The translations under genes and the position numbers were made by a program. The notes beneath the pieces were generated by a model. The model was not told the origin of the DNA. It searched no databases and saw nothing but the letters and a program-made list of their open reading frames with translations. This document shows positions 1 through 64,000 of a DNA stretch of 64,000 nucleotides, piece after piece. Origin of the DNA: Chrysogorgia sp. JL179-B06 (Eukaryota > Cnidaria > Anthozoa > Scleralcyonacea > Chrysogorgiidae); contig JAYKKM010000380.1 in NCBI GenBank assembly GCA_035772405.1, positions 640,359-704,358 of the forward strand, read 5' to 3'. Each line of letters begins with the position of its first letter. The stretch's first letter is position 1.

Positions 1-807
<807 letters not shown>

Positions 808-1016
808 AAAGGTAACTTTGGTATGATGATATATCAGCAGCAAGTCGCAAACAACTAAGGTCTATGACTTAGTGATTTTAAGCTTTTACATCCATATTCA
901 GTCCAGTTGCATTTGTAATTTTGTATGTAGAAAAGGTGAGGTAATACTTGTTAGGAAAGGAGAAACAAGAGAACTTCAATTTGTCGAAAAATACTTCAGT
1001 GAGAGTACTTACATAT

Positions 1017-1051
1017 ATTCATGGCGACGTTTCGGACGTCGTTCATGAATG
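1017..1051. other. Shortened copy of the conserved hairpin after the zinc-finger gene
   Basis: An inverted repeat begins ATTCATGGCGACG and ends with CGTTCATGAAT. In duplicons B, C and D the same place holds a 47-48 bp hairpin with 18-bp arms. Here part of the middle is missing. The spacer 808-1016 is shared with the other duplicons and shows no gene. Confidence 0.7.
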
Positions 1052-1100
1052 TACTGTACGTATAAGTATTTTTCTATGGCGTCAAATATCCGCCAAAATT

Positions 1101-1505
1101 CAAGTTCGCATTTGCAACATTAAAGTTCACATTCGCAACATTAAAGTTCACATTCGCAACATTAAAGTTTGCATTTATATTCGCAACATTTCATATTCGC
1201 AACATTAAACTTCATATTCGCAACATTAAACTTCATATTCGCAACATTAAACTTCATATTCGCAACATTAAACTTTATATTCGCAACATTAAACTTTATA
1301 TTCGCAACATTAAACTTTATATTCGCAACATTAAACTTTATATTCGCAACATTAAACTTTATATTCGCAACATTAAACTTCATATTCGCAACATTAAACT
1401 TCATATTCGCAACATTAAACTTCATATTCGCAACATTAAACTTCATATTTGCAACATTAAACTTCATATTCGCAATCGCAACATTAAACTTCATATTTGC
1501 AATAT
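1101..1505. repeat. 21-bp satellite array (core ATTCGCAACATTAAA), copy A
   Basis: About 19 head-to-tail units of 21 bp with few differences. The first units carry AAAGTTCAC instead of AAACTTCAT. Long open frames on both strands here arise only because the unit length is a multiple of three and lacks stops; they are not genes. Shorter arrays of the same unit follow the zinc-finger genes at 21258 and 39800, so this array has expanded in copy A. Confidence 0.95.
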
Positions 1506-1924
1506 TCAAGTTTGTTGTTGGTTAGGGTTAGGATCTAAGTTGTTTTGGGGTTAGTGATTATTTGCACTAACCATGCAAATAATCGTTATGGTTTTGAATT
1601 GAACTTTTCGAATTCTAACGAAAAATAGAATAACCTTAAAAGGTATAGTTGACCTTTAATGTTGCGAATATGAAGTTTAATGTTGGGAATCGGAACTTGA
1701 ATTTTGGCGGATGTTTGACGCCATATTTTACGACCTTTTAAGAACTTAGCAGCTTTCATATTTATTCTGATGTACTTGTTAAGAAACCTATTGTACTGTC
1801 CTAATTGAATAATCTAAAAGGTTGATGTGACACTGAAAAATAGTGAAGTCTATTACGTTTTGAGTGAAGACCCTTCACCAGATGGTGAAACGTAACACTC
1901 TCTGTTATTTTCTGAGTGAAACGT
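1506..1924. other. Duplicon spacer, no gene seen
   Basis: Sequence shared with 21470-21540, 40020-40090 and 40740-41050. It has a short GGTTAGGGTTAGG stretch and one inverted satellite-like unit near 1660-1700. I see no coding potential. Confidence 0.6.
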
Positions 1925-2312
1925 TTCGCTGTCTGACCTCTAGACTTAGATTAAATCCGTCTCTGCAAAGGATTATTTGGGGCGGCTGATGGATTGGGGA
2001 AGAGCGCGAGAAGAGCAGAGGTGAGATGGATTTGGTTCACTTGCAGCGTTTTGAATCTAATCATAATTTATACAATTTTGGTGGGAAAGATGATTGACGT
2101 TTATATAAATAAAAACTGTACTTTCTGCGATATGTTGGTATCTAAGAAAACCTAACCCATATCTAATACCATCGTTAAAGCAATTCATCTTCGCTCCGTA
2201 CTCTCCTCCCCTTGCGCTCTTCCCCAATCCATCAGCGCTCCTGAATTCCCCAACTCTTTGGAGAGACGGACTTGATCCAAGTCTATCTGACCTCCTATTG
2301 TTCGTCAGTAAA
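1925..2312. repeat. Foldback repeat with arms of about 110 bp
   Basis: The left arm (about 1931-2035) and right arm (about 2200-2310) are imperfect reverse complements. Both contain CTGATGGATTGGGGAAGAGCG or its complement, and both carry AGAGACGGA. The loop has no gene. A truncated copy is at about 41050-41290 and an enlarged, partly repeated copy at about 62150-62960. It resembles a foldback or MITE-like element carried within the duplicon. Confidence 0.75.
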
Positions 2313-3330
2313 CCGCGGCACACCCGTTTTTTTATAGCGATCGGAAGAATATTGTTGGTTGTGTTGAAGCTAACTGGAAAACCGTCACGTTATTACATTT
2401 CTCATGTTTAAACACATGATTGCATGCCCAAATGTTAGTCGCCATATATGCAGTAATCAACATTGTCAGTAGCTTGACAATGAGCAATGTCACAAATATC
2501 AAAATGCATTTCATCTATTTAGGCATATTGTTAAAGTAAAGTTATTTTGGTGGACATGCAATAACAGCAATTTGTTTGGCTGCAGAGTGACAACTTGAAA
2601 GTTCAAAAAATTTGTAATCAACATTGTTCGTTTACTAACTATTGATAATGTCCAATGTCCATAGGCATAGTGTTCCAGTTAAGACGTTCAGATTTTACCT
2701 TAAGTTTGTAAACATTTTACCTTTTTGTCATTGTTCATGAACTGTTATTATAATGTTATCGTCTTGGTAATATATCGATATTCCTTCTCTTGAAGTGAAT
2801 CCAAATATCCAACGGAAATATGGCGTCTTCGGTCTTGCTACTGCAGTCGAACGGTATCAACTACTGACTACAGTTTTGGCATTGCGATGTATACTTTTGA
2901 ATGAGCCACCTTGTTGATGAACTTGGCGATGGCAATAATTTGGAAATCAAATGTAGAAAACTCGTGAAATCGAGCACATAAAACCATTAGTTGGTTTTAG
3001 CAATCGATAAGTCCCGCCCACTATTGCGCAATTTTGCAATTTTGTAACGTCGACAAAAAACAGAGACAGAGGCGAATTTACGATTTGTGCTACAACAGAT
3101 CGTCCAAGTAATTATTGTATTACAGCAAGCTTGATTTACTTAACTTTTGAAAATGGTTACTTTCATTCTCACGATCATCATAATGTGTGCTACTCCGCTG
3201 TGATATCGCAGACTCAGCCTGTTTGAGAAGAAGCGAAGAAAACGTGGCGTGGGAATAATAATAGACATAGTGTCATTCTGTTGTTCAATCATTTCTTGTT
3301 CTGGTCCAAAAAGAGGTAAATAGCTATTAA
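2313..3330. other. Duplicon spacer up to the DIRS insertion, no gene seen
   Basis: Pieces match 35540-36020 and 42140-42680, for example the GTGATATCGCAGACTCAGCC stretch near 3200. I see no reading frame worth calling. Confidence 0.6.
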
Positions 3331-3511
3331 CGATCTCACACGGTGATCAACTACATCGCAGTGACAACGTCACAAGCTGGCTTTATCAATAAGACACACT
3401 TACAGTACTATGTTGCCCGCTGCAGATCGGCAGGGATGGAGACGGTAGCCGGTTGCACCGACCGCGATGCGTACTGGGGCTCCTGGAAAGGATTCAGGAC
3501 TTCCGGAACCC

Positions 3512-3580
3512 TAAACGGTACCCTCTCCAATGAGCTGCCCCCAACCTCGCAACGGGGGGTTGGAGAAAGGTTACCGTTTA
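3512..3580. other. Nested hairpin near the 3' end of the DIRS element
   Basis: Bases 3513-3530 (AACGGTACCCTCTCCAA) are nearly complementary to 3560-3579. Inside this, CCAACC at 3541 pairs with GGTTGG at 3558. It lies just downstream of the recombinase stop, where DIRS-group elements carry terminal or circle-junction repeats, so a role in replication or recombination is possible but unproven. Confidence 0.55.
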
Positions 3581-3592
3581 ACCTCCTCCAAA

Positions 3593-4514
3593 TTAATTGT
3601 CTCCAACCCCTGCCAGCAGCGGGGCAACGTGAAGGAATGCGTCCGGAGCAGACCGAATATATCGAAGATACGCTGGACTAGTCCAGCGTCCTAAAGCCTG
3701 AATGAGGTGATCAGGAACACCGGCGGCTGCCGCAGCCGTGGCTGCACCGATTCGAAAGCTATGCGACGAATAGTTCCCAGTGAACGCCTGCGCGATGATG
3801 TCACGGAGGTAAAGATTGACGTGCGCAGGGGTGAGCTGACTGCCGTCAGACCACAAGAACAAAGGACCAAAAGCCGAACCGCGACGAGCAAGAAAAATCT
3901 CGAGAGCTTGGACGGGACAGAGGTGGTTTGAAGTCCGACCAATGTACACGTGATGACCAGCGCCAAGGGGGTCGGTCTTGGACATCTTAATTCGCAGACG
4001 AATACCTGGAGACTGGTGACCAGGCAGAAACTCTACATCCGCCGGGGAGAGATGCCGGGATGGGTTGAAAGGAACGGATGACGTAAACTCGAAGGAAGCC
4101 AAAAAAAGCCAAACTGCAAGCTGCCCAAAACATCACCGAGTCGAAGCTTGGATTCGTGGTAGTAAGGGTACGGTGAAGAGCGTAAAGGATGTCTACGCGG
4201 GAGCTCGCGCGCGAACGCTTGATTCCCTGAAGGACACGACGTAATCGAGGCTTGTGGAGCGTTGGATCTTCGTAGCCCAAATCAATGTGCAAGGAGCGGA
4301 CAGAAGCGAGGTACACCGCCACCGTGGACGGAGAAACGGATTGAGCTAACCACGAAACGAACATCATGAGTTGGAACTCGGAGGCAGGCAGAGGGGACGA
4401 GGATAGAAACAAAGCAGGAAACAACGAGCAAAAAGACCAGTATTTTTTCTGACCCGATGAATTTCGACGAGACGACTCGGCAAGACCACGCGCCAAAAAA
4501 CCAAAACAATGCAT
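3593..4514 (-). pseudogene. DIRS tyrosine recombinase (phage-integrase fold), frameshifted
   Basis: The protein would integrate the circular DNA copy of the element by site-specific recombination. The N-terminal half is open at 4514-3987 and has a core-binding region (SPSTVAVYLASVRSLHIDLG) ending in FFGFLR, whose Arg fits the first catalytic Arg. The C-terminal half is open at 4102-3593 in another frame. It has IKMSKTDPLG (Lys region), SHSFRIGAATAA (the H-x-x-R box) and LGRWTSPAYLRYIR (the tyrosine nucleophile). The frame changes by a small indel near 4085-4095. It follows RNase H by about 25 bp. Assignment is by motifs and gene order. Confidence 0.88.
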
Positions 4515-4537
4515 CTCTAGGTCACGCTGAGCAGTTC

Positions 4538-5145
4538 CTACACGAGGGTCGACGGGACCGGAGTAGGGAAAACGTCGGCCGAAGGATGGAGGCGGTGAAA
4601 GACCTGGAACTGAGAACGAGACAGAGCGTCAGCCGCTTTGTTACGGTGTCCTGGCACGTGGCGGGCCGACACAGAAAAATGAAACTGGCAAGCGACGAGA
4701 ATAAGGCGGCGTAAGAGATGCATAGAAAGTTTGTCGCGAGAGGAACCGGAGTTGAGGATGGCGACAACGGCGAGATTATCGCAGAGGAATTCGACTTTGA
4801 GGCGCTGCCATTGATTACCCCAAAGATGAGCGGCGACAACTATTGGGAAAAGTTCCAGAGCAGTAATGTTGGTAGTAGGGACCGACGACGGCCAAGAACC
4901 GGAAAACCAAGCGTTGCGCCAGACCGCTCCGAAACCGATGGCACCCGCGGCATCCGATGCGACATACAAGTCAGGCATAGAACTAACGGAGGGCATGCGG
5001 AAAAAACTGACGCCATTCCATGATCGGAGAAAGTCCAGCCACCAGGCCAGGTCGCGGCGAAATTCCAGGTTGAGGCGAATAGGGTGATGAGGTGAACGGA
5101 ATGCGCACGCGGCGTAAAAAGGAACGACCCGGTGGAACTACTTTG
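4538..5145 (-). pseudogene. DIRS RNase H domain
   Basis: This region would remove RNA from the RNA/DNA hybrid made by the neighbouring reverse transcriptase. Acidic motifs are visible in order: YVASDAAGAIGFGAVW (first Asp), ITALELFPIVVAAHLWG (Glu), FLCDNLAVVAIL (Asp), and GHRNKAADALSR (last Asp). Upstream in the same frame is the typical DIRS linker DLAWWLDFLRSWNGVS between RT and RNase H. The frame of 4996-4538 is open; the linker to RT at about 5150-5303 is broken. Confidence 0.85.
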
Positions 5146-5302
5146 CATACGTGCTGGAGGGAGCCGATCAGCGACTCGAGTTCTTTACGAGTGCACCAAC
5201 GCTTTGACGCCCACCGGTGAAGAAGCTCAAGGGTTGCAGCTAGCTTGATCTGTGGTAGCCGAGCAGTCTGAGCGACGGAATCGAGCTCGATGCCTAAGAA
5301 TA

Positions 5303-6090
5303 CTAACGATGTGGTGGGGCCCTCGGTGGGGCGACGTTAACGGCGCACTCCGAAGACCGCGCCGGAGCGAGAGTTAAAAAATCGTCGAGGTAATGCATGA
5401 GGAAGCGGATGCGATAATTAGTCGTGAGGATCCACTCAACCATGTCTGCCACCGAGTTAAAAATGTAGGGGGCGGAACGAAGACCAAACGGCAAAACCAA
5501 ATCCACGAAGAACTGATCACGCCAAAACATGCCAAGAAGGTAACGATCCTCGAGGCGGATCGGAATGTTGCGATAAGCGCATTCAATATCGAACTTTGCC
5601 ATGATTGCCCCTGGACCCAATTCCATAAGTATGGAGATCGCCGATTCTACCGATATGTATCTGAGGGAATAAGGTTCTTTGGGAATACCGGCGTTGACAC
5701 TATGGAACTCTGGTGACGATAGGTCCAAAATGAGGCGCCACTTCCCCGGTTGACCCTTTTTGGGGATAACCCCAAAGGGACTGCAGTGAAGGTGAGGAAA
5801 AGGAGGGACGGCGAACGACCCGGCCATCCGACCTTTCACTATTTCATTAGCTAAGTAGGCGTCGATTACTTCCGGATGGTCAAGATCCGATTTCATATTA
5901 CGACGAGAGGAACGCAACGTCACCAACGACGGGTCAAATCCGGTAGAAAAACCGAGACGAATGCCATCGAGGACATAGCGCACACGAGCGTGATCCGGGT
6001 GACCGGCCAATTCTCGCTGGAATTCAAAAAACTGTAGTGGGGAAACGCTGCGAACAGGTGGAATGGGCGCGTCCCTGACAACAGGAAGTG
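5303..6090 (-). pseudogene. DIRS reverse transcriptase domain
   Basis: An RNA-dependent DNA polymerase. Motifs in order are GVIPKKGQPGKWRLILDLS (fingers), MAKFDIECAYRNIPI (motif A Asp), LPFGLRSAPYIFN (motif B) and MHYLDDFL (motif C, YLDD). The frame ends early at 5303 in unrelated residues, so a frameshift cuts it off before RNase H. Just upstream (6091-6113) the minus strand reads TTTGTTTGTCTCCTTTACAG, a good 3' splice site, so the open frame may start as an exon rather than at an ATG. Confidence 0.88.
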
Positions 6091-6299
6091 CTGTAAAGGA
6101 GACAAACAAAAACAATATATATATATATAGAGCGACGCATGAGGCAAAGACCTACAATACCAAAATCGGCAGTCCGTGAGAAGGGCCTGGACGCGATAGA
6201 TCACACCCAAAATAAGCAAAGGGGAGCCCGTGCCCAGTAACAGAACAAAAAATGCGTGCTTCTGGAAGACGAACGATAAATGAGGGGTCACCGAGACCG

Positions 6300-7280
6300 A
6301 CCCACGAAGCGGACCGACCAACAGCCATCACGGGTTCAAGGAGAGTCGAGCGATCGACGAAGCGGGCTGACCGACAGCCATTGCGGGCTCACGGAGAACC
6401 GAACGAACGACGAGAAGGGGTGACCGACCGACGAAGCGGGCGGACCGACAGCCATCGCGGCTCACGGAGAGCCGACCGATCGACGAAGCGGGCTGACCGA
6501 CAGCCATTGCGGGCTCACGGAAGGTCGAACGATCGACGAAGCGGGCTGACCGACAGCCATTGCGAGCTCACGGAAAGCCGAACGATCGACGAAGCGGGCT
6601 GACCGACAGCCATTGCGGGCTCACGGAGAGCCGATCGATCGACGAAGCGGGCTGACCGACAGCCATCGCGGCTCACGGAGAGCCGACCGATCGACGAAGC
6701 GGGCTGACCGACAGCCATTGCGGGCTCACGGAAGGTCGAACGATCGACGAAGCGGGCTGACCGACAGCCATTGCGGGCTCACGGAGAGCCGACCGATCGA
6801 CGAAGCGGGCTGACCGACAGCCATTGCGGGCTCACGGAAAGCCGAACGATCGACGAAGCGGGCTGACCGACAGCCATTGCGGGCTCACGGAGAGCCGAAC
6901 GATCGACGAAGAGGGCTGATCGACAGCCAGTGCGGGCTCACGGAGAGCCGAACGATCGACGAGACGGGCTGACCGACAGCCATCGCGGGATCACGGAGAG
7001 CCATACGGGATACAGACTCCGATTGGCACGTACAATATTTCATTTATTACAGACACACGCTATAACCGCGGGCTCACCGAGAGCCCACGAGCGACCGACG
7101 AAACGGGCTGACCGACAGCCATCGCGGGCTCACGGAGAGCAGACACACACACACGCTATAACTGCGGGCTCACCGAGAGCCCACGGTTGGTCAAACCCTA
7201 ATTATCACCCTGATCCTAACATGACGTACTTCGCGACGGGTTACGGGCTGACCGACAGCCACGCAGGCTCAAAGCGAAAC
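6300..7280. repeat. 53-bp minisatellite inside the DIRS element
   Basis: About 13 tandem 53-bp units run from about 6310 to 6990 (each with GACCGACAGCCATTGCGGGC and CGATCGACGAAGCGGG), then broken units to about 7280. The array is G+C rich, unlike its AT-rich surroundings. It lies between gag and RT on the minus strand, just upstream of the splice-acceptor-like site at 6091, so it may occupy an intron or spacer of the element. Confidence 0.9.
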
Positions 7281-7382
7281 AAAAGAAGAAGAGACGCTAA
7301 GTCAACAGAAAGCGAAAATCATATTACACAAGAGCTAGAACATAACTAACACAGGAGCCGCGAACGCTGGCTTTCACCGTGG

Positions 7383-8764
7383 CTAAAAATCCGATGAACG
7401 GAATCTCTTGCGCGGCGATTGAGAGGGCGTAGCAGACGAGTTGCGCAACGAGGCGTCTCGAGACGATCTATGCGCGAGGGAGCGACGATGAAGACCGCCA
7501 CAGCTCGGAAAGTCGCATGAGTGGCGAAAGCGACATAGACGATAAGTAGACGAGCACCGACCAGAATTCCAGGAATGGCATAGTATCGCCGAGGAAGGAG
7601 AGCGCCGAGCCAGTACGGGCGACAAGAGGCGTGTCTCGAGTCTCTGTCGTGGAAGTCGAGGAACCGGAAGTGTAGGCGGCACTGGAGATATGAAAATGAA
7701 ATAATTCAGGGTTCATGGCGGACCAATCTTTGCGCTTCAAAGCGGCTGCCTGTCGATAGGCTCGATCGTACGACCACCATGCAGAATTCGGAAATTGCTG
7801 AGCAGTGCGCAAGATGAGTAATTGGTAGCGGAGCAAGTCTGATAATCGCGAAGGCCTAAAGGCGGTCAGCACCAAAATATATATAGAGAAAGCTTGCATC
7901 CAGGTCACGATATCGGTAATGGGCTTGCGACGCTTTTGGGGGCGGATGACCAGCTGGTCGACTAGCAGCGAGAATGTGGAGGCTTCGTGTTCGGCGGGAT
8001 CTTGTAATAGCGAGGAGAGTTCTACGAAGTCACCAGAAATAATAGCCGAGACAAGTTTAGGAGACACCGGTGCAAAACCCGGCCCGATGACGAACGGGGA
8101 GAAACCTGACGGGCGAGTGGAGCTAAAGCCCTGGACCGGGGGAAATACGGCGGCAGAAGTAAACCCCGGGTTAATCACCCCGGCCCCAGGAAACGAAGAC
8201 CCAAACAAATATGGCGTACCTGAGAGCGGTTGATTTGACGTGTTATCGAAACCTGAAGGATTTGGTGGAGCAAACCAGGAGGAAGACTGCCATGACTGTG
8301 TCACAGGGGGCGAAAACGCTTGGCCAACGGATGAGGGCACAGACTGCCACGGGATTGGTGATGGAAACCAGTGTCCGAAGGATTGAGTAGTGGTCGTCGA
8401 AGCTGAACTAGATGGCTGCGATAAGCCAAAGGTTCGCTATTTGCACCGTCGAAGCGAGATGAGGGAAAGCGACCGAAGGAACGAAGGAACCCGGTTGAAA
8501 AGGCGACGTTGCCATCGTCAGAGGACGAACCAGAGAAGGAGCCAGGCTACGCGAAATCGAAGAGCCATGCCCATACGAAGCGAAAACCTGGCCAGCGACA
8601 GAGATGACAGGACTAGAAATGACCGCAGACGACGATGTAACAACCGTGGTACTGGTGGTAGGAGTTGAAGAAATCGAGGGAAGAGACATAATATCTTCGA
8701 GTGAGAAAGACTGAATGTTCCGTATAGACCAAGACAAACGAAAACGCATAATATCTCGAAGCAA
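7383..8764 (-). pseudogene. DIRS gag-like protein, frameshifted
   Basis: Three overlapping frames make one protein. The N-terminus (8764-8408) starts MLRDIMRFRLSWSIRN and is rich in Ser/Thr. The middle (8340-7468, open further upstream as QPSSSASTTTTQSFGHWF) is Ser/Pro/Gly-rich, followed by a helical part with AFSIYILVLTAFRPSRLSDL. The end (7682-7383) has a Cys/His cluster CHSWNSGRCSSTYRLCRFRH followed by CGGLH. That knuckle type is usual for DIRS gag proteins. Frameshifts lie near 8430 and between 7600 and 7680. It would bind element RNA. The family call rests on the Cys/His cluster and gene order. Confidence 0.7.
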
Positions 8765-8891
8765 ACCGGGCTGTTATATATACAAGGTGGGTACTGATCC
8801 CCGACGTAATACACCCGACCGGGTTAACCGGAAACAGCGTACACCTTTTAGACGTTAACTTCCTTTATTATTAATAATAAATACATTTAAA

Positions 8892-9870
8892 GGATATTTT
8901 GAAACGTTTATTGACATGGCTGGTAGTGTTCTCGTTAAACCTGATTGCTGCTGATCGAATAAGCTTCAGAAGTTGTTTGGTGAAAAATTATGGCTGACGT
9001 TTGATATAAATATCCCGAATTTAAAACATAGTCCTAACCCCAACATAACCCTAATCCTAACCCTAACCCTACACCTAATACTAACTCTTACGATAATGCT
9101 ATATTTTAAAAATAATAGCTGATTTTAATTTAGAATTTTACTACCGATAGTCTGTGACGTCATTTCGGGATTTATATGAAACTTCACCCAAAATTATAGT
9201 TCTGAACAACAGCACAAATGCACAATCCTGCAAAAATTGTTTTGAGCAATTTCGAACTTAATTAACAAATTTCTCGTCCCCTGTTTATAAGGTGATTCTT
9301 TCCCCACTTCAATGTTACGGTTTGTAAAAAAACAATTTATTTTAGATGTTCATTCAAATTGAATGATTCAACATTGTATTGGGGGAATCCTGAAGGGGAT
9401 ATTATACTAGCATGTGCAATTATGGGGAGAAAGATTATCTCCTATATTTATGCATTGAACATCAAACCGAGAACCAGCAAATATAGCAGTGAGAGGAAAG
9501 AAACATAAAACAATTAGAGTTGTGAAATGTGAAACAGAAAACGGAAATTCCCCACCCCGGGGTTTGTAATACACTCTGCATTGTTGCAAATGCAATACTT
9601 GATATAATATAATCGTATGGAACTAGATCCAGGCTCTTGGGTCTCTAAAAGTTTAGGCGGCCATTTTATTTTGAACATTTCGTATATTTGGAGACTGGAG
9701 TATTTATCGGACTGTCAGAGAACTAATCAGAGAAAAATTGTTAATTATCTGGAGGAGGATAGTGGATACAAGGCCAAAGATGTGAGTCATTTGTAACGTT
9801 GTATATATTAGTCTTTAATGTCAATAGTCAATCGTTGTAGCATGTTTATTGTATATTTTGTAATTTGGTT
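8892..9870. other. Duplicon spacer right of the DIRS insertion
   Basis: Matches 36029-36680 and 42690-43500 closely. Contains degenerate telomere-like CCTAAC/CCCTAA words at about 9030-9080. Open frames that recur in all three copies change length and frame between copies, so I do not call a gene. Confidence 0.65.
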
Positions 9871-10789
9871 TTTAGTTTTCACCGAATGGTATAGTTCAAT
9901 TAATATAAACTGCATGTTGTTGGACGCGACAAGCACAATAACTGGACACCCCTAACCAATGTGGGTTTGCAATACCCTTTGGAAATGTCCCGATATCCAC
10001 GGGATACCAAAATTTTGTTTTGGGTAGTAACTTCTGTTTTACTTGTATCCCGTCAGGATACCGTCGGTATACCACAAAATTTCTTAAATCGGTGTAGTGG
10101 TAAATGCCTCCGGTGGTCTCCCAATTAATAGCTTTGTTAGCACGTGTTGTTGAGTCGCCATCTTGGAAATTGAGGTACGAGCACTGGGTACGAGGTTGTT
10201 GCCTATTGGCGGGTTTACTGTACTGTATATGTATATCAGTCAACGAATTGGGTGATAGCTTCGCTGATGGAAGCACCATGTGGTTCACAATGTAAATATT
10301 TGTAAGCAGTATTAATTACGGTGAATATGTTACAATATTTGATTAAAAAATCAAAAACTCTGCAGAATCTCCTGTAGAAGACCTCGTAGTCGTCAGAGAC
10401 GATGAACTTAAAAAACGTCGTCGAACATTTTCAGGTAGTTGGAAGAAATAATTTAATAATTTGAACAATATTTAGTTTATGTAATTCAGAGTCTGACTCA
10501 GCAAGTAACTTTGATGGATTTTAGTCTTGTGGTGTGCAAGTTTATATTTAATATTGTATTGAACATATTTGGTCTTGCAAGGTGACCAGCTAGATGTGAT
10601 GTACAGTCACACAGACAAATAGTGGGTGGGATACTGAAAATCATGGTAACTAGTATCCAGAAGTGGGATACTGGATTCTCAGGTGGGATACTGAAAAAAA
10701 ATTAAATTACAGACCATGTTTAGTGTTTTAATATTATAATATATCAAAATGCAATGCAATAAAATGCATCCAGTACAATTACAGGTAAT
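9871..10789. other. Gene-poor stretch with one unassigned minus frame
   Basis: A 130-residue minus frame at 10288-9896 starts MNHMVLPSAKLSPNSL. It shows no motif that I recognise and may be chance. A GGGATACTG word recurs three times at 10625-10695. Nothing else is supportable. Confidence 0.35.
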
Positions 10790-11340
10790 ACCGTATCCAT
10801 ATATACAATATCATCACACATCTCGTTATACAGTTTCTTGAGTAACCTTTTGAATTTAGGTAGAGAGTCTGTGTTTCTTGTTTTGATGTTCAGGTATTGA
10901 AATTCATTGAGGCTTGGTATATTAATTTTTGTTTTCTGCAGTTTGTCTTGGCTTTAGACAGCTGTAAGTTATTGTTGGTACTTGTATTGTACTGATGAAT
11001 GTTGCAATCTATAAGATTGTTAATACATTTAAAAATAAATTGATTTAATTTCTGTCGTTGCTGTCCAGTTGAGTATTTTCAAAGCCCCAGGAGCATCGAG
11101 GATACGTTTCGCAATTTTTGTTTTCTAGAACTTGAAGATAGTGTATTTTATTAGTACCGTATTGTTCCTGTCTCCCCAAATTATATCTGCATAGTCGAAA
11201 AGTGATTTTTGTAGATCTTGCACATGAGATGCTCTGGACAGATAAAATCAGGGCGTCACTGAAATTCACAGCAGCAATTACTAACATATTTTTTATTATA
11301 ACATCTTTTACCACATTTGGAAGCCAATCTAATTTTCGTG
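10790..11340 (-). pseudogene. LINE reverse transcriptase C-terminal fragment, heavily decayed
   Basis: On the minus strand near 11200 the translation gives FDYADIIWGDRNNTVL. After a frame change near 11130 it gives KIAKRILDAPGALKILNW. These match the conserved region after the polymerase core of non-LTR (LINE) reverse transcriptases. Stops and frame changes are frequent. It is a dead fragment, separate from the better-preserved one at 13017. Confidence 0.6.
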
Positions 11341-12149
11341 TTGACTAAATTGTCTGTTGATAATTCATTTGTAAAGTCTAAGAGTCAGGCAATTTGAGGG
11401 CCAACTTAGATTCATAAAAGGGAAATGAGTTTCATATTTAGGTTTGGCACTAAATGTGTTTTTCTCAATCAAAATTGGTGGATTTATATAGCTAGACAGA
11501 GAAAGTAGAACACTTGCCTGTCACAGGATCTGTAAAAACAATTATTTAATGAAGCAGAATTGGCAAAGAGATGGTAAAATCTACTTGTTTCGATAGTTTC
11601 CTTCGGGTAGCTCGCAGGAATTCAAAATCGCTATCGCTAACCAAAGTGTATTTGGTATTTCCTATGGGTTAATCCTGGTGAAACTTCGTATCGAAAATCG
11701 ATGTATAAGTGTATATTGCTTTTAATTCACGTAAATGTTCTTCCATAACGCCACAATTAATATCCCGGACATGGCGGACCAGGGCTCTCACTTCCTGTTG
11801 CTACGAATTCCTTAGATTCTGGGCAAAAATTCCTTAGATTGAATAAAATTTCCTTAGAATTGTACTGGAGCCTTTTTGTGGGTAAATAATGCTTAGGAGG
11901 TCTTTCAGTAATAATTTTTTCCGGGATCCTGCATCATTTGGGAAACTAAATTATTATATTAACTAAATTATTAAATTGATAAATATTTGTATTGCTGCTC
12001 GGCCCAGGCCGAACTGTCGGCCAGGCAACGCGAACAGGTCGTGGACGACCGCGTAGGGGACTAATTCCCTGGAGCGTGAAAACTGAAAAGGGCGCCAGAA
12101 TGTTTAATTTACTTTTTAAGTGCCTGATTATTTTTTTTTAATTTATTTT
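11341..12149. other. Intergenic stretch, no gene seen
   Basis: No convincing frame, RNA or repeat seen except a short G+C-rich island near 12000-12060. Confidence 0.4.
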
Positions 12150-12612
12150 TTACTTTAAGTGCCCCTAACCTCAAAATTTTTTATTGTCTCATTTAGAAGA
12201 ACTTTTAAAATGATAAAGTAACTTCTTTTGAAGATTTTCACTTCTTCGCTTTCTTTGTGAGATATATCAGTTTCTTTGATATGCAAATATCTGGAATTTC
12301 GTCACACATGCATAATGAGTTATCAGAGGATGTTATATATATTTGCGTTCATGAATAACACGTGTGTGCGTTTCAACACCAAACTTCTTGATTTTAAAGG
12401 ATTTCGTTCGAGAACGAAAGAGAGATACAGATTTCTCCAATACTTCATTATGCATGTGTGACGAAATTCCAGACATTTGCATATCAAACAAACTGATATA
12501 TCTAAAAAAGAAAGCAAAGAAACGAAAATCTTCAAAAGAAGTTACTTTATCATTTTAAAAGTTCTTCCAAACAAGACAATAAAACATTTTGAGGTTATGG
12601 GCACTTTAAAAG
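12150..12612. mobile_element. Foldback MITE with arms of about 175 bp
   Basis: The left arm (12151-12327) and right arm (about 12440-12612) are long reverse complements. Both contain GAATTTCGTCACACATGCAT or its complement and TAAAATGATAAAGTAACTTC or its complement. The loop is about 110 bp. Short frames inside only reflect the inverted repeat. No transposase is encoded, so it is non-autonomous if mobile. Confidence 0.85.
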
Positions 12613-12636
12613 TGAAAGCACTGTGGCGGACACTAT

Positions 12637-12703
12637 TTTCGTGGTAAAAATTGCAAATTTGTTCCCAGGACTCCATCTTTGGACCGAGTGGAATGCATTG
12701 AAC
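12637..12703. repeat. 67-bp direct repeat flanking a MITE and LINE fragment (mate at 13735-13800)
   Basis: The 67 bp starting TGGTAAAAATTGCAAATTTG recur almost exactly at 13735-13800 in the same orientation. The second copy is the beginning of the LINE fragment below, so the first is either a second truncated LINE end or a product of local duplication. Confidence 0.8.
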
Positions 12704-12838
12704 ATTACTTTAGTCGATTTTATTAGATATTAATGTAAATACAAAAAATACCCAAACGGAAAGAGCGCGAACGGGACTCGAGGACCCATGCGAGGCGCCT
12801 TCCCGTTGAAATTAAAAATACATATATAAGTCATAGAT

Positions 12839-13000
12839 CAACTGCTTGGAATTCACAATGCACCAACACACACGCGCAGCCCCAACCCCATTCTTCCGAA
12901 CTCCACTGAAAGAACAAAATGAATAAAACTGAGTGGAATTCAGAAGAATGAGGTTGAAGCTGCACACATACAACGATGCTCTGTGGAATCCAAGCAGTTG
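12839..13000. mobile_element. Compact palindromic MITE or hairpin repeat
   Basis: An imperfect palindrome of 162 bp. CAACTGCTTGGA at 12839 pairs with CCAAGCAGTTG at 12990-13000, and the complementarity continues with mismatches for about 70 bp per arm. It directly abuts the 3' end of the LINE fragment at 13017. Its shape is that of a small MITE; a transcript would fold like a long miRNA precursor. Confidence 0.75.
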
Positions 13001-13016
13001 GTACATTGGAAAACTA

Positions 13017-13800
13017 TCAGTGACAGGAGCAGTTACGGTATAATGACCATGTACAAGTCATATTGGCGTCAAAAGTAGATGTTAGTAATGATAAATAAGT
13101 ATTGCGTAAAAATCTTTTGAATGTTGCAAGACTGCACAGACTATTGGGTGGTGCTATTTTACAAACAGAATTCCAGAGAGGAACAATTCTGTTAAAGTAG
13201 GAGGCTTGGAAAGTACTAGTTTTACAGGATGGTGCTTTAAGCATAAGGGTAGGATTTTTACAGATGCGGGTACGACTATGACTAACAAACGAGACAAAGT
13301 TATAAACATTTAGATCAGAGAGTCCATACAAAGCCTTATAAAAAAAACATAGATCCTTGATTTCTCTGTCGTAAGACAAGGGCAACAGATTTAGAGCCAG
13401 AAGGCGCTCCTTGTATGACATTCCCCCAATGTTGGATTTAAGGATCCATCTTGTTGCACGTCTCTGAACGCGTTCAAGTCTGGACTTGTGGGTACTCAGA
13501 GATGGTGACCAGACTTCGGTGGCATAGCATAGCTGTGACTTTACAAGGGATAGATAAAGTGTTCGTCGAACATTACGGTCGGTAAGCAGTGGACAGGTTC
13601 TTCTAAGTAACCCCAGCAACTTGTTGGCCTTAGCTCCAATAGAAGAGATATGGGAGTCCCAGGATAGGTTGCTGGTTACTGTGATACCAAGATCGATTTC
13701 TTTTTGGACACGTGACAGTTCAGCAGCGCCTAGATGGTAAAAATTGCAAATTTGTTCCCAGGACTCCATCTTTGGACCGAGTGGAATGCATTGAACATTG
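13017..13800 (-). pseudogene. LINE (CR1/L2-like) reverse transcriptase C-terminus, 5'-truncated
   Basis: A single open frame covers the part after the polymerase core. It has EIDLGITVTSNLSWDSHISS, then ANKLLGLLRRTCPLLTDRNV, then RLERVQRRATRWIL, and ends in SLYRNCSCH. These are typical of the C-terminal region of CR1/L2/Jockey-type non-LTR elements. No catalytic YxDD is included, so the copy is 5'-truncated, the usual fate of LINE insertions. Beyond 13800 the same frame runs into a 20-bp tandem array and is not part of the protein. Confidence 0.82.
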
Positions 13801-14220
13801 TTGCATGATTGAACATTGAATGTGATCATTGAACATTGGATGTGATCATTGAACATTGGATGTGATCATTGAACATTGGACATTGGATGTGATCATTGAA
13901 CATTGAATGTGATCATTGAACATTGAATGTGCTCATTGAACATTGAATGTGCTCATTGAACATTGAATGTGATCATTGAACATTGGATGTGATCATTGAA
14001 CATTGGATGTAATCATTGAACATTGGATGTGATCATTGAACATTGGACATTGGATGTGATCATTGAACATCGAATGCATACATTGAACATTGAATGTGAT
14101 ACATGAATGTGATCATTGAACATTAAATGTGATCATTGAACATTAAATTTGATCATTGAACATTGGATGTGATCATTGAACATTGAATGCATAATTGAAC
14201 ATTGAATGTGATCATTGAAC
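13795..14220. repeat. 20-bp tandem array (GATCATTGAACATTGGATGT)
   Basis: About 21 units, most 20 bp, with variants in TTGGATG/TTGAATG and a few 10-bp inserts (ACATTGG). It starts exactly at the truncated 5' end of the LINE fragment, and its unit shares ATTGAACATTG with the LINE edge, so it may have been seeded there. Confidence 0.93.
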
Positions 14221-14699
14221 GAGTTGTTAAGTTTATATTATCTTTAGGTTTTCTATAAATTAACAAGACGCTTGCTCAGGCGTTCACTCGGGCTATTGCC
14301 TACTCGTTTCTGCCGAATTGGCGTGGTAGGAAATCTGCGGAACAGCGTGTGCATATTAAGTGTTTGTTAAAAAGTATAAAACTGTCAGAAGCTAGCAATC
14401 ATTAAGCAATGTAGTTATGTAGAACCGCTCTGAAACTGAGGTAACTGATCGAGCGAGCTCTTATCTATATTCGGTGTTATGGCTTTCGCCGAATAATTAA
14501 ACGATCTTAATACTTTCAGTAGAGAAAACCTATAGTGCTGAATTCGGCAGATTCAAGCGATAGTTCCGATATAGAATACATGTAAATCGTACCAACAGAA
14601 TATTTAAACGTGTTTTGAAACACATTCCAAATGTAATACGACACCCATGTAGACGACTAGACATATCTAAACATATCTTTTGCATTATTCGGTGTGTAT
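14221..14699. other. No gene seen
   Basis: A 480-bp stretch without a supportable frame. A word GCCGAATAAT recurs in both orientations near 14460-14560. Confidence 0.35.
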
Positions 14700-15125
14700 T
14701 ACTTGCGATTTGGGCCATATCTCGACCCCAAAAAAATAACAAAAACACTGAAACCTAGACCAGAGTAGCCCGAGCAATGAGCGCCCGGAACAACGATGCC
14801 TCAGTTTCGCAAAACCTGTTTGTGCCATATCTCGACCCCAAAAATACTAACCAACAAAAACACCGAAACCGAGACTCGGCTACCACAGCGAATGGCTGCA
14901 ATATTTCTATCTCCTAGATTCGCTATCCCCTATGATTTAACCGACCCCCCTCCAAACCGTGTTCAGAAAGTCACTTGTGAACTTCTAAAAGCTTCGAGAG
15001 CACTTCGTCAAGCCTGTGGTCAAGTAACAGGGATAATGCAATAATTGCATCATTTCGACCCGACGAAAAATAATAATACAGGAAAGCCACCGAAACCTAG
15101 ACTGTGGTAGCCCGAGTAATGATTG
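14700..15125. repeat. Three spaced copies of a repeat of about 70 bp
   Basis: The words CCATATCTCGACCCCAAAAA and ACCGAAACCTAGAC...GTAGCCCGAG recur at about 14712-14780, 14822-14890 and, more diverged, 15050-15120. Function unknown. Confidence 0.65.
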
Positions 15126-15527
15126 AATTCAATAGACTACTGTTGAATTTTGCTACACGGCTTGCTATAATCACCGCAATACATCATCTCCGGAATGGTA
15201 TCACCATCGATATGTTATATTTATTTTTCCTATACCAGAATAAATGACCCAACGGTAATACGAGGAGGACGGTCGACTGCTTACCTTCAATTCAAACGTT
15301 TCAAGTTCGAGAATCGTTCGAACAGCAAAGTCCAGCAGGAATAGGATTTGATCGATTTTCACCAGGTTTAACCCATAGGAAACCATGATCAGTTATTTTC
15401 AATGAAAGCAAAACTTAATAAATCCTTGTGATATAAAATAAGTTAACTTCGACAATCGAGTCACTGATCAAGAAATTATTTGAAAATGTTTGACTTCGGT
15501 CTTCGTGTGCTTTGTGGTATAGCATGT
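15126..15527. other. No gene seen
   Basis: Short minus frame at 15386-15201 without recognisable motifs. I see nothing else. Confidence 0.35.
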
Positions 15528-15985
15528 TTACAACAATATGGAATTAAACGTTATCTTAAGGTTTCTTATTACTAAATTAAATCGCCTGTGTCCTATCTTT
15601 TCAAAAAATTGCTCTGTACTATTGTCTCTAACATAGAATCCATTTTCATATCCATGATATTCTTCTTGCATATCATATGGCTCACCATCCACATTGGTTC
15701 CTTCATCTATATCAGGCTCTCTCAACTTGATGGCAATATTGTGCAAAATACAACAGGCAGTAATAACGGCATTCCATGCTCTGTGGGGAGACTGCGGATC
15801 TCTGAATGTAATACATCAAACCGTTTCTTCAGAACACCAATTGTGCGCTCAATATAAGGCAATGGGTGACATTGGGCTCTGTTAAATTTCTCCTGCTTCC
15901 TTGTCTGAGGATTCAAATAAGGAGTCGTCAAAAAGGGTCAGGCATATCCACTATCTCCAAGTAGCACACCATCATCCAATTAGTA
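15528..15985 (-). pseudogene. Harbinger (HARBI1-type) DDE transposase C-terminal fragment
   Basis: The minus strand reads LDDGVLLGDSGYA, a TGA stop, PFLTTPYLNPQTRKQEKFNRAQ, then YIERTIGVLKKRFDVLHSEI, and after a frame change LHNIAIKLREPDIDEG. GDSGY (catalytic Asp), NRAQ and ERTIGVLKKRF (catalytic Glu) are signatures of the PIF/Harbinger DDE_Tnp_4 family. The N-terminal part is missing because the neighbouring inverted-repeat element begins at 15980. It has one in-frame stop near 15940 and one frameshift near 15740. Confidence 0.85.
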
Positions 15986-17705
15986 TAAACCAACTAGTGG
16001 ACTATTACAAATCCTGCTTTCTTATTGGCTGAGCTACTCACTGTCTATTGATGATAGACGGTGAGTAGCGAAATTAAAGAGGTAATTTTAAAATTCAAAA
16101 CAATGGCGGAAAACTCGCGTTTTTCCGATGTATCAGATGAAGCTTTAGACAATTTGTTGGAGAACTCCATATCAGAAAAGACCAAAAAGTCAACAAAATA
16201 TGGAATGAAAGTTTTTAATGGTATGAATACAGATACAACTAATACATTCTTAAAAATGCTTTTTTGAGCAAACAAAATAATTTTACAATGTTTACAATGT
16301 TTTCAGAATTTCAGGCAACAAAATAATTTTGATTTCGTTTGACAAAAACAGTGAATTTTCAATTTCAGACTGGTATGCAGGCCAGTCAAAATTCACAACA
16401 CCAGTAGAGCAAATGTGTAAAGACGAGCTTTCTCTCTCCCTTCAGTATTTTTACGTTGCAGCGAGACAAAAAACGGCAGCGAGTTCAAAGTTTCGTCGCT
16501 TCGAGCGATACGTGCGGCAATTGACCGGTATTTAAAGCAGCCTCCAAACAACAAGCCCTGGTCAATTATTGGCGGTTGTTCACAAGACCCCCATAACAAG
16601 TGAGCAACTGCAGAAGCTGTATGCAAGCGGTCAGCTTGGAGAGTGTGACTCAAAAGATCCCCGCCAGCTCCTACAAACAGCTTGGTTTTATGTCACCTTT
16701 TATTTCGGAAAAAGGGGACGAGAAAATCAAAGAAAACTCACCAAGGAAATGCTGGTCCTTCGTACTACAGCCCATGGGACGGCGATACTACGAGTTTTGT
16801 CGGAACTATTTAATATCGACAAAGAACCACAAAGGCGGTCTAAACGACAACAGCGACGAGTCTGACGGCAAAATGTTTGAAGGAGCGAATTCAAGTCGCT
16901 GTCTGGTTAAAACCCTGGAAAAATTCATAAACCATCTCAATCCTGCCATAGAGGTTTTGTTTCAGCGCCTATGGGAATTTTCTGCTTCAGCCAGAGAAAG
17001 ACGCAATTTGGTATTGCAATTGCCCCGTTGGAGAAAACCCGCTGGCGAATATGATGAAGACCATGTCGAAGGCAGTCGGAATAGTCCCACATCTCACGAA
17101 TCACTGTAGTCACAGTTCTGTCGGATAATAACGTGGAGGCTAGGCACATTAAGGCAGTCACTGGTCATAAACTGATCCGACACGTCGATCGAGTCGTATA
17201 ACTCGAGGGCATCATTCCAGCAGATGGAAGACATGTCAAATATTCTGAGTCGTTTTCTCTCTGGTGACAAATCACCCACTCAATCTAGTCCGGTTTCAAC
17301 CTGCACAGAAAGCAGTTCTAGTCACTGTACAGAAATAATCCCACCATCGTCTATTATGTCTGTGGTACCTGAAGCAGTTCATGGGCAAGTTAATGTTCAA
17401 AACCAGAGCCTTTTCCAGATGCAAGCTCCTCCATCGTAAACAACAATTACATGCGTTAACTTCCAACCCGAACATAAACTTCTTTCGAGTTGATGCTATT
17501 AGCAGAGTGGTGTTCAGTTTTTGCTTACATTCGAGAGGAAGAATGTTATTTAAAGCAGCGGTTTAGAATTTGGACTAACTGTCAACTGAATCAGTTCTGT
17601 GGTTCAGCTTTCAATTGATCACATGTTGAAAACGTCACATTTAGAGAATCATGTGTGTTTATTTCTCTAAAATAATATTTTGTCCAACTAGTTGGTTTAT
17701 ACTAA
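15980..17705. mobile_element. 1.73-kb unit with 19-bp inverted ends carrying a DUF3504 recombinase
   Basis: TTAGTATAAACCAACTAGT at 15980-15998 is repeated in inverse orientation at about 17687-17705. The left end cuts into the Harbinger fragment, which suggests insertion. The only gene inside is the recombinase relic at 16103-17440. Crypton-type elements normally lack terminal inverted repeats, so either these ends belong to another element that holds the gene, or this is an unusual carrier. Confidence 0.6.
16103..17440 (+). pseudogene. Crypton-type (DUF3504) tyrosine recombinase, decayed
   Basis: Fragments in several frames line up with the DUF3504 family (animal KIAA1958/ZMYM/QRICH1-like proteins, derived from Crypton recombinases). 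In order: MAENSRFSDVSDEALDNLL with TKKSTKYGMKVF (16103 on); an apparent intron ending TTTCAATTTCAG at about 16368; DWYAGQSKFTTPVEQMC; SLRAIRAAIDRYLKQPPNNK after a missing A near 16470; [92 protein letters not shown]; and MEDMSNILSRFLSGDKSPTQ (17224 on). At least five frame changes and a gap after WSIIGG make it non-functional. Confidence 0.8.
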
Positions 17706-17728
17706 AATAATTAGAAAACTCGCCCTCG

Positions 17729-17790
17729 TTGTCTATGAACGATAGTCAACTCGGGCTTCGCCCTCGTGGACTATCTGCTCATAGACAACT
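17729..17790. other. 62-bp hairpin
   Basis: GTTGTCTATGAACGATAGTC at 17729 pairs with GACTATCTGCTCATAGACAAC ending at about 17790, with loop sequence CGGGCTTCGCCCTCG. It lies 25 bp outside the inverted-repeat unit. Nature unknown. Confidence 0.65.
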
Positions 17791-18044
17791 CGGTCCCGTA
17801 ATGTGCAACAGACGATGTAAGAAAAATATTGCTATCATAGGTCGAACAACAATATTCGAAAACAATCCCGAAATATATTTTGTAAATGCTTGAATTATAT
17901 ATTTATAGTCAACCCTTTTTTCATGTTACCATTGGTATACAAGGGTGCATTAGATTTAATATATTTGATATAATACATTTAATACATGAGTTAGTATAAC
18001 ACATTGAATCTAATAACTGTGATCTAATAAATGTAATATAACAC

Positions 18045-18225
18045 ATTTGGCTTCGGGTTTGGTCATAGACAATAGATTATGATTTCAAAAATTATGGTTC
18101 AGATAATTACTCTAATTATTAGTAACTGATTTGATCCAATCTAAAATTACAAACCAAACTCATAATAAAAATATAATGATTTGGGTGGGATGGGAGGGTA
18201 TTTGCATATTAAGTATGTTTAGTTG
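18045..18225. repeat. Segment shared with 43500-43680
   Basis: CATAGACAATAGATTATGAT and the following 170 bp occur in both places, at the junctions between successive duplicons. Confidence 0.75.
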
Positions 18226-20056
18226 AGGAATAATTATTCCTTGATAACTAATTACAGGGGTCTGGGCGCAATATGAATTAGATGTAAACAATGATTGAAA
18301 GGTTAAATGTTATGGTAACGTTTTCAATTCAGTTTCTTATCCTCGTGATTGCATATTCCCTGTGCGTTTATGGAATGAAAACCTTTTCGGTTGACAAAAT
18401 CAGGTTCGTTTTCCGAAACCAATAGCGCATGGAAAGCCGCAAATACGAAAGAGATAAATCCTTGCCCTTCTAGGTCGAAGCAACATATTATTTATAAAGT
18501 GAGGACGACGTGCGGCCATGTTTGGTTTTTTAAATTTTATTTATCCAGTGGATAAAAAGTTGAAAGACCTATCTGGCATGGATAACTTTACCACCGCATA
18601 GAAGAGATTATAACACACAAAAGTGTTTGGTTTGTAAACTAAGATTGGATTTACACGATGCATAAAAGCGAAGAGCAACTAAAGACTTGTTCTTCGGCAG
18701 AAATTTAATAGTTTCGGTCGATATAAGCGATTAACTCTGCCAAATATGTATCTGTTACCGAGCTCTTCATCGAACAGCTCTTCAACATTAAGTTCTTAGA
18801 GTTAGGCGAAAAAAAAGGTATTCTGTTCGTGATTTACTTACGTCTAAACAAAGCTGCCGTGTTTAACTAGATTTTTGAAAATTAACGATACCCTGAGAGC
18901 GTACTTTAACTATAGTTATTACGATAACTACGCTTTTATACAATCCGTTTAAAGGTTTTATACAACCGGGCCCTGGTGATTCTGATATATTTTACTTTTG
19001 GAGGAAAAACGTCGCGAGTGATGATAAATGAGTAAAATTTATTAACTTTCCCTCCCCTCGCAGAAAAAAATATTGTTACCACCCAGATCTATGGGTGGTA
19101 GCGTCAGCAGCTCCAACCCTTTTATCTTGCTCAGAGGAAAAACCCTGGAAATGATGTTGCTACCCGAGTCTGTTATTGAAGCTTTCATTTGATATATAGC
19201 ATGAGTTCTTAGAGTTAGTAGTTGTCAGAATATGTGAAAATCAGTTATTTGATATATGAAAATCAGTTGGTTGCCATTTCTTCGCTAAATATATCTCAAC
19301 GAAAAGTTCAAAGTGATAAAAAAGCGAAAACAATTAATTATGCAAGATATAAGAAACCAATTTTTAACAGTTAATAGTAATGAAATGATCTAAAGATGTA
19401 ACTCGTTAATTATGCATATCTAAAATTAACATGAGAAAAACTCAACATAATGAAGGGTAAATGGGCGAGGGGTTGTTGTCTACATATATTTCCAGTAGCT
19501 ATGTCACTGATCAATGTTTACTGTCTCAACCTGATGATACAACGGATCGCGAGTCTCGAAAATGAACCTGAAAAATGCATTATGGGATATCGCAACTGAG
19601 TAAAACTCTCGGTTGGCGCTCTTATGTACAATGGAGTTCGAAGAATATATAGCGGTTGAAAGCTTCAATACTTGGAAAGTAAACGATTGCAAATGTTGCT
19701 AACTATTCAATAAAATCAATTGGCCAACAAAAGACTGCCATGCCAATTAACAGAATACGCTCTATTATTCCAAGCGCAATATTTAAGCTTTTTGCTGCGT
19801 TAAAGTTTAATTTGTGTGTACACAAATCGTTGAAAATAACGAAAAACTAACCTGCACTTTTATAACATCAAGGTATAACCAAGAACGCAAGTTTTACTCA
19901 CTTCTGGTATCCCATAATACAAAGCGCTCATTCTAATAATTTACGATGATTGTATTTTGGAAAAGTATTTGTTGATCTCGTTTGTATTTTCAATTGTGTA
20001 GAGTTACTGACAAATGGAACTAGTGGTTTTCTGGTGTGTTGGTTTTTTCAACAAAC
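18226..20056. other. 5' flank of zinc-finger copy B; no other gene seen
   Basis: From about 18905 this matches 37480-38467, including ACAACCGGGCCCTGG and the 300 bp just upstream of the zinc-finger start. The leader CTCGTTTGTATTTTCAATTG is conserved ahead of copies B, C and D and probably holds their promoter or first untranslated exon. 18226-18900 shows nothing. Confidence 0.55.
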
Positions 20057-20955
20057 ATGGCTCATCATTTAGAAAAGCTGAAACATAACAGGCAACATAG
20101 CATAAATTTACCAAGTCATAAAAAAACTCATACAGGAGAAAAGCCTTTCAAGTGTGATGTTTGTGAGAAAGCATTTAACTGGTCAACTAACTTACAAGCA
20201 CATAAAAGAACTCATACAGGAGAAAAGCCTTTCAAATGTGATGTTTGTGACAAAGCAATTTCCCAGCCAAGTAGCTTAATGTATCATAAGAGAACTCATA
20301 CAGGAGAAAAGCCTTTCAAATGTGATGTTTGCGACAAAGCATTTTCCCAGCTGGCAAGTAGCTTAATGTACCATAAGATAAATCATAGAGGAGAAAAGCC
20401 TTTCAAGTGTGATCTTTGTGACAAAGCATTTTCCCAGCCAAGTGGCTTAATATACCATAAGAGAACTCATACAGGAGAAAAGCCTTTCAAGTGTGATGTT
20501 TGTGACAAAGCATTTTCCTCGTCAAGTAGCTTACTATACCATAAGAGAACTCATACAGGAGAAAAGCCTTTCGAGTGTGATGTCTGTGACAAAGCATTTT
20601 CCTGGTCAAGTCACTTACTACGACATAAAAGAACTCACACTGAAGAAAAGTCTCTTAAATACGAAGTCTGCAACAAGGATTTCACAAGGTTAAGTCATCT
20701 GAAACATCATTCAAAAACACAACACATGAAAAAAATAAAGGAAAAACTCATAAAGTGGAGCTTGAATGCAAGGAATGTGGCACAAAGTTTTCTTCATCTC
20801 AAAAATTTGACCTGCATCAGATAGACCATGAGCTGGAAGCAATAGAACCAACTGGGATAAATTATGTATGTTTCAAATGTAGTGCAAGATTTGACTTTTT
20901 AAAAGAGCTGCTTGATCATGCACATAAAGATCATATAAATAAAATCACTGAGTAG
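20057..20955 (+). pseudogene. C2H2 zinc-finger gene, copy B, one late frameshift
   Basis: Starts at MAHHLEKLKHNRQHSINL (20057, with AACATGG context). Six standard fingers follow (residues about 40-205), joined by TGEKPF linkers. The third has an extra residue (SQLASSLMYH). A seventh, degenerate finger has lost its first Cys (KYEVC). In the A run near 20728-20734 one A is missing compared with copies A and C, so the frame leaves the family sequence and stops at 20824. The true tail, with CKECGTKF...HQIDH and CFKCSARF...HAHKDH, is open in the next frame to 20955. A truncated protein with all the main fingers could still be made. Likely a sequence-specific nuclear DNA-binding protein. Confidence 0.85.
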
Positions 20956-21156
20956 AAAGGTAACTTTAGTATGATGATATATCAGCAGCAAGTCGCAAAC
21001 AACTAAGGTGGATGACTTAATGATTTTAAGCTTTTGCATCCATATTCAGTCCAGTTGCATTTGTATGTAGAAAAGGTGAGGTAATACTTGTTAGGAAAGG
21101 AGAAATGAGAGAACTTCAATTTGTCGAAAAATACTTCAGTGAGAGTACTTACATAT

Positions 21157-21203
21157 ATTCATGGACGACGTTTCGGACGTCGTCAGAAACGTCGTCCATG
21201 AAT
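21157..21203. other. Conserved hairpin with 18-bp arms, copy B
   Basis: ATTCATGGACGACGTTTC is followed after 11 bp by its exact reverse complement. The middle (GGACGTCGTCA) can also pair with the first arm, so two hairpins compete. The same structure stands at the same distance after the zinc-finger genes at 39733 and 61125. Confidence 0.85.
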
Positions 21204-21257
21204 GTACTGTACGTATAAGTATTTTTCTATGGCGTCAAATGTCCGCCAAAATTCAAG

Positions 21258-21470
21258 TTCGCATTCGCAACATTAAAGTTTGCATTTATATTCGCAACAT
21301 TTCATATTCGCAACATTAAAATTTATATTCGCAACATTAAACTTTACATTCCAAGAACAGAGATAGACTGATATTAATATTCAAGTTCGCATTCGCAGCA
21401 TTAGACTTCATATTTGCAACATTAAACTTCATACTCGCAACATTAAAATTCATATTTGCAATATTCAAGT
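21258..21470. repeat. 21-bp satellite, copy B (short, degenerate)
   Basis: About nine ATTCGCAACATTAAA-type units, interrupted by a 30-bp unrelated piece at 21350-21380 (CCAAGAACAGAGATAGACTG) that also interrupts the array in copy C. Confidence 0.85.
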
Positions 21471-22296
21471 TTGTTGTTGGTTAGGGTTATGATCTAAGTT
21501 GTTTTGGGGTTTGTGATTATTTGCATGGTTAAGTAGCGTTATGGTTATGCTAAAAAACATCGTCCCAAAGACGCTGCACGTTTACATAGGAAAACCGCTG
21601 AAATTCGGAACGCGGGCGCCGTACAAACCAACATTGCGAATATGAAATTTAATGTTGCGAATTTGAAGTTTAAAGGTCAACTATACCTTTTAAGGTTCTA
21701 TTTTGCTCCGAAAGATATATCATCTAACTTTGTATAAGTGAAGAAAAAAATGAATTTCATGATATAGCGCAGGATTTATTGAGGAGTATTTCTTCGGATC
21801 TCTTTTTGCACGACCGCATTTTGAGAAGAATGGCACTTGTAGGTATGCTGATAATAGGTTTATTGAACAAAATAATATTCCAGTGCTTGATATTTGGTTT
21901 GTCACTTTTCAGTTACCCAAGAGTAAACAGTATTCCAAACTTCACTAAAATAAAACCAAAATATACAGTATTTATTCGTCGTATGACATCATCATGACAT
22001 CACATACCGGTAGTACCATGCTTTCTTCCGACGCGGTTGTTGTTTAACTAAGTTTAGCAAAAGGGCTGAAAACTCGATCTTTAACAGATCATAAAAGCAT
22101 TCAATTATTTCTTCGGTTTTTAATTGAACTTTTCGAATTCTAACGAAAAATAGAACCTCAAAAGGTATAGTTAGGCCATGGTAATTTAATAAAGTTTTTA
22201 TCTTGTGCTTTCAATCTCGTGTCCAGACCCTATGCGTTTTGGGTCTGGGAAGAGACTGATCTCTCTGGTGTCACAAAAACAAAAATTTCAAAAGGG
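21471..22296. other. Duplicon spacer, no gene seen
   Basis: Matches 40026-40770 closely (for example AACGCGGGCGCCGTACAAAC). The last 130 bp before 22297 are outside the shared part. Confidence 0.55.
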
Positions 22297-22300
22297 TTGT

Positions 22301-22726
22301 CTACGGTGGCCCATATCGGCAACACAAATATATATATTTAATAACACCGAAATATGTTTAATACATCCTAAATATATCTAAATTACAGATATATTTTCAG
22401 TACACAGATATATTTTCAGTACACAGATATATATTTTGAGTACAGATATATTTTCAGTACACAGATATATATTTTCAGTACACAGATATATATTTTCAGT
22501 ACACAGATATATTTTCAGTACAGATATATTTTCAGTACACAGATATATTTTCAGTACAGATATATATTTTCAGTACACAGATATATTTTCAGTACACAGA
22601 TATATTTTCAGTACAGATATATTTTCAGTACACAGATATATTTTCAGTACAGATATATTTTCAGTACACAGATATATTTTCAGTACAGATATATTTTCAG
22701 TACACAGATATATTTTCAGCACACAG
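22301..22726 (+). repeat. Left terminal inverted repeat with satellite
   Basis: 87 bp of unique TIR, then about 17 units of 17-21 bp built on ACAGATATATTTTCAGTAC up to 22726. A long frame reading through the array (MSTDIFSVHRYIF...) is a by-product of the repeat. Confidence 0.92.
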
Positions 22727-22786
22727 TTATGAGTATTACCCAGACTCCTTTGTAAAACTCGGTCACACTCACAGGTGATATCCAAC

Positions 22787-23956
22787 ATGGCCACCAGCTC
22801 CATAGAATCTGAATCAGACGAAGATGAACGAAGTTTGATAGAATATTATTTTTCTAGAGGATTTCAGTATAAAAGCATTGTCAATTTTTTGTCTAAACGG
22901 CACAGTATCAACATTTCTGAACGAACGCTACGAAGTCGTTTGAAGGAATACGGTCTCCAAAGGAGATCACCCGACTTCGATGTCAATTAGATACGTCGAA
23001 TAATACAAGAGAAGTTAAACGGCCCAGGTAGTATGGGGGGATACCGTTCGATGTGGCACGCTCTTAGAACGGAGGGATGTCAAGTTCCAAGGCGTATCGT
23101 TGAACAGTTGATGAGAGAACTCGATCCAGAAGGTTGTGAAGTCAGGCGTGGTAAACGTTTGCGTAGAAGAACCTACAGAGTACCAGGCCCCAATTTTTGC
23201 TGGCATACTGACGGCTACGATAAGCTAAAGCCATACGGCTTTCCCATACATGGCTGTGTTGATGGGTGGAGTCGAAAAATTATATGGCTGTGTGTGGCGA
23301 GGTCCAATAATAAACCCGAGATCCCTGCATCGTTTTACCTACAAAGTGTCGAGACATATGGCTGTCCAGTGAAGTTACGTAGCGACTGTGGCACTGAGAA
23401 TGGCATCATGGCCGCAATGCAATGCGAGTTGCGATCAAGTGCAAATGCTCATTTTTATGGCACATCGCCAGCTAATCAGAGGATCGAATCCTGGTGGTCT
23501 CACTTCAGGAAAAACAGGTCTACGTGGTGGATTAACTACTTTAAGGATCTGTGTGAAAAGAATATCTTCAATCCAGATAATGAGCTTGAAAGAGAGTGCC
23601 TTTGGATCTGCTTTTCGGATGTCATTCAAAACGACCTTGACTTTGTAAAGGAGCAGTGGAATACGCATCGAATCAGGGATTCCAAACACGACACAATTCC
23701 CGGCATACCTGACGAGTTGTACTATTTTCCAGAGAACAAAGGGGGTGTAGAGGATTTAGGTCTTGCAATCCCCACTGAACAAATCCAGTTTGTAAATGAA
23801 AATCTTTTACAATTCGATGGGGAAGATGAAGAAAATGTAATGCAGGAGTATTTCAACTATATTTTGGAAAACAGTGAACTTCAACAACCAAAGAATTGGC
23901 AAGAAGCTGAACAATTGTATTTCACTGTCATGGCAATAGCTAATGGCACGGAATGA
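22787..23956 (+). CDS. Integrase-core DDE transposase, one in-frame stop
   Basis: Would cut and join the ends of the surrounding element. The start chosen is MATSSIESESDEDERSLIEY (22787, CAACATGG context). Residues about 15-65 form a helix-turn-helix-like region (NISERTLRSRLKEYGLQRRS). TAG at 22988-22990 then interrupts, but the frame does not change and continues IRRIIQEKLNGPGSMGGYRS. The catalytic core follows: FCWHTDGYDKLKPYG (first Asp), VDGWSRKIIWL, LRSDCGTENG (second Asp) and ANQRIESWW (Glu), giving a D-D-E triad. The C-terminus is acidic and ends ANGTE. Length is about 389 residues, and no intron is needed. One nonsense codon may mean a young dead copy, an error, or a recoded stop. Confidence 0.88.
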
Positions 23957-25633
23957 CTTAAATGGTAGCATTGGCTGTTTTTTCTAATAATTACTCATTA
24001 ATACTATACTTGTTAATGTCAGGTGACATATTTTTTGTTGGTACTTTTTCCTACAATACCAAACTATTCTGTACATTAAGTTAAATGATAACTATAAATA
24101 CGTATCCGCAGTAATCCCTCGCCCACCTGTTCATTGTCATCCTACCGTCCGCGGGATTTTCCCCATCACTGGTCCCAGATCTCGTACGCCGTGTATTTGT
24201 AGATCACACTGCAAAAGACTGTTACGTCGTGGACATTTTTGAACGTTATCTCGGCCAATATTTAACCGATACGTTTGTATTATATTATGAGAACGTGCAT
24301 ACCCTTCGTAAGAACCTGTTATGTATTTGAACGTTATCTCGGTCGATATTCAACCGTTTTCAATTCTGAAAACATTTGGAATTACCTAGTCCAAGTACAT
24401 GCAAACCCTTCGTAAAAACCTGTATACCAACTTTTGGTGAGAAATTGATCCCTGCCGCGGTGATATTCTCGCGGATAGTGTCCCCCGCAGAAAGTGTCCC
24501 CCCGGACATTATCCGCCAGCAGATACCCCCCCCCCCCCGACACTATTCGCCGCGGATTCTGTCACCTAGAAATTTGGACTAATAATAAACCGTCAAATTG
24601 AGAAACTGATATTTTTAATTTCATTGTTCAAACAAAATATCGCAAAACGATATTATATAGATGGTGAGGTTTTTTGTTCGTTTCATGACATGATTTTATG
24701 AGTGGACTGCGGACTCTTTGCTATATTGCGTTTGCTTATGAGTTAGTGTCTGGTAATGGAAGAAACAAACATTTTTGAAATCGAACTGTTTTGCCATTGT
24801 CTCATGCCCGAAATGTGCGATGACTCCGCCAGCATTCTGAACAATCTGTATTTTTAAACTATATTTTGAACCATTATTTTTAGTTCTTCTCTTTTTGGTT
24901 TTATTAATTACGAAAATACGGATGTACTGTCATCTAAATACCGGTAATACCAGTAGTTGACTGTTGATATCATGAATTTTTCTGTATCCCTTTACACCAA
25001 AAAATGACAAGCAAGACATGGTCACAAAATCAAAATGTGAGAAAAGCTTTTATGTAAAGTGAACATGCAACTTTACTCACACTACCGTATACCAGTATGT
25101 TTTATAGAATTATCAGTATAAAATTAATCTTTATCATTTATAGACCCGGAACAAAGGGAATTCGACGAAATATTACCCCGAGGGACATATCATCCCGAGG
25201 GGTAATATTTCGACGAATTCCCCGAGCGGAGGATCTATATATTATACCGATAAGCTATATTATCATCGGGTGGGGTCTGCACGCAGGATAGAAACGTCTA
25301 GATTATTCGTGATTAGCGGGTGTATTCGTGATCAGCGGGTGATTCGAGTTTAAATTGACTGGTCACATGGTACAAATCTAGCTCTCTGATTGGACAATTT
25401 ATAGTTGAGGTATAATATTGTGAGAAATTAAACAGGATTCCCATGATATTTTTATTGTAACTTCAATTGTTAACAAGTATACCCAAAATAAAGTTGTTGA
25501 ACAACTGTACAATTTGAACGTGAAACAATGTCTACTTTACAGTAGTTCTACTCTGCCAACTATCTGTGGCATTTAAGTGTACAGTAAACAGTACCTCTTT
25601 AACATGAACACAAGATTTATGTTCTATAGATGT
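23957..25633. other. Space between the two convergent genes of the TIR element
   Basis: No gene. It has a GTGTCCCCC-rich patch with a run of Cs near 24528-24538, and a palindrome at 25156. It probably holds both 3' untranslated regions. Confidence 0.5.
25156..25226. repeat. 30-bp-arm palindrome
   Basis: GGGAATTCGACGAAATATTA at about 25158 is matched by an inverse copy ending about 25226, with CATATCA in the loop. One or two mismatches. MITE-like or a hairpin relic. Confidence 0.75.
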
Positions 25634-28600
25634 TCAGTTAAGCAAGATTTCTGGTGAGCTTATTATTCCAGTGATCATTTTTTCCTTCAACTCATTGAAA
25701 TCATGGTAATTAGCAATAGGCAACACAATGGTAGGACCACATGTTCTTGCTTGAGGTAACTTTGACTCACATGTTGGTGGTGTTTCTCTCTGATCTAATT
25801 CTATAAACATTATCATTGGAGAGCTATTTACTCCCCAGCCAACCACTGGTTCTTCCTCAGCACCACTTGCAAAGCGCAGTATGTCTTTCGGCATGACTGT
25901 GGAATCTGACTCTATGACAATAATATAAAAATTTAATATATCATTATAGAGAACTGATTACAGTACCTATACAAATATATATATATATATAAATATATAT
26001 ATATATAATTAATATTAGAGAGGATTTAATATTGTCGAATACATATATGGATAAAGTGACTGCCCCAACCGGGAATCGAACCCCGGTCTCCGAATCAACG
26101 TTTCAGCGCTCTAACCTTTGAGCTAAATTACTGACTGTTTTAATCACCGACTAGCTGTTCTGACCGTGTTTCATTAGTTCAAAGGTTAGAGCGCCGAAAC
26201 GTTGATTCAGAGACCAGGGTTCGATTCCCGGTTGGGGCAGTCACTTTTTCCATATATGTATATATACAGTAAAGTGAAACTACTTTTTTATGTAAGTATA
26301 TGTTATCACATGAGGGGTGAGGTGATATCAGTTTTATCGCTTGAGGGACGATATCGTAATTGTCACGAGTGAGCGTAGCGAACAAGGGACAATTATGATA
26401 TCACCGAGTCACGAATATGATAACCTATTTATCACATACTTGTAATTAGAATAAGCAATCAACAATAAGTACTAAAAATAGACATATTGTTTTTCAGCGG
26501 GACATATCGTTTTTCAGCGGGACATATCGTTTTTATCACCCGCTGTTATCACCCTGATAAAGGCACAAGTATGTGATAAATATATATATATATAACCAAG
26601 TTGTCACAAGCAATATGCCCAAACGTTAAAACAAAAATTAGAAGTCTTAATTGTTATATTCCAAAGTTTAGCAAAAGATTGATGTAAAAAATATGAGAAT
26701 ATATGACATATGTATATATGCATGTATGAATATAATTATGCACATACTGTATGCACACAGATATGACTTACATTTAAACCATTAATTATTTTCCCTAGGA
26801 TAATGCAATTATTCTTACCAACATGAACATTATAATTTTGATTAAGGCCCCTGAGATTGAGGCCTCTATACAGAAGTTAACATACTATATTATGATATAT
26901 ATATATTTATACAATAACCTGTTTACTACGCACATTCTCATTGGTTGTTGCCCATGATCTATTAGAGGACAGATGTACGGATCACGTCAGCTCACGCCAT
27001 ATCACGCCATATCACGCCATATCACGTCAGCCGACTGCTTTTATCTTTTTTCATGCCCCAGAAATTGCCAAAGAGCTAATAAGCCTTTTGAATGGTTTGT
27101 TTTCAATTTTTATTGTATAAAACAAATAGATTCCATTTTGCCGTTGTCTGTTCAGTTACAGATGCACAGAGGACGTCAGAACATGGTAAGAACATCAGTG
27201 ACCCACTCGACTATCGTCTCGTGGGCCACTTTTTTGTTCTTACCACGTTCTGACGTCATCTATGCATGCATCTATAACTGAACAGACAACGGCAAAATGG
27301 AATCTATTTGTTAAATATATACACTGTATATATATGGTATTTAATCTAACAATTAGTACTGATCAGTTCTGACCTGAAGTGCTTCTGACAAAAGACATCC
27401 ACAATTCATACATATCTTCTTCTTTCTCTCTTCTGTTGGTTCCAATTTCACTGAACTGTGGCAGAAAGGTTTTGATGATGTAGTCAGTAGAAACATCTTT
27501 GTGCAGACCATGTACAAACACAGAGCGGAATGTTGAAGCATTCAACTGAATTAACTCCAAGAGTTTATAATGAGCCAAGCCTTCGCAGAAGTCTTCCAGT
27601 TCATTCCTAAATAAGGACATATAATTTATATTGAGATTTGAATGACAAAGGGCATGCAGGTGGCCAGAATAAATGTCCAATACAGGCATCTGTTGTTGCA
27701 TGTGTGGGATGGTGGGTACAAATAACTCAAATTCCTTCTTATTTCATTGACTGCAGCTTTACCATAACACTAAATTGTTACAAGGTGTAATAATGATTAG
27801 ATTCAGAGAATGCCTGTCACCTCCACATACCTTGCATGTTCCATTATTGGTAACCTTTGTATGTATATAATTAACCAATTAAGGGGCATGCACCCCACTC
27901 TGATGAATAAAATCATTGGGTGTTAGTCAGAATAAAATGCTAAAGTGCACCCTTGCCCCTTAATGATTAATAAAAAGTAACCTCATTTAAAATGTGATTG
28001 TAATGACTATTTGGTACTGTACCTGCATTTACCAATCACCAAATACTTAATCACATTATCCACAATAGATTTGACATCTTTCAATTTGAATGACAAGTTC
28101 TGGTAACCTGCTTCAAGCATAAGCTCAGTAACTGCTTCTTCCTGAATTACCTTGGAAAGGACCAATTGATTATCAATTTCCAGAAGCTAAAAGAAAATAA
28201 ATTTTACTTGGTGGATACAATGCTGCACAATAACATTGTACTTTGTAAATATAATCTTGTTTGTTTGATAGCTTTAAATCAGCCCACTAAAACTTGGCAA
28301 CTACATGCACCAGTTTGCAAATGAACCATTTTGAGTAACTGGACAATAAAGCCATCTAATGCACATATTACATTCAAATGTTGTAAATAAATATCATTCT
28401 ACATGATACATCTGTGCCAAAATATACACACATTGTTGTATACATGTAAATTAGTAAATACCACAAATTAGTGATATAATATTTAGGTATAATGCTACAG
28501 TATATCATTATTGTGTGTATTATAGTTCCAGAAATCTCCAGATAATTTCATTTACCCTAACCTTGGAAGGCACTAGAAATTCTCTGGGAAGGAGGGGATC

Positions 28601-31600
28601 GATTTAACATCAAAATTTCCAAACAAGCTTTCAAGTGCTGTAGCAAACTGTTTGTACAATAGAAAAATGTTCAAGCTCTTAAAGTAAATGTTTGACTTTT
28701 TCAGAGCTTGTAGTAAACCGTCCCATTGCTTGAAGTAAATTGTTTGTGTACTTGAAGTAAACTGTGTGAGTGAAATTAAACACTTGTAACGAACCATTTG
28801 AGCACTTGAAGTGAACTGTTTGAGGACGTAATTAACAGAAAAAATAATGACAGACACTGTATTGTGCATACAGTACAAACCTTTTCAAGAATGTCTCTAT
28901 GTTGGGCATAAGGGACTTCATTTAAAGATGGATTTGTCCTATCGTACCCAATAGTGATATAATTGTACATGGATGGTGAAAGGATAGATGGTGGATCCCC
29001 TCCAAAGGTTAATGAAACTGCAAATGCTCTTCCTGCCATATAGTATTCGTGACTATTCAGCTTATTGGCATTGTGTGTCAATACATATGCTCCCACATTG
29101 GCTGTTTGCTGAAAAATACCTGAGCATTCCACAATATTATTCCTCAGTAACCTTAGAAAATCACGCCGTGGCCCTTTGTCATCGACAGTCATCATGCTGT
29201 CAGTGAATTTCACCTATCAACAAAATGTTCAATTACTATCATAGCTGTAGTGAGGTTAATTAACATTTCCATTGAATGTCTACATAACTACATTTAAATC
29301 TCGGATTATTATAGCCTGTGCTTAAAACCTTAGCTGTGACTATATTTCAAAAATTATATTTGAAATCATAGCCACTAAATGGTACTGACTACAATTGTAT
29401 AATGGCTGTCCATTCCACGTGTTTCAATTTCATTTATCACAAATTTCTGCATTAAAAGTCATTACTCAGTAATGGTACCGTAAACATCTGAAAATAAGCC
29501 TGCAGGGCCCCCCAAAACAGGCCCACCCTGAATATAAAGCCCCCATCAAATCTCATATGCAAAAATCCTTCTGTTAATAATTAGCTTGCCAAATATACCA
29601 TAAGTCCATGAGCCTATAATAATATAATGAAAGTGAAAAGGTGGAAACTACCAAGAATTTAGTGACGAGATACTGACGTTTCAAGCGGAGCCCTTCATCA
29701 GAGTAAGACGAGATGAAATAAAATAAATAGGGCTTATATATATATGCCAAAAGGGTGTCACAAGTAGAAAGTAGCCAATCAAATGCACGGGAGATAAACA
29801 AACTAATAATTAATGAGATGGGAAAAGTTAAATCATTTGCTATTTTTACAGTCGATCAATAAGCAGACTGAGGGGTGGGAGAAATGACAGGTCCAATATT
29901 CAAAGGGATTAGGCGATAATAATAGCAGAAAAAAACAAAAACTTGAAAAGGAATGAAAGTGCATAAGCTAATAATAAAAAGTTCCAAGCAAACTAAAATA
30001 ACAAAAAACTTGTAGGAAATTAAATAAAAACGTTCGTTAAGACCAAGAGGATGTGTGGTGCCAAGTTTAAAAATGAGACGCTTCTCTTGCCGCTTGATGG
30101 ACGTCAAGTCCTTATACACCGTCATTCCCCATTGTGATGGCCTTGAAGCTCTGAAGTTTTTCTTTGATCAGCGCACTCATTTAGAACCCTCCACAACCAC
30201 GTTACTTCGCTTAGCAGAACTAGTGCTTAATTTTTCGTTTGATGGTGAACATTATCAACAAATAAGTGGTGTTGCGATGGGCACCAAAATGGGTCCAACT
30301 TCCAAGCTATGCTAACTTATTTGTTGGTTATGTTGAAAAACAGATCTTTGAACGATATCCCTTCCTGATTTCTTCGGCAGATTTCTCGATGACTGTTTAG
30401 GAACAGCGTCGTGTTCACGTGTCTTTTTAGAGCAGTTCATCAACTTTGTTGATGATTTTCATCCTGCTCTGAAGTTCACATGGGAAATCAATGAGACCTC
30501 TGTGTCGTTCCTTGATATTTTAATTTCGATTAATGGTGATTCGCTGAGAACGTCGGTCTCGTACAAGCCTACTGACTCCCATAGTTATCTTCTATTTTCA
30601 TCCTCTCATCCCAACCACACTAAGCAATCTATCCCTTACTCTCAATTCTTGCGTCTTCGCCGCTTATGTAGTGACGACCAAGATTTTCAAGCCAAATCAA
30701 TGGAAATGAGATATTTTTTTGTTCAACGTGGTTACCCTACCAACATTCTAGACCTTGCCGTTCAGAAAGCTTTTCTCGTCCCCCGTTTAGACGCCCTTGA
30801 ACCATCTTTGGAACAAGTTTCAAACAATAAAATTCCTTTAGTTCTAACATTTCATCCTTTCAATTTTAAAGTTAAAAATATTATCAATCGGAATTTTCAA
30901 ATTTTACAAAATGATCCTGAGACGTCAGCCATTTTCACCGATAACCCTTTGGTATCTTTTCGCCGTAATAAAAACATTCGTGACTCCTTAGCACCAGCGG
31001 GAACCTTTTCTTGCGGCCGTTCCCGCTGCAACACATGCCCTTTTCTCAATCCCACTACAGTTATTATTGCCCCCAAATTCGACCACACTATCCGTCATAC
31101 TTTTTCATGCACGTCCACCAACACAATTTATTGCATTTCTTGTGATAAATGCCCTAAAATCTACATCGGTGAAACTGGGTGACGCCTTTCAGACAGGTTT
31201 GCTGAACATCTTCGTTCCGTGAGGATCAATGATGGTGACAAACCTGTAGCCCGCCATTTCAACAGCTCCAACAATTTGGCTTCAGACATGAAAGTCTGTG
31301 CCATCCTTCCCATTTCCGGTGGCAACGATAATCGCAAGCGGCAAGAGAAGCGTCTCATTTTTAAACTTAGCACCACACATCCTCTTGGTCTTAACGAACG
31401 TTTTTCTTTTATTTAATTTCCTAAACGTTTTTTGTTATTTTAGTTTGCTTGGAACTTTTTATTATTAGCTTATGCACTTTCATTCCTTTTCAAGTCTTTG
31501 TTTCTATTATTATCACCTAATCCCCTTGAATATTGGACCTGTCATTTCTCCCACCCCCTCAGTCTGCTTATTGATCGACTGTAAAAATAGCAAATGATTT

Positions 31601-34150
31601 AACTTTTCCCATCTCATTAATTATTAGTTTGTTTATCTCCCATGCATTTGATTGGCTACTTTCTACTTGTGACACCCTTTTGGCATATATATAAGCCCTA
31701 TTTATTTTATTTCATCTCGTCTTACTCTGATGAAGGGCTCCGCTCGAAACGTCAGTATCTCGTCACTAAATTCTTGGCAGTTTACCACCTTTTCACTTTG
31801 CTATATATTCAAAACACTGTCTACGCAGCACTCTACTTTTTTACTATAATAATATAATATACAGTATAATTAATATAACGATTAATAATAAAGACCACTG
31901 CAAATATAAGCCCACTAAAAGTTCACAGTGATTGGAGACATTAGGAGGAAGGAAATTTAATATAAGGAAAGGAATACTACAAGCTTGTTGCAAAATAGAG
32001 TTGACTGTTCCAATTTGGCATACAGGTACCTCAAAATCCATCGTATCATCTACCAATTGCTCTGTCATCTCCCTTAGAAAGCTTTTCCACGGTTTTGATC
32101 TTCTGATGACTAACACAACAGACTTAGTAAATGATATAGCTGAGCTAATATGTTGCTGTAATAATGTAGATGCAGATACCACATCATCACACAAAGAAAC
32201 ATCCCTATCAAATAGACAAGTAAAATATCAAGCCATAAAGGGGTGAGCATAATTTACAAATCTCTTGTTATGATAATCACCACAAAATAACCAGATGTTA
32301 CTGTTAGAATAACCAAACATGTACTGTACCTCATGTTTAATTGCTTTGAAATAACTAGTTCATCCTCACTGTCAGTTTCAATCAATGACCATGGGTCACT
32401 AAAGAGAAACAATTAAAATTATTACACATGTAGTACTGTAGTATCATGAATACTCTACACATGTCACTTAGGGCACTTTAATTGCCCTGTTTCTCTCTCC
32501 TGTTGGCATTTTGTACTTATTTGTTGTATATATTTACTTTTTATTATTACTGTGAGAAACATATTAAATTCAAATTATTGAAATTAAGTTATTCTTTGAT
32601 AAATAAGGACTTAAAATTTAAATGAAACAACAATTGAGTAAAATCACAACTGGCTTGCAAGATTTGAAAAATTACTTATGTTTATACTGTACACTACATG
32701 ATTAAATGCTTCTATAATTTTACCATAAAAATAAAATAATAAGTAAACTGTTAATTGTGGCAAAATAATCTACCAATATTCGTATGGAGAAATATTATAC
32801 AGTAAAACACAAAATTTACAACCACCTGCTTTGTAGTTAAAATGTACTACCTGAAATGAGTGCATGACTACAACAATATATATAACAGTAACTGCCATTT
32901 TATGACACAGGAATAGCCATAAAACTTAGGTTCTACTGTATAATACATTTTCCAAAATTAAATGCAATTGAGTATGTGGTGTTTTTTATAACTGCATATA
33001 GTACATATTAGACAAGCAGGGTAAAACCTTTTAGTGAATTATTTTTATGCACAGCATATAGAACTTACAGAGTGTCTTTAATATCTGTCTTTGATTCCGA
33101 GGTAAGGGTTTCTTTAAAATTACTACCTAATGTCAACAGTAAAACATAATTTTTCACTTAGTTACATAACACAATTAATAAACTTTATTATAGTAAAATT
33201 AAATTATTAGCCCATAATTTAATATGCAAGATATTATGATTGTTATTTTTCATAATTAACCTGAGGTGGGTCAGAGGTTGCTTACAAATATGTGATTTGT
33301 GTTTAAATGATATAATAACATTTCATTTAAAGATAATTCAGTCATTTTGCCCCACACCCCCCCCCCCCCCCCCCTCCACCCCCCCCTCGTGAAATTTGGG
33401 GGCCTGTATACTTTTAAACAGTGCCAAATAAGAAACTTTACTCACAGGTTCCACTATTTTGTGTGGATGAAGATTTCCCCAACCATGTGACTGGCGGTAG
33501 TTCTTCCATTTCGTCTCCACTACTAATGTTCACTGTTTCCCCTCTTGCTTCGACATCGGCGGGTAAAATATATAAACTTATTCGAGAATATCCGAACCCA
33601 GAAACTTCCTTATACCTCTGTAAGGTAAACGGCTCTTGAGGATCAGTACCTGGAATAACTTCAACCTTGCTGCCATCTTTGAACACTAACAAATAGTTAA
33701 TTGCATCATCAAATCGCTTGTTGAAATCAGCATGCTTCTTTATAGCCGCTACAAGGATCGCCTGTGGTATGGCAGAAGTAGTAACTTTTAACGGAATTGT
33801 TTCCCCACGTTTTACGTTTAAGTTGTCTTCCATAACTCCGACTTGAATAGTAACTTCCTTTTCTTGAATTTTCCTTTTTTTGTTAATACTGGTACTCTTT
33901 TTAGAAAAAGAACTTTGTCGTTCTGTTTCTTTCTTGATTTTAAAAGCGGCATAGCTTGGCAGCGAGAATCTGTTACCACTGCTAGTGCTGCTACTGGAGG
34001 GTTTTGCAGTTTGAACCACATTACTATCGTTGCCAATAGCATTATTACTTATCTCGTTGCCGCACTTTGGACAACAAAAAAAAAGCTTTGTTCCAAACAA
34101 AGCCCACAATTGGAGCAGAACTTTGAGCCTGGCTGATTTGGACTCGCCAT
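25634..34150 (-). CDS. HECT-type E3 ubiquitin ligase, eight inferred exons
   Basis: Would pass ubiquitin from an E2 enzyme through a catalytic Cys to target proteins. Exons inferred from GT-AG sites and phase: 34150-33446, 33084-33069 (16-bp microexon), 32398-32330, 32204-32030, 29213-28881, 28196-28023, 27606-27374 and 25911-25634. Joins read in frame, e.g. DDTMDFE|VKFTDSMM, RDILEK|LLEIDNQ, GKCR|NELEDFC and RSTS-E-SDSTVMPKD. The N-terminus has a zinc-ribbon-like FCSNCG...FCCPKCGNE, then a Ser-rich linker and a basic KKSTSINKKRKIQEKE stretch. The HECT N-lobe begins VKFTDSMMTVDDKGPRRDFL. The C-lobe has DILRFASGAEEEPVVG and the active-site region QARTCGPTIVLPIANYHDF (Cys in RTC). A one-base change in the T/A run near 34075-34083 shifts the first exon. 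The microexon is the least certain part. Confidence 0.8.
26044..26258. repeat. Palindrome made of two inverted tRNA-like sequences
   Basis: A tRNA-like sequence on the minus strand (about 26135-26066) and another on the plus strand (about 26172-26241) face each other. Each has a T-arm box GGTTCGATTCCCGG and an arm CCGAAACGTTGATTCGG (or one-base variants) whose loop would give anticodon GTT. The match extends outward to GACTGCCCCAACCGG and its complement. The acceptor stems do not pair, so these are tRNA-derived SINE or foldback arms, not working tRNA genes. A single copy is at 37385. It lies in the last HECT intron. Confidence 0.75.
26425..26585. mobile_element. Short MITE-like unit
   Basis: ATTTATCACATACTTGT at about 26428 is repeated inversely at about 26566-26582. 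Inside, CAGCGGGACATATCGTTTTT occurs twice in tandem. It lies within the last HECT intron. Confidence 0.5.
27119..27316. mobile_element. Palindromic MITE with arms of about 80 bp
   Basis: ACAAATAGATTCCATTTTGC at 27120 and its exact inverse ending about 27311 bound a 198-bp palindrome. The inner arms contain GACGTCAGAACATGGTAAGA and its near complement. It lies in the last HECT intron, 57 bp from the exon that ends at 27374. Confidence 0.85.
30104..31416 (+). pseudogene. Penelope-like reverse transcriptase with GIY-YIG endonuclease
   Basis: Copies element RNA into DNA at a nick made by its own endonuclease. The RT part begins inside motif A (DVKSLYTVIPHCDGLEAL), then ISGVAMGTKMGPT (motif B). 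After a frame change near 30310-30390 it has FFGRFLDDCLG (motif C, FLDD) and SFLDILISINGDSL. The linker has CGRSRCNTCPFLN, a Cys motif. The GIY-YIG domain reads NTIYCISCDKCPKIYIGETG, a TGA stop at 31180-31182 where an Arg codon CGA is expected, then RLSDRFAEHLRSVR and ARHF. The end is LGLNERFSFI. The N-terminal part is missing. Confidence 0.85.
31724..31760 (+). ncRNA. Hammerhead-ribozyme-like motif in the Penelope tail
   Basis: The strand reads CTGATGA, then A-GGGC-TCC-GCTC (a 4-bp stem), then GAAAC, then GTCAGTA. That is the order of hammerhead core boxes with a very short stem III, as reported for Penelope-like elements. An extra A after CTGATGA and lack of an evident stem I make activity doubtful. 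An inverse copy is at about 29690-29722. Confidence 0.45.
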
Positions 34151-34217
34151 CTTGAAAGTCGAACGCGCGGGAATTAGCAACCTCGTACCCAGGGTCTCAT
34201 CTGGGGGAATTAGCTGT

Positions 34218-34752
34218 GTACTGAATATATATCTGTGTACTGAAAATATATATCCGTGTACTGAAAATATATATCTGTGTACTGAAAATATATCTGTGTA
34301 CTGAAAATATATCTGTGTACTGAAAATATATCTGTGTACTGAAAATATATCTGTGTACTGAAAATATATCTGTGTACTGAAAATATATATCCGTGTTCTG
34401 AAAATATATCTGTGTGCTGAAAATATATCTGTGTACTGAAAATATATATCTGTGTACTGAAAATATATCTGTGTACTGAAAATATATCTGTGTACTGAAA
34501 ATATATCTGTGTACTGAAAATATATCTGTGTACTGAAAATATATATCCGTGTTCTGAAAATATATCTGTGTACTGAAAATATATATCTGTGTACTGAAAA
34601 TATATCTGTGTACTGAAAATATATCTGTGTACTGAAAATATATCTGTGTACTGAAAATATATCTGTGTAATTTAGATATATTTAGGATGTATTAAACATA
34701 TTTCGGTGTTATTAAATATATATATTTGTGTTGCCGATATGGGCCACCGTAG
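34218..34752 (-). repeat. Right terminal inverted repeat with satellite
   Basis: About 24 units of 17-21 bp (CTGTGTACTGAAAATATAT) from 34218 to 34665, then the 87-bp unique TIR to 34752. It is the inverse of 22301-22726 but has more units, so the two arrays expanded separately. Variants with CCGTGTTCTG recur at two spaced places (about 34391 and 34547). Confidence 0.92.
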
Positions 34753-34756
34753 TTGT

Positions 34757-36744
34757 CAGTTCGTTTGCCGGGAGAATTCTATGGCTGACCGGTGAAGCCG
34801 GGAGACTTGAAATGCATGAAAAACCAAATAGACGATGGCTGGGCAAATTTCGTCAGATCTATTGCCAAATCATGCGTGTTGTTACAACAGTACGAGCATT
34901 ATTCGTGTTTATATATCTCTTTGGAGACAAAGCAAAAGATGAAGGACTTGTTGCAGCGTTAATGAACTTATTGCAATTCAAGACCTAGCATCCTCCGCAG
35001 GCAACTCTGTGGCTTCTTTTTCCTGAGTCAAATAGCTTCCAAGGCTGTTTTGGAAGCGTCCGAGGAATTTTTTTTCGGGATTTATCTCTTACTTATTTAT
35101 CGAGCCGTGAAGCGGCGAGGTAAATATAACGATAATCACCGAGACTGAAGCGACAAATTGTTTTCAGGCTTGAACTGAATATTCAATTGGGAAGTTTTAA
35201 ACAGACAGTTTGAATTGTGTTAGATTTAATTTGTAAATCCAATAGTCGATGTTTTCACGTTTGACAGCTTTCAAAAACACACTAACGATCAAAACCGACG
35301 TAAAAATACAAATAATTATACGATAAACAACTTCCTTACCCTTAGACAGTTCTATCTTGAGAGAAACCTGATCTATACAATGTCTTTATTTTAAGTTTTT
35401 AACCCTTCTCGACGATTTTTTTAATAAATAATATAGTCGCCATTTTGAAAAATCCTTATTTTTTTAGAAACTATACATCAATAGCAAAAAATGACAGTAC
35501 TCATATTTAGTACAATTTAAACGTCTCCAAACAATTATGCTTTGCGTAGACAGTTACTTCGGTAAAATCTCTCGCAATGCTGATGAGATGAATGTTGCTG
35601 CAAGATTTGTAAATTGCAATTATTGTATTACAGCTTGATTTACTCACAAGCACATTTTTAGCCCGTCGGCACTATAGCCCCCATGTTAATTTCGCCGGCC
35701 TTGATATCGTTGCCGTGAACCATAGAGTAATGCTTTTCATTGTGTGGTATCATGAAGAGAAAACACATTTAAAATTAAGATAAACTAAACACTCGGTTGT
35801 AATACTACATGCAATCTCTTGTATTACTTCTACTCAGCGTCTCCTGGAGTATGTGATTTGACCATAATGTGCTACTCCGCTGTGATATCGCAGACTCAGC
35901 CTGTTTGAGAAGAGCGATTCCGAAGAAACCTGAAGAAACGCGTGGAAGAATAATAATAGTGTCATTCTGTTGTTCAATCCTTTCTTGTTCTGGTTCAAAA
36001 AGAGGTAAATAGCTATTACAGGATATTTTAAACGTTTGTTGATATGGCTGGTAGTGTTCTAGTTAAACCTGATTGCTGCTGATCGAATAATTTTAGCTTC
36101 AGAAGCTGTTTGGTGAAAAATTATAGTTCTGAACTACAGCACAATCCTGCAAAATATTATTGAGACAATGTCCAACTTAATAAACAAATTTCTCGTCCCC
36201 TGTTTATAAGGTGATTCTTTTCCCACTTCAATGTTACAGTTTGCAAAAGAAACATATTCTTTTAGATGTTCATTCAAGTTGAATGATTCAATATTGTATT
36301 GGGGGAATCCTGAAGGGGAATATTGTACTAGTACTAGCATGTGCAAATTATAGATTATGGGGGGAAAGATGACCTTGAACTTATATCTACTATACGTGTA
36401 TCTATCTCCTATATTTATGCATTGAAGAACCAGCAAATATAGCAGTGAGAGCAAAGAAACAAAACAATTAGAGTTGTGAAATGTGATAGTTTGTTTACAG
36501 TTGTGGTGCACTGTAAAAAACCCAGGCCCTTGAGAAGTGTTGCAATACTTGATATATTATATAAGCGTATGGAATTAGATCCAGGCCCTCGAGTCTATAA
36601 AAGGTCACAACATCAAGTTCAAGCGGCCATTTTATTTTGAACATATATATCATATATTTGGAGACTGGAGTATTAGAACTATAATTATATTAGTATTGTG
36701 TATGTGTATATAATGTGTATATGTGTATGTATATATACATATAT
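34757..36744. other. Duplicon B spacer, continued right of the TIR element
   Basis: Matches 41370-43330 closely and, in part, 3150-3330 and 8892-9700. It includes the empty DIRS site at 35998-36030 and CCTCCGCAGGCAACTCTGTG at about 34991. No gene supported. Confidence 0.6.
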
Positions 36745-36790
36745 ACATATGTCTGAAGATGGCTTCCGTACAGAAAGCCGAAACGTCAGA
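36745..36790 (+). other. Stem-loop with hammerhead-like boxes
   Basis: TGTCTGA and TCAGACA close a structure whose inner stem is GGCTT/AAGCC, with CTGAAGA and CGAAACGTC at the corners. It resembles the Penelope-tail motif (CTGATGA...GAAAC) with changed core bases. A second copy is at 58877-58922 ahead of the same flanking sequence. Confidence 0.5.
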
Positions 36791-36931
36791 CAAGAATAAC
36801 ATTTTTGTTTTAAATAATCTGGAAGAACATTTAATACTAAATAATATATGTATGTGAAGGAAAATTTCGAGTGTTGGAATACATATATTTTAAGACCAAA
36901 CCGGGACCAGTTGCGAAAAATGCAACTTCAA

Positions 36932-37005
36932 GGCTTTCCGGCTGCAATTGAACCCGCGACCCTGCGATGCTAGTGCAGTGCTCTTACCACTGAGCTACGG
37001 AAACC
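36932..37005 (-). tRNA. tRNA-Ala-like sequence (AGC), probably repeat-borne
   Basis: On the minus strand, 74 nt fold as a near cloverleaf: acceptor GGTTTCC/GGAAAGCC with one mismatch, D-arm GCTCAGTGGTAAGAGC, anticodon loop CTAGCAT (AGC), and a T-arm GGGTTCAATT with a weak stem. Two more copies lie at about 59090-59155 and 59357-59443 in the same repeat context. The decayed T-arm and the repeat setting point to a tRNA-derived SINE or pseudogene rather than a working gene. Confidence 0.55.
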
Positions 37006-37155
37006 GTTGCCGAGAGCCTGTCACGAGTTCTGTATATATGGTGGTGGTAATGCCGGGATAAGATTCTGGGTATATTATAGGTAATATTTGGCATTTCACT
37101 CGATCAAACTACACGTTGAAAGGATTTATGGTGAAGGAAAATATATATATATATC

Positions 37156-37373
37156 AGCCAGTGATTTCATCATATACATATTAAATTCGCCGCTTTCACT
37201 CGAGTAAACGTAATAAATAAGTCCTGTGTGTACAAGAAGTTGTGCATCGCTTCGCTACTTTGGGAAGTGCGCTCGAGAGGCCTTGCTCCACGTTATGGTT
37301 AGATGCAATGTCTGCTTGTTGGTGTCGAGTGAAAGCGGCAAATTTTAATATGTTATTGGGAAATCACTGGCTG
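37156..37373. repeat. Foldback repeat with 48-bp arms
   Basis: CAGCCAGTGATTTC at 37157 and GAAATCACTGGCTG ending at 37373 bound an inverted repeat that also includes CGCCGCTTTCACTCGA and its complement. The loop has GTGCATCGCTTCGCTACTTT. It is followed at once by a tRNA-like sequence. Confidence 0.75.
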
Positions 37374-37382
37374 TTCTGACTG

Positions 37383-37450
37383 TCTCAATAGCTCAAAGGT
37401 TAGAGTGCCGAAACGTTGATTCGGAGACCAGTGTTCGATTCCCGGTTAGC
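37383..37450 (+). repeat. tRNA-like sequence, single copy of the 26-kb family
   Basis: TAGCTCAAAGGTTAGAGTGC, CCGAAACGTTGATTCGG and GTTCGATTCCCGG stand in tRNA order. The acceptor stem is not complementary. Same family as the inverted pair at 26044-26258. Confidence 0.6.
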
Positions 37451-37469
37451 GCATACCAATAGCATCGTT

Positions 37470-38467
37470 AACTTTAACTATGTTTTAACTATAGTTATTG
37501 CGATAACTACGCTTTTATACAATCGGTTTAAAGGTTTTATACAACCGGGCCCTGGTACTTCTGATATATTTTACCTTTCGAGGAAAAAAGTAGCAAGTGA
37601 TGATAAATGAGTAAAATCTCATTAACTTTCCCTCCCCTCGCAGAAAAAAATATTATTACCACCCAAATCTATGGGTGGTGGCATCAGCAGCTCCAACAAA
37701 GGGTAGAACCCTACCCGAGTCTGTTATTGAAGCTTTCATTTGATGTATAGCATGAGTTCTTAGAGTTAATAGTTGAAGAGATATCATTGTCAGAATATCA
37801 GTTGAAATATCAGTGAAAATCAGTTATTTGATATATGAAAATCAGTTTGTTGCCATTGTAACAAGGGTTGTTGTCTACATATATTTCTAGTAGCTATGTC
37901 ACTGATGAATATTCACTGTCTCAACCTGATCATACGCGGATCGAGAGTCTCAAAAAATAAACGAGTGCATTATGGGATATTGCAACTGAGACAAGTAAAA
38001 TTTGTGGTTGGCGCTCTTATCTACCATGGAGCTCGAAGAATATATGGCGGTTGAAAGCCTCAATACTTGGAATGTAAACGATTGCAAATGTTGCTGACTA
38101 TTCAATAAAATCAATTGTCCAAAAAAACACTGCCATGCCATTAACAGACTACGCTCTATCATTCCAAACTCAATATTTAAGCTTTTTACTGCGTTAAAGT
38201 TTAACGATAATGCTTCACACAAATCGTTGAAAACAACGGAAAATTAACCACTTTTACAACATCAAGGTATAACCAAGAACGCAAGTTTTACTCACTTCTG
38301 GTATCCCATAATACAAAGCGCTGATTCTAATAATGAGATTCGCGATTTGGGTATTTTGGAAAAGTATTTGTTGATCTCGTTTGTATTTTCAATTGTATAG
38401 AGTTACTGACAAATAGTCTTGTGGTGCAACTAGTGGTTTTGTGGTGCTATTGGTTTTTTCAACAAAC
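37470..38467. other. 5' flank of zinc-finger copy C, no other gene seen
   Basis: Matches 18905-20056. Conserved words include ATGGGTGGTGGCATCAGCAG and CTCGTTTGTATTTTCAATTG. It probably contains the promoter or first exon of the zinc-finger gene; no TATA box is clear. Confidence 0.5.
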
Positions 38468-39532
38468 ATGGCCAATCATTTAAAAAAGTTGAAACATAAC
38501 AGGCAACATAGCATCAAGTTACCAAGTCATAAAAGAACTAGTACAGGAGAAAAGCCTTTCAAGTGTGATGTCTGTAGCAAAGCATTTTCCTGCTCAGGTA
38601 ACTTACAAACACATAAAAGTACTCATACAAGAGAAAAGCCTTTCAAGTGTGATGTCTGTAACAAAGCATTTTCCTGCTCAGGTAACTTACAAACACATAA
38701 AAGAACTCATACAGGAGAAAGGCCTTTCAAGTGTGATGTTTGTGACAAAGCATTTTGCTCGTCAAGTGGCTTAATATACCATAAGAAAACTCATACAGGA
38801 GAAAAGCCTTTCAAGTGTGATGTTTGTGAGAAAGCATTTCCCTCATTAAGTGGCTTGATATACCATAAGAAAACTCATACAGGAGAAAAGGCTTTCAAGT
38901 GTGATGTTTGTGACAAAGCATTTTCGCAGTCAAGTGGCTTAATATACCATAAGAGAACTCATACAGGAGAAAAGCCTTTCGAGTGTGATGTTTGTGACAA
39001 ATCATTTTCCCAATCAAATAACTTACAAAGACATAAAAGAACCCATACAGGAAAAAGGCCTTTCAAGTGTGATGTTTGTGACAAAGCATTTTCCTCGCCA
39101 AGTGGTTTAATATACCATAATGGAACTCATACAGGAGAAAAGCCTTTCAAGTGTGATGTTTGTGACAAAGCATTTTCCTGGTCAAGTCACTTACTACGAC
39201 ATAAAAGAACTCGCACTAAAGAAAACTCTCTTAAATACGAAGTCTGCAACAAGGATTTCACAAGGTTCAGTCATCTGAAACATCATTCAAAAACACAACC
39301 CATGAAAAGAAATAAAGGAAAAACTCATAAAGTGGAGTTTGAATGCAAGGAATGTGGCACAAAGTTTTCTTCATCTCAAAAATGTGACGTGCATCAGATA
39401 GACCATGAGCTGGAAGCAATAAAACCAACTGGGATAAATTATGTGTGTTTCAAATGTAGTGCAAGATTTGACTTTTTAAAAGAGCTGCTTGATCATGTAC
39501 ATAAAGATCATATAAATAAAATCACTGAGTAG
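38468..39532 (+). CDS. C2H2 zinc-finger protein, intact copy C
   Basis: A 354-residue open frame, taken from MANHLKKLKHNRQHSIKL at 38468 (AACATGG context, same place as in copies B and D) rather than the in-frame ATG at 38441. Eight standard C2H2 fingers occupy about residues 33-250 with TGEKPF-type linkers. The eighth ends in R instead of H (HKRTR). A ninth, degenerate finger lacks its first Cys (KYEVCNKDF). After a basic linker ([12 protein letters not shown]) come two divergent fingers, CKECGTKF...HQIDH and CFKCSARF...HVHKDH. Expected to be a nuclear, sequence-specific DNA-binding protein. It is the only undamaged member of four here, and finger number and contact residues differ among copies. 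No KRAB, SCAN or BTB domain is visible. Confidence 0.9.
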   Translation: MANHLKKLKHNRQHSIKLPSHKRTSTGEKPFKCDVCSKAFSCSGNLQTHKSTHTREKPFKCDVCNKAFSCSGNLQTHKRTHTGERPFKCDVCDKAFCSSSGLIYHKKTHTGEKPFKCDVCEKAFPSLSGLIYHKKTHTGEKAFKCDVCDKAFSQSSGLIYHKRTHTGEKPFECDVCDKSFSQSNNLQRHKRTHTGKRPFKCDVCDKAFSSPSGLIYHNGTHTGEKPFKCDVCDKAFSWSSHLLRHKRTRTKENSLKYEVCNKDFTRFSHLKHHSKTQPMKRNKGKTHKVEFECKECGTKFSSSQKCDVHQIDHELEAIKPTGINYVCFKCSARFDFLKELLDHVHKDHINKITE

Positions 39533-39732
39533 AAAGGTAACTTTAGTATGATGATATATCAGCAGCAAGTCGCAAACAATTAAGGTAGATGACTTAATGA
39601 TTTTAAGATTTTACATCCATATTCAGTCCAGTTGCATTTGTATGTAGAAAATGTGAGATATACTTCTTAGGAAAGGAGAAATAAGAGAACTTCAATTTGT
39701 CGAAAAATACTTCAGTGAGAGTACTTACGTAT

Positions 39733-39779
39733 ATTCATGGACGACGTTTCGGACGTCGTCAGAAACGTCGTCCATGAAT
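39733..39779. other. Conserved hairpin with 18-bp arms, copy C
   Basis: Identical to the hairpin at 21157-21203. Confidence 0.85.
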
Positions 39780-39799
39780 GGCGTCAACTTGAATTTTTC

Positions 39800-40025
39800 A
39801 AGTTCGCATTCGCAACATTAAAGTTCACATTCGCAGCATTAAAGTTTGCATTTATATTCGCAACATTAAAATTTATATTCGCAACATTAAACTTCATATT
39901 CGCAACATTAAACTTTACATTCCAAGAACAGAGATAGACTGATATTAATATTCAACATTAAAGTTCACATTCGCAGCATTAGACTTCATACTCGCAACAT
40001 TAAAATTCATATTTGCAATATTCAA
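39800..40025. repeat. 21-bp satellite, copy C (short)
   Basis: About nine units of the ATTCGCAACATTAAA type, interrupted by the same 30-bp piece as in copy B. Confidence 0.85.
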
Positions 40026-43000
40026 GTTTGACAGTTTGTTGTTGGTTAGGGTTAGGATCTAAGTTGTTTTAGGGTTAGTGATTATTTGCATGGTTAAGTA
40101 GCGTTATGGTTTGCTAAAAAACATCGTCCCAAAGACGCGGCTGTACGTTTACTCTATATAGAGGGTAATGGGATTAGGAAAACCGCTGAAATTCGGAACG
40201 CGGGCGCCGTACAAACCAAGATTACGAATATGAAATTTAATGTTGCGAATTTGAAGTTTAAAGGTCAACTATACCTTTTAAGATTCTATTTTGCTCCGAA
40301 AGATATATCATCTAACTTTGTATAAGTGAAGAATAAAATGAATTTCATGCTATAGCGCAGGATTTATTGAGGAGTATTTCTTCGGATCTCTTGTTGCACG
40401 ACCGCGTTTTGAGAAGAATGGCACTATTACCGGTATGCTGATAATAGGTTTATTGAACAAAATAATATTCCAGTGCTTGATATTTGGTTTGTCACTTATC
40501 AGTTACCCAAGAGTAAACAGTATTCCAAACTTCACTAAAATAAAACCAAAATATACAGTATTTTCTCGTCCGTATGACATCATCATGACATCACATAGCG
40601 GTAGTACCAGGCTTTCTTCCGACGCGGTCGTTGTTTAACTAAGTTTAGCAAAAGGGCTGAAAACTCGATCTTTAGCAGATCATAAAAGCAGAACCGAGAG
40701 TAACCAATTTCAATTATTTCTTCGGTTTTGAATTGAACTTTTCGAATTCTAACGAAAAATAGAATAACCTCAAAAGGTATACTTAACCTTTAATGTTGCG
40801 AATATAAACTTTAATGTTGGGAATGGGAACTTGAATTTTGGCGGATGTTTGACGCCATATTTTACGACCTTTTGAGAACTTATCAGCTTTCATATTTATT
40901 CTGATGTACTTGTTACGAAACCTATTGTACTGTCCTAATTGAATAATCTGTAAGGTTGATGTGCTACTAAAATATAGTGTGTAGGAGGTCTAACTCTTTG
41001 AGCAAAGACGCTTCACCAGAGGGTCAAACGTTACACTCTCTGTTGTTTTCTGAGTGAAACGTTTCGCTCTCTGACCTCTAGACTTGGATTAAATCTGTCT
41101 CTGCAAAGGATTATTTGGGGCGGCTGATGGATTGGGGTAGAGAGCGAGAAGAGCAGAGGTGAGATGGACTTGGTTCACATGCAGCGTTTTGAATCTAATT
41201 ATCATAATAAAAAAAACAGGTCGGTAAATCTTGGCTCCGTCTCGCCTCCCCTTGCGCTCTTTCTAAATCTAAAAGGGAACGTAACTCTGGGATAATCCAT
41301 CGGCGGAAATAATTTGATTGGCTATCCGTAATTGATCAGTTAAATAGATATTAATTGTGCCTGATATTAATGCATGAAAACCAAATCGACGATGGCTGGG
41401 CAAATTTCGTCAGATCTATTGCCAAATGCGTGTTGTTACAACAGTACGAGCATTATTCGTGTTTATATATCTCTTTGGAGACAAAGCAAAAGATGAAGGA
41501 CTTGTTGCAGCGTTAATGAACTTATTGCAATCCTCCGCAGGCAACTCTGTGGCTTCTTTTTCCTGAGTCAAATAGCTTCCAAGGCTGTTTTGGAAGCGTC
41601 CGGGGGCTTTATATAGCTTATTACACGATTGAGTCGGTTTTCTTTGATGTACCGCGGGCTTTATATTGGGTAGCGGAGGTAAGACCCTTGGTACGAGGTT
41701 GGGCTTTAAATATAACGATAATCACCGAGACTGAAGTGACTAATTGTTTTAGTATAATTTCATGCTTGAATTGAATATTCGATTGAGAAGTTTTAAACCG
41801 ACAGTTTGAACTGTGTTAGATTTAATTTGTAAATCCAATAGTCGATGTTTTCTTCACGTTTGACAGCTTTCAAAAACACACTAACGATCAAAACGGACGT
41901 AAAAATACAAGTAATTATACGATAAACAACTCCCTTACCCTTAGACAGTTCTATCTTGAGAGAAACCTGATCTATACAATGTCTTTATTTTAAATAATAT
42001 AGTCGCCATTTTGAAAAATCCTTATTTTTTTAGAAACTATACATCAAAACGATGATTCCGCGAGGGGACTGGAACGAATAATTCAGTCTGGACAACATGA
42101 TTTATAGTAATATAATTTAAACGTCTACAAACAATTATGCTTTGCGTAGACAGATACTTCGGTAAAATCTCTTCCAATGCTGATGAGATGAATGCTGGTG
42201 CAAGATTTGTAAATTGCAATTATTGTATTACAGCAAGCTTGATTTACTTAAACTTTTGCAAATGGTTACTTTCTTTCTCACACAAGCACATTTTAGCCCG
42301 TCGGCACTATAGCCCCCATGTTAAATTTCGCCGGCCTTGATATCGTTGCGACGTTGCCCTGTACCACAGAGTAATGCTTTTCATTGTGTAGTATCATGAA
42401 GAGAAAACACATTTAAAATTAAGATAAACTAAACACTCGGTAGTTATCTATATTGAGTTCACTGGCAATCTCTTGTTTAATGTTTACTTCTTCTGAGCGT
42501 CTCCTGGAGTATGCGATTTCACCATAATGTGCTACTCCGCTGTGATATCGCAGACTCAGCCTGTTTGAGAATAAACCTGAAGAAACGTCGTGGCGTGGAA
42601 GAATAATAATAGTGTCATTCTGTTGTTCAAATCCTTTCTTGCTCTGGTCCAAAAAGATGTAAATAGCTATTACAGGATATTTTTAAAACGTTTATTGAAG
42701 CCATGGTAGTGTTCTAGTTAAACCTGATTGCTGCTGATCGAATAATTTTAGCTTCAGAAGTTGTTTGGTGAAAAATTATAGTTCTGAACCAGAACTACAG
42801 CACAATCCTGCAAAAAATTATTGAGACAATGTCCAACTTAATTAAAAAATGTCTCGTCCCCTGTTTATAAGGTGATTCTTTTCCCACTTCAATGTTACAG
42901 TTTGCAAAAGAAACATATTCTTTTAGATGTTTATTCAAGTTGAATGATTCAACATTGTATTGGGGGAATCCTGAAGGGGAATATTGTACTAGCATGTGCA

Positions 43001-43680
43001 ATTCGAGTGCAATTATAGATTATGGGGAGAAAGATGACCTTGAACTTATATCTACTATATGTGTTTCTATCTCCTATATATATGCATTGAACATCAAACC
43101 GAGAACCAGCAAATATAGCAGTGAGAGCAAAGAAACATAAAACAATTAGAGTTGTGAAATGTGATAGTTTGTTTACAGTTGTGGTGCACTGTAAAAAACC
43201 CAGGCCCTTGAGAAGTGTTGCAATACTTGATATAATATAAGCGTACGGAATTAGATCCAGGCCCTCAGGTCTATAAAAGGTCACAACATCAAGTTTAAAC
43301 GACCATTTTATTTTGAACATATATAGTGTATCATATACAGTATTTGGAGACTGGAGTATTATTGGACTATCGGAGAACTAATAGGAGAATAATAGTTAAT
43401 TATCTGGTGGACGATACAAGGCTGAAGATGTAAGTTGTTTGCAACGTTGTATATATTCATCTTTAATGTCAATAGGCAATCGTTGTAGCATGTTTATCGT
43501 ATATTTTGGGTGTGGTACATAGACAATAGATTATGATTTCAAAAATTATGGTTTGCATAATTACTCTAATTATTAGTAACTGATTTGATCCAATCTAAGT
43601 TTGCAAACCAAACTCATAATAAAAATATGATGATTTGAATGGGATGGGAGGGTATTTGATATTAAGTTTTGGTTAGTTAC
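40026..43680. other. Duplicon C spacer, no gene seen
   Basis: Collinear with copies A and B. It contains a truncated foldback repeat (about 41050-41290), the empty DIRS site (42650-42690), and CCTCCGCAGGCAACTCTGTG at about 41530. The frames here are not conserved with the other copies. Confidence 0.6.
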
Positions 43681-43830
43681 TGAAACCTAGCCTCCTCCGC
43701 AGGCAACTCTCGGGGGATTGGGGTGAGAAAAAATTGCGTGGAGTTGCCTGCCAAAACGAGACAAGGTTGGTTCGATCTGCGCATCTTGCTTGCGCATGAC
43801 AAAGTCTAGTGTCGAGGGAAATAAACATGG

Positions 43831-44076
43831 CTAAAATTGAACTGATCTACTCTCCTTCGGCTTTTGAGCAGCAAAAAAATGTAGTGCCTTGAACATCCAA
43901 GCGAATTCGTGTTCAAGTAGTAGTTTTGAAGCAGCGACAACATTTGGATTTGTTTTATCGCACTTCCTTCTGATTTCTTCGTCGAAATTCATTGATGTGT
44001 GGAGCTCGAGATTATCATTATATTTAGCGATCGAGGATAAGATGCCACAATAAGATTGACCCTTAAGTTCATTCAA
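43831..44076 (-). CDS. Unassigned 81-residue frame
   Basis: An open frame starting MNELKGQSYCGILSSIAKYN and containing LLEHEFAWMFKALHFFAAQK. I do not recognise it. The residue composition looks protein-like, so it may be an exon or a transposon gene remnant. It stands tail-away from the helicase fragment that begins 15 bp to the right on the other strand. Confidence 0.3.
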   Translation of the reverse strand: MNELKGQSYCGILSSIAKYNDNLELHTSMNFDEEIRRKCDKTNPNVVAASKLLLEHEFAWMFKALHFFAAQKPKESRSVQF

Positions 44077-44090
44077 AATCGATTACCTTC

Positions 44091-44326
44091 TCTGCATGCT
44101 CATCAGATGCTCGGCGTGATGTTCCTTTTGAAGTTCGTCTGTTGAATGAACTTTCTAAGTTTAAATTACTATTTGTCACACCAGAAATGTTTGCCAACAA
44201 TAATTTTTTGGAAAGAATTGTATTTGATGATCATACCATCTGTATATGGGGGAATACCTATCATCCTCACTACAGAGTGCTTCACGTGCGGCAAATTATC
44301 CATGCCCCAAATTGTTGTTAACTAAG
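44091..44326 (+). pseudogene. RecQ-like DNA helicase fragment
   Basis: An open stretch reading DVPFEVRLLNELSKFKLLFV, TPEMFANNNFLERI, then DDHTICIWGNTYHPHYRVL, and a stop near 44326. The order (V)TPE, a DEAH-like box decayed to DDHT, then W-G--(F/Y)-P-Y is that of the RecQ superfamily II core. The Walker A part and the second RecA lobe are absent. A dead fragment or an isolated exon. Confidence 0.55.
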
Positions 44327-44984
44327 AATAAGTGCTACAGTCCCTCAACAGCAGATACTAGAGTTAGGAAAAGCTTGATGTCTTCATTTACAGGATAATA
44401 TGGTCAAAACAGAACAATTTATGACACAAACTATAACTAAAATATTTAATTTCAACAATTCTACATATAATAATTTTTCATATAATTATTATACATGTTT
44501 ATAAATCCTCCCTTCATTTAAAATTCTACATATATTTACATAGAATGCAACATGGAGTTATGCTATAATCATATCATATTGCCTGACATAACACACATTC
44601 TTATTGGTCAAAACTCCAGCTGTTATAATAAATTGCCAACCAGATATGTCATAAATTTTCTGGCTCAATCAAGCTGCAGGTTTGCAAAACAACAAATTAA
44701 ATTGGTGTGGCCTAATAATATGACATACAAAGTATTCAACTAATTTCAGTGTTGTTTGCCAGATTGATTACTGCATATTACAAAACTGCTGTTGTATTTA
44801 GTATAGGAATATAACAGACTGTAATACTAGCATATATTATCTACAGTATTTAATATTATTATTTTAAACACCCATGCATTAATCTGTATTTGTTTTAAAA
44901 TGCTGACTTTCCTTGTATTCATATTTTATCATTATATAATAATAAGGATAATAATTAATAATAATCTGATATTTTATAAGGGTG

Positions 44985-45335
44985 AACCCATCAGCCATAG
45001 CTGTTATGAATGGGTGCTCTGGTTAGCCGTAGCTGGTATCAATGGATGCTCTGGTTAGCCATAGTTGTTATCAATGGCTGCTCTGGTTAGCTGTAGCTGT
45101 TATCAATGGGTGCTCTGGTTAGCCATACAGTAGCTGTTATCAATGCATGGTGCTCTGGTTAGCCATAGTTGTTATCAATGGATGCTCTGGTTAGCCATAG
45201 CTGTTATCAATGTATATGGGTGCTCTGGTTAGCGATAGCTGTTATCAATGCCGGGTGCACTGGTTAGTTATAGTTGTTATCAATGTGCTCTGGTTAGCTG
45301 TAGCTGTTATCAATGGATGCTCTGGTGCTGTGATT
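44985..45335. repeat. 32-bp tandem array
   Basis: About ten units of about 32 bp built on GCTCTGGTTAGCCATAGCTG followed by TTATCAATGG. Unit lengths vary through small insertions. The stretch 44327-44984 before it is AT-rich with no supportable gene. Confidence 0.88.
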
Positions 45336-46407
45336 TAATATGTTGCTATATAATATTACTCTTGTTGATTATCTAAATACCAGCATTATTGGTTGAATGA
45401 TTCCTTTTTTAATCATGCTTTCAAAGGGTAGCATGAAATAATAGAAATACTACAACTAATTATATAATAATCAATATTTATATAAACTTTACTATTTTAT
45501 GTTATGTTTCAAAGCAGGCCAATGTATAATTCAAGTATAATTCAAGTATAATTTAAGTATAATTCAAAGCAGGCCAATAAAAGAATGTAAGAAATCATTA
45601 TATTAGCAAGATATACTACAATATACAGCAACAATGGTGGAGAAATTATAGAATACCTGTCCACTTTTGAAACCGCATTTAAAGGCACAGAAATACAAAC
45701 AAGGTTGCTCTAAAAATCTCTTTAAATATAATGTCGAAGGTTTATATTGTGTGTACTTGTTGATACATGTAGTTATCAAATTAAATGGGGTTTTAAAATA
45801 GAACGAAGCAATATGATGAAATTTCCGTAATTTGAACCTTTTATACTAACTGTCAACAGATACAAATAGCGAAAGTGGACGGGTATTCTATAATTTAGCG
45901 CATAAGGAGAGTTGGTTCGATTTCAAGAGAAAGTTTGCCCGATTTGGGATGAGATAAAAGCTATAATTACAATAATAAAAGTGTTATAGGGAGAAATAAG
46001 ACAAGACTCGGAAGTCACCACCTTTCTAATTTAACTAATATCCAAAACATTGTCTACGCATCACTCTACTTTTTTACACTGAAGGTCCTTGCAACAATTC
46101 CGCCAGTACGCGATGCGGCGATGAGGTTTGCGATGAGGTAGATTAAGGCTGAAGGCTCCGATGGGTTCGTGAGAGAGTCGAGAAAGTGACTCTTAACGCC
46201 GCTTTGAAGATGATTTTAGCAACGGCAACAAGTTACTGAATTTATTTCTTCTTCACTTCAATCTCCGCGCGCTTTGTCTTTATGTTGTTGTCTTTGTGTA
46301 TCTCGGTATCCTCGAACGTTTTGCTTAGTCCGATCCTGTCGCCGTTTCCAAATGTTAACAACAAACTTCCGTGGGGGTGGGGGTAACATGACTGGTCCAC
46401 AAAGGTA
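45336..46407. other. Intergenic; Penelope tail remnant at 46012-46078
   Basis: AAGTATAATTC is repeated four times at 45530-45570. Bases 46032-46078 (TTGTCTACGCATCACTCTAC) match the end of the Penelope-like element at 31816-31845. 46080-46400 is more G+C-rich with no clear frame. Confidence 0.5.
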
Positions 46408-47231
46408 TCATGACTGGTCCAAAACCTTCTCGTTTTGGCAGGCAGAATTTATTTGGGATACACCAGAATTATTTTGAATATTTAAAATGTTGTTGACCAA
46501 GGGATAGGGATTACTGGATGGTTCAGCCGAATCAAAACAAACACTTGGAAATAATGGCTTAATGACAAAATCTTCTTGACTGGCATTTTCTTTGGGCTGG
46601 CAAAGGGCAACATAATGATTTTTAGTTGTAGGAATTGCTGTTGTCTCAAGATAGTCTATAGGTAATGAAGCACATCGAAAAAGGTGTATTCGCTCAATTT
46701 GAATATCATCTCCATTTGCTTCTCTTGGAAAAATGGTGCAGTTGAACATGCAAGAAATGGCATCAACCTGTTCTTGAGGGTTAGTATCATCTGGATTTTG
46801 CTGGCTCTTAGACATTGGATAGTATGATTCAATGGGAAGTTTGATCACACTCGATAGTGAAAGAAGACATAAAAATGAGGAATATTGATGGTTATGGACA
46901 TTATTGTAAGCTTCTGCAACAACAGCCTTTGATCTATCTTCTTTTGTCACATGATCCATTGCCTTTTCAGACAAACACATAGCAAAGGCATTTGCTTCAT
47001 CTGTAAATGCACCATTATTATACTGCTGCTCAACCAATGGGTGGTAAGTATAATAGAGAGCATGCATGTGCAGCTCAATGCTTGTAAGACAGCGGAGGTA
47101 CATGGCTAGGGACTCTCTACCACATAGAGTAATAGAACAAGCATTATATAGACAATTGCCATCTCCTGTTGTTCTATATAGGTGGTTAAAAGATAGAGCA
47201 AAGCACATAAGGCCTTGTGTTGTGATGTCCA
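46408..47231 (-). CDS. OTU-type cysteine protease (deubiquitinase-like), 5' exon missing
   Basis: Likely removes ubiquitin or acts as an inactive OTU-fold protein. The open frame is 275 residues from a good acceptor (ATTATACATTTAG|TGG at 47232) to a stop at 46408-46410. The OTU signature is near the start: YRTTGDGNCLYNACSITLCG, with Asp and nucleophile Cys in DGNC. The general-base region is far downstream as TKNHYVALCQ, where OTU proteases have their His. Between them are EANAFAMCLSEKAMDH and SSFLCLLSLSSVIKLPIESY. The short tail is acidic and Asn-rich. The layout resembles the OTU-like proteins related to vertnin found in many copies in animals. No first exon is evident to the right, so this may be an incomplete gene. 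Confidence 0.72.
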
Positions 47232-47301
47232 CTAAATGTATAATATAGCATATTGCAATGCTCAAATTCAAACTTAAACAGTATCGACATCGTAAACACA
47301 A

Positions 47302-47738
47302 AACTAATTTATAATATTATAATACATCTTGTGCTACGTAGGCAGTGTAGAATTACAAATCGAATACTCAAAAAATAGTAATACTCTCTATTACAAAGGG
47401 CCTTTGCTCGAAACGTTAGACTTTAAACAATAATTTCTGGAGTACACCATTTTAGAGTTTTCGATTTGTATTATATTAATACAACACAGATTGATCATTA
47501 GCATATTTAATCATATAATTATTATTCATGAGTATGATGCTTACCTCACTGGGCAGTGATTTGCAGAGCGCAATTGCTGACTGCGAGGGAACTGTAACTT
47601 CGCAAAATTACACAAATGAACGCGCTCCTTCTTCTTTCTAACTTCTTGCGTAAGAAACAAGCTCACAATGCCGTTTCAGGGCGAGTAGTTTATCCGACTC
47701 TTCCTCTGGAGAATAATTTCCATTCAATATATTCAACA
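47302..47738. other. Short intergenic stretch with a Penelope-tail-like word
   Basis: TTTGCTCGAAACGTTAGACT at about 47403 resembles the end of Penelope tails. No gene. Confidence 0.4.
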
Positions 47739-47743
47739 GCTGT

Positions 47744-48162
47744 TGTTTCACCTCTCGGTCTGGAAGCTACTTTTTTATTGAAGGGACATGCAATCGGGAT
47801 ATCCTTGTGCACCACGATCTACTATAAATTTCTGTACTAACTGCTTTAATCGATCGTTTAATGATATACGCAGAGTCAAACTAAAATGACAATAAAATGA
47901 AGTATTTAACATATAAACAGTTCAATGTTCCACTATATCAAGCATTTATACTCACAATCTTGTGGCACTATCGTCGGTTAGGCACAAAGAATCCTATATT
48001 TTCTTATTATTTTATATATCACAAATTTACGTTCGCTCAGCGAGACTAATCTGTCTTCTTGATACTGTCCGTAGACTCGATCCCAGTCTTCCTCGACTAG
48101 ACCTTTATGCCTATTGGTTAATAAGTGTCTTTTGGCGCGAACTACTTATACCGTGCAAACCA
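47744..48162 (-). repeat. BEL/Pao 3' LTR
   Basis: 419 bp, TGTTTCACC...GTGCAAACCA. Given the minus-strand coding direction, this is the 3' LTR. Confidence 0.93.
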
Positions 48163-48299
48163 CTCCCCTACAGTGCGGAAATTGGAGCGGCTGACGCTCT
48201 AATTGAGTAACGACTATTAGAGACTTGCACGGAAACTAAACAATACATAAAATAATTAATATAAACTAGTTGTTCATTGGTATACAGTACAGTAAGTTC

Positions 48300-49718
48300 C
48301 TACTGTTCCTGTCCACTCAGCTCCTGCTTGGTGGCTATAAGGCACAGCTTGTGAATGGGCCTGTCATATTCTCCATTCTGGGTCTTCATCCGCACCTTCC
48401 TGACATAGCCATCATTTCCCGGGTAAGTGTTGACGATCAGCGCCATTTCCCATCGTGACCGCTTACGCTTTGGGTTGAGCTCCAAGACCAAGTCACCCAC
48501 CTGGATGTTTTCCTCTTGCATGGAACCATTTGTTCCGTGGCAGCAAACTGGGGCAAAGTACTTAATCCAGCAGGTCCAGAATTCAGCGACTCTGTGTTGG
48601 ACTTTTCGAAGAAGATGCCTCGGGTTGACTTGATCTTCTTGATCCGGTTGTGTCGCCCGATCAGTATGTCGTTGGGAGTGATGGGTGGTGCCTCCCAGAT
48701 GTCCTCTGAACTTGGATACAGAGGTCGTCCATTGACAAGGTAGGTGGCTTCTGAGAGGAAAGTCCTCCATTGCTCCTCTGTGAAGGCTTGGTTCTTGCAG
48801 ACACAGTTCAGAGCCTGTCTGACAGACTTGATGAGGGACTCCGCGGCTCCGTTCTGGTGGCTTGCATGTGGTATATTCCATTCCCACTTGAATTCGCACA
48901 CAAATTCATCCGAAAGAACGGTCTGTATCTTAGGAATGTCCCAGCCTTGCATGATCTCTCTCAAATACTCCTGTGCACCTATAAAATTGGTACCACAATC
49001 TGACCAACATATATTTGGGTGTCCACGCAGGCACGCAAATCGACGAAATGCCATCAGGAAGACATCTGTTGACTTGTCGGTGACGAGTTCCAAGTGAACC
49101 GCTCTGTCGTCATGCATGTGAAGATGATCACTTGAGCCTCTTTCAAGTCCTCCGGTTCAATCGGATCTGCAATGGCCCGAACATATCCAAAGCAGTGTTC
49201 GCAAATGGTGGTAACCCCACTGCTACTCGCAGTGTTGGTAATTGGCCCATTAGCTGCTCAAAGGGCTTCTTGCGCAATCTTCTACAAGCAACACACTTGT
49301 TGACGATGGATTTGGCTACGTCGCGAAGCCCAATGATCCAGTACCTCTTCCTGGATTCATACATTAGGCTCTTATAGCCACAGTGTCCCCGTTTCTCGTG
49401 TAGGTGACGAAGAAGTAAGACCACAATCTGATGATTTTGTGGCAGTACAATGGGGTTCCTTAGGTCTGATGGAAGGGATCGGATGTCTTCAAGACGTCCA
49501 TGAGCACGGATGACTCCATCTTGATCGGTCTCAGCGATGAGCTTCTTGTCAAGACATGACACTTCTAACTGGATCTGAGACCACTTGAGGAGCTGCGTCT
49601 CTGAATTCCTAAGTTCTTGTACCGTCAGGGGGCCTTTACTTCTGGTCTTGCCTTGACAGCTTGGACAAATCGGCAGACGTAGGCGAGCACTCTCCGGACC
49701 TTTGTGAATGTAGAGCAA
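48300..49718 (-). pseudogene. BEL/Pao integrase region
   Basis: Inserts the DNA copy into the genome. The zinc-binding part reads LRHLHEKRGHCGYKSLMYES with CVACRRLRKKPFEQLMGQLP (HHCC). The core is in the next frame: MHDDRAVHLELVTDKSTDVF (first Asp region), GHPNICWSDCGTNFIGA (second Asp) and SHQNGAAESLIKSVRQAL (Glu). The C-terminal DUF5641 domain is in another frame: VGDLVLELNPKRKRSRWEMA with GYVRKVRMKTQNGEYDRPIH. Frame changes occur near 49140 and 48600. Confidence 0.9.
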
Positions 49719-50277
49719 GTTTCTGACAAGTGGGAGAGAATTGGGTTGTCCTCGGGTTTTTCTTGTGCAGCTGCATGGAACTTTCTCGCGTACTCGCCGT
49801 CGTCGGGGATCAGCTTTGGCTCCTTCGCAGGTTTCCGCTCATTCTTGGTATTTTCTTGACGAGGTCCCTGGGTTTCCTCTTGAAACTTGGGCCAATCAGA
49901 TTCTGGTAAGTTCAGGAATGATGGGCCGGTCATCCAACTTCCAAGCTGTTCAGGTTCAATGCCCTCGTCAGAGCGTCTGCTTGGTTGCTCTTTGATTTGA
50001 CATAGCGGAAATCTTCTACACTGACTGTCTCCTGGATTTCAGCAACTCTGACTGACACAAAGGGTCTAAATTCTCGCGGGGGGGTTCTGATCCAAGATAG
50101 GACAGTCTGCGAGTCTACCCAGAAGATCCTCTCATAGTCCTTGAAATTCACAAAGTCTAATGCCTTACGGCACGTGTCATACATTCTTGTGAGGGCCAAG
50201 CACCCAAGAAGTTCAAGTCGTGGAATTGTTTTCTTTTTCAGGGGGGCGACAAAGCTTTGACCATGACTGGGACACAA
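49625..50277 (-). pseudogene. BEL/Pao RNase H region and linker
   Basis: TIPRLELLGCLALTRMYDTC, RIFWVDSQTVLSWIRTPPRE and KSNQADALTRALN give the Glu, Asp and final Asp motifs of RNase H. 49933-49625 is the linker toward the integrase, rich in Lys/Glu/Pro. The frame changes at about 50250 from the RT/Pao frame. Confidence 0.82.
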
Positions 50278-51760
50278 CTGTAACTCCCATCGCGCAGTTT
50301 CCAGCGAAGAAAAATGGCTGCTCCATACCCCAGCTCACCACCATCAGAGAATCCATGTACTTGACATGTTCCCACTGCGTTGGTTGGCTTGAGCTTGCGA
50401 TCTAATTCAAATGTAAGAATGCGATTTATGGCTTCTGCATTCTCATTCCATCTCTGCTGTACACTCTCGGGCAGGACGTCATCCCAGTTGTAACCTGCGC
50501 TCCACAGTTCCTGTAGGTCTATTCTAAACTTTATTGTAACTGGTACAACGAGACCAATGGGATCCCATACTTGGGCTAAAAGAGCTAAGCAGGCTCTTTT
50601 GGTGAATTCCTTGGATTTACTTGTGACGGCATCCTTCTTGAGTGAGAATTTATCTTCCAGCTTGTTCCATTTATGGCCAAGTAAATCAGTGAACTGTTCA
50701 CCGCCGGACTTGTCTACTTCTCTGTAATTGGAATGCCATACTTTAATTTGAAACTGACCCTTTCCAAGGATGTTGTCAATCTCACTGATAACTTTCTGAG
50801 CTTCTTCAATGGTTGGCTTAGATCCACCAATATCATCAACGTAGGTATGCTCACGAAGTTCTCTGGCTGCTTCAGGAGATTCAGCTTCTGAGGCCTTAGC
50901 TAGAGTGTTAATAGCATTTGACGCAATGTCAGGGGCTGGCTTGTCGCCGAAGTTGAGTCTAAGCCACTGATACACAACAGGGGGTCAGTTTGATTCTTCC
51001 TCCATAAAAATCGATGGTAAATTTGGTCAGATGGGTGAACCATCACTTGATTAAACATCTTTCGGACGTCGCCAGAGTACGCCACTTCGTTCCATCTCCA
51101 AGCTGTCAAAACATTCGGCAAACAATTAATGTAGTTTGGTCCCTTCTCAAGGTGATCGTTCAGTGATAGACCATCATGTCCTTTCGAGGAGGAATCAAAT
51201 ACAAGTCTGACCTTTGTACTCTTTTCTGGTGTGAAGACTGCCTGAAGTGGTAGGTACCATTCTGGTCGATTATGATCGATTTGCTCTGGAGGCACTTCGG
51301 TGACGAATCCTTGGTCCACCAATTTCTGAACTTCGTCATTGACAACTTCAAAACAATCTTTCTTCTTGAACGACTTCTCAGCAGAATACAATCTCTTCAG
51401 AGCTATGTCATGGTTGCTTTTCTTTGGAGGTCCACCTTCTTTCCAAGGCATTTTCACTTCAATTCTTCCATTTACCAGCGTAGTTGACTCCGAGAGGGCT
51501 TTTACAAACTTATTTTCTTTCAAAACATTGTCACTACATGTGCAAAGTTCTGTAGGTTTTACTCCGAGGAAATCTTGTTGAATTAATTTTCTGATATCGT
51601 CGTCAGTGCTCACTCTATTGACACTAATGGACTGTATGTGGGATGTCTTAGTGGAGTCGACATTACCCAAGATGTACCATCCGAAGCAATTCTTCTTCGC
51701 TACAGGTTTCACCGGGCTCTCCACATGATGTTGTGGATATCCACAAAGGCATCAACAAAG
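50238..51760 (-). pseudogene. BEL/Pao reverse transcriptase and Pao domain
   Basis: The RT starts in 51724-50900: KVRLVFDSSSKGHDGLSLND and VAYSGDVRKMFNQVMVHPSD (motif A). Motif C is in the 50975-50238 frame, EHTYVDDIGGSKPTIEEA (YVDD), with LRLNFGDKPAP as motif B. The Pao domain follows: KRACLALLAQVWDPIGLVVP and VHGFSDGGELGYGAAIF (RNase H first Asp). A frameshift separates the halves at about 50900-50990. Confidence 0.92.
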
Positions 51761-53148
51761 TCAGTTCCAATTAGCAGATCCACAGCGCCACCAGAGAGAT
51801 GGAGTTTATCTGATATGGTCTTGAGATGCTGATAGGATTCAATGGTCTTCCGTGACAATGTCTTTGCCTTGGCCACAGGGTTTCGTCACAGTAATGTACG
51901 CAAAACGTTTTCTTCACATCTTCGTCTGTGGGCGATACAGCGGTAACTTCCAGGACTTCTGACAGTTCAGTCTTTCTTTTTCCTCCAGCGAGATTCATAG
52001 TAAGTCGGTGTCTGGGGCCCTGTTAAGCCCAGTTGCTTTGCTACACATTTGGAGAGGAGACTGGTGTTAGACCAGTGTCTAGCATGGCAATCATCTCTAC
52101 AAGTTCGCCATTCATGTCTCTGATCTTCACTTTCTGGATGGGACACATTCCTGGAACACTTGTGAGGTTTGCCTTCTGCTCATCTCCTCTCTGGAAGTTG
52201 TTGTTATTAGCTTCAGTGTGCGCCTTTTCGCTTGGAAATGGTGGTGCACCAGGATTCAGCTTGGAACTGGGGTCAACCTGCCTCTCACTGTGAAGAGATC
52301 GATGGTGGTTTCGCGTGCACTTGTCACAAGACAGGCCATCCGGTTTCTTGCAGTCCTTTGTGTGATGCGAACCTCGAAGACACTTTCGGCATCTCTTATT
52401 TTGTTTTACAATATTCCATCTCTGGTTTACTGTTGATTTTTGATACTCGGGACAGGCGCCTAACAGATGTTTCGTCGCACAATTTAGGGGGCAGGTGTCA
52501 TTGTCGATCACTTCGCCAAAATTATTCGAGCTTCTACGAAACCCAGATCCACCTTTCGTACCATCATCAGATTCTTTTCTCCCACGTGATCGGAGACATG
52601 CCTCACGGCGTAGCCACTCGGTTAGGTTGGTGACATTCTCCTCTCTCTTTTCCCTTTCCATTTCTCTTCCAAAATCAGCGTTATCTCTCGGTTCGGTTTC
52701 GAAAGTAGACGTGACATAAAAAAGGGTGCCTCTGAGAGCGTGCAGTACTGAACAACCATTGTCTTCCATATCAGAGACAAACACGTTTATGGTAGTCGCA
52801 TATCTGGTTAATGATCTTGAGTCACTTTTCACAGGACTATGATCGGTGATTTTAGCTAGGAGTTCGTCCATGAGCTTTCTTCTGTTTCCAAATTCGGTGT
52901 CGAGAATCTCAAACACCTTAGCAATGTCCTTGCACGTCCTAACTTGTTCGGTCCAACCAAGAATCCTTAGGCATTGCTTTACGGAGGCGTTGTAACTGCT
53001 CGTCTTTATCCTGGTCCATATTTGGTCATCCAATGACTGAACTCTTTTTTCCATGTGGCATAAGACTTACGCGACCCATCCCATGAGGGGACTGACAACC
53101 TTTCTAACCCAATAACTTTAGGCTTTGCAGTTAAAACTTTCTGCCATT
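51761..53148 (-). pseudogene. BEL/Pao gag C-terminal half and aspartic protease
   Basis: Gag continues from the hAT insertion: KPKVIGLERLSVPSWDGSRK and YATWKKEFSHWM in one frame, then TEQVRTCKDIAKVFEILDTE. Zinc knuckles follow (CPLNCATKHLLGACPEY, CRKCLRGSHHTKDC, CDKCTRNHHRSLH), then the protease with MIAMLDTG. The frame breaks right after DTG, and the protease continues in 51998-51771 (MNLAGGKRKTELSEVLEVTA) and in SGGAVDLLIGTDFVDAFVDI. At least three frameshifts. Confidence 0.87.
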
Positions 53149-53401
53149 GTCTTAACCAGTGGCGGATTCAGGAATTTTTTAGGGTACGTCGAAACACGGA
53201 AGTGCACATTCTAGGGGGGTGCGGGGGCATGTGCCCCCGGAACTTTTTTGAAATTTGACTCCCTGAAATGGCATTTCCCGCATTCTGGCAAGATTTTTTA
53301 GAAAAATATTACAGTTCTAATTTACGTTTTTTATACCACATTTTACGATTTTTAAAAAAAAATGCTTCTGCACTTTTTAAATAATCGTTACTGGAGACAA
53401 T

Positions 53402-53440
53402 TTTTACGACTGTTTCGCTCCATATCAGAGCTCATCAGCA
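53402..53440 (-). ncRNA. Hammerhead-ribozyme-like motif inside the hAT element
   Basis: The minus strand reads CTGATGA, GCTC-TGATATG-GAGC (a perfect 4-bp stem II), GAAAC, AGTC, GTA. These are the conserved core boxes of a hammerhead with a minimal stem III and a possible cleavage site after GTA. I cannot pair a good stem I. Just upstream on the same strand is a perfect hairpin GATTCACTGAGCAGTGAATC (53447-53468 region). Confidence 0.5.
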
Positions 53441-53899
53441 TGCCTATGATTCACTGCTCAGTGAATCCGACATGGACAGCCAAAGCCCACCAACTTTAGC
53501 TGCCAAGCAATTTGTTAGTTTTTTGAACAAGTGAGATGATGAAGATTTCGCATATCAAGAAGGAAAAGCTATAGCGGTAGAAGAAAGAAAAATGCAACAA
53601 TATCAATAAAAAGAAAAACATGTCCTTATATATGAACACGTTTATATTTACTAAACCTGCAACATTTACATATATCATTGTTCTACTACACCATATGAGA
53701 AAAATTATGAACACCAATATGATAATAATCTAATGACATCCCACGAATGGCTACTCTCAAACTATTTTATCACATTGAATAATGTTTATCTTATGTAATA
53801 TAACACTGTACGTTACGGAATCACGCAAGCCAGTCACATGTGTGTTTTTATATATAATACCCACATGTATATTTATATTCTACTGTAAAATTTGAAACA

Positions 53900-55430
53900 G
53901 AAGGTATAACTATTGTCGTTATCACACCAGAGCCTCTCTTATATTATTCACAATACACAACACATACATATCACTGTTCATCACACACACAATTAACCAA
54001 CCATTTCAGTATTCAACCAAATAAACACTCACTCTATTCCTACACACAATCATTATACAATATACTCATACTCATGTGTTCACCACGTCGAACATAACCA
54101 TAGGACAAAATACATTCACCTAATATCATCACACCGTTCATAAGACAATCGGAAGAGAAACAGATACCGGAAGCAGATAATGGCACAATGGGTTGGTATG
54201 TCAAGTTACAACACAACATTTGATAAGATATGCTACACTCATTCTACGCTCATTCATTTCAATTGTCGTTTAGACTAAATATAATCAGTACCATACACAT
54301 ATCGTACTTACTTACTCACACTATGTTCACACTGCGCTCACCCGCTTTCAAACAATTATTAACAACACATGTTGATCAATCTTGCAATTTATCTGAGATA
54401 CATAAGAAACCAACACCTTCTCACACGTCACACAAAACACACAATGATCTCATAACACTCATGATTCATCACGTGACACATCACAATATAAAACTAAGAC
54501 TCACAACCAGGGTCAGCCTATTCGCTCACTGAGTTCACTGCAGAGTGCAACAAGTTTTTGAAAAAAGTTTTAGAAAGCAGTCAAAATGGCCAAGAGAGTT
54601 GGTTTATCACGTAATAACACGACATTCGGTAAGCACAAATATATTCCGTCTTGGCTTCACTATTATCGTCTGTATCCACCATTATAGAATGTATATCCAC
54701 ATCACCATTATTTTCCAAATCGCTCACAATCACTATCAATCTTCACAACCAATGCTTACAACAATTTGCACTCACACCCAAACCCTTCAAAAATCCCTCC
54801 TGAAGAAGACTGTTAGGTCGAAATTCGTTGAGGGTTGCCAAAATACGAACAACCACAACTACACGCGTTTCTATTCAAACATCCCAGTTTCTCCATTCGC
54901 AAACACACCACCACCCTTCGACTCCATTTTCACCCACACATTGTTCATGTCAATCATCAATGTTATCCGCATAATATAATTATTTTGATATTCGTTAATA
55001 TGCTCAAATGTACTGTTTGCCCACTATTTACAAAATTCAACACCGATGTAGGTCTCATTACCCACCCATATATTACACAAATTCTCACACTATTCACAAT
55101 CTCTATCTACTCCTACTGTTGGTACACACCACACACATGTATTTCATATCCAAATGGGAACACCCGTTTTAAGTGTCAAATTTACGTCACCCGTTTTTAA
55201 TTATAAAACACGTCATCCAACTCAGAGCCCCATCCCGTATCTGAATTTACTCCAGTCGATTGTCAAAACATCCTACTTATTACATTTTAAGACCGGTGCA
55301 GGTCCCACCACCTATCTTTTTATCAAAATAGAGAAAAACAGACCATATAGGACTTTTCATGGACATAGAGAAGAGCTCACCTCTCTACATCATCCTGGTC
55401 ATACAAACTAGTAGTTACCAATTACCAACA
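53900..55430. other. G-poor, CA-rich block within the hAT element
   Basis: The plus strand has very little G over 1.5 kb, unlike all neighbours, and reads as CACA/ATT-rich sequence. Frames of 100-144 residues here lack recognisable motifs and follow from the skew. CTGAAGAAGACTGTTAGGTC followed by GAAATTCG at 54799 is another Penelope-tail-like word, so the block may be a nested element. Confidence 0.5.
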
Positions 55431-56261
55431 AAAGACAGCACTCTTATTGAAATGTATATTTATTTTATGTGGCCGTTATTAATGTATATACTGTATATAT
55501 ATAAATGGAAAGAAAATTTAAAAATACTTAGCTAAATTCCAACCTCCTGTTACCAGTTGCGAATTTTGGAGGACATCCTGCACATCTGGCTCTATTTCAT
55601 GGTGAACATGCATCAATGCGGTCACTACTCACTTGAATCAAGATGAATAAATGACACGATTGCAATTTTACCGTCAATTCACGAAGAATTTGGCGAAAGT
55701 AAGTTGCTTGTATTTACTAGCAGCCATGATTGAGTGTATTTACTGCCTGATACGTCGAAGCCCGACATAATGGGTTTATTAGCCTGAAGTACGTCGAAAC
55801 ACCCGTCCAAGCAGTTTCGACGGACTTGGGAGTTTCATTGGTCTAAATCGAAAATTACGAACGCTGATTGGTTGCTAGATCCGATTCGACGGATTTGGGA
55901 TTTTTCGACGTACCTGGGCCTGACAAGCGATTCATTTCGACGGACTAGCAGGCTGGTAGAAAAGCATAGATTAGGGTTGGCCATTTAGCATTAGAAGACG
56001 CGGGCTAAGAAATTTTTTAAAATTTTTAAACAATTTTCAACGTTAAAAAATGAAATTTTTTACGTGCAAAATGAAATTTTTGAAAATTTCAAAGATTTCA
56101 AAATATATATTAAAACATTTTTAAAGTTCGAATATATATTTTTCAAACTTGAATATTTATTTTTAAAGTTTTTCCGAAATAAATTAATTAATTGAATAAA
56201 TTAGTCTCGATTTTTTGCGTACGTCGCTTGACGTGTTTGACGTACCCTAAATCCGCCCCTG

Positions 56262-56656
56262 GTTTTAACAGCTTTGGTCATCTCGTCTAGGGATGCAGAC
56301 GTTTCCTGAGAGTTTTCAGAGACACGGTGGTCTTTTTTGCTTTCAGCATATTTTTGAACAATTGTCAAATAGTTCCCTTTGGTTTTGTCTCCGATTACTA
56401 AATTTGCCACTACTCTTTCGTCTACTGTTTCGTCATCAGTTGTGAGACCTTCTTCTACAAACCTATCTGCGATGGCCTCTAGTTGCTTTTTACCACTTCT
56501 ATACCTTGACTCAATTTGGCTGAAAATACTTTCAAACAGTTTTGGTTCTTGGTTAATGGCCTAAATTGTTTCAAATTCTTCAAATAGTTCATTCAATGCA
56601 CGCACAGCATTGTCTCTCTTCCCAATTAATGTTTTTATTTCTGTTTTGGTTGGCAT
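56262..56656 (-). pseudogene. BEL/Pao gag N-terminus, cut by the hAT insertion
   Basis: Starts MPTKTEIKTLIGKRDNAVRA at 56656 and continues through a TAG at 56561-56563 to FESIFSQIESRYRSGKKQLE and MTKAVK, where the hAT begins. The start follows the right LTR by about 340 bp, as expected for an untranslated leader. Confidence 0.85.
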
Positions 56657-56999
56657 CGTGAAAAACTTTGTTATTTGCAGTTGCCAACGTTTTTTGAGTT
56701 ATTCAATAATTAGCCTCGATTTCATGCCCTGCAAACCACGTTACGATGATACATCCGCCATCTTGTATTTGATCAACACGGGAATTTTGTACGAATTGTC
56801 GAGCATGAACCACGCTATAAACAAGGAATGATCCTACCTTAATCTGTGAATACTTGTCTTGATTTTTTGTGCATTAACAAAGACTTTCAGTCGCTCTTTT
56901 ATGCTGTCAGTCGTCTCTGTTAAGCAAGTCTGACCAGTTCACTCGGCGGGATTTCCTTGTTCTTTTGCTGTCCTTCGAGTCTTTAATAAGATTTTTGAC

Positions 57000-57419
57000 T
57001 GTTTCACCTCTCGGTCTGGACGCTACTTTTTTATTGCAAGGACATGCAATCGGGATATCCTTGTGTACCACGATCTACTATAAATTTCTGTACTAACTGA
57101 TTTAATCGATCGTTTAATGATATACGCAGAGTCAAACTAAAATGACAATAAAATGAAGTATTTAACATATAAACAGTTCAATGTTCCACTATATCAAGCA
57201 TTTATACTCACAATCTTGTGGCACTATCGTCGGTTAGGCACAAAGAATCCTATATTTTCTTATTATTTTATATATCACAAATTTACGTTCGGCTCAGCGA
57301 GAATAATCTGTCTTCTTGATACTGTCCGTAGACTCGATCCCAGTCTTCCTCGACTAGACCTTTATGCCTATTGGTTAATAAGTGTCTTTTGGCGCGAACT
57401 ACTTATACCGTGCAAACCA
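57000..57419 (-). repeat. BEL/Pao 5' LTR
   Basis: 420 bp, same as 47744-48162 with about six differences. In minus-strand transcription this is the promoter LTR. Confidence 0.93.
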
Positions 57420-57424
57420 GCTGT

Positions 57425-58869
57425 TGTAAAACATTGTCAATGGAAGCCATTGTGAAACAGACCAAGCGCACTACATGTAAATATCACATCATTCAAGAGC
57501 TGCGAGCATATGACGTCGGCTACAGTTGGCTACAGTCACGACGTCATAGAAATCTGGCTTTGGATTGGTCTGCTACGTTTTCGCTACAGTCCTACGGCAG
57601 CAGCTACGGGTATTTTTCTTCACACTTGCAACGCATTTTAGGTGATGCTATGTAGCTAGATATTATATGCGGGCACGCGCAAGCCAAGAGCAGCGCAGGC
57701 TCTTGGGGGAGGCTAGGCAAGCGCGGGTGTGACAGGAGCATGCCCAATCGCAGGTTAACAATCAATGGTAATGGACGCATATCGCGCGCAAAATGGCTTT
57801 GAAATTTAGAATGATACCACAGAACCTTGGAAAAGCTGTCTAGAAAGTGTTATTGCAATTTAAATTTAAATTATTTATCATTTTCTCAAAATCTGTCTCA
57901 AAATCTGACTGTAGCATGCGCTACAGTTGCTACCCTCTAGATCCGCCCCTGGCGTACGACGTAGGTACTTCATCTTTGATCGCGAAAATATTTTATTTAC
58001 AATACCAGCAATTTGATCCTAAGAAACCAGCCAGACTCAAATAGTAAGGGAGCAACGATATATACGGAATTCGTAAGCAGGTAAAGGTTATGGCGTGGCG
58101 ATCTTGCGGTTATAAACAAAAATAGGCCGGATACGAAAATTCATTAATTACGAACGGCGATGTTTTCGAACATTTTCAAGCGTATCTTACTAAATGTAAA
58201 AGCTCATACCGATATATTAAATCAAAGAACGTCTTAATGATCTACAACATAACGTAAACTATGTTAAGCTTTATGGTTGTATTAGCAAAGTTATTTGCGA
58301 TCTAGCACGACAAATTTTTAACCTGACCAAGCTGTGTGTAAAGTAACCAAACAAATATTAGTCGAGGTCTCAAATTTAGAAACGTTTCCCTCAAACCAAT
58401 TGCTAACGGTCTTAAGGGCTTGGGATTGTCGCTAATAAGCGATATTTATATATTGTACTCTCAAAATGCGAATATTCACTTATGATGAAAGTAAGCAAAA
58501 CAATATTTAAAAAAGTGCGTCTTCTTTGTTCCCTGTATTCGCACATCCGTGTCCAAAACTTCTTTCGCGTTTGAGGACGCTAAAACGTGGGGTCGCTAAT
58601 GAGACCTGTTTCCTGTATTTGCGAGCTGTCAAACTTCTTGGTATGTTTTCTGCAAAAGCGTTATCTCGTAAATGACGCTGCATGACAGGTTAGATTTTCA
58701 TGTTTGGGATGCTAAAAAGTGGTCGCTGGTCGCGTTTGGCAGGGTTGGGTCGCATAATTGCTAGGTACATTTTAACTACAAGTTGTCCATTCCAGAAAAA
58801 GTGGTATACGGCAGGTGGTCCGTTATAAAACAGGGGTCGTAAAACTCAGGTTCTTATGTATGCATATAT
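57425..58869. other. Intergenic; a second hAT end at about 57931-57946
   Basis: ATCCGCCCCTGGCG at about 57936 is the terminal sequence of a hAT-type element; its partner was not found. A short frame at 57440-57655 is not convincing. No gene. Confidence 0.4.
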
Positions 58870-59525
58870 ACATATTTGTATGTCTGAAGATGGCTTCCGT
58901 ACAGACACGCCGAGAACGTCAGACACAGAATAACATTTTTGTTTTTAATAATCTGGATGGTGCGAAAGAACTTTTAAAACTAAACATGATATATGTATGT
59001 GAAAGAAAATTTCGAGTGTTGGAATACATACATTTATAACGACCAAACCGGGACCAGTTGCGAAAAAATGCAACGTCGACGCCTTACCGGCTGGAAATGA
59101 ACCGGCGATGCTAGTGCAGTGCTCTGACCACTGAGCTACTGAAGGCCGTTGCCGAGAGCCTAGTCACCGAGTTTCTGTATATATGGTGGTTGGTAATGCC
59201 GGGATAAGATTCTGCGTATTATTATAGGTAATATTGGGCATTTCACTCTATCAAAACTACCTGTTGACAAGATATATGGTGAAAGGAAAATTTCGGAGTG
59301 TTGGAAACACCACACACCCCAAGACCCCACACGGGACCAGTTGCGAAAAATGCAACTTTAAGGCCTTCCGGACTGCGAATTGAAACCCCCGCGACCCTTG
59401 CGATGACAGTGCAGTGCCCCGACACACTGAGCTACGGAAGCCGTTGCCGGAGAGCCGTTGTTGGTCCCGGTTTGGTCTTGGGGTGTGTTGTGTTCCAACA
59501 CTCGAAATTTTCCTTCACCATAAAT
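58870..59525. repeat. Repeat block with two tRNA-Ala-like copies and a foldback
   Basis: 58877-59275 repeats 36751-37140 (hammerhead-like stem-loop, then a tRNA-like sequence on the minus strand). 59278-59340 and 59465-59522 are inverse copies (GGAAAATTTCGGAGTGTTGG and CCAACACTCGAAATTTTCC) that fold around a second tRNA-like sequence at about 59357-59443. Many single-base insertions against the 36-kb copy. Confidence 0.75.
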
Positions 59526-59757
59526 CCTTTTCAAACATAGGTTCTCAACAAGAACGTAAGTTTTTTACTCACTTACTCACTGGTATCCCATACATACAAA
59601 GCAGTCATTCTAAACAATGAGATTCGCGATTTGTATATTTTGGAAAAGTATTTTGTTGATCTCGTTTGTATTTTCCACTTGTATAGAGTTACTGACAGAA
59701 AATAGGTCTTGTGCAACTAGTGGTTTGGTGGTGCTGTTGGTTTCTTTTCAACAGAAC

Positions 59758-60982
59758 ATGGCCAATCATTTAAAAAAAGTTGGAAACATAACAGGCAACA
59801 TAGCATCAAGTTACCAAGTATAAAAGAACTAGGTACAGGAGAGAAAGCCTTTCAAGTGTGTGAGGATTGTGAGAAAGCATTTACCCACGCATGTTACTTA
59901 CAAATAATAAAAAGAACATCATACAGGAGAAAAGCCTTTCAAGTTTGTCGATGATCTGTATACAAAGCATTTTCTGCTCAGGTAACTTACAAATACATAA
60001 AGAACTACATCACAGGAGAAAAGCCATTCAAAGTGTGATGTTTGTGACAAGCATTTTCCCGCATCAAGTGGCTTAATATACCATAAGAAAAAAACATCAT
60101 ACAGGAGAAAAGCTTTCTCATAAGTGTGATGTTTTGTGACAAAGCCATTTTCTCAATCAGGTTGGCTTAATATACCATAAGGTGTACTCATAGAGGAGGA
60201 ATAGCCTTTCAAGTAGTGATGTCTTGTAACCAAAAGCATTTTCGCATCATGTGGCTTAATATACCATAGAGAGAAATCATACAGCGAGAAAAACCTTTCA
60301 AGTGTGATGTTTGTGACAAAGCATTTTTCCCAGGCAAGTGGCTCTTAATACTTCCCATAAGAGAAACTCATACAGGAGAAAAGGCATTTCAAGTGTGATG
60401 TTCTGTGACAAAGCATTTTCATCGCCAAGTGGTTTAATACCACCATAGTAAGGGGAACTCCAATACAGGGAGAAAAGCCTTTCATTGTTTTAGTGTGGAT
60501 TTTTTTTTTGTGACAAAGCATTTTCCTCGCCAAGTGGTTTATATATACCATAAGGGAAACGGGTCATTCGACGGGAGAATTCAAGTGTGATGTCTGTGAC
60601 CAAAAACATTTTCTGGTCAATTAAACTTAACTACGACATAAAATAACTCACACTGACGAAAAAGTCTCTTAAATACGGAAGTCGTGACAACAAGGCTTTC
60701 ACAAGGTTCAGTCCTCTGAAACATCATTCAAAAAACACAACACAAGAACAATAATTAAGGAACAACTCATACAGTGGAGCTTGAATGCAAGGAATGTTTG
60801 CACAAAGTTTTTCTTCATTCTCAAAAATTTGACCTTGCATCAGATAGACCATGAGCTGGAAGCAATCGAACCAACTGGATATAAATTCTGTATGTTTTCA
60901 ATGTAGTGGCAAAATATTAACTTTTTAAAAGAGCTGCTTTGATCATGTACATACAGATCATATTAATAAAAACACTGAGTAG
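59758..60982 (+). pseudogene. C2H2 zinc-finger gene, copy D, many indels
   Basis: Same leader and start (MANHLKK) as copy C, and the same end (ACTGAGTAG at about 60974-60982). About ten finger units are recognisable by TGTGATGTTTGTGACAAAGC, but nearly every unit has one or more single-base insertions or deletions, mainly extra bases, so no frame lasts more than about 70 codons. It is either an old pseudogene or a good gene seen through error-rich sequence. Confidence 0.85.
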
Positions 60983-61124
60983 AACGGTAAACTTTAGAAT
61001 GATGATATAACAGCAGCAAGTGGCAAACAAATAATGTTGATGAAGTTAATGATTTTATGATTTTTAATTAACTAATTAACTTCAATTTGTCGAAACAATA
61101 CTTCGGTGAGAAGTACTTACATAT

Positions 61125-61172
61125 ATTCATGGACGACCGTTTCGGACGTGGTGAGAAACGTCGTCCATGAAT
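61125..61172. other. Conserved hairpin, copy D
   Basis: Same as 21157-21203 with one extra base in the left arm and two changes in the middle; the arms still pair. Confidence 0.8.
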
Positions 61173-61217
61173 GTACTGTACGTATACGTATTCATCTATG
61201 GCGTCAAATATCAGCCA

Positions 61218-61975
61218 AAATTCAAGTTCCCATTCGCAACATTAATTGTTATATTCGACAACATTAACCTTCATATTTCGCACTACATCATTTGCCCAAA
61301 ATTTCGCACCATATTTAGCACCGGATTATCGACCCAAATTTCGCACAAGCTTTCGCACCAGATTTCGTACCAGAATTCGCACCATATTTTGCACCAATTA
61401 TCGAACCAGTTTTCTCACCATATTTCGCAGCAAATTTCGCACCAGATTTCGCAGCAGCCTTTCGCACCAAATTGCACGAGCACGAGATTTCGCACCAGAT
61501 TTAGCACTTATATTTCGCACCATACTTTGCACCAAATTTCGTGCGAAATCTGTTTGCAAATATCGCACCAGATTTCGCACCAGATTTTCTCACAGATTTC
61601 GCACCAGATGTCGCACCAGATTATCGCACCAAATTTCGCACCATATTTCGCACCAAATTTGGTGCGAAATCTGGTGCAAATTTCGCACCAGATTTCGCAC
61701 CATATTTCGCACCATTATCTTTGCACCTCATTTCGCATCAGATTTCGCACCACGATTTCGCACCAAATTTGGTGCGAAATCTGGTGCAAATTTCGCACCA
61801 TCTTTCGCACCATATATCGCACAAAAGTTTCTACCAGATTTCGCACCATATTTGTTGCACCATATTTCGCACCAGATGTCGCACCAGATTTTCGCACCAG
61901 ATTTCGCACCAGAGTTGCACGAGATTTCGCACCAGATTTCGCACCATATTTCGCATCCGAAATAAACTTGAATTT
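61218..61975. repeat. 12-bp satellite (ATTTCGCACCAG) replacing the 21-bp satellite in copy D
   Basis: The first three units (to about 61280) are of the 21-bp type. Then about 55 units of about 12 bp, TTTCGCACCAGA / TTTCGCACCATA, follow. Two longer inverse pieces (GGTGCGAAATCTG at about 61660 and 61768) make local hairpins. Frames of up to 302 residues that cross it are artefacts of the repeat. Confidence 0.9.
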
Positions 61976-62149
61976 TTTCGCTATATTTGACGCCATTTTT
62001 TTTGACACATTGACGTTTTTTTATTTCTCATGTTATATCCAGTTCTTTTGCGCACTTCGCCGCTTTCAGATTTAATCTGATGTTATTGTTATGGAACCTA
62101 TTGTACTGTCCAAATTGAATAATCTGAAATGTTTGATGTTGACACTCTC

Positions 62150-62960
62150 TGTTCTTTTCTGAGTGAAACGTTTCGCTCTGTGTCTCTAGACTAGGATTAA
62201 AGGCGTCTTTGGAGCGGAAGAGCGCGAGAAGAGCAGAGGAAAGACGGACTTGGTTGTTTCACTTGCAGCGTTTTGAATCTAATAACCATTATTATATACA
62301 ATTTTGGAGAGGCTCGATGTATTGACGTTTATATGGACAGGGCCATGTCGATTTCATTTTCTACTAAAAAACACTGTTTTCTGCGATATGTTGGTATTTA
62401 ACCCATACCTAACTCATAGCTAATACCATCGAAACTATTTCACCGGTGGAAATGAACACCGAAACAGACACGATCCGACTAAAAAAGATGTCGGTAAATC
62501 ATGGCTCGCTGATTGTGAACCAAGTCCGTCTCCTCCTCTTGCGCTCTTCCCCAATCCACCAGCCGCATACAAATTAGTGGGAAAGTCAGATTGACGTTTA
62601 TATTGGAATGGCCATGTTCGATTTCATTTCCTAATAACACCCACTGTACTTTCAGCAAAATCTCAGAACACCTAACTCATAACTAATACCATCGTTAAAC
62701 AAATTTCCTCTTCGAATATTATTCAAAGCACGCAAATTATATCACCGAATAAAATGAACACCTAAAACAGACACGCATTCGACCAAAACACAAGTCTGTA
62801 AATCATGGCTCGCTGCAAGTGAATTCAGTCCGTCTCATCTCCTTGTGCTCTTCCCCAATCCTTGTGCTCTTCCCCAATCGCTCAGGCGCTCCCGAAATCC
62901 CAAAATTAAGGAGAGACCGGCGGAACTTGATCCTCGTCTATCCTGGACCTCCTACTATTG
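62150..62960. repeat. Foldback repeat, copy D, with duplicated right arm
   Basis: The left arm near 62160-62260 and two right-arm copies (about 62510-62570 and 62815-62960, GCGCTCTTCCCCAATCC type) match the foldback at 1925-2312. CACACTGTACTTTC-type loops between them also repeat. No gene. Confidence 0.7.
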
Positions 62961-63167
62961 TACCCAGTAAACAGCGGCTCACCATTTTTTATAGCGGTCG
63001 GAATAATGTCGTTTGTTGGTATGAAGCTAACTGCAAACCCGTCACGTCTAGCTTCTTCTTGTGTATAAACATAAAGGTCTCGACGACAGATAAAACACTG
63101 ACCAAGCCGTGACTTTACCAGTTAACAGACGATACATGGGCGATCGTCAAGCTCGTATCCTAAGAAA

Positions 63168-63241
63168 AATGATTGACGTCCCAGTCCAGGTTTCGAACCT
63201 GTAACCTTCTGATTGCCAGTGGACTCTCTCACCATTACCGA
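63168..63241 (-). repeat. tRNA-like sequence with internal promoter box
   Basis: The minus strand has AGGTTCGAAACCTGG, a perfect B box and T-arm, preceded by GGTAATGGTGAGAGAGTCC in the place of a D-arm. The anticodon arm does not fold well. Probably a tRNA-derived SINE head. Confidence 0.5.
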
Positions 63242-64000
63242 AGGTTACCAGATACGCCGTTAACAAGTCTTTAACGGGACACCCCACACACAAGTGTTGG
63301 CTGCTTAAATGAAAGTACTATTGACGGCTTACATGAGAATGGGAATTCGTTTTCTTCTAATCGTTTTAGTTTCTAGAGGAATTTGGCTTTGTTTATCGTA
63401 TTTATGTAAATCGAAGGCCGCCATTTATGTTATGATTGCGACAATTAGTTTTTGGGGGTGGAGAAGGAGTGTCCCTTAAAAAGTTCTCAGTTTCGACGGT
63501 GCTAGTATGGTACAGTCTTGAATCTTCCACCATGATTGTCATTCGTTTTAAAATAGGGATTCTCGACATGAGTAGTGGATAGAAGAAAGTCGAAATTAAT
63601 AGGGTAAATAATGTTCCTAATACGTCTTTATTATTATTATTCTCGTCATACAAGGAAACACTGGATAAACTATATATATGAATATTTTTTTGAAGTTAGT
63701 TGGTATGTAAATACCTATTTACAATAGCTTTAGTGTCCAAAGGGACCTGTTAGTTGAGTAATATTGAATATATATATCTTACTGTGGTTATTTGTACAAA
63801 TGGTTGATATTTTTCGACTTTGCGTACTTAACTTGGTGGTAAATTTGGTGGAAACCTTTGTTTATGTTTAAACCTCGATTTTATCAAAATATAAAAGGAT
63901 TTATGCTTACTCCAATTTGGTGGAAAGGTCTACATAGTAGGGGATTTAATGGATTGCCCTGAAATGTTAGAACTGCAGGTGTACTCTCATGGTGTTCTAT
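63242..64000. other. Window end, no gene assigned
   Basis: An 83-residue minus frame at 63653-63402 (start MYDENNNNKDVLGTLFTLLI) shows no known motif. AT-rich with an AGTTAGTTGG-type linker. Nothing else seen. Confidence 0.35.

Follow-up and report, generated by a model that had tools for sequence, protein, structure and literature searches.

A DNA transposon family of Chrysogorgia with a transposase gene and a second gene for a predicted HECT ubiquitin ligase

The element and its two genes

The 64,000-nucleotide stretch of Chrysogorgia sp. JL179-B06 analysed here (contig JAYKKM010000380.1, called the window in the following) contains a transposon of 12,450 bp at 22302-34751, which begins TACGGTGGCCCA and finishes TGGGCCACCGTA. 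Comparison of its ends revealed terminal inverted repeats (TIRs) of 86 bp, at 22302..22387 on the plus and 34666..34751 on the minus strand, which match perfectly (TACGG...CCGTA). Just internal to both of them sit satellites of 19-bp units, for which tandem repeat analysis gave about 18 copies on the left (22385..22730, plus strand) and about 23 copies on the right (34214..34669, minus strand). The hexamer GTTGTC lies directly outside both ends, at 22296..22301 and 34752..34757, as the target site duplication. A preliminary description of this DNA had given matching ends of 87 bp with TTGT on both outer sides, and both the inverted ends and the duplication proved to be real, but the 87th pair (C/G) belongs to the duplication, of which TTGT is merely the core. 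As the flanking C and G are part of the duplication, the earlier limits were one base out on each side. A 4-bp duplication TTGT was ruled out by other copies and by the empty sites, which both point to a length of 6 bp.

These empty sites, for which a search had been proposed in the same description, were found by joining the two flanks of the window element and using them as query against its own genome. In C239, C49 and C348 related repeats run through the site, read GGGTTGTCAGTTCG and hold GTTGTC only once, with short insertions left of the site in comparison to the joined-flank query; a repeat in C218 spans the insertion site too but diverges left of it. The sites in C239, C49 and C348 are paralogous empty sites within a repeat, not alleles. 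Of the 16 examined copies with TIRs, 14 have exact 6-bp duplications at their flanks (10 of 11 in the first set, and also C34, C54, C375 and C21), the two misses being C266 and C267, and two entries in this tally, C307 and C472, appear to represent a single site present on two contigs. All 11 pairs of ends start with TA and finish with TA (TACGG..CCGTA, with one base changed in one C307/C472 end), and arrays of ~20-bp units are located internal to both ends in family F1, to which the window element belongs, as well as in families F2, F3 and F5.

C307 and C472 (L019/L020) hold one short TIR element with identical 12-bp flanks in reverse orientation on the two contigs, so that both haplotypes are probably retained in parts of the assembly. 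At C112:77097-79811 (G000) the subterminal units of the element match many times over, with overlaps, along about 2.7 kb, which may be a satellite that arose from a transposon end, and in C368 (L024, 521-1197) four successive left TIR ends, each starting TACGGTGGCCCATAA, suggest a tandem insertion or a duplication of ends. The window itself also contains four tandem arrays of 84-89-bp zinc-finger-like repeats (1-503, 20117-20650, 38528-39212 and 59834-60484), each followed within ~1.2 kb by satellite arrays of the ATTCGCAACATTAAACTTCAT type with units of 21-22 bp.

The transposase gene (22787..23956, plus strand) encodes an rve-type DDE enzyme with D-57-D-33-E spacing that matches the Pfam family rva_4 (PF24764, 1.3e-37), in agreement with the integrase-type DDE transposase that had been noted at one end. 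Upstream of the DDE core no retroviral HHCC motif was seen by eye in the transposases examined; this part shows weak matches to HTH-like models or, in some elements, a CxxC...CxxC ribbon. A domain search found no RING family in the transposases of F1, F2 and P0061, and a scan of viral contigs gave no match to the transposase. IS3EU elements have TA..TA termini, usually 6-bp duplications and an rve-type DDE transposase that like its relatives is devoid of the retroviral HHCC (PMC10045372), and the fungal TET+ IS3EU elements end TAYGG..CCRTA (PMC12730594). The window element has the TA..TA termini, the 6-bp duplication and the rve-type DDE without HHCC in common with IS3EU/GingerRoot as described there (PMC10045372), and its TACGG..CCGTA matches the fungal termini (PMC12730594). 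The earlier suggestion to compare IS3EU-type families was well placed, as termini, duplication and transposase all agree, and the element fits the IS3EU/GingerRoot superfamily, a membership judged by structure and not by descent. Membership in IS481EU, for which TNT/TGT..ACA-type termini and duplications of ~4, 15 or 25 bp have been described (PMC10045372), was ruled out by the TACGG..CCGTA termini and the 6 bp of the window element.

The opposite end is occupied by a spliced gene for a predicted HECT E3 ligase (25634..34150, minus strand), which starts with an ATG at 34150, runs to about 25634 and converges on the transposase gene. In this still incomplete splice model, with all exons on the minus strand, exon 1 (33446..34150, its 3' end set at the splice site as we read it) encodes a zinc ribbon and a predicted ubiquitin-like domain and is followed by two probable internal exons with ends set by eye, a small one at 32330..32398 and another at 31981..32204. 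Two N-lobe exons (28883..29213 and 28012..28186) and a further exon (27371..27617) have approximate ends, and the last exon with the C-lobe lies at 25634..25913. This last exon alone matches the Pfam HECT domain (PF00632) with 25.1 bits (1.7e-5) against a cut-off of 23.9, four concatenated exons reach 3.4e-8, and the codon for the catalytic cysteine is found at 25739-25741 within LPQARTCGPTIVLP. With minus-strand exons and a HECT match above the cut-off, the spliced ligase described earlier for this end was confirmed, as was the inward reading of both genes from the satellite ends. At 26056-26245 two inverted tRNA-like copies (GGTTCGATTCCCGG box, by eye) lie close together; ARAGORN calls no tRNA in this interval.

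Scores against the Pfam HECT profile are only moderate overall (28-44 bits), with 33.9, 37 and 39.7 bits for F1, F2 and F3 and 28.3 bits for the relative P0001 at the same cut-off. In copy C194 (7.1 kb) of the sister family F2 five exons of the gene can be joined to encode 668 residues, with a HECT match that covers profile positions 21-305 of 306 and an N-terminus in which a CxxC...CxxC ribbon is accompanied by a C2HC-like motif. Between ribbon and C2HC-like motif a ubiquitin-like fold was predicted on P0001 (residues 87-190), with middling structural matches (Z 8-9) and from a model that is poor overall (mean pLDDT 59, pTM 0.27) including its HECT part; the best Foldseek match of P0001 is the HECT domain of HUWE1, and its C-lobe cysteine motif aligns with that of AREL1. 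The catalytic cysteine is present in all nine elements whose sequence reaches the region, in six of six database relatives and in C180. We conclude that the second gene of the element encodes a predicted HECT-type ubiquitin ligase. A database search with the HECT region returned only eight proteins, which are cnidarian and of the same kind where the source names the organism, the named ones coming from Montipora, Desmophyllum, Dendronephthya and Oculina, and the annotated name of the relative P0154 begins 'G2 M phase-specific E3 ubiquit'. For P0013 (HECT) and P0061 (transposase) the longest contig is 168,259 in both cases, which hints that the two may be linked in another genome.

The window copy itself is probably dead, to judge from its reading frames. 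Its transposase has an in-frame TAG at 22988-22990 where the copy C275 has GAG (C275 carries a different transposase stop of its own), and the zinc-ribbon region of its HECT gene is out of frame relative to C275 and C2, which read through. As these two copies differ from the window copy by only ~1% in introns, family F1 has moved recently. The F2 copies differ by far less than 1% in HECT, with C148b, which is more decayed, as the exception (1.5-2.3%); the HECT genes of C148a and C148b are disrupted by indels or stops, both genes are open in C194, and open HECT frames of 680 and 760 residues are present in C107 and C226, respectively. A HECT intron of the window copy harbours a nested element (29737..31693) with 139-nt inverted arms that are 99% complementary and a broken reverse-transcriptase-like ORF ending in the GIY-YIG-like motif KCPKIYIGETG, which we take to be Penelope-like. 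Since it is also found in C275 and C2, it has travelled along with the transposon.

Recurrence and conservation of the gene pair

When the genome from which the window comes was searched, the HECT exon-1 protein gave 150 scored matches of 391 candidates, merged to 147 loci, the transposase gave 131 matches with 124 scored loci of 1728 candidates, and a second HECT type taken from C375 gave 94 matches with 75 scored of 1207. With both HECT searches merged, a HECT match lies no more than 8 kb away from 79 of the 124 scored transposase loci; in 78 cases the two converge and in one they do not, whereas about 0.12 convergent pairs would be expected by chance. The first HECT list alone gave 58 transposase loci with HECT within 8 kb, 57 of them convergent, among the matches listed, and all seven loci without partner in this first comparison (C375, C32, C107, C343, C156, C21 and C226) turned out to carry HECT downstream on the opposite strand when read. 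On the listed matches alone, roughly one transposase locus in two had seemed to be without HECT, an impression that was rejected on the basis of these seven. For 40 of the 124 transposase loci no HECT match was scored up to a distance of 15 kb; HECT is present in the four of them that were read, which leaves 36 without a scored partner.

On the side of the ligase, 82 of the 147 exon-1 loci are without a scored transposase within 30 kb among the matches listed, and six of them were read. C148c does have a transposase; none was found in ~15 kb around C2, which is an F1 copy with its right end only, in the 2.4 kb read at C402, in the 1.7 kb read at C180, or in the short TIR copies C54 and C267, where only remains of HECT exon 1 are left. 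The C180 locus (L033, 894-3266) holds an intronless HECT frame of 791 aa that starts within a TIR and is possibly a solo HECT element or a domesticated gene. Among the other short copies C438 and C307/C472 keep remains of both genes, and C34, which is rearranged, has transposase pieces only and no HECT. The convergent pair recurs in diverged families with 45-68% identity of the transposase and 17-53% identity of the HECT protein.

Further copies bounded by the TIR, which the preliminary description had proposed to look for, carry both genes in ten of ten cases above 5 kb. It had also named TIR copies lacking HECT, together with HECT genes lacking TIRs, as the pattern that would speak against the pairing; among the copies read, the only TIR copy with transposase but no HECT is C34, and C2, C180 and C402 hold HECT with no transposase in the stretches read. 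From these sequence comparisons we are practically certain that the element is a two-gene DNA transposon with a transposase and a predicted HECT ligase, and the HECT gene is the regular second gene of a large transposon family.

Selection on HECT was analysed with 17 pieces in 136 pairs, none of which was dropped; codons with a gap or stop were skipped and pairs above 45% identity were tabulated. The tabulated pairs between families are mostly saturated at synonymous sites (pS ~0.74-0.84) with a pN of 0.2-0.37. Four of the 136 pairs have a dS of 0.2-2, with a median dN/dS of 0.21 and a maximum of 0.31, but two of these four are not independent: C70-C375 has pS 0.69, pN 0.20 and dN/dS 0.12, and C75-C375 repeats it as C70 and C75 are near-identical. 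For close pairs dN/dS scatters between 0.10 and 2.23 on few changes, with C350-C263 above 1, and the values of 0.34-0.56 within families, also on few changes and with one F2 pair without any synonymous change, are weak because the copies differ by ~1-2%. At least one in-frame stop is found in 8 of the 17 pieces, which is expected of dead copies and limits the test. On this codon comparison, HECT has evolved under purifying selection between families and not by the neutral drift that had been named beforehand as the contrary outcome. In addition, the distances of transposase and HECT correlate among ten elements (r = 0.51, permutation p = 0.005), which is what joint inheritance of the two genes would produce. 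The initial idea of the ligase as a passenger kept because it helps the element thus holds as far as the keeping is concerned, with purifying selection in its favour, but a regular second gene is not an occasional passenger.

Possible role of the ligase

Of 12 elements scanned, 9 have a HECT protein whose start matches the pattern of a CxxC...CxxC zinc ribbon. On the transposase side the ribbon is clear in four (C226, C107, C32 and F3) and present as a variant in one (F2) of the nine checked, and it was not found at the transposase start in F1, C375, C343 and C21; C343 has a ribbon-like stretch upstream of the transposase on the same strand. In C226, whose outermost left end lies outside the DNA examined, the inverted repeat extends to ~599 bp from the right end and therefore beyond both start codons, so that transposase and HECT protein begin identically over 37 residues (MFCRSCGNELQETNVFCPTCGRQVDGRGPQAAAEEVS). 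On the HECT side of C107 a decayed copy of the transposase ribbon adjoins the ribbon of HECT itself. Ribbons in both proteins along with the ~20-bp subterminal arrays would be consistent with a common address at the ends.

For this two-gene IS3EU-like family we lean slightly towards a predicted HECT ligase that acts at the ends of the element, on the transposase-DNA complex or on proteins bound there. The zinc ribbon would recruit the ligase, with the subterminal repeats or the transposase as its docking place, and the HECT C-lobe would then ubiquitylate the transposase, leading to the turnover of a stable end complex by which transposition might be either limited or completed. Host proteins at the ends could be alternative targets, the transposase-end complex being the substrate that we rate most likely. 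As a mechanism, such ribbon-guided ubiquitylation is put forward tentatively, with not quite an even chance of being right, and the lack of a ribbon in the transposases of C375 and of F1, the family of the window element, speaks against it. Rather doubtful is a more specific version of it, according to which the inverted repeats encode a shared address tag that would direct ligase and transposase to the same arrays, where ubiquitin would unload or recycle the end complex. ClpX unloads the transposase of phage Mu, and with a shared tag the element would be a self-encoded eukaryotic counterpart by analogy.

TIR elements do capture fragments of host genes, and one copy might by chance have picked up a host HECT gene as a passenger. 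This is extremely improbable and was ruled out by the paired loci that were read, the genome-wide co-location and the purifying selection, together with the occurrence of the same convergent pair in diverged families; moreover, the eight proteins obtained with the HECT region are cnidarian and of the same kind as far as they are named. A different useful function would be an action in trans, in which the ligase tags a host repressor such as a chromatin or small-RNA factor for removal and need not meet the transposase at all. We regard this as a possible explanation that has the smaller part of the probability, and it draws by analogy on the fungal TET+ IS3EU elements, which carry TET/JBP, thought to counter DNA methylation, and an alpha-kinase (PMC12730594). 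Purifying selection fits any useful function, and the HECT loci C2, C180 and C402 without a transposase in the DNA read could be explained by it as well, but no host target is known, and a ribbon that occurs in both proteins of some elements, with the same sequence in C226, argues for a shared destination at the transposon ends instead.

The HECT protein could also do nothing but limit the copy number, by tagging free transposase for the proteasome and so sparing the host some damage, without acting at the ends. RAG1 as a domesticated transposase with its own RING ligase is a precedent (PMC4411706), and young copies with small divergence within families fit a tuned activity. Nevertheless we consider it unlikely, as a limiter gains a selfish element little unless its hosts are badly hurt, and as it leaves the shared protein start within the inverted repeats of C226 unexplained. 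If, as we prefer, the ligase works on the transposase-end complex, the element would provide a tractable two-protein system for the ubiquitin control of eukaryotic transpososomes. Some cnidarian genes annotated as E3 ligases, P0154 for example, may be transposon genes and not host expansions.

Comparison with known systems

Among the literature matches listed, with Repbase and subscription journals outside the scope, none describes a DNA transposon that carries a HECT gene, and the two papers with both 'HECT domain' and 'DNA transposon' concern other matters in their accessible parts. A DNA transposon with HECT as its regular second gene did not turn up in the literature searched, an unannounced Repbase entry being possible. 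With the HECT E3 ligases HUWE1, AREL1, RSP5 and E6AP the element protein has the Pfam HECT domain and the C-lobe cysteine in common, but it differs from them in its N-terminus with zinc ribbon, predicted ubiquitin-like domain and C2HC-like motif, in its low sequence similarity and in being transposon-borne. Mutator-like plant elements carry Ulp1-type proteases, often as captured copies, and like the window element they are TIR transposons with an enzyme of the ubiquitin pathway. However, Ulp1 is a protease that removes modifiers, whereas the window element has a predicted ligase as its regular second gene.

Closer in architecture are the TET+ IS3EU elements of rust fungi, in which an alpha-kinase gene lies opposite to the transposase inside the TIRs, in addition to TET/JBP (PMC12730594). 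They resemble the window element in having a second gene opposite the transposase within the TIRs (PMC12730594), but this second gene is an alpha-kinase (plus TET/JBP) in the fungi and a predicted ubiquitin ligase in the window element. The accessible parts of the IS3EU/GingerRoot descriptions do not mention a HECT gene (PMC10045372), the fungal TET+ members having TET/JBP and the alpha-kinase instead. RAG1, apparently the nearest recombinase with a ligase, is a DDE recombinase with ubiquitin ligase activity through its RING domain (PMC4411706), so that a DDE recombinase is linked to ubiquitin ligase activity in both systems, shown for RAG1 and predicted here. In RAG1/Chapaev the ligase is a RING within the transposase, whereas the HECT of the window element comes from a separate convergent gene. 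Ligase activity in a recombinase is already known from the RING of RAG1, and what the window element adds, within the literature searched, is a HECT ligase, predicted from sequence, as the second gene of a transposon.
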